Shown here: piece by piece, positions 1 to 64,000 of the stretch | Numbering within the stretch: the first letter of the stretch is position 1 | How the letters are laid out: each line of letters opens with the position of its first letter | Origin: Natrarchaeobaculum sulfurireducens | GTDB taxonomy: Archaea; Halobacteriota; Halobacteria; Halobacteriales; Natrialbaceae | Direction of reading: 5' to 3' | DNA: 64,000 bases | NCBI RefSeq assembly: GCF_003430825.1 | Contig: NZ_CP024047.1 | Location: 744,001-808,000, forward strand | Position numbers and translations under genes: made by a program | Notes under the pieces: generated by a model | The model's input: the letters and a program-made list of their open reading frames with translations, nothing else | Told to the model about the DNA's origin: nothing | Databases searched by the model: none

Positions 1-1071
1 TCATTGATTTTTCCTCCGGGTGAGCGCAAGTACGCCGAGTAGTGCAGCCGCGACCACGATGGGTCCGAACCCGGGCGTGGCGTCGCCAGCGTCTTCGGCT
101 TCCTCGTCGGGGACGTCACGAGCGGAGTCGTCAGCCGCATCTTCCTCGACGGCCTCGAGCGCCTCGTCGTCCTCTTCGAAGTCGCCAGCGTCGAGGCCGC
201 GTTCGTCGGCGTCGCTCGCGTTCTCGACGACTGACTCGGGGCGCAGATCCGCACCTGCTCGATCAGTTGCAACGATCGTGCCGTCGAGCCAGAGGATCGC
301 GTCGAGCTGATATCGGTACTCGTCGGGGACCTCGAGCGTCGCCGACGGGGTGGCGGTGTTCCCCGAATCGACGGCACCGACGTCGACCGTCTTCCGGTCG
401 GCGACGATGTTCGAGTCCGCCTGGCGAGCTTTCAGTTCGACCTCGAGTTCGTCGGCAGTCTCGTCGCCGCCGTTGGTGAGATAGCTCGAAACGTCGAGTG
501 TGGCCGTCTCGCCGTCGGCCGACTCGATCGAGTACTCGATCGCCGGCACGTCCGCGAGCGGACTGGCGCCGTCCTCGCCGAAGCGATGGAAGTCGAGGCC
601 CGTCTCGGCGTATGCGGGTGTCAACGAGTCGAGTCCCGAAATCCGGTGGGTCGTCGATTCGACGCGCATCCCGTCGACGTAGACGAACGTTTCGATCTCG
701 TGAGAGCCCTCCCGTGGAACGTCGATCGTCCCGGTAACGACGTCCTCGGTGTCGGGCTCGACGATGCCGACCTCGAGCGCGGTTGTATCTTCGATCAGAC
801 TCGTGTCCGTGTTCGTCGTTCGGTGCACGATGGTTACGTTTTCGGCCGCCACGCCGCGGTCTTCGAGGTAGGTGTCGACCTCGAGCGTTGCCGTCTCGCT
901 AGCGACGTCGTCGGCGGCGATCGTCACTTCGAGCAGCGCCGGTGGGGCATCGAGAGCGGCGTCAGTCTCGGATTCTTCAGGAGCTGCGATCGCACCCGAA
1001 AGGCCGAGCGTCGAAAGCGCAGCGACCACGACCACGAGGGCGACGATCGCGAGGAGGGACTCGCGGTTCAT
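1..1071 (-). CDS. PGF-CTERM surface protein (DUF7490-like)
   Basis: A 356-residue secreted protein. An N-terminal hydrophobic signal (residues 5-33) is followed by two similar beta-rich extracellular repeats (about 45-150 and 180-280), an acidic Asp/Glu linker, and a C-terminal TPGFGP motif, helix and basic end (LTRRKNQ). That is the PGF-CTERM tripartite signal, which archaeosortase A processes to a lipid anchor in haloarchaea. The repeats look like the DUF7490 family (number from memory). An in-frame ATG lies three codons upstream (1080), but the TATA-like box at 1091-1099 places transcription start near 1068-1071, so I use the internal ATG. Ligand or role is unknown. Confidence 0.8.
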   Translation of the reverse strand: MNRESLLAIVALVVVVAALSTLGLSGAIAAPEESETDAALDAPPALLEVTIAADDVASETATLEVDTYLEDRGVAAENVTIVHRTTNTDTSLIEDTTALEVGIVEPDTEDVVTGTIDVPREGSHEIETFVYVDGMRVESTTHRISGLDSLTPAYAETGLDFHRFGEDGASPLADVPAIEYSIESADGETATLDVSSYLTNGGDETADELEVELKARQADSNIVADRKTVDVGAVDSGNTATPSATLEVPDEYRYQLDAILWLDGTIVATDRAGADLRPESVVENASDADERGLDAGDFEEDDEALEAVEEDAADDSARDVPDEEAEDAGDATPGFGPIVVAAALLGVLALTRRKNQ

Positions 1072-1090
1072 AACTGCCATCTCGAGAGAT

Positions 1091-1099
1091 AGTATAAGT
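1091..1099 (-). promoter_or_regulatory. TATA box of the PGF-CTERM gene
   Basis: On the minus strand this reads acttatact, centred about 24 bp before the ATG at 1071. This is the spacing of a leaderless haloarchaeal transcript and decides between the two candidate ATGs. Confidence 0.5.
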
Positions 1100-1201
1100 G
1101 TTTTGTGTAGTCAATCGAACAACACAATTTGCGTCGTCGACGAATGTTTTCGATTGAGTCGGTGCACAAGACCGAAGTATCGGGGCGGTAGAAGACCTCG
1201 C

Positions 1202-1603
1202 GTGTACGTCTTCGTCTACGGAACGTTGACCGATCGCGAGCGAGTCGACGAGGTACTCGAGCCCGATACGGACGCGTTCGCCGGCGAAGCAACGCTCGAG
1301 GGGTTTCACCGGGTCGATGGCCGCTACCCGACGCTCGCTCCGGGTGGGCACGTCGTGGGACGACTGCTCGAGGTCGACGACTACGCCTTGCGGCGACTCG
1401 ATCGGTACGAGAGCGTCGACAGCGGCCTCTACGTCCGCGTGACGGTACCGTTCGACGCCGAACGTGGCGAGGCGGCAGTGTACGTCGGAGATCCAAGCCG
1501 ACTCGGCCTCGAAGCCGTCGACTGGCCAGCGGGGCCGACGCTCGAGAGCCAGGTACGACGGTACGTCGCCGAAGCCGAACCCACGCTCGTACGGGGCGCA
1601 TGA
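1202..1603 (+). CDS. gamma-glutamylcyclotransferase (GGCT/AIG2-like) family protein
   Basis: A 133-residue protein with the family signature right at its start: VFVYGTL near residue 3, then a short beta-barrel fold with GxLLEVDDYALRRLDRYE near the middle. The acidic Glu in this DRYE segment corresponds to the catalytic acid in gamma-glutamylcyclotransferases, which release 5-oxoproline from gamma-glutamyl amides or amines. The actual substrate cannot be read from sequence. I chose the GTG at 1202 because homologues begin a few residues before the YGTL motif; the open frame extends much further upstream but only as antisense of the neighbour. Confidence 0.75.
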   Translation: MYVFVYGTLTDRERVDEVLEPDTDAFAGEATLEGFHRVDGRYPTLAPGGHVVGRLLEVDDYALRRLDRYESVDSGLYVRVTVPFDAERGEAAVYVGDPSRLGLEAVDWPAGPTLESQVRRYVAEAEPTLVRGA

Positions 1604-1682
1604 CGATCGTCCGCCAACCGTCTGACGCAGTTGATAGGCGGCCTCTGTCTGGCGATTTCACTTCCACTCCGGAGGGATGGGA

Positions 1683-1732
1683 TTTATAATGTCGGCGGCC
1701 CCCTCTCCAAATGCACGTCACACGCCGTGCAT
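1683..1732 (+). promoter_or_regulatory. orphan TATA box followed by a hairpin
   Basis: A clear TATA-like tttataat (1683-1690) sits about 190 bp before ilvA. About 25 bp downstream is a perfect 7-bp stem-loop, ATGCACG (1711-1717) with CGTGCAT (1726-1732). ilvA has its own closer TATA box, so this may start a separate small RNA or an ilvA leader. No convincing small protein was seen. Confidence 0.3.
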
Positions 1733-1848
1733 CCTGTATTCCCTTTCGTGCTGTCAGGTCATCCACCGCGACAGCACGTCCCTGTCAACGCCGTCGAGCG
1801 GCGCGTTCCCCGTCGCGAGTGACTGACCAGCCGACAGATCAGTCCGAC

Positions 1849-1858
1849 AGTATATACT
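1849..1858 (+). promoter_or_regulatory. TATA box of ilvA
   Basis: The sequence agtatatact is centred 26 bp before the ilvA ATG, matching leaderless transcription. Confidence 0.55.
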
Positions 1859-1879
1859 GGATGACTTCCTATAACAGGT

Positions 1880-3091
1880 ATGCTCGAACTCTCAGACCTC
1901 CTCGAGGCTCACGAACGGGTTCGCGAGACATCGAGGCATACACCGCTCGAGCGTTCGCACACCTACTCGGCGATGACTGGCGCCGACGTCCACCTGAAAC
2001 TCGAGAACTTCCAGCGGACGGGGGCGTTCAAGATCCGCGGGGCGACGAACCGGATCGCGACGCTGTCGGCCGACCAGAAAGACGCAGGCGTCGTGACCGC
2101 GAGCGCGGGCAACCACGCCCAGGGAGTCGCGCTCGCGGCCACCCGCGCGGGTGTCGACGCGAAGATCGTGATGCCCGAGTACGCCCCCATCGCGAAGGTG
2201 AAAGCGACGCGAAACTACGGCGCCGAGGTCGTCCTCTCGGGAAGCGACTACGCCGAGGCTGCCGAACGCGCCCACGAGATCGAACGCGAAGAGAACCGAA
2301 CCTACGTCCACGCCTTCGACGACGAGATGGTGATGGCCGGCCAGGGCACCATCGGGCTCGAGATCCTCGAGGACTGTCCCGACCTCGACACCGTCGTCGT
2401 CCCCATCGGCGGCGGCGGGCTGATCAGTGGCATCGCGACGGCGATCAAAGAACAGAAACCCGACACACGCGTGATCGGCGTCCAGGCCGACGGTGCCTCG
2501 AGTGCCGCCCGATCGCTCGAGAAGGGCGAGCGAATCTCGCTCGATGGTGTCGATACGATCGCCGACGGGATCGCCACCCGGAGCGTCGGCGAGGAGACCT
2601 TCGCACATATCCAGGAGTACGTCGACGAGATCGTCACCGTCTCCGACCCCGAGATCGCCGTCACCATCGTCTACCTCCTCGAGCGATCGAAGACGATGGT
2701 CGAGGGTGCGGGTGCGGTCCCGCTTGCAGCCGTCCTCTTCGAGGCGTTCGACTACGAGCCAGACGAGACGATCGTCGCTGCACTCTGTGGGGGGAACATC
2801 GACCTCAACACGCTCACGAACGTCGTCGTCCGCGGGCTGGTCGAAACCGGGCGCTATCTGAAGATCCGCACCGTCCTCAAAGATCGCCCCGGCGCGCTCG
2901 AGGACCTTCTCGATATCTTCACCGCTCACCGGGCGAACATCTACGCGATCCACCACGACCGGACCTCCCGGGACGTCAACATGAGCGACACTGAAGTCGA
3001 GATCGAACTCGAGATGCGCGGGCCCGACCACGTCGAGGCGTTCCTCGCCGATCTGCGCGAAGCGGGCTACGAAGTCGACGTCTTGGTGTAA
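1880..3091 (+). CDS. ilvA: threonine ammonia-lyase (threonine dehydratase)
   Basis: Cytoplasmic PLP enzyme that deaminates threonine to 2-oxobutyrate, the first step toward isoleucine or threonine catabolism. It is 403 residues, the usual length of the ACT-bearing archaeal form. The PLP lysine is K51 in TGAFKIRGA, the phosphate-binding glycine loop IGGGGLISG is near residue 180, and a C-terminal ACT domain (about 325-403, beginning near LKIRTVLKDRPGALE) is expected to bind a regulatory amino acid. RidA lies 54 bp downstream; RidA proteins hydrolyse the reactive enamine/imine made by this enzyme, so the pair makes biochemical sense. The start is the ATG just after the TATA box. Confidence 0.95.
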   Translation: MLELSDLLEAHERVRETSRHTPLERSHTYSAMTGADVHLKLENFQRTGAFKIRGATNRIATLSADQKDAGVVTASAGNHAQGVALAATRAGVDAKIVMPEYAPIAKVKATRNYGAEVVLSGSDYAEAAERAHEIEREENRTYVHAFDDEMVMAGQGTIGLEILEDCPDLDTVVVPIGGGGLISGIATAIKEQKPDTRVIGVQADGASSAARSLEKGERISLDGVDTIADGIATRSVGEETFAHIQEYVDEIVTVSDPEIAVTIVYLLERSKTMVEGAGAVPLAAVLFEAFDYEPDETIVAALCGGNIDLNTLTNVVVRGLVETGRYLKIRTVLKDRPGALEDLLDIFTAHRANIYAIHHDRTSRDVNMSDTEVEIELEMRGPDHVEAFLADLREAGYEVDVLV

Positions 3092-3113
3092 TGCGGGCGA
3101 TTCGTTTCGCCCG

Positions 3114-3121
3114 GTTATAAG
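3114..3121 (+). promoter_or_regulatory. TATA box of ridA
   Basis: The sequence gttataag is centred about 28 bp before the ATG at 3146. It supports that ATG over the GTG four codons upstream and suggests ridA has its own promoter as well as any read-through from ilvA. Confidence 0.5.
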
Positions 3122-3145
3122 CCACTTCACGCGGTGTCCTCTGAT

Positions 3146-3526
3146 ATGAAACGCGTAACTGAAACCGACGACGCACCCGCCGCCGTCGGCGCGTACAGCC
3201 AGGCTGCGACCGATGGCTCGCTGCTATTCACCGCCGGACAGATCCCGCTCACCCCCGACGGGGACCTGCTGGACGACGAGCCGATCGAAGCCCAGACCGA
3301 ACAGGCGCTCGACAACCTCGTCGCCATCCTCGAAGCGGAGGGAGTCGACCCCGTGGACGTGCTCAAGGTAACCGTCTTCCTCGACGATATCGACGACTTC
3401 GAGGCGATGAACGAGACCTACGCCGGCTACTTCGACGACGAACCGCCAGCTCGAAGCGCCATCGAAGTCGGCGCGCTCCCCAAAGGCGTCGGCGTCGAAA
3501 TCGAAGCTGTCGCCAGCCTCGAGTAA
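3146..3526 (+). CDS. ridA: RidA family enamine/imine deaminase
   Basis: A 126-residue RidA/YjgF/UK114 protein. These trimeric enzymes hydrolyse 2-aminoacrylate and related enamines released by PLP dehydratases. Diagnostic parts are AVGAYSQA at the N-terminus, FTAGQIPLTPDG, and the C-terminal PPARSAIEVGALPKGVGVEIEA, which carries the conserved Arg that binds the substrate carboxylate (PARSAIEV). Length fits the family. It directly follows ilvA on the same strand, whose product RidA is known to handle. An in-frame GTG at 3134 is possible but less likely given the promoter spacing. Confidence 0.93.
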   Translation: MKRVTETDDAPAAVGAYSQAATDGSLLFTAGQIPLTPDGDLLDDEPIEAQTEQALDNLVAILEAEGVDPVDVLKVTVFLDDIDDFEAMNETYAGYFDDEPPARSAIEVGALPKGVGVEIEAVASLE

Positions 3527-3547
3527 CGTGTCTCTCCGGGCTCACTG

Positions 3548-3802
3548 ATGAACCCACGCACCAAGTCCGCGCTGCTGTGGGGTGCCGTTGGCTTCATGGC
3601 GTTTCTGGTGCTCGTTCAGGGCTATGCCCTGTTCGTCGAGCCGCTGGTGTCGATCACGCAGGGCGGGGCCGTCGCCCTCCTCGTCGGTGTCGCGACTGCA
3701 ACGAGCGCCTATGCGGTCGAACACCGGGTCGCCGCGTGGTCGGCCCGCCGTGCGATGGATGAACCCAGGTCACACGACGGCGACGGTAAAAGTAAGAGTT
3801 AA
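3548..3802 (+). CDS. small two-helix membrane protein
   Basis: An 84-residue protein with two hydrophobic helices (about 7-32 and 36-56) and a charged, probably cytoplasmic tail. It starts 21 bp after ridA and may be co-transcribed with it. It is a short haloarchaeal membrane protein of unknown function. Confidence 0.65.
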   Translation: MNPRTKSALLWGAVGFMAFLVLVQGYALFVEPLVSITQGGAVALLVGVATATSAYAVEHRVAAWSARRAMDEPRSHDGDGKSKS

Positions 3803-3829
3803 ACGACGCACGCGGCTAAGTCCACTCGA

Positions 3830-3911
3830 GCCAGGATGGCCGAACGGTAAGGCGCACGCCTGGAAAGCGTGTTCCCTTTCGGGATTCTGGGTTCAAATCC
3901 CAGTCCTGGCG
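3830..3911 (+). tRNA. tRNA-Ser (anticodon GGA)
   Basis: Cloverleaf can be drawn directly. The acceptor stem pairs GCCAGGA (3830-3836) with TCCTGGC (3904-3910), with discriminator G3911. The anticodon stem CACGC/GCGTG encloses CTGGAAA, giving anticodon GGA. A long variable arm (TTCCCTTTCGGGATT region) marks it as class II, and the T loop is GTTCAAATC. The 3' CCA is not encoded. The last 21 bases are repeated 139 bp downstream. Confidence 0.95.
3891..3911 (+). repeat. tRNA-Ser 3' end, candidate att site (copy 1)
   Basis: The T arm and acceptor end of the tRNA gene form a 21-bp sequence that recurs exactly at 4030-4050. Tyrosine integrases of archaeal viruses and plasmids commonly use tRNA 3' ends, so this copy would be the intact-gene side of an old integration. 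Confidence 0.55.
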
Positions 3912-4029
3912 TTTCTACTGTGAGTAATCCGCGAGCAGCAGAAACCTACTGGCTGTATTTGAACACGCGAGTCGCAGCCCCGGAACGGCCGAACGAAGTG
4001 AGGCCGCATGCCCGGAACGTCTCGAACCT

Positions 4030-4050
4030 GTTCAAATCCCAGTCCTGGCG
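4030..4050 (+). repeat. duplicated tRNA-Ser 3' end, candidate att site (copy 2)
   Basis: Exact 21-bp duplicate of 3891-3911 with no tRNA body in front of it. The 118 bp between the copies contain no gene. This looks like the scar left after an element excised or decayed, with a TnpB fragment just beyond it. Confidence 0.55.
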
Positions 4051-4085
4051 GTTTTCGATTCGGTCCAGACTGAGTAGCGGTACCT

Positions 4086-4283
4086 GTGGTAGTCGCTTGG
4101 GGTGTTGTTTACGTAGGAAAACGGGACCAGGAACAGGTGGTGCCCGACGAATACTTGCGGAGAACCGCGGCCATTCGGCTCGTACTCACCGACAAACAGC
4201 AGGAGCTACTCGAAGAGACGATCAACCAGTGGAAGGTTGCGGTAAGTCCGTCGAAACTCGCGGGACGGCACACGGGCTCTTGA
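4086..4283 (+). pseudogene. TnpB (IS200/IS605, IS1341-type) N-terminal fragment
   Basis: The 65-codon frame contains EYLRRTAAIRLVLTDKQQEL and LEETINQWK, which read like the first 40 residues of haloarchaeal TnpB proteins. The match ends at about codon 50 and the frame stops at 4283, while a full TnpB is about 400 residues. No RuvC motifs or element ends are seen downstream, where the PadR-like gene begins on the other strand. It lies next to the duplicated tRNA end, consistent with a small mobile-element graveyard. Confidence 0.6.
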
Positions 4284-4347
4284 TCTTCGCCGTCGCTTGC
4301 GACTCGATCGATCGCTGGTTACCTGTGCGGTCGACGGCTCGTGAACG

Positions 4348-4848
4348 TCAGTACCGATTGAGGAAGGCGTAGAGCAACATCCCGAACGCGAGGTGTTGCA
4401 TCATCGTCCCTTCAACGGTATCACGGACGTAGTCAGGATCGACGATCGAGTACTCTTTCGTCCGGACTTTCGCGTGCATCGAGAGGACGTCACGGTCTTC
4501 TAACTCGTGGAGGCGGGGATAGACGGTTCCAGGGCTCAAATGGGCGTCGAAGACGCACTCGAGGTCAGTCAGCAGTTCGTCTCCGTGGGTTTCCTCGTGG
4601 AGTGCGATGAGCATCAAGAGCAGTTCGTCCAGGTTCTCCTTGACGAGAGCGTCGTCGAACGCGACTTCGCCGACCGGAAGCGCGTCGATGACGGAATCAA
4701 GTAACTCCTCGAGTTCCCGTTCGACGTCTTCGGCCGATTTGGTGGTCCGATCAGGAGACCGATCGTACGATTCCGACGACTGGTCTGGGGGTGCCGCCCT
4801 CGAGAGTTCCTCGAGTGCGGACTCGGTGTTGAACGTGTTGTCACGCAT
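4348..4848 (-). CDS. PadR-type winged-helix transcriptional regulator
   Basis: A 166-residue protein. The first 60 residues are charged and probably disordered. The C-terminal part has a PadR-like winged helix: LLMLIALHEETHGDELLTDL, then HLSPGTVYPRLHELEDRDVL (recognition helix and wing), ending with a hydrophobic helix at the C-terminus. PadR proteins usually repress a nearby gene, but no obvious target is adjacent. Confidence 0.75.
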   Translation of the reverse strand: MRDNTFNTESALEELSRAAPPDQSSESYDRSPDRTTKSAEDVERELEELLDSVIDALPVGEVAFDDALVKENLDELLLMLIALHEETHGDELLTDLECVFDAHLSPGTVYPRLHELEDRDVLSMHAKVRTKEYSIVDPDYVRDTVEGTMMQHLAFGMLLYAFLNRY

Positions 4849-5294
4849 AGCCGATCACTGTAGGGGGTTCCGTGAGTGGGGTCTCGTCCCGCCGCCGACT
4901 GCCCATCGGCCACAGAATCGTGATCTCTGGCCCCAACCACGACTAATCTAATCGTGGAACTACCCCATAATAAACGACAGGGAACCTACCGAACACAGCA
5001 CAAATAAATCAATAGCTGTGAACGTACATAATAACGCGAGAGCGGACACTGTGTGCCTGTCTCGGCACTTCTCGCTGGAATTCGATAGTGACAGGCACGC
5101 CGACGGTTCGAATTGAGAGGAATTGTGGCGTTCTGAGTGCAGTTCCAGTCGGCCACCCACAATACTGGGGAACGGTCGGTCAGCGGACGCTCGTGGCCGG
5201 TGGAGATGGGGCCGGTCACAGGCACTTTCGCTGGCGGCCGAGCGGGCTCGAGGCGACCGACGGTCTTTTTCCACTCCGCGGGACTAGCCGAGGT
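4849..5294. other. intergenic region, no gene seen
   Basis: 446 bp between two divergent genes. The part nearest the PadR-like gene is AT-richer (ccataataaa near 4967 and cataataacg near 5028) and could hold its promoter. I saw no RNA gene, repeat or credible short reading frame. Confidence 0.5.
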
Positions 5295-5729
5295 ATGACC
5301 GATCCACGCGCAGAGTTTTTGGCGGGCGAGCGGTTGGACGACGTCGCACTGTTTCTCGCAGAGTCGTACGTTTCCGACGATCGACTCGAGGAATTCGGCG
5401 AGCGCGTCGACGGCGGTGTCGTGATCGTGGTCGACGGCGAGCGCGGCCGGAACGCGTTTCGGGCGGCGACAGGGACCGATGCGATGGCGTTTGCCCAGTC
5501 CGCGATGGCGCTCGAGGGGCTCGTCGATAGCGACCTCGCGGGCGGGCAGTGTCCAGAGGCGCCGACCGACGAGGACGAACACGCGGTGCAGTTCGTCTTC
5601 GCGTTCGCCGAGGAACGAAACGAGGACGCGGGTGGCATCTACGCCGAGGGCGACGTCGTCCACGCGTACGCCCGCTGTCGCTGTGGCACCTCCTATTCGG
5701 ATCGCTGGACTGTTCTCGACTCGGCGTGA
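5295..5729 (+). CDS. conserved haloarchaeal protein (possibly DUF5807)
   Basis: A 144-residue soluble acidic protein starting MTDPRAEFLAGERLDDVALF and ending with a small cysteine pair, RCRCGTSYSDRW. From memory it resembles the haloarchaeal DUF5807 family; no function is known to me. The ATG at 5295 was chosen because the frame continues upstream only as non-coding sequence and the C-terminal two-thirds aligns with that remembered family length. Confidence 0.65.
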   Translation: MTDPRAEFLAGERLDDVALFLAESYVSDDRLEEFGERVDGGVVIVVDGERGRNAFRAATGTDAMAFAQSAMALEGLVDSDLAGGQCPEAPTDEDEHAVQFVFAFAEERNEDAGGIYAEGDVVHAYARCRCGTSYSDRWTVLDSA

Positions 5730-5819
5730 GCACTGACTCGCACATGGCCGCGATGGGGTGAAAGCGGAACGCATTGCCGAGCGTGTCACGTCTTTGTACT
5801 CCGTCGTGGTCCGACGCCC

Positions 5820-6221
5820 GTGACGACTGATCCCGACGACCTCGATCTGAGCGACGCCGAACTGGCCGCGTTGCACGACCTGCAACTCGGTATCGAACAC
5901 GTCTACCGGGCCTACGGAACCCTCCTCGAGTTTCACCACGACCTCGGCCACGCGATGGACCGGATGGCTGACGCCGAAGACGAACTCCGTGACGCCGGCC
6001 ACGAGGCCTGGGCGGACGAGCTGCGAGACGAGCATCTTCCGGCGGGAGCGATCAGCGACCAGTGGACCTTCGAACTCGTCGAGGAGTTCTCAGCGGAGTT
6101 CTTAGAGGAAGTTGCCTCCTTCGAGGAGGGGGTCCGCGACGAGTTAGCAGATGGAATCGATCACGTGACCGAGCGCCGTCAGAAACGACGGCTGCGTGAG
6201 CGCGCCCAGCACGACGACTGA
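5820..6221 (+). CDS. haloarchaeal hypothetical helical protein
   Basis: A 133-residue acidic, almost entirely helical protein (LHDLQLGIEHVYRAYGTLLE near residue 20) ending with a basic stretch (TERRQKRRLRERAQ). It starts with GTG and lies 44 bp before the SolA-like oxidase on the same strand. I do not recognise a family with a known function. Confidence 0.6.
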   Translation: MTTDPDDLDLSDAELAALHDLQLGIEHVYRAYGTLLEFHHDLGHAMDRMADAEDELRDAGHEAWADELRDEHLPAGAISDQWTFELVEEFSAEFLEEVASFEEGVRDELADGIDHVTERRQKRRLRERAQHDD

Positions 6222-6265
6222 CCGCGGAGGCAAGCGTTTTCGCAGGCCCGGTCGTACGGTGGGCC

Positions 6266-7393
6266 ATGAGCGACCGCTACGACGTGATCGTCCTCGGCGT
6301 CGGCGGCATGGGGAGTGCGGCGGCCGCCCACCTGGCCGACCGCGGTGCCGACGTGCTCGGCCTCGAGCGCTACGATATTCCTCACAGCTACGGCTCCTCG
6401 CACGGCCACTCCCGGATCTTTCGACTCGCCTACCACGAGCACCCGGGATACGTACCGCTGCTCGAGCGAGCCGCCGAACTCTGGGACGAGTTAGACGCCG
6501 AGCACGACCGACAGCTACTGTATCGAACCGGCTCGATCACCGCCGGGCCTGCCGACGGCGACCTCGTCGGCGGCGCTCGACGGTCGTGTGAGACCCACGA
6601 TCTCGAGTACGACCACCTCTCGAGTGCAGCACTTGCCGACAGGTATCCGGGTTACCAGCTTCCCGCGTCGTACGAAGCGATCTATCAGCCCGACGGCGGC
6701 TTTCTGGTCCCCGAGCAGTGTACGGTCGCCCACGTGAACCGGGCCCAGCGAGCCGGAGCGACCATCCGTGCCCGCGAACGCGTCGTCGACTGGCGGCCTA
6801 CGGACGACGGCGTCCGGGTCGAAACCGACTACGGGCCATACGAGGCAGACCGACTCGTCGTGACAGCCGGCGCGTGGGCCGCCCGATTCATCGACGCTCT
6901 CGAGGGCGTCCTCGAGCCGGAACGGCAGGTCCTCGCCTGGCTCCAGCCCGACGACCCAGACCAGTTCGCGCCCGACCGGTTCCCCGTCTGGGTTCTCGAG
7001 AATCCCGACGGTCTGTACTACGGGTTTCCCGTCCACCACGTTCCGGGCTTCAAATTCGGCCGCTATCATCACCGACAAGAAGTCGTCGACCCCGACGCGT
7101 TCGAACGCGAGCCCACCCAGGCCGACGAACGGCTCCTCAGAGGATTCGCCGAGGAGCATTTCCCCGATGCCGCCGGGCCGACGCTGCGACTCTCGACGTG
7201 CCTGTTCACCAACACGCCCGACGAACATTTCGTTCTCGACCGACTCCCCGACCACCCGCAGGTCGTCGTCGGTGCCGGTTTCTCCGGTCACGGCTTCAAG
7301 TTCGCCAGCGTCGTCGGTGAGATCCTCGCCGACCTCGCACTCGAGGGCGAGACCGATCACGAGATCGGGACGTTCTCGCTGGATCGGTTCTAA
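6266..7393 (+). CDS. solA: SolA-like FAD oxidase (sarcosine / N-methyltryptophan oxidase family)
   Basis: A 375-residue flavoprotein of the monomeric sarcosine oxidase group, which oxidatively demethylates N-methyl amino acids to give the amine, formaldehyde and H2O2. The N-terminal dinucleotide-binding motif is VLGVGGMGSAAAAHLADRG, followed by the family-typical SSHGHSRIFRLAYHEHP. Near the C-terminus, GAGFSGHGFKFA is the conserved flavin-proximal segment. The cysteine that carries covalent FAD in monomeric sarcosine oxidase is expected near STCLFTNTPDEHFVLD, and a Cys is present there. The exact N-methyl substrate is not certain. Confidence 0.85.
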   Translation: MSDRYDVIVLGVGGMGSAAAAHLADRGADVLGLERYDIPHSYGSSHGHSRIFRLAYHEHPGYVPLLERAAELWDELDAEHDRQLLYRTGSITAGPADGDLVGGARRSCETHDLEYDHLSSAALADRYPGYQLPASYEAIYQPDGGFLVPEQCTVAHVNRAQRAGATIRARERVVDWRPTDDGVRVETDYGPYEADRLVVTAGAWAARFIDALEGVLEPERQVLAWLQPDDPDQFAPDRFPVWVLENPDGLYYGFPVHHVPGFKFGRYHHRQEVVDPDAFEREPTQADERLLRGFAEEHFPDAAGPTLRLSTCLFTNTPDEHFVLDRLPDHPQVVVGAGFSGHGFKFASVVGEILADLALEGETDHEIGTFSLDRF

Positions 7394-7410
7394 CCGACCG
7401 ACGGCCCGAC

Positions 7411-7478
7411 GAACCCACCGACTCGACCGACAATCTGCCCAACGAACCCAGCGACTCGACCGACAATCTGCCCAACGA
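7411..7478. repeat. two-copy 33-bp tandem repeat
   Basis: Two copies of a 33-bp unit (core cgactcgaccgacaatctgc) lie at 7419 and 7452, in the 97 bp between the convergent stops of the oxidase and the DUF5305 gene. There are too few copies and no spacers for a CRISPR array. Confidence 0.6.
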
Positions 7479-7490
7479 CCCGATCGACGA

Positions 7491-8903
7491 TCAGCGGTCG
7501 TCGACCCGATCTGTCGCTCCATCGCTCGAGTTCGACCCTGTACTCTCCTCGGCGTCCTCAGTCCGTCTTCTCGCGGACGTCGAACGAGTCTTTGTGGCTG
7601 GACGGCCGCTCGAACCGACGTCCTGGCCCGCCGTGACCGACGCTGACTCGTCATCATGGGCCACCGTCCCGGCCATATCGGAGTCGTCGTGGGGTCGCTC
7701 CTCGACGTCGTGACCATCGGTCGACGTACGCTCACCGGATGGGGCGGCTCGCGGGAACTCGAGTGGGACGGCGGCCGTCACGTCGTCCGTACGACGGGGG
7801 CGGCTCGACGGCACCGACGGGGGATCGTAGACGTAGGCTACGTCGTCGACGGCTACCAGATACCGTCCCGTCTCCCGATCGTGGACGATCGCTTCGCCGG
7901 TATCGATCCCCAACTCGGCGAGTGCGGCCAGCGACGGGACGGCCGCATGTGGCTTCTCGAGCACCGATTCCGGGAGCGTTGCGGGGACGATCACCTCGTC
8001 GAACTCGGCCACGTCGTTGCGGTAGGCGAGCCACTCACGTTCAGCGGTCGTCGGTTCGGGAACCCGACGTGAAGCCAGGGCGACGCCCGAAAGCCCCCCA
8101 GCACCGAGCAGGGCGAGCAGTGGGCCGCCAACGCTTCGAGCGGGGCCGTAGGAGGCAGCGACGGTTTCGGTTCGGAACGATTCGTGGGATTCGTCGAGGT
8201 CACCCTCGGTGTCGAACGCGTACGTCGAGCCGTCGTACTCGATCGGGACCGTCACGCTGTCGGCCGCGAGCTGCTCGGTCCCGTCGATCGTCCCCCCGAT
8301 CTCGCGGTCGACCTCGAGGCGGATCTCGGTTTGACCTGGGCTCGCCTCGAGGTCCGTCTCGATCTCGTCGATCCGGTCGCTGACGGCGGAGACGTTCATC
8401 TCGAACGTCGCGGTGACTGGCTCGCCGGGGTCGACGTCGGTTTCGTTGACGTTCGTCAGTCGCTCTCGCTCGTTCCAGTAGACCGTGCCCTCGTCGGGTT
8501 CGACCGCACGGTAGTGGAGGTCGACGACGAGCGACACGGCGACGTCTTCACCACTGGCAGCATCGTAGCCGCCGACGAACGCCCCCTCGGCAGTCGGCGA
8601 GATTGCCGTGTAGTACAGCGGCTCGTTCTCGAGGACGTCCTTCTCGGGATAGGCCGCCGTCGAGTCGACCACCGGGGCCGCGTGGTCGACCTCGCCCGTC
8701 GCGGTCCAGCTGTACTCGAGTCGCTCTTCCGTGGTCTCTCCCGGATCGGCGTAGACGCCGTAGCTCACCCACGCGCCGAGTGTGAGGACGAGCACGAGGG
8801 CGACCGCGATCGTTGTTCGGTGCTTCCAGAACAGGGTTCGGAGCCGGAGTCGTCGCTCCCGGTCCCCGTTCACGTCGTCGGTGTCGGTCGGTGTCGAACG
8901 CAT
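7491..8903 (-). CDS. DUF5305 membrane protein of the fibre/signal-peptidase operon
   Basis: A 470-residue protein with an N-terminal transmembrane helix (about 29-48), an extracellular domain of about 200 residues (TGEVDHAAPVVDS onward), a second helix near 265-285, and a long cytoplasmic tail rich in Asp, Ser and Arg. The extracellular part matches what I know as DUF5305, a domain that travels with SipW-type signal peptidases in archaea. Its ATG starts 1 bp after the signal peptidase stop, so the two are surely co-translated or co-transcribed. It may help export or anchor the secreted DUF1102 proteins; that is inference. Confidence 0.75.
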   Translation of the reverse strand: MRSTPTDTDDVNGDRERRLRLRTLFWKHRTTIAVALVLVLTLGAWVSYGVYADPGETTEERLEYSWTATGEVDHAAPVVDSTAAYPEKDVLENEPLYYTAISPTAEGAFVGGYDAASGEDVAVSLVVDLHYRAVEPDEGTVYWNERERLTNVNETDVDPGEPVTATFEMNVSAVSDRIDEIETDLEASPGQTEIRLEVDREIGGTIDGTEQLAADSVTVPIEYDGSTYAFDTEGDLDESHESFRTETVAASYGPARSVGGPLLALLGAGGLSGVALASRRVPEPTTAEREWLAYRNDVAEFDEVIVPATLPESVLEKPHAAVPSLAALAELGIDTGEAIVHDRETGRYLVAVDDVAYVYDPPSVPSSRPRRTDDVTAAVPLEFPRAAPSGERTSTDGHDVEERPHDDSDMAGTVAHDDESASVTAGQDVGSSGRPATKTRSTSARRRTEDAEESTGSNSSDGATDRVDDR

Positions 8904-8904
8904 G

Positions 8905-10071
8905 TCAGTAGAGTCGCCGGAGGATCGATCGGCGGGGACCACGCTCGCGAATCGTTGCCCGTCTCGCGCGTGGATCGGCGGGGCCGAGCAGGTATCGCCC
9001 GAGGAGGTAGAGCCCACCGCCGAGTATCGCGTTGATCGCGACGAACGGCACCCAGGGGTGGACGTCGTAGAGGACGTCGAGGACGGGTGCCGGGAGGACG
9101 TACAGGTATCGGTGCTCCGTGACGTACGTCGGGTAGTAACCGGTCTCCTCGGGCGCTTCGATGGCGACGGTGGTTTCGCCCTCCGAGCGCGGGCCGACGG
9201 TCGTCGACTCGAGGTCGACGCCCACGGACCCACTGCCGGGTTCGACGTACGAAACGATCGGGACGAAGCCGCCGTTCGGAATCTCGTGCGGAATCTCTTC
9301 GGTCGTCCCCTGTTCGATCACCAGCGGGCGATCGGACTCGAACTCCGCGCTGACGACGTCATACGAGTGGGTCCCGGCGGGAACGAGCATCGCCGCCGAC
9401 GCGGCCACGACGACGACGAGCGCGAACCCGGCCGCGAGCAGTCGGGGGTCGAGTTCCTCGAGTGCCCGCTCGCCGCTGTCGCTCCCTCCATCTCGAGGGG
9501 ATCGGTCGCGGCGCTCGCGGATCGTCTCGAGCGCATAGAGGACGACCGAGAGTCCGAGCAGCAGGTATGCGAGCCCTGTTGTCCCGAGGAACGACCGCAC
9601 CCCGAACGTCGCCGCCAGCCAGGTCTGGCCCCGCTCGAGCGTCTCGCCGATCGTCATGACGGCGGTTCCGAGGGAGTTGATCGTGACCACGCTCCCGTCG
9701 ACCTGCAACGCGGTCGCGACGACCTGGGCGTCCTGGACGGGCGGCTCAGCGCTGTCCTGGTCGGTGAACGGGTTGGCGTCCCCTTGCGTGACGTAGCCGG
9801 TGTCGGTTTCGTCGACGACGCGATGGGTCGTCAGCCCGCCGCCTTCGATCTCCTGGGCGTCGAAGACGACAACGTCGCCCGGTTCGGGCTCGCCGACGAG
9901 CTGGCTCGGAACCGCGACGAACCCGTCGCCGGTTTCGATCGTCGGTTCCATGCTCCCCGTCTCGACGAACCCAAGCAGCACTGGCTGTCCCAGTAGCTGC
10001 CCGGCCAGCAGGGCCACGACCGCTGTAAGGACGAGTAGTTGTAGCCCGCGGCTCATCACCCATCGAATCAT
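8905..10071 (-). CDS. ER-type (SipW-like) signal peptidase I
   Basis: A 388-residue membrane peptidase that removes signal peptides outside the membrane. The catalytic Ser lies in ETGSMEPTIETGD, and the TTHRVVDE box supplies a His in place of the bacterial Lys, as in eukaryotic ER, archaeal and Bacillus SipW enzymes. GYVTQGDAN carries the conserved Asp. After the peptidase domain (about 1-170) come a large second extracellular domain and further helices, longer than a minimal enzyme of about 200 residues. The upstream genes encode DUF1102/TasA-like secreted proteins, the expected substrates. Start chosen as the ATG at 10071; a TTG five codons upstream is possible. Confidence 0.85.
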   Translation of the reverse strand: MIRWVMSRGLQLLVLTAVVALLAGQLLGQPVLLGFVETGSMEPTIETGDGFVAVPSQLVGEPEPGDVVVFDAQEIEGGGLTTHRVVDETDTGYVTQGDANPFTDQDSAEPPVQDAQVVATALQVDGSVVTINSLGTAVMTIGETLERGQTWLAATFGVRSFLGTTGLAYLLLGLSVVLYALETIRERRDRSPRDGGSDSGERALEELDPRLLAAGFALVVVVAASAAMLVPAGTHSYDVVSAEFESDRPLVIEQGTTEEIPHEIPNGGFVPIVSYVEPGSGSVGVDLESTTVGPRSEGETTVAIEAPEETGYYPTYVTEHRYLYVLPAPVLDVLYDVHPWVPFVAINAILGGGLYLLGRYLLGPADPRARRATIRERGPRRSILRRLY

Positions 10072-10144
10072 CCCAGGTCGCCCCAATCACGTTGGTATAT
10101 TTGAAAGTTAGGGTGGTTGAACAGTCGGGCCGTGTGCGAACGAT

Positions 10145-11401
10145 TCATGCTGTCGACCGGCGGTGGGCCAGTACACCGAGAGCAATGACGACCAGCGCCC
10201 CGGCGACGAGACCGACGACCGCCGCCGAGCCGGCGGCATCGCTTCGGTCGGCATCCTCGTCTTCAGGCTCGGGCGTCACTGGCTCGTCCGTCTCGGTGAT
10301 AGCTGTCCCACCGTCGGAACTCGGTTGGATCGGGTCGCCAGCGTCGTCAGTTCGCTCGCCCTCGAGTGTCGGCGCGTCGGCCGCCACGACGTATCGCGAG
10401 AAGCCATCGTCGGTCGCGACCGACGCGACCGTTCCGTTCGTCGCCTCGAGCCGTTCCGTCTCGAGTTCGATCCAGTCGTCGCCGTCGTCTCCGTAGATAG
10501 CCACAGAATCGGGGTCGACCGCCTTCCGCTCGAGCCAGTCCTCCTCGAGGGCGTATCGGTACTCCACGTCCTCGATGGACTCGTCGGGGCCGTCGACGGC
10601 GACGTCGCCGATCGAGGCCATTCCGGGTTCGTCGAACGGCGTCGTCTTTCGCTCCCCGTCGGGGTCGACCTCGATTTCCACGTCTTCGTCGGTCACGAAC
10701 GAGGCGTCCAGTTCCTCGAGGGTCACGCCGGCTCCGACGTCGTACTCGAGAAGTTCGATCGTGGCGGTTTGGCAGGGGTCGACGTCGGTTACGGAAACCG
10801 CTCGAGTCGTCTTCTTGGGTATCTCGACGTCGACGCTCGGCCCGGCGGGACAGGGATCGGCTGGTGGCGATGGTGAGGCCCCAGGGTCGGACGGGGGCTC
10901 GTCTTCGTCCGGGACTTTCGTGTTGATCGTCACCGAATCGATGATCGGCTCGATCGTCTCGAGATCCCGGGTATCGGTCGTGAAACCGACCGCAACCGTG
11001 TCGTAGTCCGGCGTGAGGAGCGTCTTGTTGTCTTCCCCCTCGATAGCGTTTGACGCGTTTCCGTCCGCGTAGACGGTGACGTAGTCGGAGTCGTGCTCGA
11101 GCCAGACGTACGTGAACTCGTCGCCGGTATAGGTGAGCGTGAAGACGTCGGTGACTCCGGTCAGTGCCTCGTAGTTGATGCCGTCACCGTCACCCGCGTC
11201 GTTGTCCGCGGTGAGGTCGATCACGAGTTCGCCGGTCTCGTTGTCGACGAACGCATAGGCCCCGTTCGGACCAGGATGGGGTTCGGCGGTGATGTTTGCG
11301 TGGACGTGGTCCACATTGTTCGAAAAGACCTGCCCCCCAGCGGTGGCGACGAGCAGACAGACTACAGCGGCCGCGAGAAGTCCGAGTGCAAGTCGTTTCA
11401 T
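10145..11401 (-). CDS. DUF1102 surface protein with C-terminal anchor
   Basis: A 418-residue exported protein. It has an N-terminal signal (residues 4-24), a DUF1102/camelysin-like domain (about 25-165) with GAYAFVDNETGELVIDL, a Pro/Asp/Ser hinge (about 168-187), a second beta-rich domain with paired cysteines (about 187-345), an acidic spacer, and a final transmembrane helix with basic end (AHRRSTA). The GPNGAYA...ELVIDL segment aligns with the two shorter DUF1102 proteins upstream. It sits 73 bp before the signal peptidase. By position it could be the membrane-anchored or tip subunit of a fibre made from the shorter proteins; this is inference. Confidence 0.75.
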   Translation of the reverse strand: MKRLALGLLAAAVVCLLVATAGGQVFSNNVDHVHANITAEPHPGPNGAYAFVDNETGELVIDLTADNDAGDGDGINYEALTGVTDVFTLTYTGDEFTYVWLEHDSDYVTVYADGNASNAIEGEDNKTLLTPDYDTVAVGFTTDTRDLETIEPIIDSVTINTKVPDEDEPPSDPGASPSPPADPCPAGPSVDVEIPKKTTRAVSVTDVDPCQTATIELLEYDVGAGVTLEELDASFVTDEDVEIEVDPDGERKTTPFDEPGMASIGDVAVDGPDESIEDVEYRYALEEDWLERKAVDPDSVAIYGDDGDDWIELETERLEATNGTVASVATDDGFSRYVVAADAPTLEGERTDDAGDPIQPSSDGGTAITETDEPVTPEPEDEDADRSDAAGSAAVVGLVAGALVVIALGVLAHRRSTA

Positions 11402-11490
11402 TTTGAATGCCGTTGAACGGTCACTACATGCGGATCTGGTCGGTGGACCGAGAATCTCCCGTCGACCAACGAAAATCGCTGGTTCGGCTG

Positions 11491-12171
11491 TCAGTTGGCG
11501 TAGTGGTGGTTGGCGACTGTTCCCTCGAGTTCGGACTTTGTTTCGTCGCTGACTTCATCGAGGTCAAAAGAAGGGGGATTCTCGGCTGGACTTCCGGGGT
11601 TCGTGGTCTCGGCGGTGATCTCAAGCGTGAACTCGAACTCGTTGGGCTCTTCTGGATCTTCGGGACCGCCTAGAAGCGGTTCACTCGAGTGGAACGCGAG
11701 TGCACCGTAGACGACCTCTTCCCCTTCGGAGATAATTTCCGGGTCTTGTGGGAAGAAGACGAACGCCCAGGTGTTCAAGACGACGATGATCGACCCGCTA
11801 GCGAAATCGACCTCGACATCGGTTTGTGCCTCCGCTACGCCGTCCGGGTCGAACTCGATTTGCACATCGTCCTGTGTGCCGAGATTCTGTACAGCAAACA
11901 CGTCTTCGACGATCGTGACCGCGTCCAAATTGAAGTGTTCACCGCCGGCGTCCGTCGGGTTATCGCTCGTGAAGTCGATCTCGATCGTGCCGTCGGTATC
12001 CCCGATGGCGTACTCGCTTTGCGACTCGAGACCGAGATACGCGTTCGCGTCCTCCGCGAGTTCGACGCTCACATCACGCTCTGCCTCGACACTCGTAAAC
12101 GCACCCGTGCCCAGTGCCACTGTGCTAGCGGACGCTGCACCGAGTCCAAGAACGAAGGTCCGTCGGTTCAT
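11491..12171 (-). CDS. DUF1102 / TasA-like secreted subunit
   Basis: A 226-residue exported protein. The N-terminus MNRRTFVLGLGA is twin-arginine-like, the hydrophobic part ends ALGTGAFTSVEA, then the mature protein opens RDVSVELAEDANAYLGLE, the hallmark of archaeal TasA/camelysin-related (DUF1102) proteins. There is no C-terminal membrane helix, so it is released or assembled outside the cell. Its ATG lies 3 bp after the stop of the next paralogue. In Pyrobaculum, related proteins form bundling pili by donor-strand exchange; a similar role here is plausible but unproven. Confidence 0.8.
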   Translation of the reverse strand: MNRRTFVLGLGAASASTVALGTGAFTSVEAERDVSVELAEDANAYLGLESQSEYAIGDTDGTIEIDFTSDNPTDAGGEHFNLDAVTIVEDVFAVQNLGTQDDVQIEFDPDGVAEAQTDVEVDFASGSIIVVLNTWAFVFFPQDPEIISEGEEVVYGALAFHSSEPLLGGPEDPEEPNEFEFTLEITAETTNPGSPAENPPSFDLDEVSDETKSELEGTVANHHYAN

Positions 12172-12174
12172 CAG

Positions 12175-12654
12175 TCAGGCCTCCGCACCGACGACGAGGG
12201 TTCCATCTTCTTTTTCGGGGTCTTCGTTCAGCGTATCGACTGTCACATCGACCAGCGTCCCTTCGCCCGCGTCGATCGTATCTTCCTGAAGCTTGAATGT
12301 GACTCCGTCTTGGACGTCACTTTCATCGAGATCAAGGGAAACACTGTCCTGTGTCCCCTGATTTTCGATCCTGAACACACCATCGATTTCGGTCACTGCG
12401 TCGTCGTTAAATCCGGCTCCGCCTTCGTCAGTCTCTTCAGAGCCGAGGTCGATACTCAAGGTTCCATCGCTTCCATCATCGCTAATAATGTCGTCGCGTT
12501 CGGCAGTTAGGGCAAGATAGGCGTTTGCGTCTTCCGCAAGTTCAACACCCACGTCACGGCTCGCCTCGACACTCGTGAACGCGCCCGTACCGACTGCCGC
12601 AGCTGCTCCTGATGCCAGTGCTCCTACTCCAATGACGAATTTGCGTCGTTGCAT
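12175..12654 (-). CDS. DUF1102 / TasA-like secreted subunit, first gene of operon
   Basis: A 159-residue paralogue of the following gene. It begins MQRRKFVIGVGALASG, has the same GTGAFTSVEA cleavage region and the same mature start DVGVELAEDANAYLAL, and is a compact single beta domain. At about 16 kDa it has the size expected for a repeating fibre subunit. It is the promoter-proximal gene of a five-gene set running to 7491 (two short DUF1102 proteins, one long DUF1102 protein, signal peptidase, DUF5305). The start follows the aligned signal sequence. Confidence 0.8.
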   Translation of the reverse strand: MQRRKFVIGVGALASGAAAAVGTGAFTSVEASRDVGVELAEDANAYLALTAERDDIISDDGSDGTLSIDLGSEETDEGGAGFNDDAVTEIDGVFRIENQGTQDSVSLDLDESDVQDGVTFKLQEDTIDAGEGTLVDVTVDTLNEDPEKEDGTLVVGAEA

Positions 12655-13166
12655 GGTTGGATTCTCCGTTTTGGTTCTATCGCGAGCGACCACACGTCCA
12701 CACGTACGGCGACACGTCGTCGCACCCGAATCCCCGTCGCGGGGATCACAGATCATCCGTGGCTGGCACGGGATATTGTAATACAGTCGTAGCGTACATT
12801 TCAACACGCAGTGACTCTCAGTCAACTGTCCGCCGACCAACACGGAGTGGAGTCTGGAGCGCATTGACCGACTCTGTAAGTGCCGTAGCGACCAGCGACT
12901 ATCGTTCCACCCGAGGTTACAGCCGGGTCAACCCTCTCGAGACTGCCCCGCACTGCCGTATCGAATCGCTTGACCGATGACAAATCAGACGTTGAGTCCG
13001 CTCGAGCAGATGGATATGATGGATTGACGGTGACTGCTCGGAAAGAGGCGCACGCGTTGAAACCGGCAGTAGACGCATCGAATCCGGCTATCTCCACAGT
13101 TATCAATAGTAGGGACTTACTTCAATACTAACCTTTTTACCGGGGGTTGTGGTAACCGGAAGCCGT
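12655..13166. promoter_or_regulatory. divergent control region between fibre operon and its likely regulator
   Basis: 512 bp without a gene. Near the regulator, ttcaatactaacctttttacc (13121-13141) gives a TATA-like stretch about 30-40 bp before the ATG at 13167. On the operon side a weak AT patch (gatattgtaatac, 12773-12785) lies about 120 bp before the first DUF1102 gene. I saw no strong inverted repeat that would mark an operator. Confidence 0.4.
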
Positions 13167-13808
13167 ATGGGGGCTACACAGATTGACAAGCCCGGGGATG
13201 GATCTTCGTCGAGCGAGGCGGACGGCGTCGTCGCCGAAGAATCGGCGGACGTCACGAAGCCGACGCTGAGTGAAGACGACCTCTTCGAACTGCTCGCCAA
13301 TCGACGCCGGCGCTACATTCTCCACGAGCTCATGCGGAAGGGCGAGGCCGTCGACATCGGGTCGCTCTCCCAGGAGATCGCCGCCAACGAGGACGGCCTC
13401 GAGGTACACGAAGTCTCGAGCAAGGATCGAAAGCGCGTCTACACGGCGTTACACCAGTCGCACCTGCCGAAGATGGACAAGACCGGCGTCGTCTCCTTCG
13501 ATCGCGATCGGGGGACGGTCGAACCGACGCAGGCGCTCGAGGACGTCGAGATCTACATGGACGTCGTTCGCGGACGTGAACTCCCCTGGAGCGACTACTA
13601 CCTCGGGTTGACGGCACTCTCGGCGGTCTTTCTTGCCGCCTCGACGCTGGCGGTCGGGCCGTTTGCGGCGCTTCCGCTGTCTGCCTGGGGTGCGTTCGTG
13701 GTCGTCTCGTTCGGCGTCTTCGCGTTCGCCCACCGGTATTACGCCCGACGAAATCGTCTCGGAATCGATCGCGATCCACCGGAAGTCGAGTACTCGTATG
13801 CCGAGTAA
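13167..13808 (+). CDS. membrane-tethered HTH regulator (DUF7344-type)
   Basis: A 213-residue protein. The N-terminal half carries a winged-helix domain typical of haloarchaeal DUF7344 proteins: DDLFELLANRRRRYILHEL, SLSQEIAA and RKRVYTALHQSHLPKMD (about residues 37-110). Two hydrophobic helices (about 145-165 and 168-188) follow, so the DNA-binding part is anchored at the membrane. It faces away from the DUF1102 operon and is followed by another DUF1102-like gene, making it the likely regulator of both. An upstream in-frame GTG at 13149 is less likely. Confidence 0.75.
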   Translation: MGATQIDKPGDGSSSSEADGVVAEESADVTKPTLSEDDLFELLANRRRRYILHELMRKGEAVDIGSLSQEIAANEDGLEVHEVSSKDRKRVYTALHQSHLPKMDKTGVVSFDRDRGTVEPTQALEDVEIYMDVVRGRELPWSDYYLGLTALSAVFLAASTLAVGPFAALPLSAWGAFVVVSFGVFAFAHRYYARRNRLGIDRDPPEVEYSYAE

Positions 13809-13847
13809 CGACACCCGCTCGAGATCGTCGACCGAAATTCCAATCTG

Positions 13848-14414
13848 ATGAAACGGACGAGACGCGCCGCCCTGGTGATGTTCGCCGGCTCGAGTAGCCT
13901 CCTCGCCGTTGATACGGCCGGGTTTTCGAGCGGTGAATCCGAGCGAGAAGTTACGGTCCAGGTAGCCGACGATCCTGACGCCTACCTCAGGTTAGCGCCG
14001 TACGACGGCGAAGGCGATGTCGAGACGGGCGGCCTCCTGTTCGAGGACGCCGAGCCACGAATCGCTCCGGAATCATTCTCCGTCAAAAACCAGCTCACGG
14101 AATCCGTAACGGTCGTCCTCGAGTCGAACGAGTTCGAGTTCGATCTGGTCGGCGACGGTCAAAGCGGCGACGGAGAGGCGAAACTGAAACCCGGAACCAG
14201 CGTCGACGTCGAGGTACGGCCGGCAGTAGACAGTTCGGGCCCCACCAATGGTACGATCGAGATCACGGCCGAAGGCGACGCGATTCTCATCGAAGCCAAA
14301 CGGACCCTCACCCTCAAGTCCAAGGAGGGCACGTACGACTCCGACGAGGACGCATCCGACTCCGACGAGGACGCATCCGACTCCGACGAGGACACATCCG
14401 ACTCCGACGAGTAA
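13848..14414 (+). CDS. DUF1102-like secreted protein with Asp/Ser repeat tail
   Basis: A 188-residue exported protein. The beginning MKRTRRAALVMFAGSSS is Tat-like, and TAGFSSGESEREVTVQVADD followed by PDAYLRLAP closely mirrors the GAFTSVEAERDVSVELAEDANAYL pattern of the operon on the other strand. The body is a single beta domain. The C-terminus is made of seven-residue acidic repeats (SDEDASD type) encoded by 21-bp DNA repeats, with no membrane helix. It starts 39 bp after the regulator gene and probably shares its transcript. It may be an alternative or minor fibre subunit. Confidence 0.7.
   Translation: MKRTRRAALVMFAGSSSLLAVDTAGFSSGESEREVTVQVADDPDAYLRLAPYDGEGDVETGGLLFEDAEPRIAPESFSVKNQLTESVTVVLESNEFEFDLVGDGQSGDGEAKLKPGTSVDVEVRPAVDSSGPTNGTIEITAEGDAILIEAKRTLTLKSKEGTYDSDEDASDSDEDASDSDEDTSDSDE
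14337..14412 (+). repeat. 21-bp coding tandem repeat, 3.6 copies
   Basis: The unit gactccgacgaggacgcatc(c) is repeated at 14337, 14358, 14379 and partly 14400, and encodes the acidic tail of the DUF1102-like protein. Copies are nearly identical, suggesting recent expansion and possible length variation between strains. Confidence 0.85.
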
Positions 14415-14458
14415 TCGGTGAACTGTCAGGTTCGAGTCTCGAGTCTCGCTCCGTCCCA

Positions 14459-15382
14459 CTACGGCTGCTGATCGATAATTTCGTCGGCGAACGTCTCGAG
14501 CGCCCCCTCCCGATCTTCGTTTTGCAGGCCGACGATGACGTGATCGAGCCCATAGTCCTCCAGTCGGCGGAAGTACTCGCGGAACCACTCGACGCCGGCG
14601 CGGAAGCCGAGATGCAGCGGCTCGGGACCGGCCTCGCGGTCGTCGGCGAACTCGACCCGGACCGCGATGACGAACGGCTTTTCGCCCGCCGTAGCTCGCC
14701 AGCCCGAGAGATAGGTCTCGAGGGTCCGGTCGGGGAGGTGGTAGAAGAGCCAGCCGTCGCCGTGGTCGGCGATCCACTCGCGGGACTGTCGGGCGTGACC
14801 GGTGGGCAACAGCGGAATCGTCTCTTCGGTCGGACTCGGGACCACGTCGAGGTTGCCCTCGAGTGCGCCCCACTCGCCCTCGAGTTCGGGGTAGTTCTCA
14901 CGCCAGACGGTTCGAAGGGTCGTGACGGCCTCACGGAACGTCCGATCGCGGTCTTCACGGTCGACACCGAAGGCGGGATACTCCGGGTCGCGGTCGCCCG
15001 AGGCGACGCCCATCACGAGTCGGCCGTCAGAGAGCCGGTCGACGGTGGCCGCCGACTTCGCGACGTGCAAGGGATGACGGAGCGTGAGGACGACACTCGA
15101 GGTGCCGAGTGCAACGTCGTCGGTGTGGGCAGCGACGTGGGAAAGCCACGGCCAGGTGTCGAACGTCTGGCCTGCATCGCCGAACTTCGGCCAGTACGTC
15201 GGGACGTCACGCGCCCAGAGGGCGTCGAAGCCGACGGCCTCGGCGTGTGTCGCTAGCTCGAGTTCTCGTTCGACGTCGGGGGTCGAGCGATTCGACCCGG
15301 TCAGCGGAAAGCCGGCGCCGAACGTCAGGCCGTCGTCGTCGAACAGTCGGCGGTAGCCTGCGTTTTCGTGTCCGGTGGACAT
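14459..15382 (-). CDS. LLM-class flavin-dependent oxidoreductase
   Basis: A 307-residue luciferase-like monooxygenase family protein. It begins with a beta strand reading LTFGAGFPLTGSN, then VERELELATHAEAVGFDALW, DVALGTSSVVLTLRHPLHVA and DRLSDGRLVMGVASGDRDPE, the standard TIM-barrel landmarks of FMN/F420-dependent LLM enzymes. Haloarchaea make F420, so either cofactor is possible. The substrate is unknown, and neighbours give no clue. Confidence 0.85.
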   Translation of the reverse strand: MSTGHENAGYRRLFDDDGLTFGAGFPLTGSNRSTPDVERELELATHAEAVGFDALWARDVPTYWPKFGDAGQTFDTWPWLSHVAAHTDDVALGTSSVVLTLRHPLHVAKSAATVDRLSDGRLVMGVASGDRDPEYPAFGVDREDRDRTFREAVTTLRTVWRENYPELEGEWGALEGNLDVVPSPTEETIPLLPTGHARQSREWIADHGDGWLFYHLPDRTLETYLSGWRATAGEKPFVIAVRVEFADDREAGPEPLHLGFRAGVEWFREYFRRLEDYGLDHVIVGLQNEDREGALETFADEIIDQQP

Positions 15383-15511
15383 TCACTCGAGTTATCGGCC
15401 GTGGCCGGATGACGGTGACGGTCCGGGCGTCGAACTCGTCAGTCTCGGTCGGCTCGTCTCGGATCTGAGGAAAAAACAGCGAGTGGCTACCGAGTCGTCA
15501 CAGTCGTCCGC

Positions 15512-17488
15512 TCAGTCGTCGGCGGGCGTCGCGCCCGCGCCACCCTCTTCGGCCTGGGCCTTCGTCCAGGCGAGTTTGCCGCCGGCGGCGAGGATGTCGC
15601 GCTCGCGCTCGGAGGCGTCGAGCGTGGCGGTGAACTCCTCGTCGCCGTTGACGCGGACCGTAAACGCTTCCTGACCGCTCGTGACTGCCTCGTCGACGTC
15701 GTCGACGATCTCGATCTCGTCACCCTGATCGATGGCGTCGTAGGTGTCTTCGTCGATCGTCAGCGGGACGATGCCGAAATTGAAGAGGTTTGCACGGTGG
15801 ATCCGGGCGAAGCTCTGGGCGAGCACGGCCTCGATTCCCAGATACATCGGACACATCGCGGCGTGTTCGCGCGAGGAGCCCTGGCCGTAGTTCTCGCCGG
15901 CGACGAGGACGCCGCCGTCGGCCTCCTGGGCGCGCTCGGCGAACGTGTCGTCGACCCGAGAGAGGGTAAACTGCGAGAGCTTCTCGATGTTCGACCGGTA
16001 CATCAGGATGTCCTGGGTCGCGGGGATGATGTGGTCGGTCGTGATGTTGTCCTCCATCTTCAGGAGGGCGTCACCCGCGACGTCCGAGCCGAGTCCCTCA
16101 CGCAGCGGCACGTCGCCGATGTTCGGCCCTTTGACGAGCTCGTCGTCGACGGCTTCCTCGGGCGTGATCAGGTCGACCTTCGAGGCGTCGTACTCGTCTG
16201 GGAGTTCGATGCCGGGATCTTCTAACTCCTCGAGTTCATCTGCAAGGTCGCGTGGGTCGACGATCTCGCCTTTGATCGCGGCTGCGGCAGCGACCTCGGG
16301 CGAACAGAGGTAGACGTTGTCGTCTTCGATTCCCGACCGCCCCTCGAAGTTACGGTTGAACGTCCGAAGCGAGACGGAGTCGCTTGCGGGGACGTGGCCG
16401 ATACCGATACAGGCCCCACAGGTCGCCTCGGAGAAGTTGACGCCGGCGGCCATCATCTCGGCGACCCAGCCCTCGCGGGCGAGAATTTCGCTCGCTTGTT
16501 TCGAGCCGGGGGCGACGATCATCTCGGTCTTCTTGTCGACTTCGCGACCCTCGAGCATCTTCGCGGCCGGCAGGATGTCCTCGTAGGCGCCGTTGGTACA
16601 GGAGCCGACGATGACCTGCTCGACCGACTCGCCGGCGACCTCGTGGACCGGCACCACGTTGTCGGGCATCGAGGGCTGGGCGATCAGCGGCTCGAGGTCG
16701 GAGAGATCGACGACGATCTCGTCGTCGTACTCGGCGTCGTCGTCGGGCTGGAGTTCGACGTACTCCTCGGCGCGACCGACGCGCTCTAGGTAGTCTTTCG
16801 TCTGGTCGTCGGTGGGGAACAGCGACGAGGTCGCGCCGAGTTCGGTGCCCATGTTGGTGATCGTCATCCGCTCGGGCGCAGTGAGGCTCTCGACGCCGGG
16901 ACCGGTGTACTCCAAGATTTTGCCGACGCCACCTTTGACCGAAAGGCGCCGGAGCATCTCGAGGATGACGTCTTTAGCGGTGGCCCACTCGGGGAGTTCG
17001 CCCTCGAGGCGGACGTTGACGACCTCGGGCATCTCGATATAGTAGGGGGCACCGCCCATGGCGACGGTGACGTCGATGCCGCCGGCGCCGATGGCGAGCT
17101 GGCCGAGTCCGCCCGGGGTCGGCGTGTGGCTGTCGGAGCCAAGCAGTGTCTTGCCGGGAGCGGCGAAGTTCTCACGGTGGACGTTATGACAGATCCCGTT
17201 GCCAGGTCGAGAGAAGTGCGCGCCATACGTACCGGCGGCAGAACGAAGGAACCGGTGGTCGTCGGTGTTTTTGAAGTCGAACTGGTACGTCTGGTGGTCA
17301 CAGTACTGTGCGGCGATCTCAGTCTGGACCTCGTCCAGTCCCATCGCCTCGAACTGGAGCCAGACCATCGTCCCAGTCGTGTCCTGAGTGAGTACCTGGT
17401 CGATCTCGATCCCGATTTCCTCGCCGGTCTCGAGGTCGCCTTCGACGAGATGGTCGTCGAGGATTTTTTCGGTGAGCGTGTCTCCCAT
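15512..17488 (-). CDS. acnA: aconitate hydratase
   Basis: TCA-cycle enzyme interconverting citrate and isocitrate with a [4Fe-4S] cluster. It is 658 residues. Cluster ligands are C297 in VGSCTNG and C357/C360 in TCGACIGIGH. SDSHTPTPGGLG is near residue 118, and the C-terminal swivel domain holds GENYGQGSSREHAA. The length and domain order (large domain first, swivel last, about 470-658) match the archaeal/bacterial aconitase form close to isopropylmalate isomerase. A TATA-like box lies 31 bp upstream. Confidence 0.95.
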   Translation of the reverse strand: MGDTLTEKILDDHLVEGDLETGEEIGIEIDQVLTQDTTGTMVWLQFEAMGLDEVQTEIAAQYCDHQTYQFDFKNTDDHRFLRSAAGTYGAHFSRPGNGICHNVHRENFAAPGKTLLGSDSHTPTPGGLGQLAIGAGGIDVTVAMGGAPYYIEMPEVVNVRLEGELPEWATAKDVILEMLRRLSVKGGVGKILEYTGPGVESLTAPERMTITNMGTELGATSSLFPTDDQTKDYLERVGRAEEYVELQPDDDAEYDDEIVVDLSDLEPLIAQPSMPDNVVPVHEVAGESVEQVIVGSCTNGAYEDILPAAKMLEGREVDKKTEMIVAPGSKQASEILAREGWVAEMMAAGVNFSEATCGACIGIGHVPASDSVSLRTFNRNFEGRSGIEDDNVYLCSPEVAAAAAIKGEIVDPRDLADELEELEDPGIELPDEYDASKVDLITPEEAVDDELVKGPNIGDVPLREGLGSDVAGDALLKMEDNITTDHIIPATQDILMYRSNIEKLSQFTLSRVDDTFAERAQEADGGVLVAGENYGQGSSREHAAMCPMYLGIEAVLAQSFARIHRANLFNFGIVPLTIDEDTYDAIDQGDEIEIVDDVDEAVTSGQEAFTVRVNGDEEFTATLDASERERDILAAGGKLAWTKAQAEEGGAGATPADD

Positions 17489-17514
17489 AGCACACAGAAG
17501 TGGGCTTTCTGGAC

Positions 17515-17523
17515 TGATAAAAC
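17515..17523 (-). promoter_or_regulatory. TATA box of aconitase
   Basis: On the minus strand this reads gttttatca, centred 31 bp before the aconitase ATG. Confidence 0.5.
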
Positions 17524-17743
17524 CAGCGTCGGTTTCAATGGAGTGTCACTTCCAGCACCACGAATGGATCGGGGTTCACGGGCCGCTTGCGGACATACAC
17601 GATGTTTTCCTCAGAGGCCTGTGACCCTGAAATTCCGCGAGGGTGTCCCCCACACTCGTTCTGGCCGACAGTCCAACGCCCCGGAAGCATTTCTCGGCTG
17701 GGCTAAACGATACGCTTTTTTTTGCTGCCTATCGAGACGAGGT

Positions 17744-18226
17744 ATGTACCGTTCCGGCGCGTTCGTCGCCGAGTGTGTCTCGCCGACGACCGACGACCAG
17801 ATCCAGCCCAACGGGGTCGACCTCACCCTCGACATCGTCTTCGAGCAACTGGAACCCGGCCGGATCACTCGCGACGGAAAAGAGATCGGCGAACGGATCG
17901 CCCGGCCGCTCGAGGAACTCGAGCAGAAACACCCCGACACGTACTATCTGCCGAAAGGGGCCTACGTCGCCCGTTACGGCGAACGCATTCGCATTCCCGA
18001 GGGCCACGTCGGCTTCGTCTACCCGCGTTCGTCGCTGATGCGAAACTCCTGTATGCTCAACACGGCCGTCTGGGACGCTGGCTACGAAGGCCGCGGTGAG
18101 GGACTGCTTCAGGTCCACCACGACGTCGAGATCGAACGCGGCGCTCGAATCGCACAACTCGTCTTCGCGAAAGCGAACCACGAGGACGTCTACGATGGAA
18201 GCTACCAGGGCGAGAACCTCGAGTAA
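17744..18226 (+). CDS. dut: deoxyuridine 5'-triphosphate nucleotidohydrolase
   Basis: A 160-residue enzyme converting dUTP to dUMP and pyrophosphate, keeping uracil out of DNA and supplying thymidylate synthesis. It belongs to the dUTPase/dCTP deaminase superfamily: DDQIQPNGVDLTLD at the start, GHVGFVYPRSSLMRNSC, NTAVWDAGYEGRGEGLL with the catalytic Asp, and GARIAQLVF near the end. The archaeal Dut-like branch has this length and motif pattern; a dCTP deaminase activity cannot be fully excluded by eye. The start is the ATG followed by YRSGAFVAE. Confidence 0.85.
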   Translation: MYRSGAFVAECVSPTTDDQIQPNGVDLTLDIVFEQLEPGRITRDGKEIGERIARPLEELEQKHPDTYYLPKGAYVARYGERIRIPEGHVGFVYPRSSLMRNSCMLNTAVWDAGYEGRGEGLLQVHHDVEIERGARIAQLVFAKANHEDVYDGSYQGENLE

Positions 18227-18345
18227 TCGTCATTGCATCTCGGATATCCGTCATTGCGTCTCGAGTGATTGATGCCTTGAGGGCCTCGAGTGGCGGTGTC
18301 GAACTGCGGACGAAGATACTTGTTGTATGGAAGACAATTCCGTCT

Positions 18346-18660
18346 ATGGACGAGCAGGGACGCTGCGGTCAGTGTCGATCGCTGATTTCACAGGGCGTAG
18401 ATCGGTGTCCTGACTGTGGGTACGAGCCCGCTTCGCAGGGTCGGATCATTGGCCGGATCGTCGGCCTGCTCGCCGTCTTCACGCTGTGTGTGACGACGGG
18501 GGTGCTCGGGTATCTGTCGCTGTTGTCCCTGCAACAGGGGACCGTCGGCCAGGCGGGGCCGCTCGTCGCAGCGCTACTGGGACTCTGGATCGGTGCGGCA
18601 GTCGCGCTGGTGGCGATCTTCAGGGGTCGAACCCGAACGCCCACGAACGATGTGGTCTGA
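18346..18660 (+). CDS. zinc-ribbon membrane protein
   Basis: A 104-residue protein with an N-terminal zinc ribbon (CGQC at residues 7-10 and CPDC at 21-24) followed by two transmembrane helices (about 38-60 and 68-90). Such small ribbon-plus-membrane proteins are common in haloarchaea and of unknown role. The ATG at 18346 places the first cysteine pair seven residues in, as usual for this layout. Confidence 0.7.
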   Translation: MDEQGRCGQCRSLISQGVDRCPDCGYEPASQGRIIGRIVGLLAVFTLCVTTGVLGYLSLLSLQQGTVGQAGPLVAALLGLWIGAAVALVAIFRGRTRTPTNDVV

Positions 18661-18781
18661 GATGGACGTCGACGCCTGATCTGGACGCCGAAGCCGACGT
18701 CGATGGCTCCGACGACGGGCGCGGCTGGCCGCCTCACACATTGTTATCACACTCCGGTCGGTTAGTGGAAGACGAACCGCC

Positions 18782-19336
18782 ATGATGGCCACCACCCACG
18801 TGTTCGTCGGTCTCGCCGCGGTCGCCCCCGCTGCGTACGCCGCCCCAGACCTCGCAGGGCCGCTGGCCGTCGGCGCCGTTCTCGGTGGACTCGCACCTGA
18901 CGTCGACCTCGTCTTCGAGCATCGGCGCACCCTCCACTTCCCGGTGCTCGGATTCGTCGTGGCCGTCCCGGCTGTTGTCCTCGCGGTCCTCGTCCCCTCG
19001 AGTCTCGCCGTCGCGGCCGCCGCGTTCGCCGTTGCAGCCTGGTTACACGCCGTGACTGACGCCCTCGGCGGTGGGCCCGAGATGGACCCCTGGACCGATC
19101 GCAGCGAGCGTGCGGTCTACGATCACGTTCGTGGCCGCTGGATTCGTCCCCGGCGACTCGTTCGGTACGATGGCTCGCCCGAGGACGCCACGCTCGCCGT
19201 CTCGCTTGCGATTCCCGCACTGCTCGCGTTCGACGGCTGGATTACCGGCGTCGTCGTCGTCGGGCTCGTGATCTCGATCGGCTACGCAATCGTTCGACGG
19301 CGGCTGGTGGCCTGGCTTCCCGACTGGCTCGAGTGA
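18782..19336 (+). CDS. YdjM-type membrane-bound metal-dependent hydrolase
   Basis: A 184-residue polytopic membrane protein of the LexA-regulated/YdjM hydrolase family. Conserved polar residues sit within helices: THVFVGLA near the N-terminus, GGLAPDVDLVFEHRRTLHFP (about 39-58), and WLHAVTDALGG (about 87-97), which together form the presumed metal site. Family members are linked to lipid or membrane remodelling, but reactions are not established. The following gene starts at its stop. Confidence 0.75.
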   Translation: MMATTHVFVGLAAVAPAAYAAPDLAGPLAVGAVLGGLAPDVDLVFEHRRTLHFPVLGFVVAVPAVVLAVLVPSSLAVAAAAFAVAAWLHAVTDALGGGPEMDPWTDRSERAVYDHVRGRWIRPRRLVRYDGSPEDATLAVSLAIPALLAFDGWITGVVVVGLVISIGYAIVRRRLVAWLPDWLE

Positions 19337-19410
19337 CCGACCCCCTCTTGACCTTGCACCTGCCGGCTCGGAGTCGCAACGCTGATGGCATCGCCGTCCA
19401 AGCCACCGAT

Positions 19411-19875
19411 ATGGTCGATAGCTTCGTCGCGCAGACGACTCACCTGATCTTCGCCGCCATCTGGGCGGGTAGCGTCTTCTACGTGGCGTTCGTCGTGTTG
19501 CCGCTGGCCCGTGACGGCGCGTTCAACTCGACGAAACCGCTCGAGGGCATCGTCGGCAAACTCACGACGATTTCGCGGGTGAGCTCGGTCGTGTTGCTCC
19601 TGAGCGGCGGCCACCTCGCCGGAACGAGGTATACGGCCGAGGGGCTGTTCGGGACGATCAACGGCCAGCTCGTCCTCGTCATGGTCGCGCTCTGGCTCGC
19701 CCTGGCTGCGCTCGTCGAGATCGGCGGCAAGCGACTCGAGACTGGGTTGAACGGGAAGAAACTCCGCGAGCCCGCGAGCAACGCGCTCGGGCTGTATCGT
19801 CTCGCTGCCGTCGTCGCAGTCGCGTTGCTCGTCGTCTCGGGAGCGATCACCTCGGGGTTCGCCGCGGGGCTGTGA
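19411..19875 (+). CDS. CopD-like membrane protein
   Basis: A 154-residue protein with four predicted transmembrane helices. TTHLIFAAIWAGSVFYVAFV near the start resembles the HxxxAxxWxG motif of the CopD/YchJ-like copper-resistance and heme-exposing membrane domain. A further His occurs in GGHLAGTRYT. No CopC domain is attached, unlike the fusion at 48-50 kb. The start could also be the GTG at 19333, which overlaps the upstream stop, but the N-terminal extension is low-complexity and lacks support. Confidence 0.6.
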   Translation: MVDSFVAQTTHLIFAAIWAGSVFYVAFVVLPLARDGAFNSTKPLEGIVGKLTTISRVSSVVLLLSGGHLAGTRYTAEGLFGTINGQLVLVMVALWLALAALVEIGGKRLETGLNGKKLREPASNALGLYRLAAVVAVALLVVSGAITSGFAAGL

Positions 19876-19990
19876 TCGACCGGCGATCTCGTCACTGAAT
19901 CCACAAATCCGGCGGTTTTCTGCGGTCAACGGCCCGGATTCGGACGTTCTTGCGAAAGATACTTAGTCAGTTACTGTAACGTACACCACG

Positions 19991-20425
19991 ATGTTCAGGC
20001 GCAATGACCTGGCGCTGTCGCTGCTCGCGGTGGGGGCTGCTGCAGCCGCTGGCTACGTCCTCCAGTCGCGCCGGCAAACCGGGGGAAGCGCGCGGTCGAA
20101 AGCCGACGTCGGTGCGCGACTCGTCCGCTGGGACGAGGTCCCCAGCAGTGCACCGGTCGTCGATGCGACCTCTCGTCGCCTCTCGGAGATCCCCGGTGCC
20201 CGACGCGCGATCCAGCGCGCCGTTCGCAACGACGCCCGCGAGGAGTGGGAACACGTCACCCTTGAGCGCGACGGTGCCTGGTCGATCGTCGACGCCGTCC
20301 GTGACTCCCTGCCGTACTACGACGGTGACGACGGCGAGTACAACGGGGTCTACGTCCGCTACGGCGACCGGATCGTCGTCCTCGACGCCATCGGCTGGGC
20401 GCGACTCGAGGAGCCGCTGTACTGA
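19991..20425 (+). CDS. hypothetical secreted or membrane-anchored protein
   Basis: A 144-residue protein with one N-terminal hydrophobic helix (about 5-24, MFRRNDLALSLLAVGAAAAA), then a soluble domain ending VYVRYGDRIVVLDAIGWARL. The start ATG is just after an AT-rich promoter stretch (gatacttagtcagttactgt near 19957). I do not recognise the family. Confidence 0.6.
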   Translation: MFRRNDLALSLLAVGAAAAAGYVLQSRRQTGGSARSKADVGARLVRWDEVPSSAPVVDATSRRLSEIPGARRAIQRAVRNDAREEWEHVTLERDGAWSIVDAVRDSLPYYDGDDGEYNGVYVRYGDRIVVLDAIGWARLEEPLY

Positions 20426-20680
20426 TCTGCGCTCGCGGCCGCCGCGCGACCAGCGACCGCCGCGATCAGCGTCCGCGCGACCCTGTTTCCCACCCCAGGG
20501 TGCTGAATGTCAGCGGATATCGATCCGACTGGGGGTCGAAAAGACCGCATTCGGACCATCGATTACGCCGTCGGCTGGTGAAATTAGCCGTGGTTAGACT
20601 ACATCCGGATACCAGTTCGACGTCGAGAGGATACACGCATAGGGATATTTTTTATCGCAGTCCACATAATATCCGGCTCG

Positions 20681-21079
20681 ATGGGAGAGAAACCAGGCAG
20701 ATTCAAACCCGACAAAATTGAGACCCTCTTCGTACTCATCGGTGCGGTTTTACTTTTCCTCACTGCATTCCAGAGCCTCGACGACCCGGTCAGCAGACAG
20801 GGGATCGCGTTGATAGTCGGGACGTTCGGCGTGTTCCTCTTGTTCGTGTGGGGGATGTATGCCCTCCGTATAAACCCGTTGACGGCACCCGACCTGTGGC
20901 TCGGAGTGAGTCTTCTTCTCATCCTCGGTATCGTCGTTGGGGCAGTCGTATACGCCACTTGGCCGGTTGATCGGGAATTCGTCACCGGTTTTGGTCTGCT
21001 CGCCGTAATAGGTGTCGTCGTCGCGCTGGTTTACATCGTTCGTGCCATGCTGAATCGTCATCGCGAAAGTGAGACGTAA
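20681..21079 (+). CDS. four-helix membrane protein near the halocin-like gene
   Basis: A 132-residue protein with four hydrophobic helices (about 14-32, 42-63, 72-93, 102-123) and charged termini. The codon use is less GC-biased than in flanking core genes. It faces the cysteine-rich gene at 21235-22293 tail to tail. Small membrane proteins beside bacteriocin genes often give immunity, so that is a hypothesis; nothing in its own sequence proves it. Confidence 0.6.
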   Translation: MGEKPGRFKPDKIETLFVLIGAVLLFLTAFQSLDDPVSRQGIALIVGTFGVFLLFVWGMYALRINPLTAPDLWLGVSLLLILGIVVGAVVYATWPVDREFVTGFGLLAVIGVVVALVYIVRAMLNRHRESET

Positions 21080-21234
21080 TTCCGTTCGATTGAAAATGGT
21101 GACCTCCGTTGGTACCCTTGTACGAATTAGTCCCCTCCGAACAGTCGAGGAGCAAACACCGGGATCGTCCGAACGACTTCCGGTCCGGTTCGTCCGGGAA
21201 CGGATCTTCGAGAAATCGGAAGAGGGTGGCTCCA

Positions 21235-22293
21235 CTACAGGGGGAACGACGGGGTGTCCCTGATCTCGTCCAGAACCCATCGAAGCGCGTTGGTATCCAT
21301 CGTATCAGGCTCTTCACCCTCGTACAGACAAACGAGGCAGGCGAGACAATCGACCTGTGATTCAGTGTCGTTACAGAAGAGGAAGAAACAAGCGACACAC
21401 AAGATCGCACCGACACCTGACGCACCGGACGAGCAGAGGGGAACACAACTCCGACAGGCACCGACCACATTAACGATGTACCAGACGCAGTCCGGGCAAG
21501 TGGTATTACACTCGACACCGAGGTAGTCGAGCGTTTCACTAGCGAACGTCCCAACGATCCAATCCGCTACGACGTCCCTAAGAACGTCTCTCGGATCTCT
21601 GATCGGACCAAATACTTGGGTACCAACCTCTGAGACTTCGAGCTCGGACGCAGACAACGAACTCACGTCAGTAGTCACGTCCGCCAATTCCTGTTCGCGA
21701 GGATCGAACTCGCCTACTTCAACGACGAACTCGTGCATTTCCGGATCATTGCCGTCCGAATCACTTACGCTCGCGCTCACGTGGAATCCGTCGAGATGCG
21801 TCTTCGCTTCGACGTTAGCGCCGCTGATCTCACCGTCAAGATCAAGAACGGATAGAACGTGTTCTCGTTCATCTGGGGTAGCGTTCCGGCTGAACACAAC
21901 GTCCGATCCGCTCACGCCGAGAGCCGCGTTCTCTGCTTCAGCTTTTGAGTATCCAGAAGGCGCTTTGGAGGTGTCTGAATCAAACAAAAAGAGCGCGCCA
22001 ATCTCGTCATCGTGACCCATGGCAACAAGTGTCCCATAGTTTCGGATCGGTATTCTCCACGCCACGAGTTCGCCGTTCGTGACTTCTCCGTCGTCGTCGA
22101 CATGACGCTTTTCAATCCGATCTGGTCCTGGAAGCGACTCAACTCCAAGTTCGTCGAGGATTTTTTCGACTACGGGGGCGCTCTCGAGACGCTGTACATC
22201 GTCACGAGTCGCGTCGGTCGCGCTCACAGTACCGAGTAGCACGTTTAGGCCAACACTGGCACCAATAGCGCTGGCACCGGTTTGTCGAAGCAT
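21235..22293 (-). CDS. halocin C8-like cysteine-rich precursor
   Basis: A 352-residue protein. Residues 1-25 look like the hydrophobic part of an export signal. A soluble acidic domain follows (about 30-255). A C-terminal block has 12 cysteines (C262, 266, 269, 280, 283, 287, 299, 302, 307, 316, 319, 322) embedded in small and hydrophobic residues. That architecture, immunity-like N-terminal part plus Cys-rich C-terminal peptide, is that of ProC8, the precursor of halocin C8, and of related haloarchaeal proteins. No strict sequence match to HalC8 can be claimed by eye. The Tat arginines lie just upstream but in a shifted frame (see the finding at 22294-22318). Confidence 0.6.
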   Translation of the reverse strand: MLRQTGASAIGASVGLNVLLGTVSATDATRDDVQRLESAPVVEKILDELGVESLPGPDRIEKRHVDDDGEVTNGELVAWRIPIRNYGTLVAMGHDDEIGALFLFDSDTSKAPSGYSKAEAENAALGVSGSDVVFSRNATPDEREHVLSVLDLDGEISGANVEAKTHLDGFHVSASVSDSDGNDPEMHEFVVEVGEFDPREQELADVTTDVSSLSASELEVSEVGTQVFGPIRDPRDVLRDVVADWIVGTFASETLDYLGVECNTTCPDCVWYIVNVVGACRSCVPLCSSGASGVGAILCVACFFLFCNDTESQVDCLACLVCLYEGEEPDTMDTNALRWVLDEIRDTPSFPL

Positions 22294-22506
22294 CGATCGC
22301 CTATTTTTCTCTTCTCACCAATCTGGTCTTTGGACATTAGTATACGCAATATAATAGATCCATAAATAATTCTCTGAATTCTTCTAATCAGAATCTATAA
22401 ATAATTGTCTCGTTGAACGGATTCTGAGTTGCGGCTATAAAGGCTCATAGACTGGTTCTATGCTCGAGATTCTGAATCTGAGGACAATCTCACGGAACTG
22501 TCTATA

Positions 22507-22728
22507 TCAGCCCAGTGGTCGCACGGGATCGCCTAGCGAGCGCTTCTTTGTTGAGTTCGAAATTTCCGTCATCCAGCGATCAGAATACCCTTTTTGTACG
22601 GGTGAGCACGTTCTGTCCTTGCGTGAGTGACCGTGATCCACGCTGTAAGATGAGTGGTTCGACACCGAGTTCGGAGAACTAGTATTTCGTGATCTAGTCC
22701 ATACTAAGCTCGATTTACTCGACTTCAT
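22507..22728 (-). pseudogene. decayed transposase C-terminal fragment
   Basis: The segment reads SRKDRTCSPVQKGYSDRWMT followed by EISNSTKKRSLGDPVRPLG, which resembles the last third of haloarchaeal DDE transposases, where a GYNDRW..E..FSTIKR..GD.VRARTW pattern surrounds the catalytic Glu. The frame is broken on both sides and no terminal repeats were found. It lies in a 581-bp AT-rich gene-free stretch (22294-22874) upstream of the halocin-like gene; I saw no other feature in that stretch. Confidence 0.4.
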
Positions 22729-22874
22729 CCTTCTAACCCGTGATATCTGCCGATTAGATCACTGTTCAACAGCGCAGCTCAGGCTGATTCGATGGCCCGT
22801 AGAGAGCGAACACCACGCTCGCGGGCGGCCACGAAATCACAACCACTACCACCCACGCCCGCGGAGTGGCCGCC

Positions 22875-23774
22875 ATGCAACTGGGCGTAATCGGACTCGG
22901 ACGCATGGGACAGATCGTCGTCGACCGCGTACTCGAGGCGGGCCACGACGTCGTCGCGTTCGACCTCGACGCGGAAGCGGTCGCGACGGCGGCCGACGCC
23001 GGTGCGGAACCTGCAGACTCGCTCGACGACCTCCTCGACCGACTCGGTGAGGAGAAACGCATCTGGCTGATGGTCCCCGCAGGCGAGGCGGTCGACGTCA
23101 CCCTAGACGAACTCGAGCCCCACCTCGATTCGGACGACGTCGTCGTCGACGGCGGCAACTCCTACTTCGAAGACTCCGTGCGACGCGCCGAGGCGTGTCC
23201 CGCGGCCTACCTCGACTGCGGAACCTCGGGCGGGCCCGCGGGTGCCGAACTCGGCTTCTCGCTCATGATCGGCGGTCCCGAGTGGGCCTACGAGGAGTGC
23301 GAGCCGGTGTTCGACGCCGTCGCAACGGGACCCGACGGTCACGAGCGGATGGGGGCCGCCGGCTCGGGTCACTACGTCAAGATGGTCCACAACGGCGTCG
23401 AGTACGCGCTGATGCAGACCTACGGCGAGGGCTTCGAGTTGCTCCACGAGGGTCGGTACGATCTCGATCTAGAGGCCGTCGCCTCGGTCTGGAACAACGG
23501 TGCCGTCATCCGGTCGTGGCTGCTCGAACTCTGTGAGGAGGCGTTCCGCGAGGAGGGGTCCGACCTCGGCGACGTCGCCGACCGGATCGAGGGCGGTTCG
23601 ACGGGGACGTGGACCGTCCAGGAAGGGCTCGAACAAGAGGTCCCTTTGCCGCTGATCTACACCGCCCTCGGCGAACGGTTCGGCTCCCGAGCCGACGACG
23701 GCCGTTTTTCCCGTCGGCTGGCCAACCGACTGCGCTACGGCTTCGGCCGACACGAAGTGCAACGACGCGACTAG
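22875..23774 (+). CDS. gnd: 6-phosphogluconate dehydrogenase, decarboxylating (short YqeC/GntZ-type)
   Basis: A 299-residue enzyme that oxidises and decarboxylates 6-phosphogluconate to ribulose-5-phosphate. The Rossmann start is MQLGVIGLGRMGQIVVDRVL. VDGGNSYFEDSVRR (about 93-106) and CGTSGGPAGAELGFSLMIGG (about 117-136) bind substrate, and GHYVKMVHNGVEYALMQ (about 171-187) contains the catalytic Lys. The short length matches the prokaryotic form lacking the duplicated C-terminal helix domain. In haloarchaea it provides oxidative pentose synthesis. The ATG at 22875 begins exactly at the Rossmann strand. Its stop overlaps the stop of the opposite gene. Confidence 0.93.
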   Translation: MQLGVIGLGRMGQIVVDRVLEAGHDVVAFDLDAEAVATAADAGAEPADSLDDLLDRLGEEKRIWLMVPAGEAVDVTLDELEPHLDSDDVVVDGGNSYFEDSVRRAEACPAAYLDCGTSGGPAGAELGFSLMIGGPEWAYEECEPVFDAVATGPDGHERMGAAGSGHYVKMVHNGVEYALMQTYGEGFELLHEGRYDLDLEAVASVWNNGAVIRSWLLELCEEAFREEGSDLGDVADRIEGGSTGTWTVQEGLEQEVPLPLIYTALGERFGSRADDGRFSRRLANRLRYGFGRHEVQRRD

Positions 23775-24304
23775 CCCGTCGACCGAACCCACGTTGCGAG
23801 CCGGTCAGGGAGTTCGTCTCGCGTTTCGGGCTCGACCGCAACGATCTCGACGTCCTCTCGCTCTCGAACGCCGTAGAGGAACTCACCTCGAGAGCCGGTC
23901 GCGATCGCCGCGAGCACCGGCGTCTCCGACTCGAGTGCACGCAGGGTTACTTCGACGAACCGCTCGCTCTCGAGTTGCATCGGGGCGACCTCGTCGATCA
24001 CGATGCAGTCGGCTCGAGTCAGCGCGGGCGGTATAACGTCGCTGACGACCCGATCGATCACCGGGACGTCGACCCCGTATTTGCCGACCCTGGGGCCGTC
24101 GACGTCGACGTGCGCCATCGTCGCCCGCCGTCGCCCGCCGAGGTCGGTGATCTCGAACCCGACGCGTTCGCCTTCGACGCGAATCTCGGGGCAGACCACT
24201 CCCCCGACCGTCAGGTCGTCTTCACGAAGGCGATCGACGGCTCGCTCGAGGGTGGTCGTCTTGCCGCTCCGTGGGGGGCCTGTAACGAGTGCGTTCCCTG
24301 ACAC
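23771..24304 (-). CDS. THEP1-type nucleoside-triphosphatase
   Basis: A 177-residue P-loop NTPase of the THEP1/NTPase_1 family. The Walker A is TGPPRSGKTTT at residues 8-18, the Walker B is CIVIDEVAPMQL near 105, and FEITDLGGRR and HVDVDGPRVGKYGVDV are typical of the family. Archaeal homologues hydrolyse ATP, GTP and other NTPs; the physiological role is not settled. The GTG start puts the P-loop at the very N-terminus as in homologues; an ATG at 24412 would add 36 low-quality residues and overlap the neighbour. Confidence 0.85.
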   Translation of the reverse strand: MSGNALVTGPPRSGKTTTLERAVDRLREDDLTVGGVVCPEIRVEGERVGFEITDLGGRRRATMAHVDVDGPRVGKYGVDVPVIDRVVSDVIPPALTRADCIVIDEVAPMQLESERFVEVTLRALESETPVLAAIATGSRGEFLYGVREREDVEIVAVEPETRDELPDRLATWVRSTG

Positions 24305-24381
24305 GGCGTGGAATTCGAGAGACGAACCAGTCAACGCTCCGATCTGACTCGAGAGTAAGCCCGCGATGTACGCACCAGACG

Positions 24382-24389
24382 TTTTATAT
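24382..24389 (+). promoter_or_regulatory. TATA box of the amidohydrolase lipoprotein gene
   Basis: The sequence ttttatat is centred about 26 bp before the ATG at 24411. It supports that start over an in-frame upstream ATG at 24366. Confidence 0.5.
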
Positions 24390-24410
24390 GGACGTGTTGA
24401 ATCCGCGGCC

Positions 24411-25481
24411 ATGACGGACCCCCTACCCGCACGTTCGCAACCCCCCTCGGACGACGCCTCCTCGCCGAACGACGACTCGGGCGTGGTCGCTAACCGGAGA
24501 CGATTTCTCACTGCAACCGCTGGGGCCGGCGTCCTCGGGGCTGTCGCAGGCTGTACCGGAATCGACTCTGATGAGGCCGATCCCGATGCGCCAGCGGACG
24601 AGACGATCTCGCTGGACGTCGGTCCTGACGACGTCGACGACGTCGACGAACTCCCGCTGATCGATGCGCACACTCACATTATGCCACTGGCGGCACGTGG
24701 AAACGATCCGCTGTCCGTCGGCCAACTCGTCGACTGGATGGACGACAACGGCGTCGACTACGCTGCCGTCCAGGCACTCGACTCGCCGGAGGCTTACCCT
24801 GTCCAGGCGCCCAGCTGGTGGATTATCGAGGAGTGCGAAGCGTACGACGACCGGCTGATGCCGTTCGTCACGATCGATCCGCGCACGCTCCACTACGGTG
24901 AGGATGCGACGGCTGTCCTCGACGAGCACCTCGACCGCGGCGCGCGCGGCTTCGGCGAACTGAAAGCCGGCGTCGAAATCGACGACGAGGGGGCACTGGA
25001 CCTCTACGAACTCTGTGCCGAGCGTGACCTGCCAGTGCTCTATCACACCGACGAACAGGCGATGACCGACGAGCTCGGCCTCCCAGCACACGAAGCGGTC
25101 TTCGAGTCGTTCCCGGAAGTACATTTTATCGCCCACGCGTGGGGCTGGTGGGTCCACGTCGACGGCGACGTCGAGACGACGGATCGCGATCGGGCTCACG
25201 AGGGTCCGATCGAGTCCGAGGGTCGCGTGCCCGAGCTACTCGAGGCGTACGACAACGTCTACGCCGATATCTCGGCAGGCGCAGGCTGGGAGGCCCTGAG
25301 CCGCGACGAGGAGTTCACCCAGGAGTTTTTCGAGACCCACCACGAACAGCTCGTCTTCGGTAGCGACTACCTCTTTCCCGACCAGGAGATCCGACAGTTC
25401 CAGCTGTTCGAGACGATCGATCTCGACCTCGGGGCCTGGGCAGATATCCGCTATCGCAATTTCGAGTCGATACTTCGATGA
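24411..25481 (+). CDS. Tat-exported lipoprotein, amidohydrolase family
   Basis: A 356-residue protein. The Tat motif NRRRFLTA (about residues 28-35) is followed by GVLGAVAGC, a lipobox with the anchoring Cys near residue 48. The catalytic part starts LPLIDAHTHI, the metal-binding HxH of amidohydrolase-2 (ACMSD-like) TIM-barrels; later landmarks are FGELKAGVEI, HFIAHAWGWW and LVFGSDYLFP, with a His and Asp typical of the metal site. It acts on the outside of the membrane, which is unusual for this family. The substrate is unknown. Confidence 0.8.
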   Translation: MTDPLPARSQPPSDDASSPNDDSGVVANRRRFLTATAGAGVLGAVAGCTGIDSDEADPDAPADETISLDVGPDDVDDVDELPLIDAHTHIMPLAARGNDPLSVGQLVDWMDDNGVDYAAVQALDSPEAYPVQAPSWWIIEECEAYDDRLMPFVTIDPRTLHYGEDATAVLDEHLDRGARGFGELKAGVEIDDEGALDLYELCAERDLPVLYHTDEQAMTDELGLPAHEAVFESFPEVHFIAHAWGWWVHVDGDVETTDRDRAHEGPIESEGRVPELLEAYDNVYADISAGAGWEALSRDEEFTQEFFETHHEQLVFGSDYLFPDQEIRQFQLFETIDLDLGAWADIRYRNFESILR

Positions 25482-25570
25482 CAATCCGCCGCCAGCCGGC
25501 GAAGAAACGACAGAATCAGTCCCGAAAGACCGTTGTCGCTTCGATGATCGGGACATCGGAATCGCACCCA

Positions 25571-25579
25571 GTATTTAAC
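25571..25579 (+). promoter_or_regulatory. TATA box of the TFB gene
   Basis: The sequence gtatttaac is centred about 34 bp before the ATG at 25609. Confidence 0.45.
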
Positions 25580-25608
25580 CCTCCTGAGCGATTCTATACG
25601 AGTGATTA

Positions 25609-26574
25609 ATGAGACGCCTGACTCGCGAGAAAGAGCGTGAGGACCAGTCAACGCACGAGACGACCGACCAAGAGGGGGTTCGTGCCTGTCCTGAGTGTGA
25701 CTCGACGTCACTGACGAGGAGTGCAGACGGGAGCGAAGTGAGCTGTGAGGATTGTGGGCTGATTCTCGAGGAAGAGACGATCGACCGGGGACCGGAGTGG
25801 CGGGCGTTCAACGCGGCAGAACGGGACAGCAAATCCCGTGTCGGCGCACCGACGACCCAGACGATGCACGACAAGGGGCTGACCACCACCATCGACTGGA
25901 AAAACAAAGACGCCTACGGACGCTCGCTCTCCTCGGAGAAGCGGACGCAGATGAGCCGACTGCGCAAGTGGCAAGAGCGCATTCGGACGAAAGACGCCGG
26001 CGAACGAAACCTGCAGTTCGCCCTCTCCGAGACCGACCGGATGGCCTCGTCGCTCGGCGTCCCCCGATCCGTTCGAGAAGTCGCGAGCGTCCTCTACCGA
26101 CGAGCGCTCGAGGAAGACCTCATCCGCGGCCGTTCCATCGAGGGCGTCGCCACGAGTACGCTGTACGCGGCGTGTCGGATGGAAGGGATCCCGCGATCGC
26201 TGGACGAGGTCGCTGCGGTCTCCCGTGTCGATCGTATGGAGATCGGTCGCACCTATCGGTACATCTCCCAGGAACTCGGCCTCGAGATGCAGCCCGTCGA
26301 TCCGAAGAAGTACGTCCCGCGGTTCTGTTCTGAACTCGACCTCTCGGAGGAGGTCCAGTCGAAAGCCAACGAGATCATCGATACGACGGCCGAACAGGGG
26401 ATGCTCTCCGGAAAGTCGCCGACTGGCTACGCCGCTGCCGCGATCTACGCGAGTGCGCTCCTTTGTAACGAAAAGAAGACACAGAACGAGGTCGCCAACG
26501 TCGCCCAGGTAACCGAGGTCACGATTCGGAACCGGTATCAAGAACAGATCAGCGCGATGGGTCTCCCCAACTAG
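25609..26574 (+). CDS. tfb: transcription initiation factor IIB
   Basis: A 321-residue archaeal TFB, which bridges TBP-bound promoter DNA and RNA polymerase. The N-terminal zinc ribbon has CPECDS (about 27-32) and CEDCG (about 47-51). The B-reader region includes GPEWRAFN, and two cyclin repeats follow (about 120-210 and 220-315), with [18 protein letters not shown] and [19 protein letters not shown] as repeat signatures. Haloarchaea usually carry several TFB paralogues; which one this is cannot be told from the window. Confidence 0.96.
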
Positions 26575-26775
26575 GGACGGAACGGGGACTCCTCCCCGTA
26601 TTCGATACTGACTGCCTCCACGCCGTCTTACCCACGGATCAGGAAGGTGCCACTACGCAACGTGTACCCGGTCGTTCGCTCGTTTTGAGTACGTCTTTTG
26701 CTGGCAAGCGTCGTCGCTACCGATCCGTCTCGAAGGCCACCATCGGGCGACCGACTGCCACCTGTGTTTCGTCAG

Positions 26776-26982
26776 TCAGCGAAGCCGTCGGTAGGCCCGA
26801 AGCGCAAGCGAAGCAGCCGTGCCGAAGCCCGGGACTCGCGAGGAGACTGCGGCCGCTCCGAGCAACAGCGCACCGCTTTTCCCTCGTCCCTTCGCGAACT
26901 CCATGGCGGCGTCGACGACCGTCGTGACGACGCTGGCGTTTTTCAGCAGTTCCGTTCGATCTCGGGCACCTGTTGTTGCCAT
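26776..26982 (-). CDS. small haloarchaeal hypothetical protein
   Basis: A 68-residue protein, MATTGARDRTELLKNASVVT at the start, then a helix with small residues (GALLLGAAAVSSRVPGFGTA) and a basic end (RAYRRLR). The central stretch could insert in or lie on a membrane. Coding use is haloarchaeal, and the frame extends upstream only as antisense sequence. Function unknown. Confidence 0.5.
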   Translation of the reverse strand: MATTGARDRTELLKNASVVTTVVDAAMEFAKGRGKSGALLLGAAAVSSRVPGFGTAASLALRAYRRLR

Positions 26983-27099
26983 AGCCGAACGAACGACGGC
27001 CTCCCGAGAAACGAACCAGCTTGCAGCTGCCGGCCGGTGTCGCTCCGTCCGATACCCACGAAACAGCAAAAACCCTCGAGTCCGTACCATACGTGAACG

Positions 27100-27807
27100 A
27101 TGGACGAACAGGAAGTACAACGAGACCGAGAGGCGGCGACGGTCATCAGACTCGACTCCGACCGTGAGCGTGATCTCCTCGCCGGGACCGCCACGGAGGT
27201 CGACGACACGACACCAGCCGCCGACGCGCTCGAGCGCTTCGCCGAGCAACTCGAGGGGTATCGGAAGAACGCCGAGCACGAGGAGGCCTGGGTCCGCACG
27301 CTTCGGCTCCCGGAGGCGGGACAGCCGGACGCCGGTGACGAGATCGAGATCGAGTTTCTGTTGCCCAGCGGCGACTCGTTCACCCGGACGTTTACCGTTC
27401 CGCCGCAAAACTGGCCCGCGGACAACGACCTCGTACGACTGCTCGAGCACGTTGGCCGGACGCCCGCGACGCTGACAGAGATCCTCGGCGACGCGGTCAC
27501 GACCGTCCACGACGGGAGCCAGTGGCGACTCACACTCGAGGACGCGGTCGACGAGCGCGACTCGACCGATGGCTCGAGCGACCACTGGGACGAACGCTGG
27601 GCCGTTACACTCCTGTTCGCCACCTTGCTCCCGCTCGTCGTCGTCTCCCAGATCCTTTCGCCGATGGCGTTCTTCCTCGGCAGTTCGGCCGTCACCACCG
27701 TCGTTCTCTACTCGCTCGGCGGCATTGCACTCCTCGTAACCATCGGTTTCCTCTTTGCGTCCATCGTCCACCGCGACAGCACCGATCGTGGACGGCCGCA
27801 GCTCTGA
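27100..27807 (+). CDS. hypothetical protein with two C-terminal membrane helices
   Basis: A 235-residue protein. The soluble N-terminal part (1-160) contains RTLRLPEAGQPDAGDEIEIE and ends at an acidic/Ser linker. Two hydrophobic helices follow (about 168-186 and 195-222), then a short charged tail. No family recognised. It is convergent with the rhodanese gene across the repeated hairpin element. Confidence 0.6.
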   Translation: MDEQEVQRDREAATVIRLDSDRERDLLAGTATEVDDTTPAADALERFAEQLEGYRKNAEHEEAWVRTLRLPEAGQPDAGDEIEIEFLLPSGDSFTRTFTVPPQNWPADNDLVRLLEHVGRTPATLTEILGDAVTTVHDGSQWRLTLEDAVDERDSTDGSSDHWDERWAVTLLFATLLPLVVVSQILSPMAFFLGSSAVTTVVLYSLGGIALLVTIGFLFASIVHRDSTDRGRPQL

Positions 27808-27820
27808 CCGGTCCACCCTT

Positions 27821-27953
27821 TCGCGCAGTTTCACCGCGCGAACGGTATGTGAGACCACTGGTCTCGCACTACTCAGTCCTCGCCTCTCTCACGGGTCGCT
27901 TCGCTCCCCGTTCGATTTCTCGAGGGTGGCTCGTTCACTCGCCACCCTCGCCC
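27821..27953. repeat. 133-bp structured direct repeat, copy 1
   Basis: Nearly identical to 28006-28138 (about four visible substitutions), 185 bp away. It contains a gagaccactggtctc-type palindrome and a 9-bp stem gagggtggc/gccaccctc; the first hairpin (cgcgcagt/accgcgcg) is slightly damaged here. No coding capacity. Confidence 0.85.
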
Positions 27954-28005
27954 GCTCCGCGGTTCACTCCGTTCACCGCTCCGCCTCGAGGACTTCGCTT
28001 CGTCT

Positions 28006-28138
28006 TCGCGCGGTTTCACCGCGCGAACGGTATGCGAGACCACCGGTCTCGCGCTACTCAGTCCTCGCCTCTCTCACGGGTCGCTTCGCTCCCCGTTCGA
28101 TTTCTCGAGGGTGGCTCGTTCACTCGCCACCCTCGCCC
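28006..28138. repeat. 133-bp structured direct repeat, copy 2
   Basis: Three perfect inverted repeats follow one another: cgcgcggt-ttc-accgcgcg (28007-28025), gagac-caccg-gtctc (28036-28050), and gagggtggc/gccaccctc with a 10-nt loop (28107-28134). The last hairpin spans the stop and final codons of the rhodanese gene, so the element may act as a terminator between convergent genes. Confidence 0.85.
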
Positions 28139-29013
28139 TTCTCTATCGGCGCTCGAACCAGATTCCCCCACTCGGTCCAGGAGCCATCGTAGTTGTGGAC
28201 GTCTTCGTAGCCGAGCAGTTCGTGCAGCGCGAACCAGGCGATGGCCGAGCGTTCGCCGACCCGGCAGTACGTGACCACCGATTCGTCGCCGTCGATCCCC
28301 TCGTCGGCGTACACCTCCTCGAGTTCGTCCGCTCCCTTGAACCGGCCGTCGTCGGTCAGGTTCGTCTTCACGGGGACGTTCGACGCACCGGGGATGTGAC
28401 CGCCGCGCTGGGCGGTCTCCTGGAGGCCCTCGGGGGCGATCATCTCGCCGGAGAACTCCTCGGGCGAGCGGACGTCGACCATCGGGATGCCGGCCTCGCG
28501 GGCCTTGTCGACGTCGTCTTTGTACGCACGGATGCTCTCGAAGGGACCTCTTGCGCTGTACTCCTGGGCCGAGAAGTCGGGTTCCTCGTCGGTCAGCGGG
28601 TAGTCCTCGTTCACCCAGTAGTCTTTCCCGCCGTCGAGGACGCGAGCGTCGTCGTGGCCGTAGTAGTTGAACTCCCAGTAGGCAAAGAGCGCGAACCAAT
28701 TGGGGATCCAGCCGTTACCGTAGAAGACGACCGTCGAGTCCTCGTTGATGCCGTGGCTTCCGACGACGTCCTCGAAGTCGTCTTTTTTCAGGATGTCACG
28801 CTGGTCCGGGTCCGAGAGGTCTTCGTCCCACTGGAGGCCGATCGCGCCTGGGATGTGGCCCTCGTCGTAGCGCGAGGGAAAGTCGCCCTCGTCGGACGAC
28901 TCGGGACTGTTGACCTCGACGATGCGGTAGTCGGAATCGTCCGACTGGAACTCCTCCAGGTGGTCTTCGACCCAGTCCGCCGAGACGAGTACGTCAGTGT
29001 CGTGGTGCGTCAT
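28120..29013 (-). CDS. thiosulfate sulfurtransferase (two-domain rhodanese)
   Basis: A 297-residue tandem rhodanese. The N-terminal domain (about 5-130, inactive) has SRYDEGHIPGAIGLQWDEDL, and the C-terminal domain (about 160-290) has AGIPMVDVRSPEEFSGE, RGGHIPGASNVP and the active-site loop VTYCRVGERSA with the persulfide-carrying Cys. CRxGxR loops are typical of thiosulfate and mercaptopyruvate sulfurtransferases. It moves sulfane sulfur to cyanide or cellular thiols. The ATG at 29013 precedes the family-typical start; a longer frame exists upstream. The last codons lie inside a repeated hairpin element. Confidence 0.9.
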   Translation of the reverse strand: MTHHDTDVLVSADWVEDHLEEFQSDDSDYRIVEVNSPESSDEGDFPSRYDEGHIPGAIGLQWDEDLSDPDQRDILKKDDFEDVVGSHGINEDSTVVFYGNGWIPNWFALFAYWEFNYYGHDDARVLDGGKDYWVNEDYPLTDEEPDFSAQEYSARGPFESIRAYKDDVDKAREAGIPMVDVRSPEEFSGEMIAPEGLQETAQRGGHIPGASNVPVKTNLTDDGRFKGADELEEVYADEGIDGDESVVTYCRVGERSAIAWFALHELLGYEDVHNYDGSWTEWGNLVRAPIEKGEGGE

Positions 29014-29273
29014 GCGGTGTCGGCTCCCACGAGCGCCCACAAATAGCTAACAGCGGCGGTGAGTGTCGACGGTACCTGTGACGCGATCGACGTGCGATCT
29101 ACTCCGCGAGCCTCGAGGCGGGTCACCCGCGAAACGCGGCCCTCGAGCGACAACGCTGTTATCTGACGGTGTACGCTTCGTTCGGGGTGCCGGCAACACG
29201 TGTCACTCTCTTGCGTGCGTTCACCTGACACCGGTATCGGCACCGCTAACACCCTCGAGCGAACAGCGGACGT

Positions 29274-29996
29274 ATGCGACTCGCACGACTCCTCACGACC
29301 GACGGGCCCGTTTCGGGCCGGTACGACGACGGCGTCGTCTACGCCGAGGACGGCTCCTACGAGGTCGGCGTCGACGGCCGACTGCTACCGCCGTGTGAGC
29401 CCACGGCCCTGTACTGTGTCGGCCGCAACTACGCCGAGACCGTAGAACAGATGGAGTACGAACGCCCCGAGGAACCGGACTTCTTCATCAAGCCCCCGGC
29501 GTCGCTGCTCGCCCACGAACAGCCGATCCCCTATCCCGAGTTCACCGACGAACTCACGTACGCCGGCGAGTTGGCGGCCGTCATCGACGAACGCTGCCGA
29601 AACGTCGAGCCAGAGGACGTTTCCGAAATCGTCCGGGGCTATACGATCATGAACGACGTCGACGCGCTCGACCAGCAGGGCCGGACCGCGCGCAAAGCAT
29701 TCGACGGCTCGGGGCCGCTGGGCCCCTGGCTCGAGACCGACCTCGACCCGCGGGCGGTCGACATGTACACCGACGTCGCAGGAGAGCGCCGCCAGGAGGC
29801 GAACACCGAACTAATGCTGTTCGGCCCCTACGAAGTGGTTTCTTACCTCTCGAAACGATTCACGTTCGAGCCGGGCGACGTCGTCGCCTTCGGCAGCCCG
29901 GCGAACCCAGGCCTGCTCGAGGCCGGTGATACCGTCGAGATCACTTACGAGGGCATCGGAACGCTCCGGAACACCGTGGTGGACGAACGCGACTGA
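29274..29996 (+). CDS. fumarylacetoacetate hydrolase family protein
   Basis: A 240-residue FAH-superfamily enzyme. Landmarks are YCVGRNYAET (about 43-52), FFIKPPASLL (about 64-73), the metal-binding ELTYAGELAAVID with the acidic E-x-E pattern, and GYTIMNDVDALD followed by GSGPLGPWLET. Members cleave C-C bonds or decarboxylate/hydrate 2-oxo diacids. One variation: the usual FDG...P.GPW order is kept, but the exact substrate is not predictable. No catabolic partners adjoin it. Confidence 0.85.
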   Translation: MRLARLLTTDGPVSGRYDDGVVYAEDGSYEVGVDGRLLPPCEPTALYCVGRNYAETVEQMEYERPEEPDFFIKPPASLLAHEQPIPYPEFTDELTYAGELAAVIDERCRNVEPEDVSEIVRGYTIMNDVDALDQQGRTARKAFDGSGPLGPWLETDLDPRAVDMYTDVAGERRQEANTELMLFGPYEVVSYLSKRFTFEPGDVVAFGSPANPGLLEAGDTVEITYEGIGTLRNTVVDERD

Positions 29997-30199
29997 GAGA
30001 ACTCGACCCGTAGCCTCGAGCCGAGTGTGACCCTCACCCGTACACGTTCTGGTCATCCGACGACGACCTGAGCGTCACTCTCCGTGGAGAGTTCCCCACC
30101 ACTGCGAACCGTTCCAGGGTGATCGAAGCTGGCTGTAGGTGTTCACCTCTCCCAACCGGGAAGACAACACACTTGCCCGACCGTCACGTTCTGGTCGAC

Positions 30200-30712
30200 G
30201 TGTCCAGCGAGGAGTCGCCCCGCGTCGAAGTCTATCCCGGCCGCGAGGTCGTCGTCGACTTCGATCCCAACCTCACGTTCGAGTGCGTCGAGGAGTGTAC
30301 GTGGTGTTGTCACCACGGGGTATTGCTCTACGACCGAGATTTACTCGAGTTAGCCCAGCGGGCGAACCTCGTGGAGACGACGACCGACTTCCGCGGCGAA
30401 AAGTTCGTTACCCGCGAAGAGAAAGCTCGCGAGGACCACGTTGCCGAGGACGGCCACGCATGTGCGTTCCTCCGCGAGGATGGACTCTGTACGTTGCACC
30501 TCGAGGAAGACTGGAAACCGACGCGGTGTTCGGTGTTTCCCCTCGGGGTCCGACTCGAGGGCGGCGACCTCCACGTCGACGTTCGAGACTCGGCTCACGA
30601 CCACTGCGATGGCCTCGGGGTCAGCGACCGGCGCGTGATCGACAACCTCGAGGCGTTCCTGCCAGCGATCCTCTGGGACCTCGAGAACCCGGATTCCGAC
30701 CGCGAACTGTGA
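30200..30712 (+). CDS. YkgJ-type cysteine cluster protein
   Basis: A 170-residue protein with a probable Fe-S or zinc cluster. CVEECTWCCHHG near residue 28, CAFLREDGLCTLH in the middle and PTRCSVFPLG supply the cysteines of the YkgJ/UPF0153 pattern, with a late Cys in HDHCDGLG. Haloarchaeal versions share this spacing. The function is unknown; some family members are linked to flagellin N-methylation or metal binding. The GTG at 30200 is preferred because it opens just before the conserved part; a GTG at 30119 is also in frame. Confidence 0.75.
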   Translation: MSSEESPRVEVYPGREVVVDFDPNLTFECVEECTWCCHHGVLLYDRDLLELAQRANLVETTTDFRGEKFVTREEKAREDHVAEDGHACAFLREDGLCTLHLEEDWKPTRCSVFPLGVRLEGGDLHVDVRDSAHDHCDGLGVSDRRVIDNLEAFLPAILWDLENPDSDREL

Positions 30713-30785
30713 GTGCTCTGTAATGTCCGGACGGTCACCGTCGGCACTCGCTTCGTCCGGTCCATGTTAACGCCCCTCTCCAACC

Positions 30786-30793
30786 ATTTAAAC
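30786..30793 (+). promoter_or_regulatory. TATA box of aIF1A
   Basis: The sequence atttaaac is centred about 27 bp before the GTG start at 30816. Confidence 0.5.
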
Positions 30794-30815
30794 GTCTCCC
30801 CCACGTAGATAAATT

Positions 30816-31100
30816 GTGACAGAAAACACCGGGCGTCGGAACCTTCGGATGCCCAACAACGACGAAGTATTCGCCATCGTAACCGAACACCTCGGTGGCA
30901 ATCACGTTCAGCTTCGCTGTGCGGACGGCAAAGAACGTCTCGGACGCATTCCGGGCCGGATGAAGTACCGAACGTGGATCGAACAAGACGACGTCGTCGT
31001 CGCCGAGCCGTGGGACTGGCAGGACGAGAAGGCCACCATCGAGTGGCGCTACACCAGCCAGGACGCGGACCAGCTTCGACGCGAAGGCCACATCGAGTGA
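30816..31100 (+). CDS. eif1a: translation initiation factor aIF1A
   Basis: A 94-residue OB-fold factor that binds the 30S A site during initiation. The sequence has [39 protein letters not shown] and [20 protein letters not shown], all diagnostic of IF1A. The length matches archaeal orthologues. It starts with GTG, set by the promoter spacing and by homologues. Confidence 0.96.
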
Positions 31101-31356
31101 TCCGCCAATCGGTGCGTTCGGTCGGTACGGACGGACGATGTTCGTCCGCCGAATTTTTCTCTCGAACTCCACCGTAAGCGACTTTCCGAGACGAACGTTC
31201 CACTGAGATCCTCGCCCAGGGGCCGCTATCACCGTACAGCGCTCCTCGAGTGTGTCTCCGTAGAAGAATCACTATTCTCTTTGGCGGAATTTTATAAACA
31301 TTCATATGTAATCATAAGATAAATTTATTTCCATCGGCAATGACTGATGGAATGTG

Positions 31357-31491
31357 ATGTCCGCGAAAGACACCATGACGGAATATCTCGCACAGAACCC
31401 ACGAATGATTGGCGCGCTGTTCACCCTCGTGCTCCTGTTGAGCCAGGCTGGAACAGTCGCTGCAGGCACCAACACGCAGATCGGCCCGTAA
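31357..31491 (+). CDS. 44-residue single-helix membrane protein (DUF7503-like)
   Basis: A very short gene: MSAKDTMTEYLAQNPRMIGA, then a hydrophobic helix LFTLVLLLSQAGTVAAG, and a polar end. I recall haloarchaeal families of about 45 residues with this pattern, start S(A/T)K-T--EYLA-NPRMIG and a helix ending in SQAG, labelled DUF7503. A TATA-like ataaattt lies about 34 bp before the ATG. It is tail-to-tail with the CHAT-protease gene, 45 bp apart. Function unknown; coordinates rest on codon-by-codon reading. Confidence 0.7.
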   Translation: MSAKDTMTEYLAQNPRMIGALFTLVLLLSQAGTVAAGTNTQIGP

Positions 31492-31536
31492 TAGACGTTC
31501 GTCTCACCGCGTAGTTCGTTCTCCGGTTCGCTGTAC

Positions 31537-33609
31537 TCAATCACTCGATAAGTAGCCGATTCCGTCGTTCCAGCGAAGGGTCCCGTCGACTTGTACTGGC
31601 AGCTTCGTCCAGGTGAGGTACTCCTGAATCTCGTCTTCTGAAACCGTCGCCACGGGCGCATGTCCCGGCGTGAGGTGTCGGTCCGAGACGGACGCGAGGT
31701 TCGACGCTGTCGCCGAGCCGAGTTTGTACTCTTTCGTCGAGTACGACCGACACGCAAAGCCGAGCGAGCCGTCGTCGTATCGATCGAGTTCGATGATCGA
31801 CGGCGCCCCGCCGTCAGACTGGGCGATGTCAGCGGAGCCGTCGCCGACGATCAGGTACTGGTCGCCCAGTTTCCCGTTTTGGCGGGCGATCTCGAGTGCG
31901 CCGCGAAGCGGGAAGCCACGATTGAGCAGTCTGGCCATCGTTTCCCCGGCTTCGACGGCGTCCTCGTTGTCGACGTCGGTGTACGTACTCACGCCGCCGA
32001 AGGCACCGCGGCGAGTCAGCGCCAGTCCCTGCTCGTAAGAGCGACAGGCGTTGAGGAAGAAGACGCCGAGATCGACTGACTCGAGCGTTCTGACGTCAAG
32101 GTCGCCGTCTGGACAGCGGATGCCGTCTTCGGTCGCGTGTCCGATGTAGTGTAAGAAGTCGTAGTCACCGCTTGCGAGGAGGTCGGCTAGCCGGTCGGTA
32201 CTGACGCCAAACTCGGAGTGGACCTCGAACGGGAGCGCCTTTCGATTCCCGTAAGCGCCGTCTAAGAGGTCGTGCTCGTCGAGCATGCGCGCGTCATTAC
32301 AGACCAGTAGGATATCGATCGACTCGCTGCGTTCGTCTCGGTTCAACTGATTACGATACGCGTCGATCGTCGCCTTCGAGGCGCGTCTTGGGATGCGATC
32401 GCCGAACCAGGCGTGTTCGATCGACTCGTCGACGACATCGGGGACGACGAACGACGAGTCGGCGTCGAACGTCGACGGCGCTCGGGTACCGCTGGTCGAG
32501 CGAACGAGTCCCGCGCTTGCCGTATCGATCTCTGAGACGGTCGTCATCCGTCCGCGAGCCCCCCGAACGATGCCGAGTTCGTTGACGACGAACGGGAGCA
32601 GTTCGACGGTCTCCGCTTCGGACGGAACGTGAGCAGTCAACGGCCACCGGGGAAGGTAGGGCTCGAGGCGCTCGTAGGGCACCTCAAGAAAGCGCTCCAG
32701 TCGCTCGGGCAGCGACGCCGCGTACGCTTCGGCCAGATCGAACGGGAGGTCGTCCTCGAGGACGGATCGCTCGTGGAGGTCGTACTGGAAGATTCCCTCG
32801 GTGCGGATCAGACAGTCGAGGAAGAAAAACCGTTTCAACAGGTGGGCGACGTCGTCCTCGATAGTACCACGTGTCACCAGTGACCGTTCGAAACGCGGCG
32901 TCTCGAGTCTGGGCGTTTCTCCAAGCCGAACCGTCGCTCCGAGGAAGAACGCGAGCGGTGCGGCCTGGAATACCGCCTCGTACGCCGGTGGAACGACGAG
33001 TTCGACGTCGCTGTCCGGGGGATTGATCGGGTCTGGGATCTCGAGGTCGTCGCCGAGTTCGATCAACGGTGGATGGCCCCGCAGCGTTGGCCACGTTCGC
33101 TCGGGCGAGGGCGTCTTCAGTGCCGACGGCATCGCCGAAACCGCTTCGACTATCGAGTCGAGGTCGGGCGGGGTCGTGATCGTCGCGGCTGGCCGATCGT
33201 GGGGTGATCGCGCCCCGAGTTCGATCGGCACCGCTCGCTCGAGCGCGATCCGGATCGACGTCTGGCCGACGTCGATGACGCCCGTCGAATCGAGCCGACA
33301 GTAGAGCTTGATCGGCCCGCTCAGGCCGACGAACTGGGCTTGATCCTCGAGTTCAATTCGGTCGCCGACGTTGAGGCTCCGCTCGGTCCGGCCCGTCCCG
33401 TCGTGGACGGTCACCGAACAGGTCTGATCGAGCACCAGCTCGTCCGTGACGAATCGACACGCCCTGTCGACCGGGAAGCAAAAGCCGTGGGGGTCGATCA
33501 CCTCAGGACGAACCGTTTGAGCCGTCTCGAGGTGGAGCCGTCGTTGCTCGATCGAGTCGTGTATCTCGAGCCCGGGGTCGTCGGTCGTCTCCTCGAACGT
33601 GATCGTCAT
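31537..33609 (-). CDS. CHAT-domain (caspase-like) protein
   Basis: A 690-residue protein. The N-terminal 400 residues are beta- and helix-rich, of unknown type. The C-terminal part is a CHAT domain, a caspase-fold peptidase: strand SIDILLVCNDARML (about 430-443), catalytic H491 in DYDFLHYIGHA, and catalytic C522 in VFFLNACRSYEQG, followed by GAFGGVSTYTDV and GETMARLLNRGFPLRGALE. CHAT proteins serve as effectors in antiviral and cell-death systems, but also in other roles. The 79-bp gap to the upstream Orc-like gene suggests a shared transcript. The N-terminal part might sense or dock onto a partner; no evidence shows which. Confidence 0.85.
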   Translation of the reverse strand: MTITFEETTDDPGLEIHDSIEQRRLHLETAQTVRPEVIDPHGFCFPVDRACRFVTDELVLDQTCSVTVHDGTGRTERSLNVGDRIELEDQAQFVGLSGPIKLYCRLDSTGVIDVGQTSIRIALERAVPIELGARSPHDRPAATITTPPDLDSIVEAVSAMPSALKTPSPERTWPTLRGHPPLIELGDDLEIPDPINPPDSDVELVVPPAYEAVFQAAPLAFFLGATVRLGETPRLETPRFERSLVTRGTIEDDVAHLLKRFFFLDCLIRTEGIFQYDLHERSVLEDDLPFDLAEAYAASLPERLERFLEVPYERLEPYLPRWPLTAHVPSEAETVELLPFVVNELGIVRGARGRMTTVSEIDTASAGLVRSTSGTRAPSTFDADSSFVVPDVVDESIEHAWFGDRIPRRASKATIDAYRNQLNRDERSESIDILLVCNDARMLDEHDLLDGAYGNRKALPFEVHSEFGVSTDRLADLLASGDYDFLHYIGHATEDGIRCPDGDLDVRTLESVDLGVFFLNACRSYEQGLALTRRGAFGGVSTYTDVDNEDAVEAGETMARLLNRGFPLRGALEIARQNGKLGDQYLIVGDGSADIAQSDGGAPSIIELDRYDDGSLGFACRSYSTKEYKLGSATASNLASVSDRHLTPGHAPVATVSEDEIQEYLTWTKLPVQVDGTLRWNDGIGYLSSD

Positions 33610-33688
33610 GCCCGTGTGTGGATACTGATCTGTTTCATCCCTACCGTCAAAAAGGGTTGTATCGGCTCACCAGTTGAATCGACAGCCG

Positions 33689-34858
33689 TCAGTAACCCGC
33701 TATGTCGGTGGCGGGACGCGAACTGAGCGACTGGAAGACGGTCGTCGGAAACCGTGGTTCGACCGTACTGGGGCGGCGGCCGCTACCGCTCCCCGGAAGC
33801 TGTACGCGTTCGATCACACCCCGATCGGCGAGCTCATAGAGGAACCGTTTGACCGTTCCAGTCGTCAAGTCGGATCGATCCGAGATCGCCGCCGCGACCT
33901 CGCGGATCGGTCGGTCTCGAGCTTCGACCGAGACGAGTTCGAGGAGGACCTGTTGTCGGGTTTTGGAGACGGCGAGTGCGCGATCTACGTGGACACTTTC
34001 GTTGGGGACGGCAGCCATCGCTTTCTGTACGTGCTCGGTGTCGATCCGGTCAGCCTCAGCTTCGGTCGCGACGAACCCTGCTGTGAACAACGCTGCCAGC
34101 CCGTCGTGAGCGTTCCCGTCGGCCCATACCGCGAGGTCGCGGACAAGCTCGTGGTCGAGGACGCCCGCCGCGAGCCCCGTCGACGCCCGGTCGGTGAGGA
34201 CGTCGACCAGTTCGTGGTGGCGGTAGGCCGGTACCAGGACCGTCTCACCGGTCCAGCCTTCAGGCTCGCGTTGGCCGACCGCGACCGTCGAGACGTGTTC
34301 AGCGACCGGCTCGAGCAGTGTTCGTGCCCGATCGTACGCGAGCGTCTCGGGTTCGTCGTGGTGGTCGATCGCGACGACCGCCCGACGGTCAGGACGATCG
34401 AACCGTTCCCGGAGCCGATCGCGGAGTTCGCCGGTCCCGATGCCGCTTTCGGGGACTGGAGTCGATGAAAGGGCGGACAGCAGGGTGCGGTAGAACGCAA
34501 AGGCGCTCTCGACGCGACGGGCGTCGATGGCGACAAACGACGTACTAGGACTGGCGTCGCCTGCGCGAGTCGTCGTCTCGATCGGTCGGCTCGAGTCGCC
34601 CAGCCGGTCGTCGAGCGCGTCGAACAGCGCAGTCACGATCGCGGAGGTGCCGGATCCCGGCGGGCCAACGATAGCAACTGGATCGGGCAACTCGTCGTCG
34701 AACACCGGCTCTAACGCGTCGAGCAACTGCTCTAAGACCGGCCCTCGCCCGATCGGCTCCGGTCGGTGGACGACTGGGCTCAGGTGCGTCCAGTCGACGA
34801 CGATCGACTGCTCCTGGTGAGCCGAGCGTCGCCTGTCGATGCGGTCCTGTAAGTTCAT
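33689..34858 (-). CDS. Orc1/Cdc6-like AAA protein with degenerate P-loop
   Basis: A 389-residue protein shaped like archaeal Orc1/Cdc6: N-terminal RRSAHQEQSIVVDWTHLSPV and an AAA-type domain (about 30-240), then a winged helix (about 295-380; TRQQVLLELVSVEARDRPI and TVKRFLYELADRGVIERV). The Walker A position reads VGPPGSGTSAIV: the lysine of GxGK[ST] is Thr, so ATP hydrolysis is probably lost. The Walker B-like strand is AVVAIDHHDE. It is therefore unlikely to be a replication initiator; more likely a DNA-binding regulator or sensor. Its ATG overlaps the glpC stop (ATGA), indicating translational coupling to glpABC, and the CHAT gene follows. Confidence 0.75.
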   Translation of the reverse strand: MNLQDRIDRRRSAHQEQSIVVDWTHLSPVVHRPEPIGRGPVLEQLLDALEPVFDDELPDPVAIVGPPGSGTSAIVTALFDALDDRLGDSSRPIETTTRAGDASPSTSFVAIDARRVESAFAFYRTLLSALSSTPVPESGIGTGELRDRLRERFDRPDRRAVVAIDHHDEPETLAYDRARTLLEPVAEHVSTVAVGQREPEGWTGETVLVPAYRHHELVDVLTDRASTGLAAGVLDHELVRDLAVWADGNAHDGLAALFTAGFVATEAEADRIDTEHVQKAMAAVPNESVHVDRALAVSKTRQQVLLELVSVEARDRPIREVAAAISDRSDLTTGTVKRFLYELADRGVIERVQLPGSGSGRRPSTVEPRFPTTVFQSLSSRPATDIAGY

Positions 34859-36171
34859 GCCGTCTCCGGTCGGTCTGAGAAGAGTGCCGCCTCGAGCACT
34901 TCGAGGGGGTGGCGAATCTCGTAGCCGGTGCCGTGTTCCATCTGCATCGAACAGGTTGGACACTCGGTGAGGCCCGTTTCGGCGTCGGCGGTGTCCATGT
35001 GATCGAACATCTCTTCGCCGATCTTCATCGACGTCTCGTAGTTTTCTGCTTTCCAGCCGTAGGTGCCGGAGATACCCGAACAGGAGTCACCGACGTCGTG
35101 GGCGTCGACACCGTCGATCACGTCCAGTAGCTCGACCGTCTGGCCATCGAGACCCTGGTTCCGGGCGTGACACGGCGCGTGGTAGGCGAAGTCGTCGAAA
35201 CCCTCGACCGACGCCCCTTCGAGTTCGCCCTCGAGGTCCTCGTGGACCCGAAGGTACTCGAGGGCGTCCCAGGTGTTCGCGGCCACGTCCTCGGTGTCCT
35301 CGAAGTCGAACAGTTCGGGGTACTCCTGGCGAATCGACATCGAACAGGAACTACAGGAGGCGATGACGTCGGCCCCGTCCTCGAGTGCCGCCGCGAGTTC
35401 GCGAACGTTCGTCTCTGCGGCCCGTCGGGCGTCCTCGAGCATTCCGTTGGCGAACATCGGCGTTCCCGAACACGACTGTGGGGGGACCAGCACCTCGTAG
35501 CCGAAGTGCTCGTAGACGCGGACGAGCGCCTTTGCGACCTCGGGCGTATTGTAGTTCGAGTAGCAGCCGTGGAAGTACGCGATCTTCTGATCCTCGTTTT
35601 GGACCTTCGCCCCACCTCGCTTTCTCCACCAGTCTCGAAACGTCTCCGTCGCGAACGCGGGAAACTCACGCTCGCTCGTAATACCGAGCGTCTTCTCACC
35701 GAGCCACCGCGTGATCGACAGCCCCATCACGAAGTTCGCGGTGCGCGGGAACGTCGCCGCAAGCGGCGCGAGCCGTCGGTAGTTCGCGAGGATACGGTTG
35801 CGGACGTATTCGCGGGAGAACTTGCTCATGTGGTTCTCGACGTACTCGCCGCGAGCCGTGTTGTGCATCTGCGATAGCGGCACCGACGAGGGACAGGCGC
35901 TATCACAGCGCATACAGTTCGAACACTTCATCACCGACTCGTCGATGTCGTGGTCGTCCTGGCGCTTGAGCCGCCACTGTTCTGGACCCTGGAACTTCGG
36001 TCCGGGGAACTCGTCGTCGACTTCGGCGACGGGGCAGTTGGTGTCGCAGGTCGAACATTTATAGCAGTTGTCCGCGCCCGGCCGGAGGTCCATCTCCTCG
36101 GCCTCGGGGAACACCTGAATCGGTTCGAACTCGTCGCTCGCGTCGTCGGTGGGGTTGTCTGCGTCGCTCAT
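34855..36171 (-). CDS. glpC: anaerobic glycerol-3-phosphate dehydrogenase subunit C
   Basis: A 438-residue Fe-S subunit. Two [4Fe-4S] motifs are CYKCSTCDTNCPV (about 36-48) and CSNCMRCDSACPS (about 83-95). Two CCG-type domains follow with CYSNYN...CSGTPMF and HAPCHARNQG...CSGISGTYG, as in heterodisulfide reductase HdrB and lactate utilisation proteins. It transfers electrons from GlpAB to membrane quinone. Start and stop both overlap neighbouring genes by ATGA (36168-36171 and 34855-34858). Confidence 0.93.
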   Translation of the reverse strand: MSDADNPTDDASDEFEPIQVFPEAEEMDLRPGADNCYKCSTCDTNCPVAEVDDEFPGPKFQGPEQWRLKRQDDHDIDESVMKCSNCMRCDSACPSSVPLSQMHNTARGEYVENHMSKFSREYVRNRILANYRRLAPLAATFPRTANFVMGLSITRWLGEKTLGITSEREFPAFATETFRDWWRKRGGAKVQNEDQKIAYFHGCYSNYNTPEVAKALVRVYEHFGYEVLVPPQSCSGTPMFANGMLEDARRAAETNVRELAAALEDGADVIASCSSCSMSIRQEYPELFDFEDTEDVAANTWDALEYLRVHEDLEGELEGASVEGFDDFAYHAPCHARNQGLDGQTVELLDVIDGVDAHDVGDSCSGISGTYGWKAENYETSMKIGEEMFDHMDTADAETGLTECPTCSMQMEHGTGYEIRHPLEVLEAALFSDRPETA

Positions 36172-37469
36172 CGAATCACCTCGTCTACCGCCTCGCCCGC
36201 ATGGGTTCCGGCGACGTAGCCCGTCGCGAGCGAGACGCCGCTGCCGGATTTCTCGGCCGCGTAATCGTAGCCGCCGAGTACCGAACCGGCCGCTCGCAGG
36301 TTCCGGAACTCCGGCTTGCCGTCGGCGTCGAGCGGCCGCAACTCGCCATCGGCGGACAGGCCGAACCGCGCGTAGGGCTGCTCGTCGAAGACGCCGTCGA
36401 CGAACCACTCGTACCGGTCGTCGGCGTGGGAAACGTGACAGTCAAAGATCGGTTCGTACACTCGCTGGCGCTCGGACTGGACGCCTTTTCCGACCAGCCC
36501 GCCCGTCGCGAGGACGTACTGGGTGGCCCGGTGGGGGACCTGGGCACCGTTTCGGTCGACGACGACGTGGTCGATCCGATCTTCGCTGGCCCCTGCCGTC
36601 TCGTACTCGACCACGGGAACGCCCGAGGTGACCCGCACGCCAGCGTCCTCGAGCGCATCGTACAACAGGTCCTCGAGCCGGATCCCCGGCAGACTCGGCG
36701 GCCCCATCGGGACCTCGAAGACGTCGACGCCGAGTCCATCCGCGAGGTCCGTCCGGACCTCGTCGGCGTGTTCGTCGCCAAGGAGTGCGGGAAAGCCGAC
36801 GCGAGCTTCGCCCTCGAGGTGTCCCTCGACGGCTTCGATCAGCGCCGCTCGCACGCCGATTTCACCGGCGTCGACCGCGATTGCTTCGTCGACGTCGAGC
36901 AGGTGGGCGTACCGCGTCACCTTCGCGTCGTCCCGTCGAATGCCGGGGAACGAACACGTCGCGCCGCGAACGTCGAACGGGACGCCAGCAGCCTCGAGAT
37001 GGGCCGCAGCCAGCGGGGCGTCGAACCCCGGCAGCGTCTCGAAGCCGACGAGCAAGACATCTCGACGGTCGCTTGCGAGGCCGGGGGCCGTCGCCGTCGG
37101 GTAGCGGGCTGTCGGCTTGATCGTCCCGGCTGCCGTCGGCACGAGCGCGTTGGCGTCGGTGTGAGAGCCGGCGTACGCCGCACCCGCCAGCTCGTCGAAG
37201 AAAGCCAGTGCCTTACGAATCGCCGCTTCTCCGACGAGCCGATAGGGATGGCTGTCGGGCAGGCTCTCGAGTGCGTCGTACGGATTGGTGAGCGGTCCGT
37301 CGTCGGTCGGCGCGTACCCGAGAACGTCGATCAGGCCGCTGGCGTGGCGCAGCGTGCTCTGTTTGTACGTCACCAGCCGCACACGGACGTCACGCTCGGC
37401 TGCGGCCAGGGCGGCGGTCGCACCCGCGAGGCCGCCCCCGATCACGAGCACGTCGTCTTCGATCGCCAT
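36168..37469 (-). CDS. glpB: anaerobic glycerol-3-phosphate dehydrogenase subunit B
   Basis: A 433-residue flavoprotein subunit of the GlpABC complex. The FMN/FAD-binding start is VLVIGGGLAGATAALAAAER, HASGLIDVLGYAP follows near residue 43, and YVLATGGLVGKG near 318 plus LGGYDYAAEKSGSGVSLATG near the end are typical of GlpB. It lies 1 bp after glpA and overlaps glpC by 4 bp, so the three subunits are made together. Confidence 0.93.
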   Translation of the reverse strand: MAIEDDVLVIGGGLAGATAALAAAERDVRVRLVTYKQSTLRHASGLIDVLGYAPTDDGPLTNPYDALESLPDSHPYRLVGEAAIRKALAFFDELAGAAYAGSHTDANALVPTAAGTIKPTARYPTATAPGLASDRRDVLLVGFETLPGFDAPLAAAHLEAAGVPFDVRGATCSFPGIRRDDAKVTRYAHLLDVDEAIAVDAGEIGVRAALIEAVEGHLEGEARVGFPALLGDEHADEVRTDLADGLGVDVFEVPMGPPSLPGIRLEDLLYDALEDAGVRVTSGVPVVEYETAGASEDRIDHVVVDRNGAQVPHRATQYVLATGGLVGKGVQSERQRVYEPIFDCHVSHADDRYEWFVDGVFDEQPYARFGLSADGELRPLDADGKPEFRNLRAAGSVLGGYDYAAEKSGSGVSLATGYVAGTHAGEAVDEVIR

Positions 37470-37470
37470 C

Positions 37471-39141
37471 TCACCGCCCTCCGTCGAAGGCCGCGTAGTC
37501 GATCGCCTGCGAGTCGCCCGCGGGATCGCCGTCGCGGTTCATCGTCGTCGTGTGCAACGCGTAGGTGAGCATGGCCTGCGAGAGCTGTTCTCCCCAGAGG
37601 GCGTGGCGCTGGCCCTTCCAGCGCTCTTCGAACAGTTCGTCGAACGCGTCGCGGACGGTTTCGGCGTCGTACGCGGGATGGAGTTCACAGGCCAGTTCCT
37701 GACAGCAAAAGCCACCCTGGCAGTTGCCCATCGAGGCCCGCGTTCGAATTCGAACCGCGTTCAGGTCCGACCCCGACTGGGCGATTGCGTCCTGCACTTC
37801 CGCGCGGGTCACACCCTCACACTGGCAGATGACCGGATTGGGGTCGTAGCGCTCGAGTACCTCCCGAGTCCGACTGCCAAGTCGCTGGCTGGACCGGCGG
37901 GCGACCGGCGACCGAAGCCCGAACTCGTCCATCGCCGCCTCGAGCGTCTCGAGGCGCTCGCTGCCGGGCAGCGGTTCGTCCGCGGTTTCACACGAGGCGT
38001 TCACGCCGAGTTCGGCACAGACGTGGTCGGAAATCGCTTCGGCCATCGCGCGGTAGGTGGTCAGCTTCCCGCCGACGATGCTCGTGATGCCCGAGACGCC
38101 GTCCCGGTCGGCGTGATCGAGCAAGAAGAACTCGCGCGTGATGTCGGTCGGGTCCGTGGTGCCGGTTTCCGGCGGCTCGTACAGCGGTCGAACCCCCCAG
38201 AACGACCGGATCGTCCGGGCCTCCCGGAGGATGGGGACGAGTTCTGCGAGCGTGTCGATCATCGCGTCGACCTCCCAGCGTTCTTCGGGGTAGTCGTCGG
38301 GGTCGTCGACCTCCTCGTCGGTCGTGCCGAGGATCGCCGTCGTCTCGTGGGGGACGATGATGTCTGCGTCACCTTTCGGGCGACAGCGGTTGATGACGGT
38401 GTCGACCTGCCGGACGTTCATGATCGTCATCACGCCCTTCGAGGGACGGACCTCGACCTCGAGGTCGGCCATCCCAGCGATCGCTCCGGCCCACGCGCCC
38501 GTCGCGTTGACGACGTAGTCGGCGGTGATCTCCTCGACCGTTCCGGTCGGCACGTCGGTTCGCTTGCCGGGGCCAGCGCCGTGGCGGACGGTGACGCCGA
38601 AGACATCGTCGCCGTCCCTCAGGAGGTCGATCACCTCCGCGTGAGTCTCGATACGTGCGCCGTGGGCTGTCGCATCCATCGCGTTCGCGACGCACAGGCG
38701 AAACGGGTCGACCGCCGCGTCGGGAACCTCGATCGCTCGCTCGACGTCCGTCGCGAGATAGGGTTCGATCTCGCGGGCTTCACGGCCCGAAAGGACCGTC
38801 GCCGGGATATCACACTCACGACAGCCCTCGAGTTTTTCCTGGAAGTATGCGTCCGAATCTTCCGGGCGCTTGACGAACAGCCCGCCGGTCTCCTCGACGC
38901 AGTGGCCCGCGATCTCCCGAAGGATACGGTTCTCTTCGATGCACTCTCTCGCGCTCGCCTGATCTGAGACGGCGTACCGGCCACCGCTGTGGAGCAGGCC
39001 GTGCATCCGGCCGGTCGTCCCGTCTGTTAGCGTTCCCCGCTCGAGGAGGGTGACCTCGAGGCCGCGCATCGCCAGATCTCGGGCGATACCACAGCCGGTC
39101 GATCCCCCACCGAGGACGAGGACGTCGGTGTCCGTTGCCAT
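37471..39141 (-). CDS. glpA: anaerobic glycerol-3-phosphate dehydrogenase subunit A
   Basis: The catalytic FAD subunit (556 residues) oxidising sn-glycerol-3-phosphate to dihydroxyacetone phosphate. The dinucleotide motif is [36 protein letters not shown] is near residue 45, [14 protein letters not shown] is near 357, and a C-terminal Bfd-like [2Fe-2S] domain has [11 protein letters not shown] and [11 protein letters not shown]. This is the only glycerol-3-phosphate dehydrogenase type used by haloarchaea growing on glycerol. The gene leads glpABC, divergent from glpK. Confidence 0.95.
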
Positions 39142-39170
39142 TCCGTTATCGGTACCTGGGAGCGCTCGAC

Positions 39171-39182
39171 CTTTATTTTATC
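39171..39182 (-). promoter_or_regulatory. TATA box of glpABC
   Basis: On the minus strand this reads gataaaataaag, centred about 36 bp before the glpA ATG. It is the strongest AT stretch on the glpA side of the 284-bp glpA-glpK divergent region. On the glpK side, ttgtttatc (39364-39372) is a likely TATA box. Confidence 0.55.
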
Positions 39183-39425
39183 GCCGCAGGCCCAACAGCC
39201 ATAAGAAACGTCTCGACGCGATGCTCGAGTGGGAGCGAACCGTTCGATGCGGTCTGTTACTCGAGCTTTCGGACGATTGGATCATCGTCGAACGCTCGTT
39301 CGAGTCGGCTTCCGGCGTCTGCCCACCCGAATCGATGGGAAACGCTTATGATAATCCTGGAGATTGTTTATCAGTATCACGTGACCTCCGGTAAAGATAT
39401 CGCGTGAGCCTACGGGGTGACACCA

Positions 39426-40973
39426 GTGACAGAGCACACGTACGTCGGCGCAGTCGATCAGGGAACAACCGGCACGCGCTTTATCGTTTTCGACCACGCC
39501 GGACAGGTCGTCGCAAACGCCTACGAAAAACACGAACAGATCTACCCGGAACCCGGCTGGGTCGAACACGACCCACTCGAGATCTGGGAGAACACCAAAC
39601 GCGTCATCACGCGGGCGCTCGGCCAGGCCGAGGTCAGCCCCGACCAGCTCGAGGCTATCGGCGTGACCAATCAGCGCGAGACGACGGTGCTGTGGGACGC
39701 CGACTCCGGTCGGCCGGTCCACAACGCTATCGTCTGGCAGGACCGACGCACCACCGACCGCATCGAGCAACTCGAGGCCAACGGCGCGGTCGAGACCATT
39801 CGCGAGAAGACCGGTCTCGAGGCCGACGCGTACTTCTCGGCGACGAAAGCCGAGTGGCTGCTCGAGGAAGGTGATCCGATCAAGATGGAGCGCGCTCGCC
39901 CTGCGGACGTCCGCGACCGGGCCGAAACCGGCGAAGTGCTGTTCGGAACGATCGACAGCTGGCTCATCTACAACCTCACGGGCGAACACGTCACCGAAGT
40001 CACGAACGCCTCGCGAACGATGCTGTACAACATCCACGACCTCGAGTGGGACGACGACCTCCTCGAGGAGTTTTCGATCCCCCGTGAGATGTTGCCGGAG
40101 GTCCGCCCCTCGAGCGACGACGCGACATACGGGACGACCGACCCCGAGGGCTTCCTCGGCGCCGAAGTCCCCGTCGCGGGAGCCCTCGGCGACCAGCAGG
40201 CCGCGCTGTTCGGCCAGACCTGCTTCGACGCTGGCGACGCCAAGAACACCTACGGCACGGGGTCGTTCTTCCTGATGAACACCGGGGGCGAGGCCGTCGA
40301 ATCGGACCACGGCTTGCTGACGACGATCGGCTTCCAGCGCTCCGGCGAACCCGTCCAGTACGCCCTCGAGGGGTCGATCTTCATCACCGGCGCGGCGATC
40401 GAGTGGCTCGAGGACATGAGCCTGATCGACGACCCCGCCCAGACCGCCGAACTCGCTCGCAGCGTCGACACCACCGACGGCGTCTACGTCGTCCCCGCGT
40501 TTACCGGCCTGGGTGCCCCACACTGGGACCAGCGCGCCCGCGGCACCATCGTCGGGATGACCCGCGGTACCCGCAAAGAACACGTCGTCCGTGCGACGCT
40601 CGAGTCGATCGCTTACCAGACCCGCGACGTCAAAGAAGCGATGGAGGCGGATTCGGGCATCGAGATGACCTCGCTCAAGGTCGATGGCGGCGCGGTCAAG
40701 AACAACTTCCTCTGTCAGCTCCAGTCGGACATCATCGGCTCGGCGATCGTTCGCCCCGTCGTCGACGAGACGACGGCGCTCGGCTCGGCCTACGCCGCCG
40801 GGCTGGCCGTCGGCTACTGGGACGACCTCGAGCAGCTGCGAACCAACTGGCAGGTCGACCGCGAGTTCGCTCCGCAACTCGACCTCGAGACGGCCGACGC
40901 CCGCTACGACCGCTGGATCGACGCCGTCGACTGTGCCCGCGGCTGGGCGATCGACGACCCGAGCAGTTCCTGA
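39426..40973 (+). CDS. glpK: glycerol kinase
   Basis: A 515-residue FGGY-family kinase making glycerol-3-phosphate from glycerol and ATP. Signatures are YVGAVDQGTTGTRFIVFDH at the start, IGVTNQRETTVLWD, and GFLGAEVPVAGALGDQQAAL with the FGGY-type YGTGSFFLMNTG. It works with the divergent glpABC operon; glycerol (from Dunaliella) is a main haloarchaeal carbon source. Two GTG starts nine bases apart (39417, 39426) are possible; homologues favour the second. Confidence 0.95.
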   Translation: MTEHTYVGAVDQGTTGTRFIVFDHAGQVVANAYEKHEQIYPEPGWVEHDPLEIWENTKRVITRALGQAEVSPDQLEAIGVTNQRETTVLWDADSGRPVHNAIVWQDRRTTDRIEQLEANGAVETIREKTGLEADAYFSATKAEWLLEEGDPIKMERARPADVRDRAETGEVLFGTIDSWLIYNLTGEHVTEVTNASRTMLYNIHDLEWDDDLLEEFSIPREMLPEVRPSSDDATYGTTDPEGFLGAEVPVAGALGDQQAALFGQTCFDAGDAKNTYGTGSFFLMNTGGEAVESDHGLLTTIGFQRSGEPVQYALEGSIFITGAAIEWLEDMSLIDDPAQTAELARSVDTTDGVYVVPAFTGLGAPHWDQRARGTIVGMTRGTRKEHVVRATLESIAYQTRDVKEAMEADSGIEMTSLKVDGGAVKNNFLCQLQSDIIGSAIVRPVVDETTALGSAYAAGLAVGYWDDLEQLRTNWQVDREFAPQLDLETADARYDRWIDAVDCARGWAIDDPSSS

Positions 40974-41066
40974 TCCAGTGTGATCGCCGGTCGCTCGGCT
41001 CCGGCGAGCCCCGGCGTCCGTCGCCGGGATCAGACGACTTTTCGTCCCCGACGCGGAGACTCCGGT

Positions 41067-41747
41067 ATGACCGACGATCCGCCGCTGGTGCTCGACATCG
41101 ACGGCACGCTCACCCGGCCCGACACCTGGGGCATCGATCCGCGCGTTTTCGATCCGCTCCACGAGTGGAACGGCCCCGTCGTGCTCGCGACCGGGAAGGC
41201 CTTTCCATACCCCGTCGCTCTCTGTCACTTCGCCGGCATCCCCGAACGTGTTGTCGCAGAAAACGGCGGCGTCGTCTACACCGGCGACGAGGTCTTCTAC
41301 ACCGCCGACCGCGAGGCCGCCCAGGCCGTCGTCGAGGAGTACCGTGCCGCCGGCCACTCGCTAGGATGGGGCGAGGCCGATACCGTCAACCGCTGGCGCG
41401 AGACCGAGATCGCCATCAACCTCGAGCAGCCGATCGATCCGTTGTGCGAGATCGCCGCCGCTTACGGACTCGAGGTCATCGACACCGGCTACGCCTATCA
41501 CGTCAAGGATCCAGCCCAGAACAAAGGCGATGGCGTCGAGCGAATCGCCGACCACGTCGGATTCGACCCCGCCGATGCCGTCGCCGTCGGCGACTCGATC
41601 AACGACGTTTCGACGTTCGATGTCGTCGGCCGGAGCTTCGCCGTCGCCAACGCCGACGACGCTGCGAGGGCGGCCGCCGACGAGGTCCTCGAAGCAGTCC
41701 ACGCCGATGGAACGCTGTCGGTACTCGAGCGGATTCGGTCGTCGTAG
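41067..41747 (+). CDS. HAD-family phosphoglycolate phosphatase-like protein
   Basis: A 226-residue HAD hydrolase of the archaeal phosphoglycolate phosphatase/TA0175 (Cof-type) group. HAD motif I is LVLDIDGTLTRP, motif II LATGK, and motif IV VAVGDSINDVSTFDVVG; HVKDPAQNKGDGVERI holds the motif III lysine. It probably dephosphorylates small sugar phosphates such as 2-phosphoglycolate. It follows glpK by 93 bp. Confidence 0.85.
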   Translation: MTDDPPLVLDIDGTLTRPDTWGIDPRVFDPLHEWNGPVVLATGKAFPYPVALCHFAGIPERVVAENGGVVYTGDEVFYTADREAAQAVVEEYRAAGHSLGWGEADTVNRWRETEIAINLEQPIDPLCEIAAAYGLEVIDTGYAYHVKDPAQNKGDGVERIADHVGFDPADAVAVGDSINDVSTFDVVGRSFAVANADDAARAAADEVLEAVHADGTLSVLERIRSS

Positions 41748-41793
41748 CCCGCCGGGACAGAACGCTTTTCTCTCGTCCGACCGACGCTCTGGT

Positions 41794-42081
41794 ATGGTCG
41801 TCGAATCGCCCCTCGTCGCGCTCTTTGGACTCCTGGCGACGGGTACGGTCTTCGGCGGGACGTACTGGGATGCGACTCGGGTCGACGTCTCTCGGCCGCT
41901 GTTGTGGGCGACACTCGCAGGCGGTGCGGTCGCCGTCGGCGTCTACCTCTACCTGTTCGTGCCGACCGCACCGATCACCGGCGTCTTACTCACGGCAAAC
42001 ACCGGGATCGTGCTCTATGGCTTCGAACGTGAGGTCTCCAACGAGGGCGACGAGGCAACCGAACCCGGGACGCTCCCTTAA
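41794..42081 (+). CDS. small three-helix membrane protein
   Basis: A 95-residue protein with three hydrophobic stretches (about 5-24, 34-55, 58-78) and an acidic tail. It lies 46 bp after the HAD phosphatase. The ATG at 41794 gives a clean membrane protein, whereas the frame upstream is unrelated antisense-type sequence. Function unknown. Confidence 0.6.
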   Translation: MVVESPLVALFGLLATGTVFGGTYWDATRVDVSRPLLWATLAGGAVAVGVYLYLFVPTAPITGVLLTANTGIVLYGFEREVSNEGDEATEPGTLP

Positions 42082-42104
42082 CTCCGTCCGTCTCGCCGGA
42101 TCGA

Positions 42105-42908
42105 TCAACTCACCAGATAGTACGGATCGGCCTCGAGTTTGGGCTCGAGGAACCTTGCGAGGGCGTTCGCTCGGACCGCCGTCACCGAGAGGCCGTTGAG
42201 TTCGTGGTGGTCGAGTACGCCAGCGTCCATCGCCTCGTCACGGATGCGGTCTCGGTTCCAGTAGTAGACGTACTCGTTCTTGTCGAAACTCGTTTGTCTA
42301 ATGGGTTCGCTCTCGCCGTCGTCGTAGTAGATCCGGCCCTCGCTCTCGTCGAGGTCTGCGTACGGCGGGTCCGACGCCATCTCGATGTAATGCAGCTGCG
42401 TGCTGATGAACCAGGGCGTTCCGACGTTGAGGATGAGCACGTCGTCCGAATCAAGCTGAGCATAACAGCCGTTCGGGCCGAACGTATCGTGGTGGTCACA
42501 GCCGTCGAACCGATACGGGCCGTGGACCTGAACCGAGTGAATCGCGTCGTCGGTCCGGTAGTGAGCGTCGTCGAGGAACAACCGCGAGAACGCGCCGACT
42601 TCCGGCGTCGAGGACGCTTTGTGATACTCGCCAGTCTCCCGAAACGACGGCGTAAACCCCGGCACCAGAACCGACTCGAAGCGCTCGGTCAGCACCTCGA
42701 ACAGGTAGTCGTACGGGTCCCGTTCGAACGCCGTGTTGATGTCGCTCAGGCCGGCGTGGACGAACACCACGTCGTCGTCGTAACACTCGAGTAGTCGTTC
42801 GAACGTCGATGGATCGACCGCACTGACGGGCCTGCCCGGCGTCTTCTTTTTTACGTAGTACTTACCGGTACACCAGAGCGTCCGTGGGAGGTGTGACAGG
42901 GTCGTCAT
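42105..42908 (-). CDS. AAC(3)-like N-acetyltransferase family protein
   Basis: A 267-residue protein. VVFVHAGLSDINTAF near residue 47, SVLVPGFTPSF, PEVGAFSRLFLDDAHYRTDD, HSVQVHGPYR and VLILNVGTPWFISTQLHYIE match the antibiotic N-acetyltransferase (AAC(3)/YokD) fold, where acetyl-CoA donates to an amine. In place of the usual HSL-type start it has HAGLSD. Environmental members often act on cell-surface sugars rather than drugs, so resistance should not be assumed. Confidence 0.75.
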   Translation of the reverse strand: MTTLSHLPRTLWCTGKYYVKKKTPGRPVSAVDPSTFERLLECYDDDVVFVHAGLSDINTAFERDPYDYLFEVLTERFESVLVPGFTPSFRETGEYHKASSTPEVGAFSRLFLDDAHYRTDDAIHSVQVHGPYRFDGCDHHDTFGPNGCYAQLDSDDVLILNVGTPWFISTQLHYIEMASDPPYADLDESEGRIYYDDGESEPIRQTSFDKNEYVYYWNRDRIRDEAMDAGVLDHHELNGLSVTAVRANALARFLEPKLEADPYYLVS

Positions 42909-43379
42909 CCAGTCCCACCGGTGTTGGGGCTTGTCTCTGCCGTTCGTGTCTCTCTCGGACGGCCCTGTTCTGTGCCTGTCGCTCGAGCCACGGTTCGGTG
43001 CCCGAGACCACGTTCGAAGCCTGTGTCGACTGTCATAGCGAACGGATTACTGGACGCCGCCGGTTCCACTCGTCGCGAGCCCCCGAACTGCCCTCGAGTG
43101 TGGGAACCGACGATCCTACAGCGGTACACCCGACAGTCGGCTATTGTTAGTCGGGTGTTGGCCCTGGGAAGTCAGTCGGCACATGCCAGTACGGGGGCGA
43201 CTACCGACGGATGGGACCCCCGTCGGACGGCTTGCTTGGTTGTATCTCTACCCGGCAGTCGGTAACTGGGAGTGTTCCGACCCAGCCGTTGCCATCCGCT
43301 GTGCCGCGTGTTGGTACTCGTCGATCGCTTTCAACGAGAACGCGGACGTTTTTGCCCTCGAGGTCGTACGCCGTCCCTA
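42909..43379. other. divergent intergenic region with two strong hairpins
   Basis: 471 bp without a credible gene. It contains a perfect 8-bp stem cacccgac/gtcgggtg (43127-43134 with 43150-43157) and a 7-bp stem acggggg/cccccgt (43191-43197 with 43217-43223). Short frames here have no haloarchaeal codon pattern. The structures could belong to a small RNA or to the leader of the downstream gene. Confidence 0.4.
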
Positions 43380-44360
43380 ATGAGCGATTCCGACGGGGGT
43401 CCGAGCCAGGTCGACTCACCGGACTACCACAGCGAGCGTCACACGGCTGCCCAGACCTGTGGCTGGACGGCTAACGCGTTGCGTGGGGAGGGCAAGTGCT
43501 ACAAAAACATCTGGTACGGAATCGAGTCACACCGCTGTATCCAGATGACGCCGGTCGTCCGGTGTAACGAACGGTGTGTCTTCTGCTGGCGAGACCACCG
43601 TGGCCACGCCTACGAACTCGAGGACGTCGAGTGGGACGACCCCGAGGCCGTCGTCGACGCCTCGCTCGACCTTCAGAAGAGGCTCCTCTCGGGGTTTGGC
43701 GGCAACGAAGAGGTTCCTCGCGAGGTATTCGAAGAGGCGATGGAACCCCGCCACGTCGCCATCTCGCTCGATGGCGAGCCGACGCTCTATCCCTACTTGC
43801 CGGAGCTGCTCGAGGCGTTTCACGACCGTGACGTCACCACGTTCCTCGTCTCGAACGGCACTCGGCCGGACATCCTGCGGGAGTGTAATCCAACGCAGCT
43901 GTACGTCAGCGTCGATGCGCCGGAACGACACACCTTCGATCAGGTCGTCAAGGCGATGGAGGACGACGCCTGGGAGAAGTTGCTCGAGACGATGGACATC
44001 CTCGCCGAGAAAGACGAGACTCGAACCGTCCTCCGGACGACGCTGGTCGACGGCGAGAACATGCACCACCCCGACTGGTATGCCGGATTCTACCAGCTCG
44101 CCGACCCCGACTTTATCGAACTGAAAGCCTACATGCACGTCGGCCACTCGCGGGGTCGCCTGGACCGCTCGTCGATGCCCGACCACGAGGCCGTCGTCTC
44201 CTTCGCCGAGGACGTCATGGCGCACATGCCTGCGTTTACCGAGTGCAAGGACGTACCGGCCTCGAGAGTCGCCTTGCTCTCGAAGACGACGGATACGTGG
44301 GTCCCAAAACTGAAAAAAGACAGTGAGTTCTGGGCGCGCGATCCAGTTACGGGCGACTGA
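43380..44360 (+). CDS. taw1: tRNA 4-demethylwyosine synthase
   Basis: A 326-residue radical SAM enzyme (Taw1/TYW1) that builds the tricyclic base at G37 of tRNA-Phe from N1-methylguanosine and pyruvate. The radical SAM cluster is CNERCVFCWRDH (about 62-73). A second cluster is expected from CGWTANA, KCYKNIWYG and SHRCIQM. HVAISLDGEPTLYPYLPEL and DFIELKAYMHVGHSRGRL are Taw1 signatures. Start set to the ATG followed by SDSDGG, after a divergent region. Confidence 0.95.
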   Translation: MSDSDGGPSQVDSPDYHSERHTAAQTCGWTANALRGEGKCYKNIWYGIESHRCIQMTPVVRCNERCVFCWRDHRGHAYELEDVEWDDPEAVVDASLDLQKRLLSGFGGNEEVPREVFEEAMEPRHVAISLDGEPTLYPYLPELLEAFHDRDVTTFLVSNGTRPDILRECNPTQLYVSVDAPERHTFDQVVKAMEDDAWEKLLETMDILAEKDETRTVLRTTLVDGENMHHPDWYAGFYQLADPDFIELKAYMHVGHSRGRLDRSSMPDHEAVVSFAEDVMAHMPAFTECKDVPASRVALLSKTTDTWVPKLKKDSEFWARDPVTGD

Positions 44361-44441
44361 TCGCCGGACTGCTGAACTGTCGACTCGAGGGGGATCTGGT
44401 CGGCAATAACGCTTTTTTCTCACCGTAACGTACGGTCGGCA

Positions 44442-45251
44442 GTGACGATACGGCACCTCGTCGACCGGCTCGAACCGACCACGTACACGATTGCCGTCGT
44501 GAACGACGACGAGCCGGGACCGCTCGAGGCGATGCTCGCCGATGCGTTCGACGGCAATGGCATCGACATCGAGGCCACTGGGAACGCAGAGACCGTCTTT
44601 CGAAACGTCTCCGATGCGAATCTCGACGGTGTGACGACGAGCGACGAGGACGACCTGGCGGTGTTGCTCGACGATGGGGAACCAGTCGCCGCCTCGTCGA
44701 TGAACGCCCTCTATGAGTCGTTGCTCGCGATCAACTCCGACCTGTTCGTGACCGGAGCGCGCGGACTGGGCGAGATCGAGCTTCCAAACGTATTAGCCGG
44801 GCTCGAGGACACCCGACTCCGACTACGGGGGTATCCGCTGGCACACAAAGAGAAACTGCTGTTGATCATCGTCTCGCGGTACATCGAACAACTCGCGTGT
44901 GAGGGTGGCTCCGGGACGATTCGTTCGGCGTTCCAGACGCTTTCTCGAATCGAGGACGAACTCGGCACGAAAGAAGTCTACGACCAGCTCGCAGGGACCG
45001 ACGTCGACGTTTACGTCTATGGGGTCGACGACGGTATCGACTCGTCGCTCGGGGCGACGATTCACTCGGGAACCGGTCCCAAGTATCGTCGATCGTGGTT
45101 CGTGGTCTACCGACCCGATAGCGCGGCCTCGGCGGCGGACTCTGGGGCGCTCGTCTGTTACGAAGTCGAGCCTCGGGTCTGGGATGGCTTTTATACGTTC
45201 GACGCCGACCGCGTCAGAGAAATCGACGATGCGATTACTGACGGGTTCTAG
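44442..45251 (+). CDS. DICT-domain sensory-type protein
   Basis: A 269-residue protein. A small N-terminal domain (1-100) with TTYTIAVVNDDEPGPLEAML is followed by a DICT-like sensor fold (about 120-269): HKEKLLLIIVSRYIEQLA, IRSAFQTLSRIEDELGT, VDVYVYGVDD and a SWFVVYRP strand, ending in DGFYTFDADRVREID. DICT domains occur next to histidine kinases, HTH or bacterio-opsin activators in haloarchaea; here it is alone. Starts with GTG. Ligand unknown. Confidence 0.65.
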   Translation: MTIRHLVDRLEPTTYTIAVVNDDEPGPLEAMLADAFDGNGIDIEATGNAETVFRNVSDANLDGVTTSDEDDLAVLLDDGEPVAASSMNALYESLLAINSDLFVTGARGLGEIELPNVLAGLEDTRLRLRGYPLAHKEKLLLIIVSRYIEQLACEGGSGTIRSAFQTLSRIEDELGTKEVYDQLAGTDVDVYVYGVDDGIDSSLGATIHSGTGPKYRRSWFVVYRPDSAASAADSGALVCYEVEPRVWDGFYTFDADRVREIDDAITDGF

Positions 45252-45370
45252 GCGTCAAAACACCGGTGGGTTTTTCCCAGCGCCCTCCCGAATTTCGACA
45301 TCGGATCGGGAGTCACTCGAGTAAACTACCGACAACACCATCGCAGTTCTGTTATGCATGCCATATTCGG

Positions 45371-45379
45371 TATGCTTTT
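45371..45379 (+). promoter_or_regulatory. TATA-like box of the riboflavin operon
   Basis: The sequence tatgctttt is centred about 30 bp before the ribK ATG at 45405. No FMN riboswitch-like structure was seen. Confidence 0.4.
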
Positions 45380-45404
45380 GAGGGCACCGCTCAAACCTAG
45401 AGCT

Positions 45405-46112
45405 ATGTCAGCCACAGCGGAGTCTGCCGTCGGGCACGACGAACTCGCCGTTCTCAAGTTGCTCGCACTCGAGGGCGGTCTCGAGGGTGACGTCAAGATT
45501 TCCTGTTCGGCGCTGGCCGATCGGCTCGACGCGTCGAACCAGACGGCCTCCCGTCGGCTCCAGCGACTCGAGAGCGCGACATTGCTCGAGCGAGATACGG
45601 TCAGTGACGGCCAGTGGGTCTCGGTCACTGACGAAGGCGAGCGCGTCCTTCACGCCGAGTACGAGGATTACCGGCGGATCTTCGAGCGCGACACCGAGGT
45701 CGCCCTCGAGGGAATCGTCACCAGTGGAATGGGTGAAGGCCGCCACTACATCTCCTTACCCGGTTACAACCGTCAGTTCGAGGACCGACTCGGCTACGAG
45801 CCGTTTCCCGGCACGCTAAACGTCGAACTTCGCGAGGACAGCGTTCGTCGGCGCAGCGCCGTCTCCTCGCTCGAGCCGATCCCGATCGACGGCTGGGAGG
45901 ACGACGAGCGGACCTATGGGCCGGCGGTCTGTTATCCGGCGACGATCGAGACGGCGACCGGCGAGCGCTACGTCGATGCCCACACCATCGCGCCCGAGCG
46001 CACCCACCACGACGACGACCAACTCGAGGTTATCGCTCCCGTGAAACTCCGCGAGGAACTCGGGCTCGAAGACGACGATCACGTCACGGTCTCCGTTGGT
46101 GATCGCGAATGA
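45405..46112 (+). CDS. ribK: CTP-dependent riboflavin kinase with HTH domain
   Basis: A 235-residue bifunctional regulator/enzyme (DUF120). The N-terminal winged helix (about 10-80) has [20 protein letters not shown]. The kinase part has [20 protein letters not shown] and [14 protein letters not shown], and a cradle-loop barrel that phosphorylates riboflavin to FMN with CTP. The HTH domain likely autoregulates the operon (as RbkR does in archaea). Its stop overlaps the next start (ATGA at 46109). Confidence 0.92.
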
Positions 46113-46831
46113 CGGGCCACCACGCCGGCCCTCGGTCGAACGCGGACAGAACGACGGCGAGCGCCGGCGTCGACGGGAGCGACGAAGCAGGGACGTTCGT
46201 ACGCGCCCTCGACGCCCTGCACGCGGGCGAGCCGGTGTTAGTCCACGATGCCGCCGATCGTGAGGGTGAAACCGACCTCATCTACCACGCCGACGCGGTC
46301 ACCCCCGAGGCCGTTGCCAGGCTGCGAAACGATGCCGGCGGACTTGTCTGTACTGCACTCGGCCACGAGATCGCAGAGGCGTTCGACCTTCCGTTCTATA
46401 CCGAGGCGATCGACCATCCGGCCGCCGGCTGCCACAACCTCGGGTACGACGAACGCTCGTCGTTCTCGTTGACCGTCAACCACCGCGAAACGTACACCGG
46501 GATCACCGACGTCGACCGCTCGCGAACGATCCGAGCACTCGGTGAAGCCGCCGCTGCACCCGAAGCCGTCGAGTTTGCCGCGGAGTTTCGAGTCCCCGGA
46601 CACGTTCATCTCCTGAAAGCCGCCCCCGATCTGCTCGCCCAGCGTGAGGGTCATACCGAACTCGGCGTCGCCCTCGCCGAGGCCGCCGACCTGTCTCCGG
46701 CCGTCGTCGTCTGTGAGATGCTCGACGACGAAACCGGCGAGGCGCTCACCCCTGTCGACGCCCGGGCGTACGCCGACCGTCACGACTTCGTCTACCTCGA
46801 GGGCCGGACGGTCCTCGAGCACCTCGGCTGA
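46109..46831 (+). CDS. ribB: 3,4-dihydroxy-2-butanone-4-phosphate synthase
   Basis: A 240-residue riboflavin biosynthesis enzyme making the four-carbon unit from ribulose-5-phosphate. [20 protein letters not shown] (about 45-64) contains the acidic loop, [13 protein letters not shown] follows, and [13 protein letters not shown] is the second active-site segment. The first 25 residues are a variable tail. It overlaps ribK by four bases; together they couple FMN sensing/production with precursor synthesis. Confidence 0.94.
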
Positions 46832-46945
46832 TACTGCCGGACAGAACTCGTCTGAGCGTTCGTCGCTCCCCTCCCGCGAATGCGCTTCACTGACTTCCGT
46901 CTAACAGTATGGGTCCCGGCTCCGTTCGGCTGCTGTCGGCTTCGA

Positions 46946-47296
46946 TCAGTCTCCTCCTGACTCCAGTGTCGGGTCGCTTCGACCCGCGCCGCTTCGGTAG
47001 ACGGCATAGAGGATGAGCACCGCGATCAGGAAGTCGAAACTGTGTTCGATGAGGTGATGGACCGCCATGGGGATCAGTCCGAACACCGTTGCGAGACCGA
47101 CGATCGACCGTGCGACCAGCAGGCCGAGGACAATGGTGATCAGGAGGTACCGAAACGAGCGCCGACGCCAGTAGGCAACGACGCCACACAGAAAGAGAAC
47201 CGTCGTTCCGGTGACCGCCAGGACGATCACGAGCAAGAGCACTGGTGCGAACTCGGGGGGCAGCCAGTCCACCTGGAACGGGGTCGTGTGATTCAT
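46946..47296 (-). CDS. four-helix membrane protein (DUF7471-like)
   Basis: A 116-residue membrane protein with helices at about 17-40, 48-70 and 80-104. It is divergent from the HTH gene at 47475. Similar pairs of a short membrane protein and an HTH protein with two N-terminal winged helices occur in haloarchaea, the membrane protein being labelled DUF7471 (from memory). It might transmit a signal to the regulator. Confidence 0.6.
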   Translation of the reverse strand: MNHTTPFQVDWLPPEFAPVLLLVIVLAVTGTTVLFLCGVVAYWRRRSFRYLLITIVLGLLVARSIVGLATVFGLIPMAVHHLIEHSFDFLIAVLILYAVYRSGAGRSDPTLESGGD

Positions 47297-47474
47297 TGCC
47301 GCTGGTCGGTATCGGTGCGAGAGTTACCTATGTGCTTCGGTCATTTCTATGCGACCGATCCGAGCGTGACGGGTCATATGACCCGTTCTTACTCAGTGGG
47401 AACGAAGCAAACTGGTTATGAAGGCGCTGGCGCTACACTCGAGTAGCGACAGTACCCGACACATCCAGATTCCA

Positions 47475-48005
47475 ATGAGCACCACTCGACAGGAGATCAG
47501 GACACACGTACACGCAAACGCCGGGATTCATTTCAACGAACTCGTCAGAGAGTCGGCGTTTGCACCGGGACAGATTCAGTACCACGTTCGACGGCTGATC
47601 GACGAGGACGAACTCGTCCGGGACGAGTACTACGGTCGGACCCACTACTATCCGCCCGCATACGACGAGTGGGAACGCGCCGCCCTCGCACTGTTCCGAC
47701 GCGAAACCACACGCGAGATCGTCGTCTATCTGATCGAACACGAACCCGCTCGCCCCGCTGCCATCGCCGGCGAACTCGGCATCGCCCGCAGCACGCTCGA
47801 GTACCACCTCGACCGGCTCGTCGAACGCGAAGTCGTCGAAAAACGGTACGACGCACGCAACCGCGTGACGCTCGAGCTGGCCAATCCGGAAGTAACTGGG
47901 GAGTTGCTCTCGACGATCGAACCCACGGTTCCCGACCGACTACTCGATCGCTTCACCCGCCTCGTCGACGATCTGCTCGAGGGACCGCCTGATCCTTCGA
48001 GGTAA
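47475..48005 (+). CDS. two-winged-helix transcriptional regulator
   Basis: A 176-residue regulator with two winged-helix units. The first (about 5-65) reads TRQEIRTHVHANAGIHFNEL and GQIQYHVRRLIDEDELV; the second (about 75-145) reads ETTREIVVYLIEHEPARPAA and STLEYHLDRLVEREVVEK. It is divergent from the small membrane protein. The ATG at 47475 is preferred because the conserved part starts there; an upstream ATG at 47418 lies over AT-rich promoter-like DNA (ggttatgaag). Confidence 0.75.
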   Translation: MSTTRQEIRTHVHANAGIHFNELVRESAFAPGQIQYHVRRLIDEDELVRDEYYGRTHYYPPAYDEWERAALALFRRETTREIVVYLIEHEPARPAAIAGELGIARSTLEYHLDRLVEREVVEKRYDARNRVTLELANPEVTGELLSTIEPTVPDRLLDRFTRLVDDLLEGPPDPSR

Positions 48006-48129
48006 CGCATCGTTCGGACCGTTTTCCCGTCTATCTACGGCGAGGAGGATGTCACTGTTCGCTGAATGTCGCGGATACAGGAACGAACGGATCGGCCGCG
48101 AACCGACCGGTGTGTCCCACCGTCCACGT

Positions 48130-50208
48130 TCAGTCGTCCCAGTTTGCCCGGAGCCATAGCGACTCGAGGGTGACCGCCAGACCGCCTACGACCACCGTTA
48201 AGACCGCGACGAACCGCAAAAGCGTCTGGAAGAACGACGGTCTCTCGTCGCTGTAGTCGATGGAGGTGGTGTGGTTTCCGTGGTCGTGATCGCCGTGATC
48301 GTGCCCGTGGTCGTGAACGACCAGATCGTCGTCGCTGTCATCGCTGTCATCGCTGCCATCGCTCTCGTCGCCGTGATCGCCGTGGTCGTGGGCATCGTCC
48401 GCCGCGGGGACGACGGTCGCGTCGATCCACTCGCTTACGTAGGTTCCGCCGGGCGCGCCGGTGAGACGAAGTTCCCACGTCCCCTCACTCGAAAGCGGCT
48501 GGACGGTCGCGTAACCTCCGTCGTCGATCTCCTCGAGTTCGACCTCTTGATCGGAGCCGTCCTCGTCGCTAAGCAGCAACCGGACGGACTGCTCCGACTC
48601 GACGAGCTCGCCGTCTTCGACGAACGCGGCCTCGAAGACGATCGGTTCGTCCGCCGTGAGAGTCAGCGCGTCGTCAGCCTCGTCTTCGGCGACGGGGAAG
48701 ACGGTGACCTCGAGGAGGACGTCGTCGTACTCGTACTCGATCGTCGACTCCGTGAGTTCGTCGCCTTCACCAGCGACTGCGGCCGTCGGGGCCGACGTGA
48801 GTACACCCGAGAGCACCAACACGGCCACCAAGAGGGCGAACTCGAGGCGGACGCTGCGAACGAATTGTCCGATCGATCGCTCCCGATCGGCTGACTCGGT
48901 GCCCCCGTCGGTGCTCACCGGCCTCGATGTGTCGGCCGGGCGGGAAGGGACGGACGGTTCGAGCCGTGAGAGCAGGACGAACCGGTTGAGTCCCCCCAGC
49001 CCGAGTGCGACCGTTGCGAGGGCCAGTTTGGCGACGAGGACGAGCCCGTAGTCGGTCTCGAAGAGGCCGTCGGCCGTCGGGACGTGCCACGAGGCGAGGA
49101 TGAACCCGGTCGTGAGTACGAGAGTGACGCCGACGAGCGCGAGAACGGAGAACCGACGAACCGTCCGGGAGAGCAGCGCCGCGCCGTCCGCTGGCGAGGC
49201 GGTTCGGATCGCCGGGACGACAGCGAGCGCGAGGACGGCCAACCCGCCGACCCACAGCCCAGCGCCGAAGAGGTGGACGAAGTCGATGATCGTCCCGTTC
49301 AGCCGGTCGATGGCAGTCGCCGAGTGGCTCGTCCAGGCGACCGAGAGGGTGACGAGGAGGCCGCCGAGGAACGTCCCCCAGTAGAGCCCCCGTCTCGAGA
49401 CCAACCGCTTGAGCCCGACTCCGGCGAGCCCGGCGAGCGAGACAGCCAGCACGCTCTGGAGGAGCCAGGCCTGCCCGAGCGGCGTTTCGGTGAACTCGAC
49501 GAGCGTACCGATAGAGAGCGCCCCGGTTCCGGCGGCTCTGCCAATACCGAGCGCGAGCGCACCGACCAGCGTACAGAACGCAGCGACCGCGATCAGTACG
49601 GAGAGCCGACGGTTTACGGTCTCCTGTCGACTCGAGCCGGCTCGAGCGAACGCCGGTCCTACCGCGAACAACGCGACTGCTGGTACCCCGAGTAGCCCGA
49701 CGACGCCGACGACCAACACCGACTTCGCGCCTGCCTCGAGCGGCGGCACCGACTCGTCGGCCTCGTCGTCTTCGTACGCCTCGAGGACGGCGTCACGGTC
49801 GAGTGGCTCGTCACCAACGGCGAAGAAGAACGATCCCGAGGTCGTGTGGCCGTCGTCGGCGAGCACCTCCCAGTCGACGGTGTACATCCCCTCCACAGCG
49901 GCTGTTTCGTCGATGGGGACGTCGACGACCTGGGTGTCGTCGGGGTCGATCTCCGGTTCGTCGGAGACGACCTCGCCGTCGGGACCTTCGACGGTGATAT
50001 CGGCGTTGACGACGCCATCGCCCGAGAAGTAAAGCGTCACCTCCTCGGGCAGCGAGTCGACTTGCTCACCGTTGCCGGGGTCGGTCTCGCTCAGGTAGGC
50101 GTGGGCCGCGACCGGCGTCGTCATACTCACCAGCACCAACGCTCCGAGGGCGAGGACGATCAGAAGAAGCGTTACGCTCAAACGGACAGACCGGTCGCGG
50201 TCGGTCAT
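48130..50208 (-). CDS. CopC-CopD fusion with His/Asp-rich tail
   Basis: A 692-residue copper-handling membrane protein. A signal (about 10-35) leads to a CopC domain starting HAYLSETDPGNGEQVDSLPE (about 36-135), where the mature first His is the usual Cu(II) ligand. A CopD-like eight-helix domain (about 155-410) has FVHLFGAGLWVGGLAVLALA and ILASWHVPTADG. Then comes an extracellular beta domain (about 470-600), a His-rich stretch DHGHDHGDHDHGNH, and one final helix. It probably binds or imports copper at the outer face. It is translationally coupled (ATGA) to the beta-propeller gene upstream, and its stop lies 124 bp from the HTH gene's. Confidence 0.85.
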   Translation of the reverse strand: MTDRDRSVRLSVTLLLIVLALGALVLVSMTTPVAAHAYLSETDPGNGEQVDSLPEEVTLYFSGDGVVNADITVEGPDGEVVSDEPEIDPDDTQVVDVPIDETAAVEGMYTVDWEVLADDGHTTSGSFFFAVGDEPLDRDAVLEAYEDDEADESVPPLEAGAKSVLVVGVVGLLGVPAVALFAVGPAFARAGSSRQETVNRRLSVLIAVAAFCTLVGALALGIGRAAGTGALSIGTLVEFTETPLGQAWLLQSVLAVSLAGLAGVGLKRLVSRRGLYWGTFLGGLLVTLSVAWTSHSATAIDRLNGTIIDFVHLFGAGLWVGGLAVLALAVVPAIRTASPADGAALLSRTVRRFSVLALVGVTLVLTTGFILASWHVPTADGLFETDYGLVLVAKLALATVALGLGGLNRFVLLSRLEPSVPSRPADTSRPVSTDGGTESADRERSIGQFVRSVRLEFALLVAVLVLSGVLTSAPTAAVAGEGDELTESTIEYEYDDVLLEVTVFPVAEDEADDALTLTADEPIVFEAAFVEDGELVESEQSVRLLLSDEDGSDQEVELEEIDDGGYATVQPLSSEGTWELRLTGAPGGTYVSEWIDATVVPAADDAHDHGDHGDESDGSDDSDDSDDDLVVHDHGHDHGDHDHGNHTTSIDYSDERPSFFQTLLRFVAVLTVVVGGLAVTLESLWLRANWDD

Positions 50209-51410
50209 CGGTATCGACCTGTATACCCGGTTCCGGAGTCACCGACGTACTGGACGGTATCGACGGAATCGCCGACCTCGATTAGCTCGACGTCCTGGGC
50301 GGTCATATCGACGACGGCGACCGACTCGTCTCCATCAGCTGGCGTAATGAAGTAGTCCTCCCCGGAAACAGCCATCCGATTCCGGCTGTCGGTTTCACCG
50401 GCTTCGAGTCGGTCGACTTCCTCGAGTTCGGAGACGTCGATAACGGCCACGTCGGCCGACTCGGCGTTCGCGACGAAGGCGAACGCTCCCGCCGGTCCGA
50501 AGCGGACCGTCGAGGGCCCTCCATCGATCGCGAGGCTAGCCAGGACGTCACTCTCCTCGCTGGTTACGTCCACGAAATGGACCTCGTCGTCAACGATCGC
50601 GAGTCGATCCTCGTCGGGCGAGAGGAACATCCCGCCGGTAAAATCGAGTTCGTCGACGATCTCGTCGGTTTCGGTGTCGACGACAGTCGTCCCACCGACG
50701 TACTCGACGTACGCGAGACCGTTTCTCGGGCCGTAGGCCTTGTAGTGAGTCCCACCAGCCTCGCCGAACTCGAGGAACGCCGTTCGTTCGTAGGCCTCGA
50801 GGTCGATCGCAGGTATTCCGGGATCGTTGACGTTCGTCGCGTACCCGGTGTCGCCCATCGACTCGTGGTAGAGGAGCTTGCCGTGGCCTTCCCCATCGAG
50901 GCCGGACTCGACGATCTCGCTCACCTCGAGCGTGTCGACATCGATCACGTAAAATGTGCCTTCGTCGTCAGCGTGTACCCAGATTTCGTCGTCGACTGGG
51001 TGGTAGATGTGGTTGATACCTGGACCGACGTCGATTGCGGTTTCGTGCGTGCGTGTTTCGGTATCGAGAACGTGGACCTGACTGAGCGACTCTTCGACGA
51101 CGAATATCCGTTCGTAATCGTGTGTGATCTGTGGGTCTGCCCACGACTCGTCGTCGAACCCGTCGGTAATTTCGTCGACGACCTCGCCCTCGGTGGGGTC
51201 GAGGATCGAGATCCGATCCGGGGAGAACGCGTAGACGAGCCCGTCACTACCGATAGCATCGGGTTCGTCTCCGTTGCTGTCGTCATCGCTGTCGTCTGCA
51301 GCGCCGTCGGAACCATTGCCGAGACAGCCAGCAAGAGCCGTGATCGCGAGTCCGCCAGCGGCCCCGATAACCGATCGTCGCTCGACTGAGTCGGCCGTAC
51401 TCGGAGTCAT
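50205..51410 (-). CDS. Tat lipoprotein with beta-propeller (YncE-like), copy B
   Basis: A 401-residue exported protein. ERRSVIGAAGGLAITALAGC is a Tat-type lipobox with the lipid Cys near residue 29, followed by an Asp/Ser linker. The rest is a seven-bladed propeller of YncE/40-residue type repeats (VYAFSPDRISILDPTEGEVV, FYVIDVDTLEVSEIVESGLD and so on). It shares most of its sequence layout with copy A upstream, including GHGKLLYHE and ATNVNDPG, so the two arose by tandem duplication. Its 3' end overlaps the CopC-CopD gene. Confidence 0.8.
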   Translation of the reverse strand: MTPSTADSVERRSVIGAAGGLAITALAGCLGNGSDGAADDSDDDSNGDEPDAIGSDGLVYAFSPDRISILDPTEGEVVDEITDGFDDESWADPQITHDYERIFVVEESLSQVHVLDTETRTHETAIDVGPGINHIYHPVDDEIWVHADDEGTFYVIDVDTLEVSEIVESGLDGEGHGKLLYHESMGDTGYATNVNDPGIPAIDLEAYERTAFLEFGEAGGTHYKAYGPRNGLAYVEYVGGTTVVDTETDEIVDELDFTGGMFLSPDEDRLAIVDDEVHFVDVTSEESDVLASLAIDGGPSTVRFGPAGAFAFVANAESADVAVIDVSELEEVDRLEAGETDSRNRMAVSGEDYFITPADGDESVAVVDMTAQDVELIEVGDSVDTVQYVGDSGTGYTGRYR

Positions 51411-52669
51411 TATCTGAGTCTGCCGGAGTAGCCGACGCCGGAGTCACCGACGTACTGGACGGTGTCGACGCCGTCTTCGACCTCGACGTGTTCGACCTCG
51501 CTGGCTTCGATATCGACGACGGCGACGATCCCATCGGCGTCCGCGGGCGTGACGAAGTAGCCGTCCCCGGCGACGCCGGACCGGTGGAGGTGGTGTGCGT
51601 CTTCGGGTCGTTCGATGTCGCCGACGTCGACGATGTCGACGACCTCGAGTTCGTCGACGTCGATGATGGAGGCCTCGTCGGTCTGTGTGTGAGCCGTGAT
51701 CGCGTAGCGTGTGTCCTCGCTCTCGTGGTACCGGAGGGCGTCGGGCCCGTCGCCGACAGGGACGACGCCGAGTTCTTCGCTGTCCTCGCTGGTGGCGTCG
51801 AGGAATCTGACCTCGTCGCCGTCGAGGACGCCGAGGACCTGTTCGTCGGACGAGAGATACATTCCACCCGCGAAGTCGAACGTGTCGACGATCTCGTCGG
51901 TCTCGGTGTCGACGACGACCGTCTCGTCGCCGAACTCGACGTATGCACGCCCGTTCTCGGGACTATAGGCCTTGTAGTGGGTCCCCTGGTCGTCCTCGTC
52001 GGCGAACTCGATGAAGTCACTGCGCTCGTAGCTCTCGAGGTCGATCACGGCCACGCCGGGATCGTTCACGTTGGTCGCATAGGCCGTCGAGCCGAAGTCC
52101 TCGTGGTAGAGCAGTTTGCCGTGGCCTTCGTTCTCGAGGCCGGACTCGACGATCTCCGTCACGTCGTGGGAGTCGGTATCGATGACGTAAAACGTTCCCT
52201 CGTCGTCGCTGTGGGCCCACATCTCCTCGTCGTTCGGATGGTACATGTGAGTCGCATCGGGTCCGATATCGACCTCGTCGACGATCTCGCGTGCCTTGGT
52301 GTCGATCACCAGGACCTGCGATGGAGACTCTCGAATAACGTAGATTTCGCTATAGTCGGCCGTGATACGCGGATCGCCCCAGCCTTCGTCGTCGAGGCCG
52401 TCGGTAATCTCGTCGACGACCTCGCCGTCTTCGGGATCGATGATGGCGATAGTGTTCGGCGCGAAGGCGTAGATCATCCCCTCGCTTCCCTCGAATTCCC
52501 CGTCGTCATTGTCGCCGTCGTCTTCGTGGTCGTCGTGGCCGTCGCTATCGTCGGCAGATTCCTCGAGTTCCTCGTCGTCATCGTCGTCACCAAGGCAGCC
52601 GGCGAGGGCGACGACGGTGCCACCCGCAGCGACCTGTACGAAACGCCGTCGGTTCAGCTCTTTGTGCAT
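51410..52669 (-). CDS. Tat lipoprotein with beta-propeller (YncE-like), copy A
   Basis: A 419-residue exported protein, first gene of the copper operon. LNRRRFVQVAAGGTVVALAG then Cys gives a Tat lipobox, and an Asp-rich His-containing linker (SDGHDDHEDDGDNDDGEFEG) precedes the propeller. Blades include YAFAPNTIAIIDPEDGEVVD and MYHPNDEEMWAHSDDEGTFY. His-rich and acidic patches plus the linked CopC-CopD suggest metal or redox-related function, but no haem or copper site can be proven. The stop shares one base with the next start (TAATG). Confidence 0.8.
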   Translation of the reverse strand: MHKELNRRRFVQVAAGGTVVALAGCLGDDDDDEELEESADDSDGHDDHEDDGDNDDGEFEGSEGMIYAFAPNTIAIIDPEDGEVVDEITDGLDDEGWGDPRITADYSEIYVIRESPSQVLVIDTKAREIVDEVDIGPDATHMYHPNDEEMWAHSDDEGTFYVIDTDSHDVTEIVESGLENEGHGKLLYHEDFGSTAYATNVNDPGVAVIDLESYERSDFIEFADEDDQGTHYKAYSPENGRAYVEFGDETVVVDTETDEIVDTFDFAGGMYLSSDEQVLGVLDGDEVRFLDATSEDSEELGVVPVGDGPDALRYHESEDTRYAITAHTQTDEASIIDVDELEVVDIVDVGDIERPEDAHHLHRSGVAGDGYFVTPADADGIVAVVDIEASEVEHVEVEDGVDTVQYVGDSGVGYSGRLR

Positions 52670-52837
52670 AGGGCTACTTGTAAACCCGTTATTTACTGGG
52701 TTTTGGTTCGATCGTCGAACGCGCCGTGCCCGGCCGCACGCGACGAGGACTGTGAACCAGCTGGCGGCCGACGGTGTCGAACTTTCCGTCCATAAAATCG
52801 CGAACACTTAGTACGGTGGTGTACAACAGATTCGATC

Positions 52838-53770
52838 ATGGGATTCGACGAGATGGACGTCGACACGATCTGGATGGACGGAGAGTTCGTCGACTGGGAC
52901 GAGGCACAGATTCACGTGCTCACTCACGGACTCCACTACGGGACCGGCGTTTTCGAGGGAGCGCGCTGTTATGACACCGAAAACGGGCCGGCTATCTTCC
53001 GCTGGGAAGAACACCTGGAACGACTCTTCCAGTCGGCCAAGCCGTACGAGATGGAGATCGACTTCACGGTCGAGGAACTGACCGAGGCGACGAAAGCACT
53101 CATCAGACGGCAGGAACTGCCTTCCTGTTACATCCGCCCGCTCGCCTACTACGGCTACAACTCGCTGGGTGTCAGCCCGAAAGACTGTCCGACCCGTGTT
53201 GCGATTGCTGTCTGGCCCTGGGGTGCCTACCTCGGCGAGGAGGCCCTGGAGAACGGCATCGACGTGATGGTCTCCTCGTGGCGCAAGCACGCCTCGAGTC
53301 AGATCCCGACGAACGCGAAGACGACCGGACTGTACGTCAACAGCATGCTCGCGGGCGAGGAGGCCCGTCGCAACGGCTACGCCGAGGCAATCGTCCTCAA
53401 CAAGGAGGGCAACGTCGCCGAGGGTCCAGGTGAGAACGTCTTCCTCGTTCGCGACGGTGAGATTTACACGCCCGGACTCTCGGAGTCGATCCTCGACGGC
53501 ATCACCCGTGACACCGTGATCGAACTCGCCGAGGACCTCGGCTATACGGTCCACGACGACGTCTCGATCTCACGTGGAGAGCTCAACACCGCCGACGAAC
53601 TGTTCTTCACCGGATCGGCGGCCGAAGTCACCCCCATCCGGAAAGTCGACAACGTCGTCATCGGCGATGGGTCGCGCGGACCGATCACCGGAGAGATTCA
53701 ACAGGAGTTCTTCGACGTGGTCGAGCGCAAGACCGACGCCTATGACGAGTGGTTCGAATACGTCGAGTAA
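52838..53770 (+). CDS. ilvE: branched-chain amino acid aminotransferase
   Basis: A 310-residue fold-type IV PLP aminotransferase, last step of valine, leucine and isoleucine synthesis. It opens MDVDTIWMDGEFVDWDEAQI and HVLTHGLHYGTGVFEGARCY. The PLP lysine is in PTNAKTTGLYVNSMLAG, and NVAEGPGENVFLVRDG and FTGSAAEVTPIRKVD are further signatures. It is not in an operon with other ilv genes here, but ilvA is near 1.9 kb. Confidence 0.94.
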   Translation: MGFDEMDVDTIWMDGEFVDWDEAQIHVLTHGLHYGTGVFEGARCYDTENGPAIFRWEEHLERLFQSAKPYEMEIDFTVEELTEATKALIRRQELPSCYIRPLAYYGYNSLGVSPKDCPTRVAIAVWPWGAYLGEEALENGIDVMVSSWRKHASSQIPTNAKTTGLYVNSMLAGEEARRNGYAEAIVLNKEGNVAEGPGENVFLVRDGEIYTPGLSESILDGITRDTVIELAEDLGYTVHDDVSISRGELNTADELFFTGSAAEVTPIRKVDNVVIGDGSRGPITGEIQQEFFDVVERKTDAYDEWFEYVE

Positions 53771-53797
53771 GCGCGTCGACTGGGGTTCCTTTTTCGG

Positions 53798-54529
53798 TTA
53801 GTCGTCGTTCGCCGCGGTTCCTGTCCCGTCCTCGCTCGAGTCGGCACGCGTGGTCGACTGGCCGGACAGCTCGTCGACGACGTCGATCTGAACGCCGGCG
53901 TCCATGCCACGGCGATCTGCGTCGCCGAAACCCGCACTGAGTACACGGGTGAGTGCGTCCTCGACGTCTTCGTCGATCTCGGTGAACCGGTCCGGTCGAA
54001 CCTCGATGACGAAGCCGGTCGTGATGTTCGGCGACGTCGGAAGAAAGAGCACGTGGCGGCCGTCGTCGGTCTTCTTGCCCGTCATGAACGCGGTCATACG
54101 GAGCCCGTTCCAGACCTCGAGTTTGACCGGTTTCTGCAGGGATTCCTGTTCGCCGAAGGCGGTCTCGGCGGCCATCTTCGAGGCGTTGTAGACCACTCGC
54201 ATCACTGGGACGCGGTTGGCGACGTTATCGACGACGCGTTCGACGAGACTACCGATGGTCGTCCGCATGAGATAGCCGACAGAGAGGGTAAGAATCGTAA
54301 AGACCGTCAGCGTGACCACGACGCGGAGGAACTGCGCGAGCTGTTCCCGTGTCTCCTGGGCCTGTGGACCATCGCCGGGGATAAGCGGCTCGAGAGCGTC
54401 CGGCTCGAGGATGAGCCCGGGGGTAATACCCGCTACGAGACCGTAGAGCCAGTAGACGACGTAGAGCGTAATGAGAATGGGGCCGAGAACGATCAGCCCG
54501 CTCGCGAAGTCCCGTTTCCACGAAGCCAT
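53798..54529 (-). CDS. DUF502 family membrane protein
   Basis: A 243-residue protein with two helices (about 7-30 and 68-90) and a soluble domain. MASWKRDFASGLIVLGPILI begins the family, and TIGSLVERVVDNVANRVPVM, RVVYNASKMAAETA and VLFLPTSPNITTGFVIEV are DUF502 signatures. Function unknown, widely distributed. It is convergent with ilvE, 27 bp apart. Confidence 0.88.
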   Translation of the reverse strand: MASWKRDFASGLIVLGPILITLYVVYWLYGLVAGITPGLILEPDALEPLIPGDGPQAQETREQLAQFLRVVVTLTVFTILTLSVGYLMRTTIGSLVERVVDNVANRVPVMRVVYNASKMAAETAFGEQESLQKPVKLEVWNGLRMTAFMTGKKTDDGRHVLFLPTSPNITTGFVIEVRPDRFTEIDEDVEDALTRVLSAGFGDADRRGMDAGVQIDVVDELSGQSTTRADSSEDGTGTAANDD

Positions 54530-54548
54530 GTACTGCAACTCACACCAT

Positions 54549-54605
54549 GGGCTAAAGAGCCCTTCCTTTTGGGTTGACATCCTCTCCCGTGAACGGCGAG
54601 GTGTT
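54549..54605 (-). mobile_element. possible IS200/IS605-type right-end remnant
   Basis: A gggct/agccc hairpin (54549-54562) is followed by gttgacat (54573-54580) and cctctcccgtgaacggcgag (54581-54600), a compact imperfect palindrome. Haloarchaeal IS1341-type elements end in a TTGACATCCTC..hairpin..GAGG pattern, which this resembles. No transposase gene is attached. Confidence 0.35.
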
Positions 54606-54609
54606 CTCC

Positions 54610-54990
54610 TTACTCGTCGACAGCCGTCTCGACCGCTGCCTCGAGCAGCGTCTCGAGTTCGGACGGCCTCGTCGATCACCTCGTAATCGCGAATGAGCCA
54701 GTGGACCATCCGTCGGTCCGTGAGATGTGCGATACCGATGAAGTCGGTGTCGCCCATCGTGAAGTGAACCTGAGTGACGCCCTCGATGGGGGCGAGTTCT
54801 TGATCACCCGCTCGTGGTACTCGTCGTCGTACTCGGTGATCACCGTGATTCGGAGACCGAATTTCTCGAGGTCGATGTCGTAGCGATCGTCGAGTACGAC
54901 GCCGTCTTCTTTGAGCCGCGAGAGCCGATACTGAACCGTCGACTTGGGAATGCCGGTGTGTGCTGCGATATCGTCCGGGCTGTCGGTTCG
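54610..54990 (-). pseudogene. broken Lrp/AsnC-type regulator
   Basis: Reading the minus strand from 54990: TDSPDDIAAHTGIPKSTVQY followed by RLSRLKEDGVVLDDRYDIDL is an Lrp helix-turn-helix. The frame then shifts near 54800 to give LAPIEGVTQVHFTMGDTDFI (RAM domain), and again near 54665 to finish ELETLLEAAVETAVDE and a TAA at 54610-54612. The first 15-20 residues before TDSPDD are missing; a MITE-like element begins there. Two frameshifts and the lost start mean no working protein, unless the frames are sequencing errors. It is next to an aminotransferase gene, a typical Lrp target. Confidence 0.75.
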
Positions 54991-54991
54991 T

Positions 54992-55073
54992 ATAGTAACA
55001 ACTGCACCGAGTCACACACTGATCGCCGATCCAGCTGGCGAGCAGGTACGCACTGACGTGCAGTGGCTACTAT
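54992..55073. mobile_element. 82-bp MITE-like element with imperfect terminal inverted repeats
   Basis: The ends read atagtaacaactgcac (54992-55007) and gtgcagtggctactat (55058-55073), inverted repeats matching at 13 of 16 positions. Inside is a second palindrome: ctgatcgcc/ggcgagcag around 55019-55045. The whole strand can fold into one hairpin. It has no gene and abuts the broken end of the Lrp-type regulator, so it may have disrupted it. I cannot tell from this window alone whether it is repeated in the genome. Confidence 0.55.
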
Positions 55074-55154
55074 AGTAGTCGATCGCCGCATGCGCCCGAT
55101 CGCCGCTACGCTCGCAAGCTAACGGGATTTGCTGCCATAAAATCCGGGACTGAA

Positions 55155-55186
55155 TGTGTATTTTCCCATATAGCACAATTTATTAG
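55155..55186 (+). promoter_or_regulatory. promoter of the first class III aminotransferase
   Basis: A TATA-like atttatta (55178-55185) is 29 bp before the ATG at 55210 and supports that start over the GTG at 55204. A tgtgta half-site (55155-55160) lies about 20 bp upstream, as at other promoters of this block. Confidence 0.45.
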
Positions 55187-55209
55187 AACACAGTCCAAAA
55201 CACGTGGCA

Positions 55210-56520
55210 ATGTCCGAGCAATCCTCGAACTCGTCGGTCGTCGACGGCTACGACGACCACGTGATGCCAATCTGGAAGTCCCTGCACGTCCCCGTAAAAC
55301 GGGCCGAGGGCTGCACCTTCGAAGACTTCGACGGAAACGAGTACCTCGACCTGTTCTCGGGGATCTCGGTTACGAACGTCGGCCACGGTAACGAGGCCGT
55401 CGTCGAGGCCGCGACCGACCAACTCGAGGAGTTCGTTCACGGCTGTTCGTATCTCCACCCGGCAGAGCCCGTCGCCGATCTCGCTGCGAAGATCGCCGAG
55501 GTAACGCCTGGCGACCTCGAGAAGACGTTCTTCTGTAACTCCGGAACTGAGTCGGTCGAAGGTGCCGTCAAGCTCGCCCGCAAGTACACCGGTTCGAAGG
55601 AGGTCATCGCCCTCGAGATGGGCTTTCACGGCCGAACCCTCGGGAGCCTCGCGCTCACCGGAAACAAGGGTTACAAGAAGGGTATGGCCCCGACGATCAA
55701 CGACGTTTCCCACACCTCGCCGCCGTACGGCTACCGCTGTTCGCGGTGTGACGGCGGTCCCTGTGACGCGAGCTGTGCCGACGACCTCGAGCGTGTAATC
55801 GGCTCGCACACGAGCGGTGATCTCGCGGCCATCGTCGTCGAGCCTGTGATGGGCGAAGCCGGCATCGTCGTCCCGCCGAAAGCGTGGCTCGGACGCGTCC
55901 AGGAGATCGCCCACGAACACGACGCGTTGCTCATCGCCGACGAAGTCCAGACCGGCTACGGCCGAACCGGCGAGCTGTTCGCGACCGAGCACTTCGATGT
56001 CGTCCCCGACATCCTCACGCAGGCGAAAGGGATCGCCAACGGCCTCCCGCTCGGTGCGTTCACCGCATCGGCAGAGATCGCAGACGCCTTCGACTCCGGC
56101 GATCACCTCTCGACGTTCGGCGGCAACCCCGTCGCCTGTGCGGCCGCACTCGCCACCATCGATGAACTTCAAAACGGACTGGTCGATAACGCCCGCGAGC
56201 AGGGCGAGTGGCTCGCGGCCGAACTCGAGACGCTCGAGTCGGAGTTCGACGTCGTCGGCGAGACGCGGGGCCTCGGCCTGATGTGGGGTGTCGAACTCGT
56301 CGATCCGTCCGGGGAAGGGCCACAGCACGTCGCGCCCAAGCCTGACGCCGACCTCGCCGGACAGGTTGGCGACTACCTCCGCGAGGAGTCGAACGTCGTG
56401 ATGGGCGTCGGCGGCTACTACAAGAACGTCATGCGGTTCCAGCCGCCGCTGTCGATCACGCGCGAACAGCTCGAGTATGCCGTCGACGAACTCCGAACTG
56501 CTCTCGAGACGGTCGCCTAA
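55210..56520 (+). CDS. class III (GABA/acetylornithine-type) aminotransferase A
   Basis: A 436-residue PLP enzyme. Landmarks are DGNEYLDLFSGISVTNVGHG (about 40-59), FFCNSGTESVEGAVKLARKY (about 99-118), ALEMGFHGRTLGSLALTGNK, the dimer/PLP segment LLIADEVQTGYGRTG, the PLP lysine in TQAKGIANGLP, and FGGNPVACAAALATI. It carries a Cys-rich insert CSRCDGGPCDASC (about 173-185). It belongs to the GabT/ArgD/RocD/diaminobutyrate group; the amino donor cannot be fixed from sequence. First gene of a block with two more class III enzymes, a hydrolase and a BCCT transporter. Confidence 0.88.
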   Translation: MSEQSSNSSVVDGYDDHVMPIWKSLHVPVKRAEGCTFEDFDGNEYLDLFSGISVTNVGHGNEAVVEAATDQLEEFVHGCSYLHPAEPVADLAAKIAEVTPGDLEKTFFCNSGTESVEGAVKLARKYTGSKEVIALEMGFHGRTLGSLALTGNKGYKKGMAPTINDVSHTSPPYGYRCSRCDGGPCDASCADDLERVIGSHTSGDLAAIVVEPVMGEAGIVVPPKAWLGRVQEIAHEHDALLIADEVQTGYGRTGELFATEHFDVVPDILTQAKGIANGLPLGAFTASAEIADAFDSGDHLSTFGGNPVACAAALATIDELQNGLVDNAREQGEWLAAELETLESEFDVVGETRGLGLMWGVELVDPSGEGPQHVAPKPDADLAGQVGDYLREESNVVMGVGGYYKNVMRFQPPLSITREQLEYAVDELRTALETVA

Positions 56521-56852
56521 GCCGCCCTCGAGACGGTCGCCCGTCTGACGCTCACCTATCCGTCTAACGCTCACCTATAGACGTCGCACCGCCTGCGAGG
56601 TCGTACTGGGCAGCTTTGCGAACGTCAACCAGCATCTAAATCTCGAAGTCGGTGCCGGTTCGGTCGTACACCGTCGTCGCGTGGTCGATGGGATCATACG
56701 CTTGCTACGAGACAACACCAAGAGCGGTTGGTAGCTCACCGCAAGGAATAGGCCCGAGTGAACCGACTGCTCGAGGTGTATTCAATATCTGTGTACTATC
56801 TGTGTGGTTATCGTTGATAAATTATATACGCACGTTCTGCGACGGGGTACGT
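56521..56852. other. intergenic region with a possible gene fossil
   Basis: 332 bp. On the minus strand, 56583-56700 reads [20 protein letters not shown], then a TAG (56636-56638) and MLVDVRKAAQYDLAGGAT, which looks like protein-coding sequence broken by a stop; I cannot name the family. The right end holds the promoter of the next gene. Confidence 0.35.
56787..56829 (+). promoter_or_regulatory. promoter with direct and inverted repeats, aminotransferase B
   Basis: Tandem atctgtgta (56787-56795) and atctgtgtg (56798-56806), a perfect ttatc-gtt-gataa inverted repeat (56808-56820), and TATA ttatatac (56822-56829) lie just before the ATG at 56853. Spacing predicts a leaderless transcript. Confidence 0.5.
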
Positions 56853-58271
56853 ATGACGGCAGGACCGCCGATCGAGGAGCTACACTACGACGACGCACCG
56901 TCCGTCGACGACGTTCCCGGACCGAACACACGGGCACTGCTCGAGAAACAACGCGAGATCGACAGCAGCGCGGTCGCCTATCCGAACGACATCCCGATCG
57001 CCTTCGAGTCGGGCAAAGGCGCGACGATCCGCGACGCCGACGGGAACACCTACATCGACATGTTCGCGGGCATCGGCGTCTTGAACGTCGGTCACGCGAA
57101 CCCCTACGTGCTCGAGGCCGTCCACGAGCAGGCCGACAAGTTCGTTCACACGGTCGACTTCCCGACCGAGGCCCGACTCGAGCTGATCGAGAAACTCGAC
57201 GAGATCGCCCCTGACGGCTTGCAGGGCAACAGCCGTGTCGTCTTCGGTGGTCCGACAGGCAGCGACGCCGTCGAGGCATCGATCAAGCTCGCAAAGTACA
57301 ACACCGGCGGTGACGGCCTCATCGCCTTCCGTGGGGCCTACCACGGCGCGACGCCGGGGGCGATGACGCTCACCTCGAACAAGAAGTTCAAGGAAGCGTA
57401 CACGCCGCTCATGCCCGAAGTCACCCATGTCAGGTATCCGACGCCGTCGACCGACGCCGGTTCCGGGGACGCCCAGGCGATCTGTTCCCGGCCCGCCTCG
57501 GAGTGTTGTGGCTCGTTCTCCTGTGCCCGCGCGCTCGAGGAGGTCCAGGCGGTGCTCGAGGACCCTTACGGCGGGCTCGCGAACCCGGCCGGAATCTTCG
57601 TCGAGCCGATCCAGGGCGAGGGCGGCATCATCGTTCCGCCGGAGGGGTTCCTGCAGGGGCTGCGTGACCTCGCCGACGACAACGACGTCCCGTTGATGTT
57701 CGACGAGATCCAGAGCGGCCTGGGCCGGACGGGGCAATGGTGGGCCAGCGACTGGCATGGGGTCACCCCAGACATCATGACTTCCGCGAAGGCTCTCGGC
57801 GGCGTTGGCTTTCCGCTGTCGGCGACGATGTACCACGAGGACCTCGACACGTGGGGGCCGGGCGATCACGCTGGCACGTACCGCGGACACGTCGTCGGCA
57901 TGCGCGCTGGCACCCGTGCGATCGAGTACATCCAGGACCACGATCTGCTCGCTCACGCCCGCGACGTCGGCGAGTACATCCGAGGTCGGCTTCGAGCGGC
58001 CGCCGACGGGACCGACCGGTTGACTGACGTCCGCGGCAAGGGGCTGTTCATCGGTGCGGAGTTCGTCGACGAGGACGGTGCCCCGGACGGCGACGCCGTC
58101 GACGCCATCCAGCAGTACTGTTTCGAACACGGCGTGCTGGTCTGGACGGCCGGCCGCCACGGCAACGTGCTCCGGTTCCTCCCGCCGCTCGTGTTGACCC
58201 ACGAGCTCGCCGAAATCGCGATGGACGTCGTCGTCGCGGCGATCGAACACGTGGCCGCCGACACCTCGTAG
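56853..58271 (+). CDS. class III aminotransferase B (diaminobutyrate/GABA-type)
   Basis: A 472-residue PLP enzyme. [20 protein letters not shown] (about 67-86), [20 protein letters not shown] (about 129-148), [54 protein letters not shown] and the PLP lysine in [12 protein letters not shown] identify it. The GPTGSDA pattern is typical of diaminobutyrate-2-oxoglutarate transaminases and relatives, though no ectoine genes are nearby. A Cys-rich insert [14 protein letters not shown] (about 210-223) is present. The ATG follows a strong TATA box. Confidence 0.88.
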
Positions 58272-58332
58272 TCCGGTTGCGTCTTTCGATACTGTCCCGT
58301 CGATTGTGAAACCGGCAACGTCGACGCCACGG

Positions 58333-58344
58333 CCTATACTTAAG
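58333..58344 (+). promoter_or_regulatory. TATA-like box of the M20 hydrolase gene
   Basis: The sequence cctatacttaag is centred about 33 bp before the ATG at 58372. No tgtgta site was found here, unlike its neighbours, so it may be regulated differently. Confidence 0.4.
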
Positions 58345-58371
58345 TGCTTGTCGCGTAAACGACTCCCACGA

Positions 58372-59652
58372 ATGCTCGAGGACGTACGAACGGACCTACG
58401 CGGGCTTCGACGGGAGTTTCACCGCTGTCCCGAGCCCGGCTGGCGTGAGTTCCGAACGACCGGGCGGATCGTCGACGAACTCGAGCGGATCGGCGTCGAC
58501 GAGATCGCAGTCGGCCGGGAGTGTCTCGCGACCGACGCACGGATGGCGGTCCCCGACGAGGAGGCCCTCGAGCCCTGGCTCGAGCGCGCTCGCGAGGCGG
58601 GCGTCGGCGAGGAGATCCTCGAAAAGACCGCCGGTGGACACACGGGTGTCGTCGCCGTCCTCGAGCGTGGCGAGGGCCCCTCCGTCGGATTGCGCGTGGA
58701 TATGGACGCGACGGCGATCCGGGAGTCCGCCGATCCCGGCCACCGGCCGGCTGACGAAGGGTTCCGGTCGGAACACGAGGGCTACATGCATGCCTGTGGC
58801 CACGACGCACACGTCGCGATGGGGATCGGGACGCTCGAGGCGGTCAAACGAACCGACTTCGAGGGGACGTTTACGGTCTTTTTCCAGCCAGCAGAGGAGA
58901 TCAGCGGTGGCGGGAAGGCGATGGCTGAGGGTGGATACCTCGACGGCGTCGAGTACCTGTTTGCAGTCCACCTCGGGTTAGACCATCCGACGGGAGCCAT
59001 CGTTGCCGGCGTCCAGAAACCATTGGCAATGGCACACATCACCGTCACGTTCGAGGGAGCGAGTGCCCACGCCGGAAAGGCACCCAACGAGGGGGCGAAC
59101 GCGATGCAGGCGGTCGCGACGGCCATTCAGAACGCCTACGCGATCCCACGGCACGCAGACGGGATGACCCGGGTGAACGTCGGCTCGATCCACGGTGGCA
59201 CGGCGAGCAACGTCATCGCCGAGGAGATCACCCTCGAGTGTGAGGTCCGTGGTGAGACGACGGCGCTGATGGAGTATACGCGAACCGAACTCGAGCGCGT
59301 CCTCTATGCCGCCGCGGAGATGCACGATTGTGACGTCACGCCGCGCGTGATCAGCGAGTCACCGAGCGTCGACAGCGATCCCGCGCTGCGAGATCTCGTC
59401 GGCGAGGTGGCCCAGACAACGCAGTGTATCCACGAGGTCGTCGAGACGGCCGAGTTCGGCGCGAGTGAAGACGCGACGTATCTCATGGAGCGCGTCCAGG
59501 ACGATGGCGGGCTGGCGTCGTACGTTCTCGTCGGCACCGACCATCCGACGAACCACCAGACGCCGACGTTCGACGTCGACGAGGAGAGTCTCGAGATCGG
59601 TGTTGGCGTGTTGACCGAGGCCATCCTCGAGTGTGGGCACCGGCGTTTGTAG
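58372..59652 (+). CDS. M20 amidohydrolase, AbgA-like
   Basis: A 426-residue zinc hydrolase. LRREFHRCPEPGWREFRTTG (about 10-29), the metal site GYMHACGHDAHVAMG (about 136-150), FFQPAEEISGGGKAM (about 167-181) and GSIHGGTASNVIAEE mark the M20D/amidohydrolase family. An insert RMAVPDEEALEPWLERA after the first strand, and SEDATYLMERVQ followed by GGLASYVLVGT near the end, match AbgA, the p-aminobenzoyl-glutamate hydrolase subunit of E. coli, more than plain hippurate hydrolases. No AbgB partner is seen. It probably hydrolyses an N-acyl amino acid, feeding the neighbouring aminotransferases. Confidence 0.85.
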   Translation: MLEDVRTDLRGLRREFHRCPEPGWREFRTTGRIVDELERIGVDEIAVGRECLATDARMAVPDEEALEPWLERAREAGVGEEILEKTAGGHTGVVAVLERGEGPSVGLRVDMDATAIRESADPGHRPADEGFRSEHEGYMHACGHDAHVAMGIGTLEAVKRTDFEGTFTVFFQPAEEISGGGKAMAEGGYLDGVEYLFAVHLGLDHPTGAIVAGVQKPLAMAHITVTFEGASAHAGKAPNEGANAMQAVATAIQNAYAIPRHADGMTRVNVGSIHGGTASNVIAEEITLECEVRGETTALMEYTRTELERVLYAAAEMHDCDVTPRVISESPSVDSDPALRDLVGEVAQTTQCIHEVVETAEFGASEDATYLMERVQDDGGLASYVLVGTDHPTNHQTPTFDVDEESLEIGVGVLTEAILECGHRRL

Positions 59653-59744
59653 CCGACGGCGGTCGGACCGATGCCAACATATGTCCAAATCGACACGTTC
59701 GGGCGAACAGAAAGGTTAATCCTTGGGATACCCGACTCCCTTGT

Positions 59745-60392
59745 ATGAGCCAGGACGACGTGCCGGAGTCACTTCGGCCAGCAGCCGACTCCGATCGGCC
59801 GCGTGGGATTCTGACCCCTTCGGATCGCGATTTCCTCCTCGGACGAAAGACCGATTACACCGACCACTCGAAAAAACAGAAGCGAAACCGGATCCGACGG
59901 CGCGTCAGAAACGCGGTTCTCGATTTCAGCATCCTCTTCGAGTACCTGGAAGAACGAGATCGCAACACCGTCTTCGACCCTGATGACGACGAACGCGACG
60001 CGTATACGCAAGGTATCACGGACATGCTCGCGTTCCTTCATCTTGGGACGATGGGCTATCACACCCCGTTCAAGGACATGCTTTCTGAAGGCGTGGGAAA
60101 AGCCGAACAGCGTCTCGCCGGCTCGAACTACCGCATGGTCAACGTCGAGTTCAACGTCGACCCAGTCGGTCAGATCGACGTCGACGAGGTGATCGAGAAA
60201 CTCGAGAACGAGGAGTTCGCCCAGCTGACCGACGAGGAACTGCGCGCGTTCGTTCGGTTACTGACCATGTCCGAGGAGTTCTCGCCGGAGTCCACTCGCG
60301 AGGAGATCAAAGACAGCGTCGACCAGTATACACGAAAAATCGCCGAGAGCGCCGAGGCTCGAGAACGCAGCGTCGAAGAGCTGACGAACTGA
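59745..60392 (+). CDS. conserved haloarchaeal protein of unknown function
   Basis: A 215-residue soluble protein beginning SQDDVPESLRPAADSDRPRG, then ILTPSDRDFLLGRKTDY, a basic helix KKQKRNRIRRRVRNAVLDFS and a long helical C-terminus. The RGILTPSDR start and basic helix are recurrent in haloarchaea (possibly the DUF5806 group, from memory). It could bind nucleic acid through the Arg-rich helix; this is a guess. A TATA-like patch (aaggttaatcc) lies about 28 bp upstream. Confidence 0.65.
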   Translation: MSQDDVPESLRPAADSDRPRGILTPSDRDFLLGRKTDYTDHSKKQKRNRIRRRVRNAVLDFSILFEYLEERDRNTVFDPDDDERDAYTQGITDMLAFLHLGTMGYHTPFKDMLSEGVGKAEQRLAGSNYRMVNVEFNVDPVGQIDVDEVIEKLENEEFAQLTDEELRAFVRLLTMSEEFSPESTREEIKDSVDQYTRKIAESAEARERSVEELTN

Positions 60393-60442
60393 CACTCGTT
60401 CGAGGAACCACGACACGTCGTACGGTCTGGATTTTACGGCTA

Positions 60443-60503
60443 CTCGAGTGGTTGGCTGCTCGAGTAATCGGCTCATTTGCTCGAGCGGTTGGCTGCTCGA
60501 GTA
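60443..60503. repeat. two-copy 24-bp repeat after the hypothetical gene
   Basis: Sequence ctcgag(t/c)ggttggctgctcg and agta occurs at 60443-60466 and 60480-60503. It lies in the 325-bp gap before the leader ORF, together with AT-rich DNA and the promoter. The copies end within CTCGAG pairs that could pair as a weak hairpin. No gene is seen in the gap. Confidence 0.6.
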
Positions 60504-60656
60504 GTTGACTGTTGGTTTAGAAACGGCCAGAACTGGCCATATTTGCGACGATACTCTGCAGATCTGGAGACTCTCCAGATATACCTACAAATTTTAACGA
60601 GTATCCACTCGAGACGGTGTCGGAGAGCTGATCAGTTGAGCATTTCAATAAACGCA

Positions 60657-60691
60657 ATCTGTGTATGACAGATACGGAAAAGAAATATTTA
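60657..60691 (+). promoter_or_regulatory. operator-like inverted repeat and TATA box of the BCCT transporter
   Basis: An exact inverted repeat ATCTGT-GTATG-ACAGAT (60657-60673) sits 9 bp upstream of the TATA-like aaatattta (60683-60691), where an archaeal activator would bind next to TBP/TFB. Transcription should start near 60714-60718, at the ATG of the leader ORF rather than at the transporter start. Confidence 0.55.
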
Positions 60692-60717
60692 TGCTCCTTC
60701 TTCACATGTGTCGCGGT

Positions 60718-60804
60718 ATGTCATCCCTCACCACAGTGTACGATCGGGATAGGTGTCCAGAAACGGCGGGTTGTCTGCTGAACGCTCGAGGTGAGAACTC
60801 GTGA
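60718..60804 (+). CDS. 28-residue leader ORF overlapping the transporter start
   Basis: Reads MSSLTTVYDRDRCPETAGCL and then LNARGENS, stop TGA at 60802-60804. The TATA box places transcription start on or next to its ATG, so it would be translated from a leaderless mRNA. Its last codon and stop overlap the GTG of the transporter (GTGA at 60801-60804), which suggests that ribosomes ending here re-initiate on the transporter. Not recognised as a known peptide; it may simply be the coupling device. Alternative: an untranslated 5' leader. Confidence 0.5.
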   Translation: MSSLTTVYDRDRCPETAGCLLNARGENS

Positions 60805-62441
60805 GCGCGGAGGACTCTGGGGCGATCGATCGGTTCCTCGAGGAACTCGATCCGATCGTCTTCGTTTTCGGTGCGTTGCTCTCGGTGGGTGTGATCGTCG
60901 CGTTCTTCCTCGATCGGTCGTTCGTCGCCGGGACGATCGAACTGGTTCACGACGAGATGCTCAGCTATCTGAGTTGGGCGCTGCTGGTGATCGTGTTCCT
61001 GATCGTCGTCTTCCTTCTGTTCCTGATCGTCGGGCCGTGGGGGAAGATCAAACTCGGTGACGGAGATCCGGAGTACAGTTTCCTGTCGTTTTTCGCGATG
61101 CTGTACTCCGCGGGCTTCGCTGCGGGGGTCGTCTTCTGGGGGCCGACCGAAGCACTGTTTTATTACGACGATCCGAATCCGCTGTACGGCGTCGAGGGTG
61201 GCTCGGCGGAGGCGATTCCGCTGGCCGTCCAGCAGACGCTGTTCCACTGGGCGTTGCCCCAACTTGCGGTGTTTACCATCATGGGCATCGCGATCGGCTA
61301 CTTCGCGTACAACTACGACGGCGTCCCGCTACGGGTATCGTCGGCACTGACGCCGATTCTCGGCAAGGAGAACCTCGACGGACCGGCTGCAAAGGTGATC
61401 GACGTGCTCGCCGTGTTCGCGACCATCGGCGGCGTCGCGACGTCACTGGGCTTCATCGGGAGCCAGTTCGTGACCGGCCTCAACGAAGCCTGGGGCGTCG
61501 ACCTGGGAGATAGTGGCATCCTGCTGGTCGTGACTGCGATGACGATCCTGTTTACGATCTCGATGGTGCTCGGGATCGACCGTGGCATTCGTCGGCTCTC
61601 GAACTTCAACATGGGGCTGTTCGCCGTGATGATGATCGCGACGTTCATCGTCGGACCGACCATGTTCCTGTTGTTGCTCGGCTCGCAGGCGATCGGCGGC
61701 ATGATCAGTGACTTCGTTGCCATGAGTCTCTACACCGGTGCTGGTGCCGGAGCCGACGGGGCCGCGTGGGTGGAGGGCTGGACGGTCTTTTACTGGGCGT
61801 GGGCGCTCTCGTGGTCGCCGTTTGCCGGGCTGTTCATCGCCCGGATCGCGAAGGGACGAACCGTCCGCGAGGTGGCCTTTACGGGGATCGTCGCGACCTC
61901 GGCTGCCACGATCCCGTGGTTCGTCTTCGTCGGCGGCACAGCCGTCTTCTTCCAGCACGAGGGAATCGCCAGCTTCGCCGACGTGATGGCGTTCGAAGCC
62001 GGTGCGGAGGTGACCGGCTTCATCATGTTCGAGGCGTTCCCGTTCGGCGCAGCGTTCATGATCGCGTTCCTCGTGCTCGTGACGACGTTCTTCGTCACCT
62101 CGGCGGACTCCTCGACGCTCGCGGTCTCGATGATGACCACCGGCGGGAAAGCACAGCCGTCGAACGTCAACCGCATCTTCTGGGGCCTCGTGCTCGGACT
62201 GACCGCCGCGATTCTCATGTTGCTGGGTGGAGAAGGTGGTGCCGGCGCACTCGAGCAGGCGGTCGTCATCACGGGCGCGCCCTTCGCGTTCGTCTGTCTC
62301 TTCGCGATGCTCTCGCTGGCCAGAAACTTCAGCGCCAACCACGGTCGGGTCCTCTTGCAGGATCGATCCGTTCTGATCGGCTCGAGCCCCGACCGAACGG
62401 ACGAACCGGCACCGAGTGCGGAGCCCTCTGACGACGACTGA
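60801..62441 (+). CDS. BCCT-family betaine/carnitine/choline transporter
   Basis: A 546-residue sodium-coupled transporter with 12 helices. SFLSFFAMLYSAGFAAGVVF and WGPTEALFYYDDP (about 93-125) and the signature WTVFYWAWALSWSPFAGLFI, ARIAKGRTVRE (about 325-355) define the BCCT family. The aromatic box and segment FFVTSADSSTLAVSMMT are also present. Substrates of such proteins are betaine, choline, carnitine or related ammonium compounds. The position among amino-group enzymes suggests uptake of a nitrogenous compound as nutrient, not only osmoprotection. It begins with GTG inside the end of the leader ORF. Confidence 0.9.
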   Translation: MSAEDSGAIDRFLEELDPIVFVFGALLSVGVIVAFFLDRSFVAGTIELVHDEMLSYLSWALLVIVFLIVVFLLFLIVGPWGKIKLGDGDPEYSFLSFFAMLYSAGFAAGVVFWGPTEALFYYDDPNPLYGVEGGSAEAIPLAVQQTLFHWALPQLAVFTIMGIAIGYFAYNYDGVPLRVSSALTPILGKENLDGPAAKVIDVLAVFATIGGVATSLGFIGSQFVTGLNEAWGVDLGDSGILLVVTAMTILFTISMVLGIDRGIRRLSNFNMGLFAVMMIATFIVGPTMFLLLLGSQAIGGMISDFVAMSLYTGAGAGADGAAWVEGWTVFYWAWALSWSPFAGLFIARIAKGRTVREVAFTGIVATSAATIPWFVFVGGTAVFFQHEGIASFADVMAFEAGAEVTGFIMFEAFPFGAAFMIAFLVLVTTFFVTSADSSTLAVSMMTTGGKAQPSNVNRIFWGLVLGLTAAILMLLGGEGGAGALEQAVVITGAPFAFVCLFAMLSLARNFSANHGRVLLQDRSVLIGSSPDRTDEPAPSAEPSDDD

Positions 62442-62521
62442 CGGTCGATCGAACCTGTTTTCTGCCCTCGTTGTGACTGGCAGTCAACGGGCTCGGGCGT
62501 GGTGCCACGGCCACTTCATAA

Positions 62522-62557
62522 CAATATTTAATGTACGCTGTACACATAATCTGTGTA
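62522..62557 (+). promoter_or_regulatory. promoter and operator-like palindrome, aminotransferase C
   Basis: TATA-like caatattta lies at 62522-62530, about 31 bp before the ATG. An exact inverted repeat TACACA-TAATC-TGTGTA (62541-62557) covers the predicted transcription start and the first base of the ATG, a position suited to repression. Confidence 0.5.
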
Positions 62558-63918
62558 TGGATAGGGACACAGCGGAACCGGACGTGGACGCCTTCCCCGG
62601 CCCAAACGCCCGCGAGTGGGTTGCGTTCCACGGCGAAAACGCTGCACCGAGCGAATACTCCCACGAGTTCGTCTGGGACATCACCCGCGAGGCCGACGGA
62701 CCGTTCGTCACCGACGTCGATGGCAACGTCCTTCTGGATTTCACCTGCCACATCGGCGCTGCCCCCCTCGGATACAACAACGAGAAGATCACGTCGAAGC
62801 TCCGCGAGTTCGACCTCGTCGAGCCGATGAAGATCGCCGGCCAGGACATGTACTTCGGCGCCGGCCCGACCCCCGAGGAGTCGTCGGTGCCGGGCTCGAG
62901 TCACCTGATGGACAAACTGGTCGAGGTTTCGAGTCGGTACGGGATGGACACCGTGTTCCTCTCGAACTCCGGCGCGGAGGCGATCGAGAACGCGATGAAA
63001 ATCACACACGACCACCGCGCGCCGGCGAAGTACGGCTACGCCTTCGCCGGCAGTTTCCACGGTCGAACCCTCGGGACCCTCTCGTTAACGAAGTCCAAGG
63101 AGGTCTACACGCGCCATTACCCCCAGATCGACGGCATCGAGACCGTCCAGTTCTGTGCGGACCGTGCCTGCGATCCCGACAGCTGTGACTGTGGCTTCTT
63201 CGCCGGCGAGGGCTCACAGCTCCGCAACGCCCTCGCGCCCGAGGGTGGCCACGTCAACCCCGAGGAGGTCGCGTTCATCGCGCTCGAGCCGATTCAGGGC
63301 GTCGGCGGCTATCGCTTCCCCAGCGACGAGTTCATGGCCGAGGTCGGTGCCGTCAGCGACGAGTACGATATTCCGCTCGTCGTCGACGAGATCCAGTCGG
63401 GCGTCGGCCGAACGGGCGAGATCTGGGCCTCGGATCACTACCCCATCGAACCGGACGTCATCTCGGCGGCGAAGGCGCTTCGCGTCGGTGCGACCATCTC
63501 GCGCTCCGATATTTTCCCGACCGAGAAAAACCGGCTCGGATCGACGTTCGGCGGCGGCGACCTGCTCGGCTCGATGATGGGTGCGTTCACCCTCGAGGCC
63601 ATCGAGGAGTACGACCTCCTCGAGAACGCGACGACCCGCGGCGAGCAGGCGAAAGAACTGCTGGCCGACGACGCGCCCGACTACGTCGAGGACGTCCGCG
63701 GGAAGGGGCTGATGCTCGCCATCGAATTCGACACGCACGAGCGACGGAACGCCGTCGTCGAAGCGTCGCTCAGACGCGGTCTGCTCACCCTCGGCTGTGG
63801 CACGAAGACGATCCGCCTGCTCCCGCCGCTCGACTCGAGCGCCCGCGAAATCGAACTCGGTGTCGGCATCTTCTGTGACGCCATCGAAGCCGTCGGAACG
63901 AACACGACTGCCGCCTGA
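62557..63918 (+). CDS. class III aminotransferase C
   Basis: A 453-residue PLP enzyme. DGNVLLDFTCHIGAAPLGYN (about 50-69), VFLSNSGAEAIENAMKIT (about 131-148), AGSFHGRTLGTLSLTKSKEV, IALEPIQGVGGYRFPSDEFM, LVVDEIQSGVGRTGEIWASD and the PLP lysine in SAAKALRVGATIS are present. The Cys-rich insert is CADRACDPDSCDCGFFAGEG (about 202-221). It is more distant from A and B than they are from each other, so the three may use different amines. It follows the BCCT transporter by 115 bp and has its own promoter. Confidence 0.88.
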   Translation: MDRDTAEPDVDAFPGPNAREWVAFHGENAAPSEYSHEFVWDITREADGPFVTDVDGNVLLDFTCHIGAAPLGYNNEKITSKLREFDLVEPMKIAGQDMYFGAGPTPEESSVPGSSHLMDKLVEVSSRYGMDTVFLSNSGAEAIENAMKITHDHRAPAKYGYAFAGSFHGRTLGTLSLTKSKEVYTRHYPQIDGIETVQFCADRACDPDSCDCGFFAGEGSQLRNALAPEGGHVNPEEVAFIALEPIQGVGGYRFPSDEFMAEVGAVSDEYDIPLVVDEIQSGVGRTGEIWASDHYPIEPDVISAAKALRVGATISRSDIFPTEKNRLGSTFGGGDLLGSMMGAFTLEAIEEYDLLENATTRGEQAKELLADDAPDYVEDVRGKGLMLAIEFDTHERRNAVVEASLRRGLLTLGCGTKTIRLLPPLDSSAREIELGVGIFCDAIEAVGTNTTAA

Positions 63919-64000
63919 TCGGCCCGCTGTCTCCCCGTCGAGTTCTTTTGTAGGCTCCGGTTTGATAGGTGCCCACGCCGATATGCAGACGATGACGGCA

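Follow-up and report, generated by a model that had tools for sequence, protein, structure and literature searches.

A Tat-fimbriae-type locus with two tandem pilins in Natrarchaeobaculum sulfurireducens

Genes of the locus

A 64,000-nucleotide stretch of the Natrarchaeobaculum sulfurireducens genome (contig NZ_CP024047.1, positions 744,001 to 808,000; hereafter the window) contains a group of seven genes at positions 7491–14414. Five are co-directional on the minus strand (P1 to P5), with intergenic distances of 3, 89, 73, and 1 bp, and two (P6 and P7) are divergent on the plus strand (Table 1). A first-pass annotation, made from the letters of the sequence, had described a run on one strand with gaps of 1–90 bp, closed by a DUF5305 membrane protein, with a membrane-bound HTH regulator and a relative with an acidic tail facing away. 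Each of these elements was recovered as P5, P6, which has two C-terminal transmembrane segments, and P7.

Table 1. Features of the locus, in window coordinates
Feature	Position	Strand	Description
P1, pilin	12175..12654	-	159 aa; twin-arginine leader QRRKFVIG
P2, second pilin	11491..12171	-	226 aa; twin-arginine leader NRRTFVLG
P3, anchored relative, TafF-like	10145..11401	-	418 aa
P4, S26 signal peptidase	8905..10071	-	388 aa
P5, DUF5305 membrane protein	7491..8903	-	470 aa; PF17231, E 7e-54
P6, DUF7344 putative regulator	13167..13808	+	213 aa; PF24035, E 3.5e-28
P7, fourth relative, TafC-like N-terminal part	13848..14414	+	188 aa; Tat-type leader, acidic tail
Divergent intergenic region P1/P6	12655..13166	.	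Presumed promoters of both transcription units, from gene layout

The two short proteins have the segment GTGAFTSVEA(S/E)RDV(G/S)VELAEDANAYL in common, which confirms the shared start reported earlier. Identity between P1 and P2 is 69% in the leader, 88% over residues 31–47, and 41% in the remainder. Leaders of P1, P2, and the tandem pilin pairs collected below contain a twin-arginine motif and a hydrophobic stretch, and from this motif the pilins are probably exported by Tat rather than Sec. Cleavage of P1 is predicted at GTGA/F (residue 25/26), and P1 is probably the main fibre subunit. P2 starts its mature part like P1 and carries a hydrophobic insert, IIVVLNTWAFVFF, identified by hydropathy. 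The idea that such an insert characterises second pilins in general was rejected, as it is present in some loci but not overall (P = 0.56). In three loci that have no P3 gene (L040, L047, and L049), the second pilins carry a hydrophobic insert similar to GVLGVLLVPQ together with a GPNGNY motif that resembles P3, as if P2 had taken over the anchoring role there.

The longer anchored relative placed downstream of this pair is P3, which has a Sec-type leader, an N-terminal pilin-like domain, a PGF-pre-PGF region, and a C-terminal transmembrane segment (residues 387–414). PGF-pre-PGF regions are a feature of surface proteins. P3 matches TIGR04213 with 29.5 bits; its N-terminal domain aligns with the pilin family (hhalign, 99.4%), and P3 aligns with the TafF family (hhalign, 97.7%). 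A pilin profile constructed from 15 sequences (A1) and searched against the host genome finds P1, P2, the N-terminal domain of P3 (E 5e-13), and the start of P7 (E 3e-7). The earlier claim of four relatives therefore stands, and the DUF1102 label that came with it is fair at the family level only: 8 of the 15 family members match PF06510 (best E 1e-7), and in the window the only match is P3, at 15.5 bits, below the cut-off of 22.2.

P4 had been described as an ER-type signal peptidase with Ser/His residues. It exceeds the cut-off of TIGR02228 (archaeal signal peptidase I; 56.3 bits versus 51.85), and its Ser40 and His83 are invariant in an alignment of 11 sequences, in agreement with that description. 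C-terminal to the S26 part are transmembrane helices followed by a beta ectodomain at about residues 230–325. A phage origin was dismissed, as a search of 50,697 phage records found no relative of P4. At its 3' end, the P7 gene contains a 21-nt tandem repeat (14336–14411; 3.6 copies, 98% match) that codes for the acidic SDSDEDA repeat tail, so the length of this tail may vary between strains.

Relation to known tafi loci and distribution in Natrialbaceae

The description of Tat-fimbriae ("tafi") dates from 2025 (Galeva et al., doi 10.1016/j.isci.2025.111793, as cited in PMC12687288). Judged from its proteins, the locus is of this haloarchaeal kind, which is already known, with scores below the curated Taf cut-offs and a layout of its own. 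P1 and P2 score 58 and 63 bits with NCBIfam TafE (cut-off 155 bits) and 30 and 29 bits with TafA (cut-off 190 bits), and P2 also matches TafC (26 bits). Both match the TafE family almost from end to end (98.9% in the profile alignment), and their alignment with TafA is confined to the leader and the first mature residues. P7 reaches 36 bits with TafC (cut-off 410 bits), in its N-terminal part only. PDB entry 9P0A, titled "Structure of Natrinema sp. J7-2 Tafi pilus" in the fold-search table, is matched by P1 (E 5e-11) and P2 (E 7e-8) as single sequences and by profile A1 at E 1.2e-24. A haloarchaeal surface fibre, as first proposed for the locus, is supported, with pilins that have a SipW-like peptidase of their own. 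The AF2 model of P1 is all beta (pLDDT 71), with a strand at residues 34–39 inside the segment shared with P2. Among the matches listed in its fold search, self-complemented FimA variants come first; 7UEG (the Pyrobaculum calidifontis AbpA bundling pilus) and Tafi 9P0A follow closely, and the scores are weak throughout (E 3e-3 to 4e-2, TM 0.3–0.4).

No TafA match was found in the host genome at E 1e-10. In a sample of the order, TafA is over its cut-off in seven genomes. One of these (L077, a Haloarcula-type locus) has TafA, TafC, TafE, and TafF all over their cut-offs. In the same stretch it also has counterparts of P4 (an S26 peptidase, 221 bits), P5 (a DUF5305 gene, 141 bits), and P6 (a DUF7344 gene, 132 bits), the last of which occupies the position of TafB. 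From gene order, TafB would be the DUF7344 gene and TafD the S26 peptidase; neither letter is among the library matches. Homologues of the tafi gene set (DUF7344 regulator, TafC, S26 peptidase, and TafF) are all four present in the window, and by sequence comparison every tafi part appears to have a counterpart there except a recognisable TafA. The window resembles the Haloarcula-type TafA-TafF cluster in its TafE-like pilins, regulator, TafC-like protein, peptidase, TafF-like anchored protein, and nearby DUF5305 gene; it differs in having no TafA over the cut-off, in its two TafE-like pilins in an operon with P3-P4-P5, and in P7, which has the acidic repeat end and no Laminin_G_3 domain. The TafC of L077 (10542–11681) ends in this lectin-like domain, a hint that TafC may be an adhesive subunit. 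The Natrinema pilin of 9P0A is homologous to those of the window over most of its length and has the same GTGAF(S/T)SVEA(D/S/E)R-V-V start. A locus with a pilin very similar to it (L084) has one co-directional pilin, unlike the tandem pair of the window, and the place of P3 is taken there by a 399-aa protein that contains a CARDB domain.

The gene order P7-P6 / P1-P2-(P3)-P4-P5 was found again in many Natrialbaceae genomes, and because the same block is conserved across so many genomes the arrangement is not a product of chance. Matches to the pilin profile occur in 109 of 121 Natrialbaceae genomes, with a maximum of 14 copies per genome. All P4 relatives that carry names belong to Natrialbaceae, and megaplasmids of other haloarchaea also carry P4 relatives. 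P5 lies directly 3' of P4 in most loci examined, and of 41 relatives drawn from the family and the order, 32 have DUF5305. Four loci (L041, L048, L050, and L054) have P4-P5 pairs adjoining longer proteins of about 475–620 aa with an RR leader and a GTGAFSA start, which may represent a different class of cargo for the same peptidase and DUF5305 pair. The host genome has a second, partial locus (C3:3352587-3357139; L037:6796-11539), with DUF5305, an S26 peptidase, a DUF7344-like gene, and one pilin on one strand, after which comes a strongly acidic 240-aa protein.

Comparison with the closest relative, the sister MAG B1-Br10_E2g2 (L057), gave identities of 90% for P4, 87% for P6, 75% for P5, and 67% for P3. 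P1 and the pilin of this MAG are 83% identical in the leader and 34% in the mature part; the pilins change fast and the machinery is steady. The sole pilin gene of the MAG (L057:5470-6015) is reversed relative to P3-P4-P5. An invertible pilin cassette (phase variation) was considered for this reversal; the only flanking inverted repeat of any length is 24 nt at 79%, and the idea was dropped because tafA-B-C in Haloarcula-type loci are oriented in the same way.

Concordant N-terminal segments in tandem pilins

Tandem pilin pairs (n = 45) were collected and reduced to 21 non-redundant loci with unlike bodies. Identity over residues 1–8 after the predicted cleavage (GxGA/F) is 79% within loci and 56% between loci (z 7.6; P = 0.0002, the lowest value that 5000 permutations can give), and over residues 9–24 it is 54% and 41% (z 6.0). 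Nothing clear was found in these loci for the leader (46% within and 44% between, P = 0.09) or the body (32% and 30%, P = 0.10). The N-terminal signal persists at each of three redundancy cut-offs; at the loosest, the body from residue 45 on gives P = 0.02, a small effect. Identical residues are encoded by identical codons in a fraction of 0.48 within loci and 0.41 between loci. With about half of these codons differing, recent gene conversion is an unlikely cause of the concordance, which could come from old, short gene conversion. The tafi type itself is known; what is new is the statistical evidence for a common "plug" strand in both pilins.

The sequence of 9P0A has 215 residues, and 188 are in the structure library. 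If the 27 missing residues are N-terminal, the mature chain would start at F28, right after GTGA, and FTSVEAxRDVxVELAEDANAYL would then be the mature N-terminus acting as the donor strand. The concordance suggests that this strand is interchangeable between P1 and P2, which would form a mixed fibre by donor-strand exchange. The near-identical strands would complement the same grooves, and one mixed fibre is the simplest reading.

A different explanation is that P1 and P2 belong to separate structures, P1 forming a fibre and P2 an adapter or another fibre, with the segment common to both by ancestry or gene conversion. This accords with the hydrophobic insert of P2, the NCBIfam label of TafE as an adapter, and the average within-locus body identity of only 32%. 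However, concordance within loci is clear in the N-terminal 24 residues and not in the leader or body, and the codon differences speak against a recent conversion. We regard separate structures as unlikely, though worth keeping in mind.

Proposed fibre assembly and its alternatives

We consider it probable that the locus encodes a tafi-type fibre of P4-cut pilins joined by donor-strand exchange, with P1 and P2 mixed, P3 as anchor, and P4 and P5 in assembly. From their leaders, P1, P2, and P7 would leave the cell by Tat and P3 by Sec. P4 would cut the pilin leader after GxGA, freeing an N-terminus of the form F-x-x-x-x-x-x-R-x-V-x-V, and this strand would enter the groove of the next subunit, as homology to the solved Tafi pilus and the sequence concordance together suggest. 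P1 and P2 would fill the same grooves to give one mixed fibre. P3, with its pilin-like N-terminal domain and C-terminal anchor, would fasten the fibre to the membrane, and P5 with the ectodomain of P4 is a likely assembly platform. P6 would control the divergent promoters, and P7 may be a minor or tip subunit.

The AF2 model of P4 is poor overall (pLDDT 51), with blocks of 60–82 in the C-terminal beta domain. A Foldseek search with this domain brings up PapD/MSP-type folds, the CupB2 pilus chaperone among them, but the likeness is weak. Profile and Pfam searches for a PapD-like domain in P4 gave scattered weak matches only, and because sequence profiles give it no backing the modelled resemblance stays speculative. 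That the P4 family might combine a signal peptidase and a PapD/MSP-like ectodomain in a fusion which would cut the Tat leader, at once hold the freed pilin, and hand it to the fibre, is a doubtful idea that we rate as rather improbable. If it were true, P4 would be an archaeal counterpart, in a single protein, to the pilus chaperone of bacteria.

The first-pass annotation had read the locus as TasA/SipW-like. The mechanism in this reading holds up, but the nearest relative is tafi instead. Bacillus tapA-sipW-tasA likewise has a dedicated SipW/ER-type signal peptidase adjoining the fibre subunits, and donor-strand assembly would be a further likeness (PMC9674648). The window differs from it in several points: the leaders are Tat rather than Sec, the peptidase has 388 aa and an ectodomain, the partners are DUF5305 and DUF7344 proteins, and there is no TasA/camelysin family match. 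A true Bacillus-type TasA/camelysin matrix fibre, transferred or shared, would be built of Sec-exported subunits that SipW cleaves and would have a nucleator like TapA. The SipW model does match P4, at 34 bits, but this is far under its cut-off of 190 bits. The predicted pilin cleavage position parallels the start of the TasA fibre chain at residue 28 (PMC9674648), and the bundling pilus 7UEG, which is of the TasA-like kind (PMC9674648), is in the fold list of P1 at a weak E of 3.5e-2; for this pilus no sequence match was found, and the structural alignment has 10% identity. TasA itself is absent among the 50 fold-search matches listed for P1, and neither the window proteins nor their family gave a TasA/camelysin Pfam match at E 0.1 or 0.5. 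The pilin leaders are twin-arginine, and the TafE and 9P0A matches are far stronger, making a true TasA fibre very unlikely. Least likely of all, P1–P3 could be secreted or S-layer-associated proteins with Ig-like domains that do not polymerise, to which the PGF-pre-PGF region of P3 would fit, but the direct sequence relation to the solved pilus subunit of 9P0A and the co-occurrence of a dedicated peptidase and DUF5305 argue against this.

A tafi-type fibre at this locus would belong to a newly described kind of archaeal appendage, whose pilins are almost universal in Natrialbaceae. The concordant N-terminal strands lead to a direct and testable rule on the subunits that may be joined in one fibre, and the conserved pair of peptidase and DUF5305 protein points to the likely assembly machinery.
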